NCBI GenBank assembly: GCA_002404095.1
Contig: DHJA01000085.1
Span: 129,234-149,817, forward strand
Source of the DNA: Planctomycetaceae bacterium UBA4732
GTDB taxonomy: Bacteria > Planctomycetota > Planctomycetia > Gemmatales > Gemmataceae
Length of the DNA stretch: 20,584 nt
Direction of reading: 5' to 3'
The position numbers were made by a program, and so were the translations under genes. Under the pieces are notes generated by a model, which saw nothing but the letters and a program-made list of their open reading frames with translations, was not told the origin of the DNA and made no database searches. Below are positions 1-20,584 of this stretch, one piece after another (positions within the stretch are counted from its first letter, which is position 1; every line of letters begins with the position of its first letter).

Positions 1-83
1 TCCATGCGTGACGAAGCACTAGACGCGGCGGTCCGTTTGCTCTAACCCGGATTGCGGACTAAACTCGCTTAGGGAGGTGAATC

Positions 84-428
84 ATGTCTCAAGCGGAAAA
101 CATTCGCAACCGTCGCGCGTCGCGCAGAGTGGCGCCGAAGGGTAGTACGAAAATCGGCTGTTTTCGTGGGCCAATGGGATTAGGGGCCAACCTGGCGGTG
201 TCCGCCGTGGAGGTCTCGGAAACCGGCGCCTGCGTGGTGGTTACAGCACCCTTTACTATAGGCGAAGAAATGGAAGTCAGCCTGGAGGGCGTCGTTCATC
301 GTCGGCCGATCCGCAAAATGGCCAAGGTCGTCTGGTGTGTATCCGCTGGCCCCGACCGCTGGCGCGTCGGCGTCCAGTTTCACGGATCGTTGCGCTATTC
401 CGACTTGAGCGATCTGGCTCGATTGTGA
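84..428 (+). CDS. PilZ-like domain protein
   Basis: A 114-residue protein consisting of one small domain with no signal peptide or membrane segment, so probably cytoplasmic. PilZ domains bind c-di-GMP through an N-terminal RxxxR and a downstream [D/N]xSxxG. Here an Arg-rich stretch RRASRR (residues 10-15) supplies RxxxR twice over, and EVSETG (43-48) sits where the second motif is expected, with Glu in place of Asp/Asn. The pattern of short beta strands, ending in a V-W-C strand and a GVQF strand, fits a PilZ barrel. The ATG follows a strong Shine-Dalgarno (AGGGAGGTGA, 71-80). The gene is alone on its strand and converges on hemL across 46 nt. Ligand binding is uncertain because of the Glu substitution. 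The family call rests on motifs and length only. Confidence 0.7.
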   Translation: MSQAENIRNRRASRRVAPKGSTKIGCFRGPMGLGANLAVSAVEVSETGACVVVTAPFTIGEEMEVSLEGVVHRRPIRKMAKVVWCVSAGPDRWRVGVQFHGSLRYSDLSDLARL

Positions 429-474
429 TCCCACGGCGAAGAAGCGGTCCTGGCTCGGGTTTCGCGCCGGGGTT

Positions 475-1764
475 TCAAGCCCGCGCCTCCGCCAGCGCCT
501 CCCGCGCCGCCGCGATGGTCTGCTCGATCTCGTTCTCGCCGTGCAGCACGGAATCGAATGCGGCCTCGAACTGGCTGCACGGCAGGTAAACGCCGCGGTT
601 CATCATCGCCCAGAAGAAGCCGGCGAAGCGGGCCGTATCGCTTTTCTTCGCCGACTCATAGTCCGTCACCGGCCCGTCCGTGAAGAACAGCGTCCACATG
701 CTGCCGACGCGGTTTAGGCTATGCGGAACGCCGGCGGCACGGGCGGCCTGCTTCAATCCGTCGGTCAAAACGCCGGCCAGCCGATCCAGTCGGGCGTATG
801 GCGCCGTGTCGCGCAATTCCTGCAACGTCGCCAGTCCTGCCGCCATCGCCACGGGGTTGCCGGAAAGTGTGCCGGCCTGGAAGACCGGCCCCGCCGGCAT
901 GACCTTTTTCATCACGTCCGCCCGGCCTCCGTAGGCGCCGACCGGGAAGCCTCCGCCGACGATCTTGCCTAGCACCGTCAGGTCCGGCCGTTGCTTCAAC
1001 AGCTCCTGCGCGCCGCCGAACGCCACGCGGAAGCCGGTCATCACTTCGTCGTAGATGAGCAGCGCGCCATGCGATTGCGTGAGCCGGCGCAGCTCGGACA
1101 GGAACTCGGCCGACGGCGTGACAAGGCCCATATTGCCGGCGATAGGCTCCACGATGACGCCTGCGATCTCGCCCCCGCGCGCGGCGAAGGCGTCGGCCAA
1201 TTTTTGCACGTCGTTGAACGGTAATACCAGCGTGTCGGCGGTACATCCGACCGGTACGCCGGGGCTGGTGGGTACGCCGAGGGTGGTGGCGCTAGAGCCT
1301 GCCTGCACCAAAAGGCTATCGACGTGGCCGTGGTAGCAGCCGGCGAACTTGACAATCATGTCGCGGCCGGTGAAGCCGCGCGCCAGGCGGATAGCGCTCA
1401 TTGAGGCTTCGGTGCCGGAGCTGACCATGCGGACCATTTCGATAGACGGCATGGCTCCGATGATAAGTTCAGCCAGCGCCGTCTCCGCTTCGGTGGGAGC
1501 GCCGAACGAAGCGCCGCGACGAACGGCCGCTTCGACGGCCGCGACGACGCGGGGATGGGCGTGGCCGAGAATGAGCGGGCCCCATGAGCCGATGTAATCG
1601 AGATATTGGTTACCGTCAATGTCGTAGAGATACGGCCCCTCACCGCGAGCAATGAAGATCGGCGAACCGCCGACGGCTCCGAACGCACGGGCGGGGCTGT
1701 TGACGCCGCCAGGGATGACGCGGCAGGCGCGCTCGTAAGCGTCACGACTGCGAGGACGGTTCAT
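475..1764 (-). CDS. hemL: Glutamate-1-semialdehyde 2,1-aminomutase
   Basis: PLP-dependent class III aminotransferase-fold enzyme that converts glutamate-1-semialdehyde to 5-aminolevulinate, the last step of the C5 route to tetrapyrroles, in the cytoplasm. At 429 residues it has the usual family length and runs complete from [22 protein letters not shown] at the N-terminus. PLP-binding SSGTEA (115-120), the YDEVMTGFR segment (238-246) and the Schiff-base lysine Lys267 in [10 protein letters not shown] are all present. The GCYHGHVD and [16 protein letters not shown] segments are specific to HemL rather than other class III aminotransferases. The ATG has a weak AGGA about 9 nt upstream. It lies 63 nt downstream of a Ser/Thr kinase on the same strand, so read-through is possible. 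No other heme gene is in the window. Confidence 0.97.
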
Positions 1765-1827
1765 TGGTTTAATCCTATTTCCAGGAGGTACATCTGTTTA
1801 GCCGCGACCCGGAAGGGGAGCGCTCGA

Positions 1828-3789
1828 TTACGCCCGCAACTTCTTCTTTATCTCGTCCACAATCTGACGCGCCTGCTCCACTGGCGCTTTCAGCTCTTTC
1901 ACGTCTTTCAGCTCGGAATCGTCGCCGTAAAGTGCCGCGACGGTTAAGGCGATGGCCCGCGCGTCGAACGGGGCGTCGTCCACCCGCGCCCGCGCGGCGT
2001 CCACGGCCGCCTGCACCAAGTCCTTGCGGGCGTGCGGCTCCTCCTTTACGGGAAGGCCCGCTTTCAGCGCCTTGCTCTTCCAAGCCGCGAACATTTCCCA
2101 GAACCGCAATTCCTTATTGCCAGTGCAATCCGTCTTCATTTCGTCGAACCGTTTGTAGGCCATCGGTGCATCGCCTTGGCCCATAAACAGATCGCCCAAA
2201 TGCTCGTAACGCAAAGCGGTATACGCCTTTTTATCCATCCCTTCGAGGGCAGGCTCAACGCCTTTGGAGCGGAAGGCACTGCGTTGGTCGAGAAACAGCA
2301 ACAAAAGAGCCTTTTCCCCCTTCGGTATCGCCGTCACTAAAGCAATGTGATTGTCTGCCAGAATCCCCCAGTAATCCTTGCCGGATGCAGCGCCGTATTT
2401 CTGCGTCATTTCCTGCCATAACCGCCTCGCCTCATCCAGGTCGCCGTCCTCCTCGGCCTTCGCGGCCCTGACGGCGTCGCGCTCCTCGTCGGACGCCGGC
2501 TCACGCTTGAATTTGTTATGCAGTAGCTTATCCAGCGTCGCCTCGCTCTGCTCCACTTCGCTCTGCTTTTTCCACACCAACATGTGCGCCGTCTCCTCAC
2601 CCTCTCGGCTGGCGTAGATGCGAAGGTAGTCCTTGATCGGCCCGTTGTACGCTTCCTCGTGCTTGTCGAGGTCGTTGGATTCCATCATCTTTTTCGCCTG
2701 CGCATAGAGCACATCGGGGCCGGGCGGCCGCAAGACGAGGTACAGCACGCCGACAAGCAAGCCCAGCACCGCCAGGATGCCGACCGCCTGGAACCATAGA
2801 TGACTATAGAAAGGCGTCGTCTTACGTTTCCGCTTGGCCCTGGACTTGCCTGTCCGCAGGGTGCGGGCGGCCTCTTTGTCCTCATCGTCGGCATGGCGCG
2901 TGCCGCGCGGTCGGTCGATCATTCGGCCGCGCACGGCCTCGACGCCGGCGCTCTGTTGCGCTTCCACCTTCTCCTGAATGCTGCCTAAAGCGCGATAAAC
3001 CATGTCGCCGTTGAGCGGGCGTAGGTCCGGCTTCTTCTCCAGCAGTTGGCAAATCAGATTGTCCAGCCAGACAGGCACGTCAAGAACGAGGCGCGACGGC
3101 CGCTCGAACTCGCCCGTACAGTGCTGCACGAACATATCCATGGCGTTCTCGGCCTCAAAAGGCTTACGGCCGGTGATCAGCTCGTAGAAGAGTACTCCCA
3201 TCGAATAGAGATCGGATTTGGGGCCTATGTCCTTTTCGCCGCGGCACTGCTCCGGCGACATATAGGACGCGGTGCCGACGGTGCAGTTGGCCGAGGTCAA
3301 GGCGGTGACGTCCATGTCCTTGGCGATGCCGAAGTCGGTGAGCTTGAGCGTACCGTCCGGCAGAATCATGAGGTTCGACGGCTTGAGGTCGCGGTGGACG
3401 ACGCCGGCGTCATGGGCGTGTTGCAGGGCGGCGCAAAGTTGTTGGCCGAGTGTGACGACCTCTTCCCACGTCATGCGTCCGCGTCGGGACATGACGCGGT
3501 CGAGCGATTCGCCGACGACGTATTCCATGGCGTAATAGCGCGTGCCCTGATACTTGCCGACGCCGAAAAGGCGGACAATGTTCGGATGGCTGAGTTGCTT
3601 GAGGATGCTGGCTTCGCGCTCGAAGCGCGCGACGGCGTTGGGGTTGCTGTCGCCGAGGCCGGGCGCCATCACCTTGACGGCGACGACTTGTCCGGTCTTG
3701 ACGTAACGGCCGCGAAAGACGGCGCCCATGGCGCCGGCGCCCAGTTCTTTGTCGATCTTGAACGGTCCGAGTTGCTGTCCGACCAGCAT
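1828..3789 (-). CDS. Membrane-anchored Ser/Thr protein kinase
   Basis: Hanks-type kinase of the bacterial PknB-like group. The catalytic domain spans residues ~8-265: glycine loop LGAGAMGAV (16-24), ATP-anchoring Lys39 in VAVKV, catalytic HRDLKPSN (133-140), DFG (152-154) and an SPE motif at the end of the activation segment (MSPEQ). A basic linker (KRKRK region, ~318-324) precedes one transmembrane helix (~331-354). The remaining ~295 residues would be outside the cytoplasmic membrane and are rich in charged helices resembling TPR/solenoid repeats, without a recognisable ligand domain. I chose ATG at 3789 over the GTG at 3795 because GGGAG lies ~6 nt upstream of it. Substrate unknown. Its neighbours are an uncharacterised gene 91 nt upstream and hemL downstream. 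Confidence 0.93.
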   Translation of the reverse strand: MLVGQQLGPFKIDKELGAGAMGAVFRGRYVKTGQVVAVKVMAPGLGDSNPNAVARFEREASILKQLSHPNIVRLFGVGKYQGTRYYAMEYVVGESLDRVMSRRGRMTWEEVVTLGQQLCAALQHAHDAGVVHRDLKPSNLMILPDGTLKLTDFGIAKDMDVTALTSANCTVGTASYMSPEQCRGEKDIGPKSDLYSMGVLFYELITGRKPFEAENAMDMFVQHCTGEFERPSRLVLDVPVWLDNLICQLLEKKPDLRPLNGDMVYRALGSIQEKVEAQQSAGVEAVRGRMIDRPRGTRHADDEDKEAARTLRTGKSRAKRKRKTTPFYSHLWFQAVGILAVLGLLVGVLYLVLRPPGPDVLYAQAKKMMESNDLDKHEEAYNGPIKDYLRIYASREGEETAHMLVWKKQSEVEQSEATLDKLLHNKFKREPASDEERDAVRAAKAEEDGDLDEARRLWQEMTQKYGAASGKDYWGILADNHIALVTAIPKGEKALLLLFLDQRSAFRSKGVEPALEGMDKKAYTALRYEHLGDLFMGQGDAPMAYKRFDEMKTDCTGNKELRFWEMFAAWKSKALKAGLPVKEEPHARKDLVQAAVDAARARVDDAPFDARAIALTVAALYGDDSELKDVKELKAPVEQARQIVDEIKKKLRA

Positions 3790-3844
3790 AAACACTCCCG
3801 CCCGGCGTCAATAGATGATGCGCTACTCAACAACAGCCCGTGTC

Positions 3845-3874
3845 ATTATATCGACTGTGGTGGAGCGGTGTTCA
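3845..3874 (-). promoter_or_regulatory. Predicted sigma70-type promoter of the kinase gene
   Basis: Reading the minus strand, TGAACA (3874-3869, 4 of 6 to TTGACA) is followed after 18 nt by a perfect TATAAT (3850-3845). It lies ~55 nt upstream of the kinase ATG, in the 91-nt gap after the upstream hypothetical gene. This suggests the kinase has its own start site even if read-through from that gene occurs. Prediction from consensus only. Confidence 0.5.
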
Positions 3875-3880
3875 TCACGC

Positions 3881-4417
3881 TCACGCGCCGGCCAATTCCG
3901 TTAGTGCGCCGCTCCCCATGCCGCTGGAGGCCGTCCCGCCGCTGATGAACATGGCTTTGGGATAGTGCTTCCACTGGAGGTTGTGAAAGACCATTCGCAA
4001 TTCTGAGCCGTCCGTGAACAGTATGGAGTGTGTAAATAAGGTAACGCCGTCCTTCTCTAGCACATCGAATTCATCGTACAGCCATTCCAGAGGACACTCC
4101 TCCGCAATTTCAGGATGGGGCGTCAAGACCACGGGTGCCGCGAGTTTGTACTCGATTTGCAGACCGCCGTTGTCCGCATCGAGCTGGAGTATCAAGGTGA
4201 AAAATCGCGGCCGCGCCGCCGCGAGCAGCACTCTGGCGTCGTGCAAATAAAAACGCTCCATCAAAGATATGGTATGACGGGGAAATTTCTCCCGGAGGCT
4301 CTTCCATTCCGCGCGATAGCGCTCTCCCGCGTCGTCCCATTCATCGTGCGCATTCAACGCCACTCCTTCGTCTTCCGCCTGGAAGCGGGCCAGTAGTTCC
4401 GGAGTCATATACTTCAT
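3881..4417 (-). CDS. Conserved hypothetical protein (DUF4085-like?)
   Basis: A 178-residue soluble protein with no signal peptide or membrane helix. The opening MKYMTPELLARF and the following acidic helix recall DUF4085 proteins, but I hold that resemblance loosely. The middle holds alternating strands (FFTLILQLDAD, LQIEYKLAA) and an acidic segment (PLEWLYDEFDVLE). The C-terminal part reads as further strands ending in a Gly/Ser/Ala-rich tail. No catalytic motif is visible. The ATG is preceded by GAGGAAG at a good distance. It is divergent from the small membrane protein at 4525 across 107 nt and lies upstream of the kinase. Function unknown. Confidence 0.75.
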   Translation of the reverse strand: MKYMTPELLARFQAEDEGVALNAHDEWDDAGERYRAEWKSLREKFPRHTISLMERFYLHDARVLLAAARPRFFTLILQLDADNGGLQIEYKLAAPVVLTPHPEIAEECPLEWLYDEFDVLEKDGVTLFTHSILFTDGSELRMVFHNLQWKHYPKAMFISGGTASSGMGSGALTELAGA

Positions 4418-4524
4418 TGGTTACTTCCTCGCCCGCAGATTCGGCGTATGGTAGAATGTATGACTCGCATGAGGACTAACACCGATTTTTCTTCGCGGGC
4501 GGGTAGAATTGGGGAGCGGCTGAA

Positions 4525-4965
4525 GTGGACTCACAAACGAAACGCCCTATCGGCTGGCTTCGTTTGGGTTGCTATTTTATCGTCCTTGTGGCCGTCCTGT
4601 TGACAGTAGGTGTAGTTTGGTTTCACTGGGACAGCCGTCCGACAGTCCGTGCGATCGAAAACATCGTCACCAAGGAAGGGCCGGCGGTCGGATCAACTAA
4701 AGCCGACGTGGAGGCGTGGTTAGACGCGCGACAGATTCTAAACCACCGGAGAGGCTTGAACGACGCAGGCGGCTATCCGGCCGGACTACCGCCTACACAG
4801 CTCTGCGACCTTTCCGGCCTTGAAGATGCCGAGGGCGTTGTCGGGAAAATTCCCTACGAAGGCGGACTGCTAGAATTTAACGGAGAGATTTGGATTTACT
4901 TCTTCTTCGACAAGGCCGGCCAGATGATGAAGCACGTCGTTCACAAGTGGGAATACTTCCTATAA
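4525..4965 (+). CDS. Small membrane-anchored hypothetical protein
   Basis: A 146-residue protein starting at GTG, chosen because GGGGAG (4511-4516) lies 8 nt upstream and no later ATG precedes the hydrophobic segment. One transmembrane helix, or an uncleaved signal anchor, covers residues ~11-33 (LGCYFIVLVAVLLTVGVVWF). The rest, ~110 residues, would face outside. It contains a conserved-looking PxxGSTKADVEAWLDAR segment, as in small lipoprotein or envelope proteins with a helix then a beta sheet, and ends in IYFFFDKAGQMMKHVVHKWE. No family recognised. It converges on comEC across 77 nt and is divergent from the DUF4085-like gene. Confidence 0.65.
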   Translation: MDSQTKRPIGWLRLGCYFIVLVAVLLTVGVVWFHWDSRPTVRAIENIVTKEGPAVGSTKADVEAWLDARQILNHRRGLNDAGGYPAGLPPTQLCDLSGLEDAEGVVGKIPYEGGLLEFNGEIWIYFFFDKAGQMMKHVVHKWEYFL

Positions 4966-4969
4966 ATGC

Positions 4970-5028
4970 CGGCCGAATACGGCCAGAAAATCGGCGTCAG
5001 TTCATTTTCTCCATTGAACCGACTGACG
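4970..5028. terminator. Inverted repeats in convergent gap (weak terminator candidate)
   Basis: The 77-nt gap between two converging genes holds a 4-bp GGCC dyad (4970-4973 with 4980-4983) and a longer bulged stem. CGTCAGTTCA (4995-5004) can pair with TGAAC (5015-5019) and TGACG (5024-5028), leaving a 4-nt bulge. No U-tract follows on either strand. The location suits bidirectional termination, but the structure alone is modest evidence. Confidence 0.25.
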
Positions 5029-5042
5029 AGAACCCGCCTGCT

Positions 5043-7553
5043 TCACTCCGGCGCCCGTTCCGTCCGCAGTACAAAGCGTTGGCCCGTCACAAACGTCTCT
5101 ACGACCATCCCCGTCGAGTGACTGCGAATCGTAATCGCCCCGTCGGCCCATGTGCTAAGGAAGCGCGCTCCTTTGGCCGTATACGGCTCCGGTACGCCGC
5201 CCGGCCCGCGCGGCGGTCCCTGACTCGACACCGCCACGCGCGGCCGCGCCCATTCCGCCAACTCCGGGATGTTGGCGAACTTGCTGCCGTGGTGCGGCGC
5301 CTGGAATATGTCTATCCGAAATGGCGGCAATGCCAACACGCGCTCTAGCCCCGGCCCTTCCAGGTCGCCGGTCAACAGCAGCGTGTGGCCCGCATGGTGC
5401 ACTTCCAGCACCATACTGCGCGTGTTCTCGTTACCTTCCGGCCCGACCGCCGGCGGATGCAGCACAAGCAGCTGTACGTCGCCCGCTTTCAGGTCGTCGC
5501 CTGCCTTGACTATGCGAACGGGAATGCCGCGCCGCCGTAACGCTTCCATCGTTTGCCGAACGCCTTCGGTATTCTTGTCCGCGAAGGTCGGCGTGCAGGT
5601 GACTTGGCCGACGGCGAAGCGGTCCAGCAATTCGGGCAGGCCGTTGAAGTGATCGAGGTCGGCGTGCGATAGGAACACCTCGTCGATACGGCGGATGCCG
5701 CGATGCCATAGAAACGGCGCGATCTGTCGCCGGGCCACGTCGGGGCCGCCGAGCGCTCCCGCGTCGTAGAGCAGCGTCCGGCCGTCCGAGGTTTCCAGCA
5801 CGGTGCAACCGCCGTGGCCGACGGCAAGAAAAGTACAACGCAGCTCGTCCGACGGCAGCCGGACGACGCCGCAGAGTAGGCCGACGCACAACCAGCCGAG
5901 GCCCGCCGCGGCGCCCCAACGCCAGCGGCGCCGTAACGGCCCCTGTGTCAGTATAGCTAGTAAGGCGACATAAAATATCCACAACCACCATTGCGGTACG
6001 TCGGCGACATAAAAGCGCGCGAACGGCCAACCGTCGCACAGATTCACCAGATATTCGCATCCCGCCAGACTGACGTGAACGATCGGGGCAAAGACGGCGG
6101 TGAGCGGCGGACACAGGGCGGCGACGGCCAGCAACAAAAAGCCGGCGACCAGCGCGATCGCCGTCAGCAGGACCAGGGGCGGCCCCAAGAGAATGCCGAT
6201 AGGCGAAACGAGGTGATAGTGTGACGCCGCCAGCGGCGCGATCGCTACGCACACAATGAGCGTAAGAAGATAGCTTTTAAGGATGCCGCCGCCCAGCCAG
6301 CGGAGCCGGCGCAGCCACATCGGCCTGGCTTCGTCGATGACTCGTTGCAGCTCATCGAGTTGTCGTTCCATCAACGGACGCGCGCCCCATTGCAAGATCG
6401 CCACCGACAAAAACGATAGCTGACACCCCGCCGAGAAAATATCCGTCGGATCGAGCAGGGCGACGGCCAACCACGACAGGGCGAACAGGTTGGCCGGCAA
6501 AGTACGGCGCCGCAGGACCAACGCGCCGCAGGCCGCGCACACCGCGACGGCAGCGCGCAGGGCAGGCGGCCGTCCTCCCGCCAGTAGGGCGTAAGCCAAC
6601 AAAAATAGGGCGACGGCGATGGCTCCCTTGCGCTGGCGCACGCCCAGCCGGCGCAGCAGCCACCAGAGAACGACCGCCAGAATCATAAGATGCTGACCGG
6701 AGATCGCCAGGGCGTGGACGACGCCGTTGCGGATGAATTTGTCCCATTCCGCCTGCGTCATGGCGGAGGCTTCACCCAACACCAGGGCGGCGGCGGTGTC
6801 GGCGGTTTCCGGAGGCAGCGCGTCGGACAGCACGCGCCGTCCCCAGCCGCGCACTATCGCCAGCCAGCCGGTGAGCGACGCCGTCCAGCCGCGTTCCAGG
6901 CGCGTTACGCCGTCGGCCGTTTTGGCCGTGACCAGTTGAGCGCGCACGCCACGGTCGCGCCAGTTCGCCGCGGCGTCGGCCTCGCCGGGGTTGGCTGGGC
7001 CGTGGATTAGAGACAGCCGGCCCACCGCTTCCACCTCGTCGCCAGCGTGCAGGTCGAGCGCCGTCCCGGAGATCATCAGGTGAACGCGGCCCGAAACCGT
7101 CGTCCAGTCATTGCCCTGCCGCAAGGCCGTTGCGCGTAGCACGGTCGTGGTCGATTCGCCGGCCTCGATAGAGCGCAGCGGGTCGGGATGGGCCGGCGAA
7201 TGCAGCGGTTCTTCATCAAGAAAACCGCGCAACAGTACGGGCCGAGGCTCACCCGTGGCGGCGCCGCCCACGTCATCGGCTGGATAAATGTCGCGGCGAT
7301 AATGATGATAGGCGGCGCCGAACGCCGCGAGCGCCAGCGCCAAAAAGGCCAGCGGCAGGCGCGCCCTATTTCTCAAAGAAGCGACGAGCCAGCCGGCCAT
7401 TCCGCCTAGCATCAGTAACAGACTCACAGCGAATGGCACGGCGGCGTAATGGTCGAATACAATACCGGCGGTGTACGCGAGCGCGGCCGGCACGAGCGGC
7501 GCCCGCCAGATGCTGTCGAGCTCGATCACAGGGGGAGGAGGTACTGTCGTCAT
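5043..7553 (-). CDS. comEC: ComEC/Rec2-family DNA uptake channel
   Basis: Polytopic inner-membrane protein that carries one DNA strand into the cytoplasm during natural transformation. All three parts of the family are present: an N-terminal OB-like DUF4131 region after two helices (~residues 90-225), the central Competence domain with its signature HALAISGQH (~280-288) and many membrane helices, and a C-terminal metallo-beta-lactamase domain with HADLDH (~630-635) and APHHGSK. Length, 836 residues from ATG 7553, is normal. Alternative starts are ATG 7562 and TTG 7589; none has a strong ribosome binding site. The TTG start would leave only 3 nt after the upstream DUF71 gene, so translation may be coupled to it. 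It is the last gene of the riboswitch-led set. No pil or comEA genes are in the window, so transformation is not shown. Confidence 0.92.
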   Translation of the reverse strand: MTTVPPPPVIELDSIWRAPLVPAALAYTAGIVFDHYAAVPFAVSLLLMLGGMAGWLVASLRNRARLPLAFLALALAAFGAAYHHYRRDIYPADDVGGAATGEPRPVLLRGFLDEEPLHSPAHPDPLRSIEAGESTTTVLRATALRQGNDWTTVSGRVHLMISGTALDLHAGDEVEAVGRLSLIHGPANPGEADAAANWRDRGVRAQLVTAKTADGVTRLERGWTASLTGWLAIVRGWGRRVLSDALPPETADTAAALVLGEASAMTQAEWDKFIRNGVVHALAISGQHLMILAVVLWWLLRRLGVRQRKGAIAVALFLLAYALLAGGRPPALRAAVAVCAACGALVLRRRTLPANLFALSWLAVALLDPTDIFSAGCQLSFLSVAILQWGARPLMERQLDELQRVIDEARPMWLRRLRWLGGGILKSYLLTLIVCVAIAPLAASHYHLVSPIGILLGPPLVLLTAIALVAGFLLLAVAALCPPLTAVFAPIVHVSLAGCEYLVNLCDGWPFARFYVADVPQWWLWIFYVALLAILTQGPLRRRWRWGAAAGLGWLCVGLLCGVVRLPSDELRCTFLAVGHGGCTVLETSDGRTLLYDAGALGGPDVARRQIAPFLWHRGIRRIDEVFLSHADLDHFNGLPELLDRFAVGQVTCTPTFADKNTEGVRQTMEALRRRGIPVRIVKAGDDLKAGDVQLLVLHPPAVGPEGNENTRSMVLEVHHAGHTLLLTGDLEGPGLERVLALPPFRIDIFQAPHHGSKFANIPELAEWARPRVAVSSQGPPRGPGGVPEPYTAKGARFLSTWADGAITIRSHSTGMVVETFVTGQRFVLRTERAPE

Positions 7554-7592
7554 GCCGGCCATTGTCGGCACTGCCCGCTCTCCAAGCAAGAA

Positions 7593-8276
7593 TTAAGCAT
7601 CGCCTTCATCGGAAAGGACATCGGCGAAGTGGAAACCGTCTCGCTCGATGCGCTCTCCGACGCGGCACGGGATGGACCGGGTGAACATCGGCCCGGCGTG
7701 ACAGAAGGTGTGGAACTCGCCGCGCTCCCCGCACGGGTCCACGCTTGAGGGGAGGTCGGCAAGGAGTTCCGCGTCAAAGTCACGGCCCGTAAACCGGCCG
7801 TCGAGTTGTTTCGGATCAACACAGGTGAGAATAGCCTGGAGGCCGGCGGCGATCATTTCTCGCGCGAGGAGCGGCGTGTTCGCGGGGTCGCCCCACAAGG
7901 GAAAGATCGGCTCTATCCCAGAGCCTGCCAGCTGACGCACCCGGTAAGCTCGGATGTCTTCCAGAAACAGATCGCCGAATGCGAAACGGCTGACTCCTTC
8001 CCCGCCGGCCTTCTCGATCACTTCTCGCATCCGGCTCTCATACTCTTCGTTCGAGCAGGGCCAAGGCAGTGCCACGGGCCAAAGCGGCAATCCGGCAGCC
8101 TGGGCCTGCGCCTCGACCAGTTCGCGGCGAACCGCGTGCATAGCAACCCTCCCGGCAGCCTCATTAAACGTCGTCATCAGGCCGACCACCTCCACTTCGG
8201 CTCGCTGACGCAAGACGTGGAGCGACCAGGCGCTGTCCTTACCGGAACTCCAAGAGAGCAACGCTCGCGGCTTCAC
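7593..8276 (-). CDS. COG2102/DUF71 ATP pyrophosphatase (B12-linked subgroup)
   Basis: Adenine-nucleotide alpha-hydrolase fold of the Dph6/diphthine-ammonia ligase family, 227 residues. The PP-loop SSGKDS (10-15) binds ATP and GEFHTF (186-191) is the family's C-terminal signature; WGDP and TCVDP segments also fit. Eukaryotic and archaeal members make diphthamide, but bacteria lack diphthamide. Published comparative genomics assigned a bacterial subgroup of COG2102 to B12 salvage. Placement here in a cobalamin-riboswitch operon supports that subgroup; the reaction is unproven. The start is GTG, overlapping the TGA of the BtuF-like gene by 4 nt (GTGA) with GGAGG just upstream, so the two are translationally coupled. 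comEC follows. Confidence 0.88.
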   Translation of the reverse strand: MKPRALLSWSSGKDSAWSLHVLRQRAEVEVVGLMTTFNEAAGRVAMHAVRRELVEAQAQAAGLPLWPVALPWPCSNEEYESRMREVIEKAGGEGVSRFAFGDLFLEDIRAYRVRQLAGSGIEPIFPLWGDPANTPLLAREMIAAGLQAILTCVDPKQLDGRFTGRDFDAELLADLPSSVDPCGERGEFHTFCHAGPMFTRSIPCRVGERIERDGFHFADVLSDEGDA

Positions 8277-9223
8277 GGAATTCCTCCGGCGATGTCTACG
8301 ATCCTCTTCGCGTCAGCGATGCGAGTGGCGGGCTGTAGTCGATGCGGCAAGGGATGGAAGTTGGGATGCAGGGCGTGGGCCAGGATTTCCAGACTATCCA
8401 CAAGGCGCGGACCGGGTCGGCTGAAGTAGGCCGAGCCATCGACGACGTAGACTCGCCCGTCGCGCACACAAGGCAAATCGTCCCAACCCGGATACGAACG
8501 CAGAATCGGCAGGTCTTGCATCGTGCGACTCTCGGTAAAGCCGCAACAGGCGATAAACAACGCCTCCGGCCGCCAGTCGCAAACCTCTTGCCAGTTCAAA
8601 CTCCGTGACGGGCGCCCTTCTTGTCCCAATCCTTCGACGCCGCCCGCCAGTCGGACCAGTTCGGGACTCCAGTGACCGCATGAGAAAGGCGGGTCGATCC
8701 ATTCAAGCAGCGTCACCCGAGGCCGACGCCGCAACACTTTTGTCCCCTCGGCAACCGCTGCCACGCGAGCCTCCAGGCGTCGAAGGACTCTGGCCGATTG
8801 GCGTTCGACGCCCGCCGCGGCCGCGACCTGTCGTACCGTCGCGAATACGTCGGCAAGCGTCAGCGGTTCCAGGTTGACGACGCGCGGCCGGCCGGGCAAT
8901 GCGCAGGCCGCGGCCCGTACTTCCTCCTCGGCCACGGCACAGACATCGCACAGAGTCTGGGTAACGATCAGGTCCGGGCGCAGCGATTGCAAAATCGGCA
9001 GGTCGAGGGTGTAAAGCGCTCGCTGCGTCTTCAGCCGCTCGCGGACGAGGCGGTCGATTTCGGCGCTCGGCGCGTCGTGGGGAATTAGGGTTTGGGTGAC
9101 TTTCGGCAGGTCAAGGACGTGGGGAGGAAAGTCACACTCATGGGTCACGCCAACGAGCTTGTCTCGAAGCCCGAGGGCGCAAATGATCTCAGTCGCACTT
9201 GGCAACAGTGACACGATTCGCAT
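8273..9223 (-). CDS. BtuF-like cobalamin-binding protein without signal peptide
   Basis: Periplasmic-binding-protein fold of the BtuF/FecB class (COG0614), 316 residues. The first strand, MRIVSLLPSATEIICALGL, is the usual start of the mature domain and begins directly at the initiator Met: there is no signal peptide or lipobox. GVTHECDFP, then PDLIVTQTLCDVCAV, then WSPELVRLAGG (~185-195) and PGWDDLPCVRDGRVYVVDG follow the order typical of these corrinoid-binding proteins. The ATG has a GGGGGA ribosome binding site. It sits 16 nt after the ECF S gene and overlaps the DUF71 gene by 4 nt. No BtuC permease or BtuD ATPase is adjacent. It may therefore work in the cytoplasm as a corrinoid carrier or sensor rather than in import; that is inference. 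Confidence 0.88.
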   Translation of the reverse strand: MRIVSLLPSATEIICALGLRDKLVGVTHECDFPPHVLDLPKVTQTLIPHDAPSAEIDRLVRERLKTQRALYTLDLPILQSLRPDLIVTQTLCDVCAVAEEEVRAAACALPGRPRVVNLEPLTLADVFATVRQVAAAAGVERQSARVLRRLEARVAAVAEGTKVLRRRPRVTLLEWIDPPFSCGHWSPELVRLAGGVEGLGQEGRPSRSLNWQEVCDWRPEALFIACCGFTESRTMQDLPILRSYPGWDDLPCVRDGRVYVVDGSAYFSRPGPRLVDSLEILAHALHPNFHPLPHRLQPATRIADAKRIVDIAGGIP

Positions 9224-9239
9224 GGTTCGTTCCCCCTAT

Positions 9240-9836
9240 CTATTCCCAGACTCGGGCGAGCGGCCGCGCACGAAGCGCGGGGATTGCCCGCGTCAACAGT
9301 GCGAACCCGCCGAACAGGGCCGTCGAATAGGTGAGGTCGCCCAGGAGCGTCCAATGGAAGAACGGAATCGCCATTGTGTAGCATTCCATAAGGCCCGCCG
9401 TCGTCTTCGGGTATCCGTGAGGGAACGGCGCATTGGCGGAAAGCGCCCAGACGGCGAAGTTCGTGACCAGAAAGAACACGACCGAACTGGCGAGTACGGC
9501 GCCGGCCACCGGCATCGGGCGGACCCGTTGTCTGAGCCACAACCCCATACCTGCGATCAAGGCGAACGTCCCGTAGACCACCCACATGAGCGAGTGAAAA
9601 CCCCAAGCGGGCGACAGGCCAAGCCGGTAGAGAATTTCCAGGGCTGAATCACTCAACAGCATGGCCGCGAGCGGGACCACGAGTGCCTTCCACTTCCGAT
9701 CAAAGTAGGCTGAACCAAACAAGGCGATCGCAGTGATGGGAGCGAAGTTGGGCGGGTGGGGAAGAAGGCGGCTCATGGCCGCCAACAGAATCATGATGGC
9801 GAGAACGGCAGCGCGAGGCGCGACAAGGGAACGCAT
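9240..9836 (-). CDS. ECF-type transporter S component, DUF6580-like (putative corrinoid uptake)
   Basis: A 198-residue integral membrane protein with about six hydrophobic helices. Segments typical of DUF6580 proteins are visible: RLLPHPPNFAPITAIALFG near the N-terminus, FFLVTNFAVW in the middle, then YPKTTAGLMECYTMAIPFF and LLGDLTYSTALFG. These proteins resemble the substrate-binding S subunits of energy-coupling-factor vitamin transporters. As first gene after a cobalamin riboswitch it is a good candidate for corrinoid or corrinoid-precursor uptake. No EcfA/EcfT genes are nearby, so a shared energising module elsewhere would be needed. The ATG has AAGGAT 8-9 nt upstream. The next gene starts 16 nt after its stop. 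Confidence 0.8.
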   Translation of the reverse strand: MRSLVAPRAAVLAIMILLAAMSRLLPHPPNFAPITAIALFGSAYFDRKWKALVVPLAAMLLSDSALEILYRLGLSPAWGFHSLMWVVYGTFALIAGMGLWLRQRVRPMPVAGAVLASSVVFFLVTNFAVWALSANAPFPHGYPKTTAGLMECYTMAIPFFHWTLLGDLTYSTALFGGFALLTRAIPALRARPLARVWE

Positions 9837-9853
9837 AGAGCCTATCCTTCATG

Positions 9854-9906
9854 GCGGGTCCGGCCAAAAGGAACGCTCCGGCCTAACGGTAGAGGCATCG
9901 ACCCGC
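9854..9906 (-). promoter_or_regulatory. Stem-loop between riboswitch and ECF S ribosome binding site
   Basis: Minus-strand RNA can form GCGGGTC (9906-9900) with GACCCGC (9860-9854), enclosing an inner hairpin GGCC (9883-9880)/GGCC (9865-9862) extended by TCC/GGA with a four-U bulge. The structure ends 4 nt before the AAGGAT ribosome binding site. It could be part of the expression platform, but it neither covers the ribosome binding site nor carries a terminal U-tract, so the mechanism is open. Confidence 0.35.
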
Positions 9907-9935
9907 GCGGAAAGACAGTGACCGTGCCTGCACCG

Positions 9936-10155
9936 GATGCTTGAGGCCGAAGCATCACAACGCGAGCTCAAGAGGCAGGTCTTCTGGCTTTCGGCTTACA
10001 ACATTCCTCGAACGGCCTTCCCGCCTTGGTCTCCGAAGAAACTTCGACAGTGGCTTTGCGGGTTCAAGGAACTAGCCGATCACAGCGGCGGCCCCGCAAC
10101 GGATTTGCACCGTTTTCCCTTTTCACCGCGGGCCAATGGCCAGCGCGGCACCTAT
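9936..10155 (-). promoter_or_regulatory. Cobalamin riboswitch
   Basis: Minus-strand leader of the corrinoid operon. Elements appear in the standard order: 5' GGTGCC, AAAAGGGAA, GGTGCAAATCC, the GCCGCTGTGA-like segment (GCCGCCGCTGTGA), AGCCACTG, GGCGGGAAGG, and the 3' B12 box AGCCAGAAGACCTGCCT (~9973-9988 region). Just downstream is a 7-bp hairpin, GATGCTT/AAGCATC (9936-9956), whose loop CGGCCTC can pair with GGGGCCG (10089-10095) in the L5 region. This is the L5-L13 kissing loop expected of cobalamin riboswitches. It ends ~100 nt before the first gene. Adenosyl- or hydroxo/methyl-type selectivity cannot be settled by eye. In this family, ligand binding normally lowers expression. Confidence 0.95.
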
Positions 10156-10167
10156 TGAGTTAGGGGT

Positions 10168-10195
10168 ATTGTTGGAAATCCCTCGAAGTTTTCAA
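10168..10195 (-). promoter_or_regulatory. Predicted promoter of the cobalamin-riboswitch operon
   Basis: On the minus strand TTGAAA (10195-10190) and AACAAT (10173-10168) are separated by 16 nt. Transcription would start around 10160, just before the first riboswitch element. The position is well suited, but the -10 match is only 4 of 6. Its -35 overlaps that of the divergent amidase promoter candidate. Confidence 0.4.
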
Positions 10196-10220
10196 GAGTG
10201 CCCGCATCGCTGGCTACAAT
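10191..10220 (+). promoter_or_regulatory. Predicted promoter of the amidase gene
   Basis: TACAAT (10215-10220) is a good -10, with TTCAAG (10191-10196) as a weak -35 at 18-nt spacing. It lies ~36 nt before the amidase ATG. Confidence 0.35.
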
Positions 10221-10256
10221 TGCCGGTGGGCCACATACTTCAGGAGTTTGAAGCCA

Positions 10257-11870
10257 ATGCCTCAAGAGAATAAGCTCAACCGCAGGCATTTCCTTCAGGC
10301 CGGCCTGCTCACCTGCGCGGCTGCCGCGATCACGTCCGCCGCGGAAGCTCCCGAAAAGGTCAAGCCATTCGAGTTGGACGAAAAAATGATTTCTGAACTC
10401 CAAGAAGGCATAAAAGCGGGAAAGTACACCGCCCGCTCGCTCGTGGAGGCGTACCGCGCGCGGATCGAGGAGATCGACAAGCAAGGTCCGGCGGTCAACA
10501 GCGTGATCGAGTTGAACCCCGATGCGTTGGAGATCGCCGACGCGCTTGACAAAGAGCGGAAAGACAAAGGACCGCGCGGCCCGCTGCACGGCATCCCCGT
10601 CCTCATCAAAGATAACATCGACACCGCAGACCGTATGGCCACCACCGCCGGTTCGCTGGCCCTCGTGGGCGCGAAACCCGCGAAAGACGCATTTGTGGTG
10701 GAGCGGTTGCGCAAAGCCGGGGCGGTCCTGCTCGGCAAGACGAACCTCAGCGAATGGGGCAACATCCGTTCCAGTCCTTCGGTCAGCGGCTGGAGCGCGC
10801 GCGGCGGACTCACCCGCAATCCATACGCATTGGATCGTAATACGTCGGGATCAAGCGCCGGGTCGGCGGCCGCAGTCGCCGCTAGTCTATGCGCCGCGGC
10901 CGTCGGCACGGAAACCGACGGCTCGATTGTCAGCCCGTCGTCAGTGAACGGCGTCGTCGGACTCAAGCCGACGGTGGGACTTATCGGCCGCTCAGGGATT
11001 ATTCCCCTCTCTCATACGCAAGATACGTCCGGGCCGATCGGGCGAACGGTTCGCGACGTGGCAACAATGCTTAGCGCGCTCGCTGGCGTCGATCCCGAGG
11101 ACAAGGCGACGAAGGAATGCGCGGACAAGTCCTTCGCCGACTACACGCGATTCTTGGACGCCGACGGTTTGAAGGGGGCGCGAATCGGCGTCGTGCGCAA
11201 GCTGTTCGGCTTCAGCAAGGCCGTGGACGCCGTTATGGAAGGATCGCTCCACGCGCTCGAGCGACAAGGGGCGACGCTCGTTGAGGCCGAGGTGGCGACG
11301 CTGGGCAAGTTCGACAATACGGAAGTGACCGTGTTTCTATACGAGTTGAAAGCCGATCTGAACGCTTACCTGGAGAAGCTGGGACCGTCGGCGCCGGTTC
11401 ATTCCCTGAAGGAAATCATCGAGTTTAACCGGCGTAATAAGAAAAAAGAGATGCCGTATTTCGGACAGAACCTGTTCATAAAGGCCGAGGCGAAAGGGCC
11501 GCTAACGAGTACGGAATATCTGGAGGCTTTGGAACTCAATAGTCGGCTATCCCGTAAGGAGGGTATCGACGCGGTGATGGACCATCACAGGCTCGACGCT
11601 CTCGCAGCGCCAACCGGAGGGCCGGCCTGGATCACGGACCTGGTACACGGCGGCGGCGGGGCCGGCGGCAGTTCATCGCTCGCGGCCGTGGCGGGCTATC
11701 CGAACATTACTGTGCCGGCCGGTTACGTGACGGGTCTGCCGGTGGGGATTTCCTTCTTTGGCCGAGCGTGGAGCGAGCCGGTCCTCTTGCGGCTGGCCTA
11801 TGCGTTTGAACAAGCGACGAAAGTTCGCCAGCCGCCGCGATTTTTACCGACGGTAACTTCGCGGGAGTGA
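10257..11870 (+). CDS. Tat-exported amidase-signature hydrolase
   Basis: Member of the amidase signature family (Ser-cisSer-Lys hydrolases), 537 residues from ATG 10257, preceded by CAGGAG (10241-10246). A TTG four codons upstream in frame overlaps the ribosome binding site and is less likely. The N-terminus NRRHFLQAG followed by a short hydrophobic Ala-rich stretch is a twin-arginine signal, so the enzyme should be exported folded. The triad is recognisable: Lys118 in PVLIKDN, cis-Ser199 in SGSSAGS, nucleophile Ser223 in TETDGSIVSPSS. It most resembles the peptide-amidase/GatA-like branch of exported amidases, but GatB/GatC are absent and the signal excludes a tRNA-amidotransferase role. Substrate unknown. 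It is divergent from the B12 riboswitch and followed by a strong hairpin. Confidence 0.92.
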   Translation: MPQENKLNRRHFLQAGLLTCAAAAITSAAEAPEKVKPFELDEKMISELQEGIKAGKYTARSLVEAYRARIEEIDKQGPAVNSVIELNPDALEIADALDKERKDKGPRGPLHGIPVLIKDNIDTADRMATTAGSLALVGAKPAKDAFVVERLRKAGAVLLGKTNLSEWGNIRSSPSVSGWSARGGLTRNPYALDRNTSGSSAGSAAAVAASLCAAAVGTETDGSIVSPSSVNGVVGLKPTVGLIGRSGIIPLSHTQDTSGPIGRTVRDVATMLSALAGVDPEDKATKECADKSFADYTRFLDADGLKGARIGVVRKLFGFSKAVDAVMEGSLHALERQGATLVEAEVATLGKFDNTEVTVFLYELKADLNAYLEKLGPSAPVHSLKEIIEFNRRNKKKEMPYFGQNLFIKAEAKGPLTSTEYLEALELNSRLSRKEGIDAVMDHHRLDALAAPTGGPAWITDLVHGGGGAGGSSSLAAVAGYPNITVPAGYVTGLPVGISFFGRAWSEPVLLRLAYAFEQATKVRQPPRFLPTVTSRE

Positions 11871-11885
11871 CGTCACGGTAATTTC

Positions 11886-11912
11886 CAGCTTGCCGATCCG
11901 CCCGGCAAGCTG
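11886..11912. terminator. Strong hairpin between convergent genes
   Basis: A perfect 10-bp stem, CAGCTTGCCG (11886-11895) with CGGCAAGCTG (11903-11912), has a 7-nt loop and sits 15 nt after the amidase stop and 18 nt from the end of the GDSL remnant on the other strand. On the plus strand it is followed by A's, not T's. It would act as a barrier for both strands, but is not a textbook intrinsic terminator. Confidence 0.6.
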
Positions 11913-11930
11913 AAAAATTGCCGCCGCGTC

Positions 11931-12488
11931 TTACGCCTTCCTTCGCAGCATCCGGCCGCAGCCGAGGATGCCTGCGCCGCCGATCAACAGCAGCGCCGCC
12001 GAGGACGGCTCCGGCGCGACGGCGGCGGAGGCCGACGCGCCAATGAGCTTGCCGGCCGCTTGAGTAGGGTGTACAGCGTCGAAGAAAAGGAAGCCGTCGG
12101 CGAAAGCGCTGTCGGGACCGCCCGGCGCGAAGAGGATCGCCGGCGCCGTCACATTCGTCAGCCCATAGCTTGTTGGGTTCCCTATTACGCTCTGAAATAG
12201 GCCGAAGGCGTCGAGCCGGTGAAGCTGCACGTCCGGGTTCGCCGCCTGAATCTGGCCCAGATCCGCGGCAAGTTCCAGGTTGAAGCCGGCCGTCAGCAGC
12301 TTGAGGCCAGCCTGGGCCGTCAGTCCCTCACTTTGGCCGAGCGGCGTCTGGTCGAGCGACGGCAGGTTGGCGACGAGAAAGTTCTTCGCGCCCTTGCTGA
12401 TGAGCGTTTGGATGTCGGCCTTGAGGTTGTCGGCCGGGATCAGCGGGTTGGTTTGTCCGTCGAAGAGGTCGTTGGCCCCAGCCCAAAT
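11931..12488 (-). pseudogene. C-terminal remnant of a PEP-CTERM GDSL/SGNH hydrolase
   Basis: About 185 residues in one frame, beginning abruptly at IWAGANDLFDG, which is block III (GxND) of GDSL/SGNH esterases. DAVHPT, the catalytic Asp/His block V, follows near the end. The C-terminus APEPSS, a hydrophobic helix and RMLRRKA form a PEP-CTERM sorting signal recognised by exosortase in the envelope. Everything upstream, including the GDS nucleophile block and the secretion signal, is missing. The open frame extends to 12554 only by chance through the adjoining integrase remnant. Without nucleophile or signal peptide it should be inactive. Full-length relatives are ~300 residues or more. Confidence 0.8.
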
Positions 12489-12489
12489 C

Positions 12490-12615
12490 CTCGACGCTCT
12501 GTAGCTTGGTCCGGGCCTTTGTCTCGTTGCGTTCGAGCTTGACCTGATGTCCATCGATGGTGCTGTACCAGTACCCGTTAGATTTGCGGAACCAGAGATC
12601 GCTGGGGCGTGGCAT
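12490..12615 (-). pseudogene. 5' fragment of a planctomycete-type integrase gene
   Basis: From ATG 12615, preceded by a good ribosome binding site (GGAGG, ~9 nt), the frame reads MPRPSDLWFRKSNGYWYSTI, then DGHQVKLERNETKARTKLQ. This matches the N-terminal strand-rich arm-binding segment of tyrosine recombinases common in planctomycetes (WFR...W.ATI.G....L pattern). After ~40 residues the similarity ends where the GDSL remnant begins, in a different frame; the integrase frame then runs meaninglessly to a stop at 12328. The intact 5' end and lost catalytic domain point to a deletion or recombination junction at ~12488-12500. The family call is from pattern memory over a short stretch. Confidence 0.6.
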
Positions 12616-12649
12616 GATGGGATTCCTCCGCTCTGGGGCCTTCACGACG

Positions 12650-12685
12650 GCACGGGAAAAATACCGTGCAATACCGTGCAATACC
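12650..12685. repeat. 10-bp phased direct repeats upstream of the integrase remnant
   Basis: The unit ATACCGTGCA occurs twice in tandem (12661-12680), followed by a partial ATACC. Each copy carries CCGTGC, which is also complementary to GCACGG at 12650-12655, so a small hairpin can form with either copy. One unit per helical turn, 35-65 nt before the integrase ATG, is what an operator for a repressor or excisionase could look like. No regulator is identified. Confidence 0.5.
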
Positions 12686-12706
12686 CACATGATACGGAGG
12701 AAAAGC

Positions 12707-12952
12707 GGGGCGGACCTCAGCGTACTGGGTTTCTCCAGCCCCGGATCGGGGGTACGACTCCGTGCGAGCTTCCTGTCGCCGTAAGTCGCGGGACGGACGG
12801 GCTCTTCGCCTCAATCTGTCCCTTCGGCAGAGCAGCCGACTGACGGGTGTTATCCCATCAGACCTGTCTCTTTGCGTCGCCGCCTCGCGGCGGTTATGCC
12901 CTTTCGAGGATGAAAGGCGTTGTGATCCGGGCAAGACGCTTAGGTCCGCCCC
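12707..12952. repeat. 17-nt long-range inverted repeat enclosing a structured region
   Basis: GGGGCGGACCTCAGCGT (12707-12723) pairs with ACGCTTAGGTCCGCCCC (12936-12952) with one mismatch, enclosing 212 nt. Inside are several further hairpins: CTGG/CCAG (12725-12738), CCCCG/CGGGG (12739-12751), TCGGC/GCCGA (12824-12839), CTGA.GGG/CCC.TCAG (12840-12861), CCGCC/GGCGG (12880-12893) and CCTTTC/GAAAGG (12900-12917). On the minus strand the CCGCC stem is capped by a GCGA (GNRA) loop, suggesting that strand is the functional RNA. No coding potential is convincing across 12616-13034. Confidence 0.7.
12820..12917 (-). promoter_or_regulatory. Candidate c-di-GMP-I (GEMM-I) riboswitch
   Basis: Minus-strand order of elements: P1 CCTTTC (12917-12912), core GGGCATAACC (12901-12892), a helix CCGCC-GCGA-GGCGG with GNRA loop (12893-12880), the hallmark CGACGCAAAG (12879-12870), AGGTCTGATGGG (12865-12854) with its paired partner CCCGTCAG, then GGCTGCTCTGCC (12837-12826) and P1 3' strand GAAGGG (12825-12820). 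GEMM-I aptamers have AGGGCA-AACC, a GNRA-capped helix, GGGACGCAAAG, GG-YCTAA and a G/C-rich 3' helix in the same order, and similar length (98 nt here). Deviations: one extra T in the GGGCA-AACC core, and a fully paired P3 instead of a clear 11-nt tetraloop receptor. The next start codon downstream is the integrase remnant, ~200 nt away. Confidence 0.6.
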
Positions 12953-12956
12953 CAAA

Positions 12957-13018
12957 GCCGTCACCAAAACTGACGGCCTCGTTTGCTGACCAACTCTAGG
13001 ACGCGATGTGCACTAGAG
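12957..13018. other. Two hairpins downstream of the YHS-protein gene
   Basis: GCCGTCA/TGACGGC (12957-12963 with 12971-12977, 7-nt loop) and CTCTAG/CTAGAG (12994-12999 with 13013-13018) lie within 80 nt after the stop of the minus-strand YHS protein gene. On the minus strand the first is followed by CTTTGG. They may end that transcript and insulate the riboswitch-like region, but neither has a good U-tract. Confidence 0.35.
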
Positions 13019-13034
13019 CAAATCAACGGCGCCG

Positions 13035-13763
13035 TCATTTATCGTTTTCTTTTTCCTTCGCCTTCCGCGCCTCGTACTCCTTGATGTACTTCTCCGGAGT
13101 GTCATTGAAGGCGTCGCGGCAGCCGGTGCAGCAGAAATAGTACGTTTTGCCCTTGTAATTGGTGGTCATCGTGCCGTGACCGCCGCTGACCACGCATTCT
13201 GGCCCATCGTCAGCCGCCGCGAAAGACTCTCCTTCCTTCGTGGCGCCGACCTGATAGACGGAGGTGAACGTCGAATGGTCGGCGGCCTTCACTTCATAGC
13301 GGTATAAGTAGCGGTTCGGATGCAGCAGGCTGAGTACCACTCGTTGCGTCTCGCCGGTTTTTTCGTCGGCGCGGTCCATCGTTAGCCGGCGTTCCTTTAG
13401 CGTCCCTGCAAATTGAAGCGCATCCTTGGCCGGCGTGTGTAGCGTGAGTTGATAGCGGTCGCCGTCAGGCAGATAGCGTAGTTCGCCGGCGGTGAAGTAT
13501 TTACCTTTGGTGAAAGTGGCCTGGAGCCAGGCGTCGTCGGCCTTGAACTGCCACTGCCAGGCAATCGTTTCCTGCCAGAAGCCTCGTTGCTTCTCCTCGC
13601 GCGTGCCGTTCGGCTCGCCGGAGCCGCGCCACGAACCGATGAGGTCGTTGAACGCCTGCAACGCCTCTTTCGGCGAACGCTTCGGAACGTCGTCGGCCCC
13701 CACCGCGCCGACAGGCGCCAGGACGGCCAGCAACAAGGTCCAGAGAACGCATGGACGGGGCAT
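13035..13763 (-). CDS. Secreted DUF1579-like protein with C-terminal YHS/TRASH domain
   Basis: 242 residues from ATG 13763, which has AAGGA ~8 nt upstream; upstream in-frame starts to 13901 lack one and would bury the signal peptide. Residues 1-23 (VLWTLLLAVLAPVGAVGA) form a signal peptide. Residues ~30-175 look like a lipocalin-like beta sheet resembling DUF1579: LIGSWRGSGEPNG, WQETIAWQWQF, GKYFTAGELRYLPDGDRYQLTLHT. Residues 188-232 are a YHS/TRASH metal-binding-type module with Cys190, then YKGKTYYFCCTGCRDAF (Cys211, 212, 215) and a P-x-x-Y-I ending. YHS modules are associated with heavy-metal handling; no metal gene is adjacent. It is divergent from the FHA regulator across 128 nt. Role unknown. 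Confidence 0.82.
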   Translation of the reverse strand: MPRPCVLWTLLLAVLAPVGAVGADDVPKRSPKEALQAFNDLIGSWRGSGEPNGTREEKQRGFWQETIAWQWQFKADDAWLQATFTKGKYFTAGELRYLPDGDRYQLTLHTPAKDALQFAGTLKERRLTMDRADEKTGETQRVVLSLLHPNRYLYRYEVKAADHSTFTSVYQVGATKEGESFAAADDGPECVVSGGHGTMTTNYKGKTYYFCCTGCRDAFNDTPEKYIKEYEARKAKEKENDK

Positions 13764-13891
13764 TGGCGGTCCTTTCAGGAAACATGGGAGGGCGGTCGCT
13801 TCTACCATGACGATTCTACCAGGAACGCATAACCTAGTGGAATGGTGCAGACAATTTGCTGGCATCGCGATTCGCCGCCGGGAGAGAACAA

Positions 13892-15712
13892 ATGCAGGCA
13901 CATCTGAGCCTGGAACAAGGGGCGGCGATCCCCGCCAGTTATACGCTCCGAGCCAGTGAAACGATTTCGCTGGGCCGCGGCCTGGACAACACGATCGTCC
14001 TCAATAACAAGTGCGCCTCCAAGCAGCACGCCACCATTTACGCCGCAGGCGATCGCTGGTTCATCCGCGACCTCGATTCCCACAACGGCGTCGTCGTCAG
14101 CGGCCGGATCGTCCAAGGCGAAGCGGAACTGCGGCCCGGCGCGCAAGTCGTCCTCGGCGACGTGCGCTTCCGCTTCGCCGTTGACGACCTCGTGGAAGAC
14201 CCCAACGCGCAGCCGGCGCCCGATGATCTCGTCGATCAAGACGAGACCGTCCTGCACTCTGACGAACTGACCGCCTTGTATCACTTCCTGTCCGCCTCCT
14301 TGCGTGAGTCAGGGCCGCACGGCCTTGCCCGTCTGGCCCTCGAAACCCTTCTTCCCCAGACGAATGCCGATCTGGTTGGCTTTCGCAGCATCGGCGCCGA
14401 CGAACTGCTAATCATTCTGCCAGAGCAAGGGCGAGTGGACGCGCGCTTAAGCAGTCGGTTGACGGAAAAAGCACTCAAGGACCGCGTGACCGTTTGGACC
14501 GCCGACCCCGCCATCGACGACATGAGCGGGGAAAGCCTCGCCGGATTCTGTGACGCGCTGTGCGTGCCGCTTCTGGAAATCGGGAATACCGCCGAGAAGA
14601 AGAATGACCCGCCGCTCGGCGCCCTCCACGTATACCGCTTAAACCAGCCGTTCACTCAGCGCGAGGCGCGCTTCTGCGAAGTCCTGGCGGGCTGTCTGGC
14701 GGGCTGTCTCCGCGGCGTGCGCGACCGCCGCGCCCTCGAAGCCGACAATTCGCGTCTTCGCCTCGGCTCGCCTGGCGGCGATGATGCGTTGATCGGCGAC
14801 AGTTCGGCCGTATGCCTGCTTCGCGATCAGATCGTCCGCTTGGCGGACTATCCTGGCACGGTGCTTATCACCGGGGAAACCGGCGTCGGCAAGGAACTCG
14901 TGGCTCTGGGCCTGCACCGCGCCAGTCGCCGCAGGGACGGACCGTTGGTGACGGTCAACTGCGCCTCACTCAGTTCCAACATGGCCGTGGCGGAACTGTT
15001 CGGCCACGACGATCGCGCCTTCACTGGCGCGGGCGGTTCCCACGCCGGCTTTTTCCAACAGGCGGAGGGTGGGACTCTATTCCTCGACGAGATCGGCGAA
15101 CTGACGCCGGAAACGCAAGGGATGCTGTTGCGCGCCCTGGAAAGTCGCAGTATCCGCCCTCTTATGGGCAAGAAAGACATGAAGATCGACGTGCGTGTGC
15201 TGACCGCGACCAACCGCGACCTGGAACGCGAGGTCCAGGCGGGCCGGTTCCGCAAAGACCTATTTTATCGGCTCACCGTGCCGATCAAAGTGCCGCCCTT
15301 GCGCGATCACGCCGGGGACGTGCCGGCCCTGGCCCGCCACTTCCTCGCCAACCTTCAGAAGAGCGACCCCCGGCCGCTCGCGCTGACGGACGCGTCGCTG
15401 GAGCGGCTGCGAACCTATTCATGGCCGGGCAACGTGCGTCAGTTGCGCTACCTACTCGAAGGCGCGGCCGCCCTGAGTCGAGACGGCAAGATCGACGCCG
15501 CCGATCTGCATCTTACGGAAGGGCCGGTTGAATCCGCGGACGCGATCCCTCTGAATCTGGAAGCGCTGGAGGCGTGGGCGATCCGGCGCGCGCTAGGGCA
15601 GACCGGCGGTGTCAACGTCCGGGCGGCGGAGGTGTTGGGGATTCATCGGGACACGCTCATCGCCAAAATCAAGAAGTATGGGATTGATCGACGGCCGGAA
15701 GGCGCGAGATGA
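13892..15712 (+). CDS. FHA-GAF-AAA+ sigma-54-type transcriptional regulator
   Basis: 606 residues from ATG 13892, with GGAGAG (13881-13886) upstream; an earlier in-frame TTG at 13856 is not supported. Domains in order: FHA (~20-98; LGRGLDN, KQHATI, SHNG), which reads phosphothreonine; a GAF-like sensor (~125-285); AAA+ ATPase (~298-485) with Walker A GETGVGKE (328-335), Walker B GGTLFLDE (393-400) and arginine fingers in GRFRKDLFYR; and a C-terminal Fis-type helix-turn-helix (~558-598). The sigma-54 contact loop reads RAFTGA (375-380) rather than GAFTGA. The FHA domain suggests control by a Ser/Thr kinase; the kinase in this window is a possible but unlinked partner. No sigma-54 promoter was found next to it. 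Confidence 0.93.
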   Translation: MQAHLSLEQGAAIPASYTLRASETISLGRGLDNTIVLNNKCASKQHATIYAAGDRWFIRDLDSHNGVVVSGRIVQGEAELRPGAQVVLGDVRFRFAVDDLVEDPNAQPAPDDLVDQDETVLHSDELTALYHFLSASLRESGPHGLARLALETLLPQTNADLVGFRSIGADELLIILPEQGRVDARLSSRLTEKALKDRVTVWTADPAIDDMSGESLAGFCDALCVPLLEIGNTAEKKNDPPLGALHVYRLNQPFTQREARFCEVLAGCLAGCLRGVRDRRALEADNSRLRLGSPGGDDALIGDSSAVCLLRDQIVRLADYPGTVLITGETGVGKELVALGLHRASRRRDGPLVTVNCASLSSNMAVAELFGHDDRAFTGAGGSHAGFFQQAEGGTLFLDEIGELTPETQGMLLRALESRSIRPLMGKKDMKIDVRVLTATNRDLEREVQAGRFRKDLFYRLTVPIKVPPLRDHAGDVPALARHFLANLQKSDPRPLALTDASLERLRTYSWPGNVRQLRYLLEGAAALSRDGKIDAADLHLTEGPVESADAIPLNLEALEAWAIRRALGQTGGVNVRAAEVLGIHRDTLIAKIKKYGIDRRPEGAR

Positions 15713-15718
15713 GGTGCG

Positions 15719-15759
15719 AAAAAAAATCTCCGGGGGTTGCCAAAAAAGCGGCCCGGAGA
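15719..15759 (-). terminator. Intrinsic terminator of csrA
   Basis: Read on the minus strand, TCTCCGGG (15759-15752) pairs with CCCGGAGA (15734-15727) and is followed at once by eight T's (15726-15719). It starts 30 nt after the csrA stop codon. On the plus strand the A-run precedes the stem, so the element is oriented for csrA, though the stem also lies just behind the convergent regulator gene. Confidence 0.88.
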
Positions 15760-15788
15760 GAGAATGGTTAGCAGCTGCGCGGGGTCAG

Positions 15789-16007
15789 TCAGTCGCGCGG
15801 TTTGGTGGTGACAACCAATGGCGCCGTCACTGCCGCACCGCCGTCCTTGCCGTGGATGGCCTCGTAGACTTCCTGGCGATGCACCGGCACATCCTTGGGG
15901 GCGACGATGCCGAGGCGCACCTTGTCACCGCGTATCTCGACCACGGTCACAGTGACGACGTTGTTGATGACAATTTTTTCGTTAAGTTTCCTGGACAATA
16001 CGAGCAT
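15789..16007 (-). CDS. csrA: Carbon storage regulator CsrA
   Basis: Small dimeric RNA-binding protein that binds GGA motifs in mRNA leaders and changes translation or stability. 72 residues, slightly longer than the classical ~61 because of a C-terminal tail (GGAAVTAPLVVTTKPRD). The N-terminal MLVLSRKLNEKIVI strand, GDKVRLGI and the RNA-contacting VHR segment with Arg44 are conserved. ATG 16007 has AAGGAT about 10 nt upstream. It is followed by its own terminator, indicating a monocistronic unit or the end of a transcript from the DCC gene. In many bacteria csrA neighbours flagellar genes; none is seen here. Confidence 0.97.
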   Translation of the reverse strand: MLVLSRKLNEKIVINNVVTVTVVEIRGDKVRLGIVAPKDVPVHRQEVYEAIHGKDGGAAVTAPLVVTTKPRD

Positions 16008-16167
16008 TGTTGAGTATCCTTCTCTAAATCAAGATGTCGATTAGCAGGTTGAAGGGAGCGCGCTCGAATGGCTTGACCCAAGCAGGCGCACCGGCGGAAG
16101 GCGTCCGCCCCCTTGTTACCCTTAATCGAAGTCGCGCTAGACCGAGGCAATCGCCGCCGGTCCAGTG

Positions 16168-16190
16168 GAAAAGTCCGCACTTCGGACCCG
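16168..16190 (-). terminator. Weak terminator-like hairpin after the DCC gene
   Basis: On the minus strand GTCCG (16187-16183) pairs with CGGAC (16177-16173) around a 5-nt loop and is followed by TTTTCC. It lies ~50 nt after the DCC-family stop codon, in a 230-nt gap before csrA in which I see no other gene. The short stem makes this tentative; if active it separates the DCC gene and csrA into two transcripts. Confidence 0.35.
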
Positions 16191-16237
16191 ACCATGACTT
16201 CGCCACCCATTAATGCTAAACATCCTTACAGAGTCCG

Positions 16238-16684
16238 TCAAGGGGCGGACTTATTCAATCTACATTTTCTTTCTGGCACTGCGTCAGAGGCGGCAAGCCC
16301 CGATTCGCACAGTGGGCTTTTACGACGAGGCAGCCACGGGCGCACCACGGCGAACGAGTGATAGCCGAGGTTCAGGATCGCATGCAGTCCAGGCAGTCGC
16401 GCAGTCCTCGCCAGCCAGCGATAGCTCGGTATCGCGTCCCAAACGGCGATGAAGGCGTCCAAGCCGACCCGCAATTCGGCGCCGACCTTCACGTGCATTA
16501 TGCGATGGACGCGCTTCCCATCCAGCCCTTGCTCGGCCGCGTGGAATTTCGGATCCGTAATGTCAATAAAGCGAAGGGCGTCGCCGGCCGCCTTTTTGCG
16601 GTAGTGGGCGATTTCGCGGGAACAGAGCGGACACAGCCCGTCGTAATACAGCGTCACCGCCGGACGGTTCGTACTCTCATTCAT
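16238..16684 (-). CDS. DCC-family (DUF393) thiol-disulfide oxidoreductase-like protein
   Basis: 148 residues with the family signature YYDGLCPLC (13-21), a thioredoxin-like CxxC in which Cys18 and Cys21 follow Asp15; the name DCC refers to these residues. FIDITDPKF and VGLDAFIAVWDAIPSYRWLA are the other conserved blocks. No signal peptide, one moderately hydrophobic segment; probably cytoplasmic or membrane-associated. The C-terminal tail (~115-148) is longer and more basic than in many relatives. ATG 16684 has GGAGG at 5-6 nt. It is divergent from the methyltransferase gene across 133 nt. The biochemical role of the family is poorly defined. Confidence 0.88.
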   Translation of the reverse strand: MNESTNRPAVTLYYDGLCPLCSREIAHYRKKAAGDALRFIDITDPKFHAAEQGLDGKRVHRIMHVKVGAELRVGLDAFIAVWDAIPSYRWLARTARLPGLHAILNLGYHSFAVVRPWLPRRKSPLCESGLAASDAVPERKCRLNKSAP

Positions 16685-16726
16685 CCTGCCCTCCTTTTAG
16701 CGGCGCAGTTCCATTTATTGTGAGAG

Positions 16727-16756
16727 TTGGCCCCGCCCGACGGCAGCGGGTACAAT
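16727..16756 (+). promoter_or_regulatory. Predicted promoter of the methyltransferase gene
   Basis: TTGGCC (16727-16732) and TACAAT (16751-16756) are separated by 18 nt, ~62 nt before the methyltransferase ATG, in the divergent gap. -10 is good, -35 weak. Confidence 0.35.
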
Positions 16757-16817
16757 AGTCGGCATTAAGGGAAGACCGCAAACCCAATCCCGGCGCAACC
16801 GCGCCCTGGAGAAACCG

Positions 16818-17648
16818 ATGATCGCCTGCGCCTCGGTAACGAAGCGTGAGATCCGTCGCCATTACGATCTGGCGACGCCGTTTTACCGCCTCTTGTGGGG
16901 GCCGCACATCCATCACGGCGTCTGGGACGCCGACGCTCCTCCGCTTCAGGCCCAGCGCCAACTCATCGACCGCCTGGCTTCGGAAGCGTCGATTTCGGCC
17001 GGAGAAGACGTGCTGGACGTGGGCTGCGGCATGGGCGGCAGCTCCATCGAGTTGGCGAAACGCTATGGCTGTCGGGTAACGGGCCTGACGCTCAGCCCCG
17101 TACAACGAGCCTGGGCGCGCACCTCGGCGGTGTGGCAAGGCGCCGCGCGGCGTACGCGCTTTCTCTGCGGCGACGCCGAGAACGTCGTCTTGCCTGACGC
17201 GAGCTTTAACATCGTCTGGAACGTCGAGTGCAGCGAACATTTGTTCGACAAACCCGCCTTCTTCCGCCGGGCCGCCGCGTGGTTGCGGCCCGGCGGGCGC
17301 GTCGCGCTATGCGCGTGGCTGGCCGGGGACGGCACCGACTCCGATGGTCTGGCGGCCGCCGTTTGCGAAAACTTCCTGTGCCCATCTCTGGGCACGGCCG
17401 GCGAGTACCGCGGCTGGCTGGAAGCCGCCGGCCTGCGCATGCGTACTTACGAAGAACTGACGAGGCAGGTGGAGCGCACTTGGGAGATCTGTCTTAACCG
17501 AGTTCGCCGCAGTCGCGTCGGCCTGATCGCCCCGCTCACCGGACGGCCGATGACGCGCTTCCTTAACCACTTCACGACGCTGCTGAATGCGTATCGCACC
17601 GGGGCCATGCGCTACGGCCTGTTCGTCGCGGAGAAAGCGGCACGCTGA
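16818..17648 (+). CDS. SAM-dependent methyltransferase, tocopherol-methyltransferase-like
   Basis: 276 residues, class I Rossmann methyltransferase. Motif I VLDVGCGMGGSS (65-76) followed by ELAKRYGCRVTGLTLSPVQ is close to the gamma-tocopherol methyltransferase/quinone and sterol C-methyltransferase group. So is the N-terminal HYDLATPFYRLLWG with HHGVWD (residues 32-37). ECSEHLFDKPAFF and LRPGGRVALCAW are motifs II-III. The C-terminal ~90 residues form the substrate-side helices. ATG 16818 has GGAGA six nt upstream. Neighbouring genes give no pathway clue, and no tocopherol or quinone genes are present, so the acceptor is undetermined. No signal peptide. It converges on the glucan phosphorylase with a REP-like dyad between. 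Confidence 0.88.
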   Translation: MIACASVTKREIRRHYDLATPFYRLLWGPHIHHGVWDADAPPLQAQRQLIDRLASEASISAGEDVLDVGCGMGGSSIELAKRYGCRVTGLTLSPVQRAWARTSAVWQGAARRTRFLCGDAENVVLPDASFNIVWNVECSEHLFDKPAFFRRAAAWLRPGGRVALCAWLAGDGTDSDGLAAAVCENFLCPSLGTAGEYRGWLEAAGLRMRTYEELTRQVERTWEICLNRVRRSRVGLIAPLTGRPMTRFLNHFTTLLNAYRTGAMRYGLFVAEKAAR

Positions 17649-17653
17649 ATCGA

Positions 17654-17732
17654 GGCGAGCCGGGAGCGTAAGCGACCGGAGTTCCGTGCAGTCGCTGACG
17701 CCATCGCCGGTCGCTCACGCTCCCGGCTTGCC
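17654..17732. repeat. REP-like GC-rich inverted repeat between convergent genes
   Basis: A 26-nt arm (17654-17679), containing GAGCCGGGAGCG and AGCGACCGG, is complementary to a second arm (17707-17732) at 24 of 26 positions, with a 27-nt loop. The loop itself contains GTCGCTGACGCC, a degenerate copy of the arm's GTCGCTCACGCT. The element fills nearly all of the 95-nt space between two stop codons. This is typical of dispersed REP/palindromic repeats and it may serve as a bidirectional terminator. I recall similar GCCGGGAGCGT...AGCGACCGG sequences as frequent in planctomycete genomes, but could not check. Confidence 0.8.
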
Positions 17733-17743
17733 ATAGGATGGAC

Positions 17744-20344
17744 TCACCCCCACGTCACCAACCCCGGCTCGAACGAGTTGGCCAGGTCGCCGTTCTGCGG
17801 CAGAATACGCACGGCGAAGCCGTGTTGCCCGCTGGAGCTGCACGGAATGGCTCCGCTGAACACCCACGTCGAACCGTCGTGGGCGCCGTTGTGCGACATA
17901 CGCACCGTCTGCGGCTGCGGAATCTCGCCCACGGAATCCACCAGGCCGTGAAATAGTTGCACTTCCACGTCGTCCGGCTTGAGCCCGCCCAGATCCACGC
18001 GCACCTTGACGCCAAGGTCCGTTCCGACGTGCATCGGGTCGGTCCCACTCGATTCGACGCCTACTACCTTCACCTGTTTCCAGCCACGCGTCAAGTCGCG
18101 GCGCCACGTCGCCAGTTCAGCAGCGCGTTTCAGGTTGTCGCCCGCCAGCCTCAAGAAACGCCGGGCCGATGGCTCGTAGCACGTCGTCATGTACTCGGCC
18201 ACCATCCGGCCGGTGTTGAACACGGGGCAGAGGGTGGTGATCGACCGCTTCATCATGCGCAGCCAGCCGCGCGGCAAGCCGTCCGACGACCTTGTGTAGA
18301 ACAATGGCGCAATTTCTTGCTCCAGTAAGTCGTAAATCGCCCGACTCTCCACATCGTCTTGGTAGGTCAGGTCGGTGTACTCTTCACCGGCGCCGATGGC
18401 GAAGCCGTTCTGGCCGTCGTACCCTTCGCACCACCAGCCGTCGAGAATGCTCAGGTTCAAACCGCCGTTGCATGCGACCTTCATGCCGCTGGTGCCCGAC
18501 GCTTCGAGCGGCCGGCGCGGGTTATTGAGCCACACATCCACGCCCTGCACCATGTAACGCGCGACGTTGATGTCGTAATCTTCGAGGAAGAGAACGCGAC
18601 GACGGAACTCCGGTCGCCTGGTGAATTGGAGAATTTCGGCGATAAGCTCCTTACCGCCGTGGTCCTTCGGATGGGCCTTGCCGGCGAAAACGATCTGCAC
18701 AGGCCGGTCTTTGTTGTTGATGATCCCCGTTAGCCGGTCGAGGTTGCGAAACAACAAGGCGCCGCGCTTGTAAGTGGCGAAGCGCCGGGCGAAACCGATG
18801 GTCAGCGCTTCGGGATCAAGGACTTCGTCGGCGCGAGCGATTTCGTTCGGCGGCGCGCCGCGGTTCTTAAGCTGCTGTTTGAGCCGGGCGCGGGAGAACG
18901 CCACCAGCCGCTCGCGTCGTCTTTCATGCGTGCGCCAAAGCTCGGCGTCGGGGATGCTCTCGACGCGCTTCCAGACGTTGTGCTCGGTCGGTCGGCCGTC
19001 CCATTCGGTGCCGAGGTAGCGGTCAAAAAGCTGCGTCATGTCGGGCGACACCCAACTATGCGTGTGGACGCCATTGGTGATCGACGTAATCGGCGCCTCG
19101 GAGTCGGGCAGTTCCGGCCAGATGTTCTGCCACATCTTGCGCGAAACGCTGCCGTGCAACTTGCTGACGCCGTTGGCCACGTTAGCCAGCCGTAGCGCCA
19201 GCACGGTCATTCCGAAAGGCTCGTTGGAGTCGTTGGGGTTCTGTCGGCCCAGGCCGAGAAAGGCGTCGCGGCCGATTTTCAGCTGCGGCAAGATCGGCGC
19301 GAAGTAATTTTCCACCATCTGCGGAGAAAAGACATCGTTGCCTGCCGGGACCGGCGTATGCGTGGTGAAGGCAGTACCGGCGGCGACGGCCTCGCGCGCC
19401 GATGCGAAGTCCACGCCTTTTTCTTGCATCATCGCGCGGATACGCTCGATGCCGCAAAAAGCACTATGGCCCTCGTTCATGTGGCAGACCGTCGGCGGCT
19501 TGCCCAATGCTCGCAGGGCGCGGACGCCGCCGACGCCGAGGATCATTTCCTGGCGGATGCGCATGTCCACGTCACCGCCATAGAGCCGGGCCGTGATGGT
19601 ACGGTCGTCCGCCGAGTTCTGCGGAATGTTGGTGTCGAGCAGGTAAAGCGGGACGCGGCCGACCTGCACGCGCCAGACGCGCACCTGAACTTCGCGGCCG
19701 GGGAAGGGCACACTAATCAGGAGCGGTGTGCCGTCCTCCTGGACTTCGGGGATGAGCGGCAGATTGAAGAAGTCGTTTTCGGGATAACGCTCCTGCTGCC
19801 AGCCGTCCACGGTGAGATATTGACGGAAGTAGCCTTCGCGGTACATCAGTCCAACGCCGACCAACGGCAAGCCGAGGTCGCTGGCGCTTTTGAGGTGGTC
19901 GCCGCTGAGGACGCCGAGTCCGCCGGAATAAACGGGCACGCTCTCATGGATGCCGAACTCGGCGCTGAAGTAGGCGATGGTGAAATCCGCCGGCAGCGCG
20001 GCGACCGCCGGCGTACCGTTAGCGGCGCTGTGGCCGCTGGCGTAAGTTTCGTGATACCAGGAGGCGGCGCTCATGTAATTGTCGAACGCTTCTTCAACGC
20101 GGTCCATGTGAGCGAGGAAGCCGTCGTCGTCCAACAACTCCACGAGCCGGGTTTGACTGACTGCGCCGAGCAATTTGACCGGACTCCGATCGAGCGTCTC
20201 GAAGGCGTCCTGGTCGATGCGGCGGAACAGGGCAGTCGCCTCGTAATTCCAGCACCACCACATGTTATAGGCCAGCTTCTGCAGGGATTGCAGGCGTTCC
20301 GGCAGGTGCGGTAGTACGGTGAAGGTGCGAATCGGCCGGCCCAT
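17744..20344 (-). CDS. glgP: Alpha-glucan (glycogen) phosphorylase
   Basis: PLP-dependent GT35 enzyme that releases glucose-1-phosphate from glycogen or maltodextrin. 866 residues, the length of the bacterial/archaeal subfamily that begins with DUF3417 (PERLQSLQKLAYNMWWCWN, 15-33). Conserved blocks include YFSAEFGIHESVPVYSGGLGVLSGDHLKSASD, TNGVHTHSW, FARRFATYKRGALLF (518-532) and the PLP lysine Lys622 in GTSGMK-VACNGG. The order is that of a complete catalytic core plus a ~100-residue C-terminal beta domain. ATG 20344 has AAGGAGG upstream. It is monocistronic in this window; no glgA/B/C neighbours. Confidence 0.95.
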   Translation of the reverse strand: MGRPIRTFTVLPHLPERLQSLQKLAYNMWWCWNYEATALFRRIDQDAFETLDRSPVKLLGAVSQTRLVELLDDDGFLAHMDRVEEAFDNYMSAASWYHETYASGHSAANGTPAVAALPADFTIAYFSAEFGIHESVPVYSGGLGVLSGDHLKSASDLGLPLVGVGLMYREGYFRQYLTVDGWQQERYPENDFFNLPLIPEVQEDGTPLLISVPFPGREVQVRVWRVQVGRVPLYLLDTNIPQNSADDRTITARLYGGDVDMRIRQEMILGVGGVRALRALGKPPTVCHMNEGHSAFCGIERIRAMMQEKGVDFASAREAVAAGTAFTTHTPVPAGNDVFSPQMVENYFAPILPQLKIGRDAFLGLGRQNPNDSNEPFGMTVLALRLANVANGVSKLHGSVSRKMWQNIWPELPDSEAPITSITNGVHTHSWVSPDMTQLFDRYLGTEWDGRPTEHNVWKRVESIPDAELWRTHERRRERLVAFSRARLKQQLKNRGAPPNEIARADEVLDPEALTIGFARRFATYKRGALLFRNLDRLTGIINNKDRPVQIVFAGKAHPKDHGGKELIAEILQFTRRPEFRRRVLFLEDYDINVARYMVQGVDVWLNNPRRPLEASGTSGMKVACNGGLNLSILDGWWCEGYDGQNGFAIGAGEEYTDLTYQDDVESRAIYDLLEQEIAPLFYTRSSDGLPRGWLRMMKRSITTLCPVFNTGRMVAEYMTTCYEPSARRFLRLAGDNLKRAAELATWRRDLTRGWKQVKVVGVESSGTDPMHVGTDLGVKVRVDLGGLKPDDVEVQLFHGLVDSVGEIPQPQTVRMSHNGAHDGSTWVFSGAIPCSSSGQHGFAVRILPQNGDLANSFEPGLVTWG

Positions 20345-20437
20345 AGGCCTACTCCTCCTTGAAGCAAACGCCCCGGCGCCGGCTGGACAGCAAGTCCCGC
20401 GCCGCCTGGCGTCATTGTTCGATGCGACTCCGTTGCT

Positions 20438-20465
20438 AGGATACCGTCGCGGCCCGGATTTTCAA
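20438..20465 (-). promoter_or_regulatory. Predicted promoter of the glucan phosphorylase gene
   Basis: On the minus strand TTGAAA (20465-20460, 5 of 6) and TATCCT (20443-20438, 4 of 6) are 16 nt apart, ~95 nt before the start codon. The rest of 20345-20526 shows no gene. Confidence 0.4.
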
Positions 20466-20526
20466 TTCCGCTTTCCCAGCTTGCCTAGCATCACGGCCAT
20501 TGAGGGTGTAACTTTCGTTTCCGGCT

Positions 20527-20584
20527 GTCCGGGCGGGGAAACCCTGCCCCTACCGTCTTAGGGGCGGGGGTTCCCCGCCCGGAC
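20527..20584. repeat. GC-rich inverted repeat at the window edge
   Basis: Arms 20527-20550 and 20561-20584 are complementary at 22 of 24 positions (each built on GTCCGGGCGGGGAA and CGCCCC/TGCCCC) around a 10-nt loop TACCGTCTTA. The second arm ends exactly at the last base, so the repeat may continue. It resembles a dispersed palindromic element or a strong terminator for a gene beyond the window. Confidence 0.75.

Follow-up and report, generated by a model that had tools for sequence, protein, structure and literature searches.

Riboswitches for c-di-GMP are mainly known as gene leaders; this position is usual for them and is not part of the Rfam model. The nearest functional parallel to the RNA described here, likened to it by description, is merRNA of Bdellovibrio bacteriovorus, a bacterium of another lineage. 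In the accessible part of its publication, merRNA is a 445-nt non-coding RNA with a c-di-GMP riboswitch and no conserved downstream ORF, it is proposed to be a c-di-GMP reservoir, and no evidence is reported for its conservation outside Bdellovibrio (PMC3627812). It is the one case of a free-standing c-di-GMP riboswitch found in the literature searched. A second parallel is given by EutX and Rli55, sRNAs with a cobalamin riboswitch that controls termination, where the accessible part of the source states that the sRNA sequesters EutV (PMC7602753). The likeness here lies in a riboswitch that governs a trans-acting RNA, whereas the ligand is cobalamin, the switch acts on termination and the target is EutV. 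No title among the matches listed for searches on c-di-GMP riboswitches, planctomycetes, GEMM-I and Gemmata, which covered few subscription journals, concerned the RNA described below, and the accessible parts of PMC2864571 and PMC10482364 contained nothing on it. Riboswitch work on planctomycetes was likewise not found among the literature matches listed.

We analyzed a stretch of 20,584 nucleotides of planctomycete DNA (the window). A preliminary description had proposed a c-di-GMP-I riboswitch on its minus strand, and this candidate is confirmed as a good sequence match to the c-di-GMP-I aptamer. When the whole window was searched with cmscan, the Rfam model RF01051 matched 12910..12823 on the minus strand with 54.2 bits (E 2.6e-8; gathering score 35 bits), and the match covers model positions 1-87 of 87. 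All of the motifs that had been listed are there, namely GGGCATAACC, a GCGA (GNRA) loop, GACGCAAAG and GGTCT. The P1 helix had been given by end points and as "6 bp, one G-U", with no letters; we assigned it on that basis to CCUUUC (12917-12912) and GAAGGG (12825-12820), both of which are present and fit. In a permissive scan of 12640-13040, the best member of the same clan was the variant c-di-GMP-I-GGC (RF03167), whose 46.8 bits lie below its own cut-off of 59. The alignment columns that we read, by the Vc2 numbering, as the ligand contacts G20, A47 and C92 are invariant in all 16 loci of the alignment described below, the window included. In the accessible part of PMC4744006, the ligand contacts of Vc2 are given as G20, A47 and C92.

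The window aptamer thus resembles an ordinary RF01051 riboswitch in its score above the gathering cut-off and in the invariance of the columns read as contacts. It differs in that it is part of a larger RNA that covaries and has a promoter motif of its own, and in that this RNA does not lie ahead of any gene common to most loci. The aptamer looks like the core of an RNA of about 290 nt that extends from about 12986 to 12700 on the minus strand, with ends that we infer. Transcription would start near 12986, judging from the position of the −10 element. Neither the scan of the window nor the permissive scan of 12640-13040 placed any Rfam family over the flanks of the aptamer. The parts of the RNA and its upstream region are as follows.

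13016..13021, minus strand: −35 element TTGCTC of a TTGC-N16..18-TAnnnT motif
12993..12998, minus strand: −10 element TAGAGT, with a 17-nt spacer to the −35 element
12953..12981, minus strand: 5′ hairpin of 11 bp with loop GUUUUGG; two-sided changes in 11/11 pairs among 16 loci
12936..12952, minus strand: 5′ arm of the closing helix; two-sided changes in 14/15 consensus pairs
12925..12931, minus strand: 5′ strand CCCGGAU of the second long-range helix; two-sided changes in 7/7 pairs
12900..12917, minus strand: CCUUUC-AUCCUC-GAAAGG hairpin of the alternative fold, which takes up the 5′ strand of P1 and a ligand-contact G
12823..12910, minus strand: c-di-GMP-I aptamer (RF01051, 54.2 bits)
12790..12822, minus strand: hairpin 3′ of the aptamer, formed by GGGAC..GUCCC around an inner GGC/GCC; it cannot coexist with P1
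12740..12746, minus strand: 3′ strand AUCCGGG of the second long-range helix, pairing with CCCGGAU
12725..12738, minus strand: small 3′ hairpin CUGG/CCAG; two-sided changes in 4/4 pairs
12707..12723, minus strand: 3′ arm of the closing helix, pairing with 12936..12952
12701..12704, minus strand: short U tract (4 U) past the closing helix, the likely 3′ end

The aptamer subgroup to which the window copy belongs, which we call class A, was defined by reading the flanks. Its surroundings are alike in 16 loci from 16 genera, the window included; 15 of these loci belong to the family of the window and one to a second family of the order. We built a covariance model (R1) of the core from the 16 sequences, which it therefore matches by construction. 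With R1, 49 loci scored at least 100 bits in 48 of 95 genomes of the family, so that the RNA is near single copy, and one further locus was found in a sister family (102 genomes of the order). Outside the order, no locus reached 100 bits in 397 genomes of the class, a sample of a larger group, the best score being 88.9; the threshold lies in the gap between 102.6 and 88.9 among the listed scores. Searches of more than 40 genomes used stricter filters, by which weak matches are lost. The counts below over 48 loci refer to 51 loci minus three (G044, G078 and G079) that had no anchor. Two loci occur in one genome, G052, and the second of them has neither the promoter motif nor the CCUUUC strand. 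A scan of named genomes for the 19-base class A core gave 33 loci, of which 31 bear names of planctomycetes, among them Gemmata (such as Gemmata sp. IIL30), Gemmataceae, Isosphaera and Singulisphaera, and one belongs to Devosia. We estimate that a collection of this size yields a few matches by chance. Judging by these names, the family is presumably Gemmataceae.

Conservation of the RNA extends well into its structure. The RNAalifold consensus of the 16 full-length class A sequences has 73 pairs, 52 of which have changes on both sides, and 90.8% of the consensus cells are paired, compared with 76.9% in shuffled alignments. The covariation score is 0.481, compared with 0.216 in the shuffles, and on none of five measures did any of the 500 shuffles reach the observed value. 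When the consensus partners were slid by 1-3 columns, 34-49% of the cells were paired. All of these values come from a consensus derived from the alignment used to score it, which favors it. Outside the aptamer and the hairpins adjoining it, the structure has four helices: the 5′ hairpin, the closing helix, the second long-range helix and the small 3′ hairpin. Conservation and covariation of helices in relatives, on which the preliminary description had let its candidate depend, are present in the flanking helices of the 16 loci.

An exchange of closing arms between loci provides a check that is independent of the alignment. Among the 16 loci, arms from the same locus paired with a mean of −35.0 kcal/mol and exchanged arms with −25.1 kcal/mol; the cognate arm ranked first in 12 of the 16 rows, and none of 20000 permutations was as good. 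With 48 loci the corresponding means were −37.9 and −28.4 kcal/mol, again with 0/20000 permutations, and the cognate arm was best of its row in only 16/48 loci, probably owing to the similarity of arms among loci of one genus.

In the window, the closing arms form a 17-nt inverted repeat (12707-12723 and 12936-12952) that flanks the aptamer with 94% complementarity and that the preliminary description does not mention. An inverted repeat around an aptamer could also be the terminal repeat of a MITE-like mobile element. However, the element is near single copy in other genomes, and its arms vary in sequence from genome to genome but stay complementary, which leaves this explanation hardly tenable. 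We rejected it: the genome of the window has one full copy, and a partial match of 56 bases lies at another aptamer.

Of the 48 class A loci, 43 have a promoter motif of the form TTGC, 16-18 nt, TAnnnT at a distance of 95-125 nt ahead of the aptamer anchor, and in 40 of these 43 the spacer is exactly 17 nt; the other five loci lack the motif. Shuffled upstream regions contain the motif in 0.45% of cases. Class A RNAs would accordingly be transcribed from a sigma-70-type promoter of their own. The other end is less clear. A run of at least four T residues occurs somewhere 85-175 nt past the aptamer in 30/48 loci, and given this proportion and the shortness of the U tract in the window, termination is uncertain.

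The genes next to the RNA change. An all-against-all comparison of the neighbors of the 16 loci, within flanks of about 8 kb at most, found them mostly unrelated; a few other protein families recur at scattered distances. No downstream gene is common to most loci, either in this comparison or in tblastn searches of the 48 loci. A downstream gene was called in 43 of the 48 loci, on the same strand in 26 and on the opposite strand in 17, by crude gene calls, some of which on the same strand begin inside the RNA and are doubtful. Class A RNAs thus combine, like merRNA, a c-di-GMP aptamer with the lack of a conserved downstream ORF, with the reservation that one secreted-protein family adjoins the RNA in 6/48 loci (tblastn), five of which have it downstream in the same direction. 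Proteins of this family (for example, at L084, L085 and L088) are apparently secreted and have internal repeats. The family may be an ancestral neighbor, and its presence beside the RNA in 6/48 loci makes a role in cis possible in some genomes. Of all the results, this one speaks most strongly against a gene that is purely free-standing.

These neighbors bear on a reading of the RNA as a cis-acting riboswitch in which the long closing helix and a U tract form a terminator ahead of the next gene. Some loci do have a U tract past the closing helix, 26 of the 43 downstream gene calls share the strand of the RNA, and five of the 48 loci have the secreted-protein family downstream in the same direction. 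Nevertheless, with 17 of 43 downstream genes on the opposite strand and with differing families, the architecture and the promoter motif are kept, and we regard a terminator of this kind as distinctly unlikely. The same 17 opposite-strand genes speak against the control of a downstream gene that the preliminary description had envisaged.

That description had further suggested that the aptamer was stranded in a degraded mobile or PEP-CTERM locus, or that it controls a short chimeric transcript. A gene that looks truncated does lie downstream in the window: the GDSL lipase at 11931-12554 on the minus strand matches only profile positions 82-205 of 208, its start being missing, and its PEP-CTERM-like tail scores 19.7 bits, slightly short of the cut-off (20.7). 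The claimed truncation of a PEP-CTERM hydrolase is in this respect borne out, while the integrase remnant that was said to precede it (12328-12690) matches no Pfam family. A stranded riboswitch is nonetheless very improbable, because the whole RNA is kept in other genera, where it stands beside other and mostly unrelated genes, and because the window copy retains the consensus elements. Of the earlier interpretation, then, the identity of the aptamer stands, and the stranded and chimeric-transcript readings are not supported. The window copy may still be read through into the GDSL/PEP-CTERM and integrase-like fragments downstream. The PilZ-like gene noted elsewhere in the window is real, with a PilZ domain (PF07238) at 84-428 on the plus strand.

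The only other Rfam match over its cut-off in the window is a cobalamin riboswitch at 9957-10170 on the minus strand (95.7 bits). It lies upstream of a DUF6580 gene (9240-9836, minus strand), which is followed by a gene for a PF01497 periplasmic binding protein (8273-9223, minus strand).

Given the promoter motif, the covarying structure and the changing neighbors, the class A RNA is probably a free-standing RNA gene. Our main reading, to which we assign a probability of roughly 0.6, is a gene for a free-standing RNA of about 290 nt with a central aptamer, most likely a c-di-GMP-gated regulator acting in trans.

The suggestion of gating comes from the helices around the aptamer. Two P1 pairings are possible, one being CAUCCU/GGGAUG with outer CGCC/GGCG and the other the CCUUUC/GAAGGG helix that fits the preliminary description. 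The latter is 97.9% paired in the 16 loci including the window, with covariation in 0/6 pairs, so that covariation neither supports nor rejects it. Only 4/6 pairs of CAUCCU/GGGAUG are present in the window, and together with the outer part this P1 exhibits weak covariation, in one of ten pairs, which belongs to the outer part. The competing CCUUUC/GAAAGG hairpin is nearly invariant and for this reason covaries little; in two loci of one genus, each of its sides is longer by one base.

Nucleotide 258 is common to two mutually exclusive helices, since it would pair with 95 in the outer P1 and with 264 in the alternative hairpin. We located the three positions by text pattern and not by alignment column, and two of the 48 loci are unreadable at 95. 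In the 46 readable loci, the pair 95-258 is G-C in 19, A-U in 19, G-U in 8 and A-C in none; these counts are of sequences and not of independent events, with 13 of the 19 A-U pairs coming from one genus and 4 from another. The pair 258-264 is U-A in 23 of the 48 loci, C-G in 18, U-G in 5 and C-A in 2. That two exclusive helices co-vary through one nucleotide suggests a switch gated by c-di-GMP. In silico, the best fold of the window RNA with no ligand is the alternative fold (−147.2 kcal/mol); with P1 forced, the energy is −135.8 kcal/mol, so that for the window copy, whose P1-forced energy alone is used here, the alternative is better by 11.4 kcal/mol. The CCUUU stem is present in the best fold of 39/44 class A loci folded.

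The exclusive helices also bear on the idea that class A RNAs are a reservoir or sponge, i.e., an abundant RNA that stores c-di-GMP and has no target of its own. The closed structure, the promoter motif and the absence of a neighbor common to most loci are all consistent with it, and the proposal made for merRNA in the accessible part of PMC3627812 provides a precedent. However, an RNA that did no more than store c-di-GMP would have no need of folds that exclude each other, and covariation is seen on two such helices. A reservoir therefore appears unlikely.

If the class A RNA is instead a gated regulator, the closing helix between its two ends would hold the molecule together. With c-di-GMP bound, P1 would form around the aptamer, either from CGCC..UCCU with GGGA..GGCG or from CCUUUC with GAAGGG. 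Without c-di-GMP, the 5′ strand would enter the local CCUUUC/GAAAGG helix, which would bury the ligand-contact G, and the 3′ strand would enter the GGGAC..GUCCC hairpin. The most likely use of such a switch would be the c-di-GMP-gated regulation in trans of an mRNA or a protein, through the parts that refold or through the loop of the conserved 5′ hairpin. We infer transcription, ligand binding, the direction of the switch and any target from sequence. The fuller proposal of a conserved Gemmata-type RNA family in which c-di-GMP flips the RNA between two folds, and thereby gates its effect in trans on a protein or on mRNAs, is tentative, and we place it slightly below even odds. A conserved, covarying RNA gene that is shared by 48 of the 95 genomes of this planctomycete family would make the role of a riboswitch RNA without a downstream gene directly testable, and it would add an RNA regulator to the planctomycetes.

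We now note properties of other c-di-GMP-I aptamers. RF01051 matches occur in 29 of 41 genomes, counting that of the window, which itself has five aptamers over the cut-off (6.8 Mb in 299 contigs). By eye, other subgroups look like ordinary leaders, and they precede, for example, what we take to be a Flp-pilin-like or a protease-like gene. In the aptamers L005, L039, L040, L054, L058 and L066, GCCAAACC or GCUAAACC replaces GGCAAACC, and ACGGAAAG or GCGGAAAA/G replaces ACGCAAAG, so that the two sides at the base of the first helix change in step. These six aptamers apparently lie ahead of genes for secreted proteins, again by eye.

Another subgroup, class B, is represented in the genome of the window by L001 1501-1598 and L004 849-945, and there are like loci in relatives. 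In class B, the aptamer is followed by GGGATGGACGGGACC or a close variant of it, and this in turn by a hairpin that resembles a terminator. Of 12 loci inspected, 7 have the next gene call on the opposite strand; class B may be a further free-standing RNA. The L004 copy has changes at conserved places (GACGCCAAG and CUCCCAGCU) and adjoins what appears by eye to be an IS transposase; it may have arisen by duplication of the L001 copy and now be decaying. Finally, L042 has two aptamers 870 bases apart on one contig that are identical in sequence and have identical leaders, and the pair is apparently a tandem duplication.
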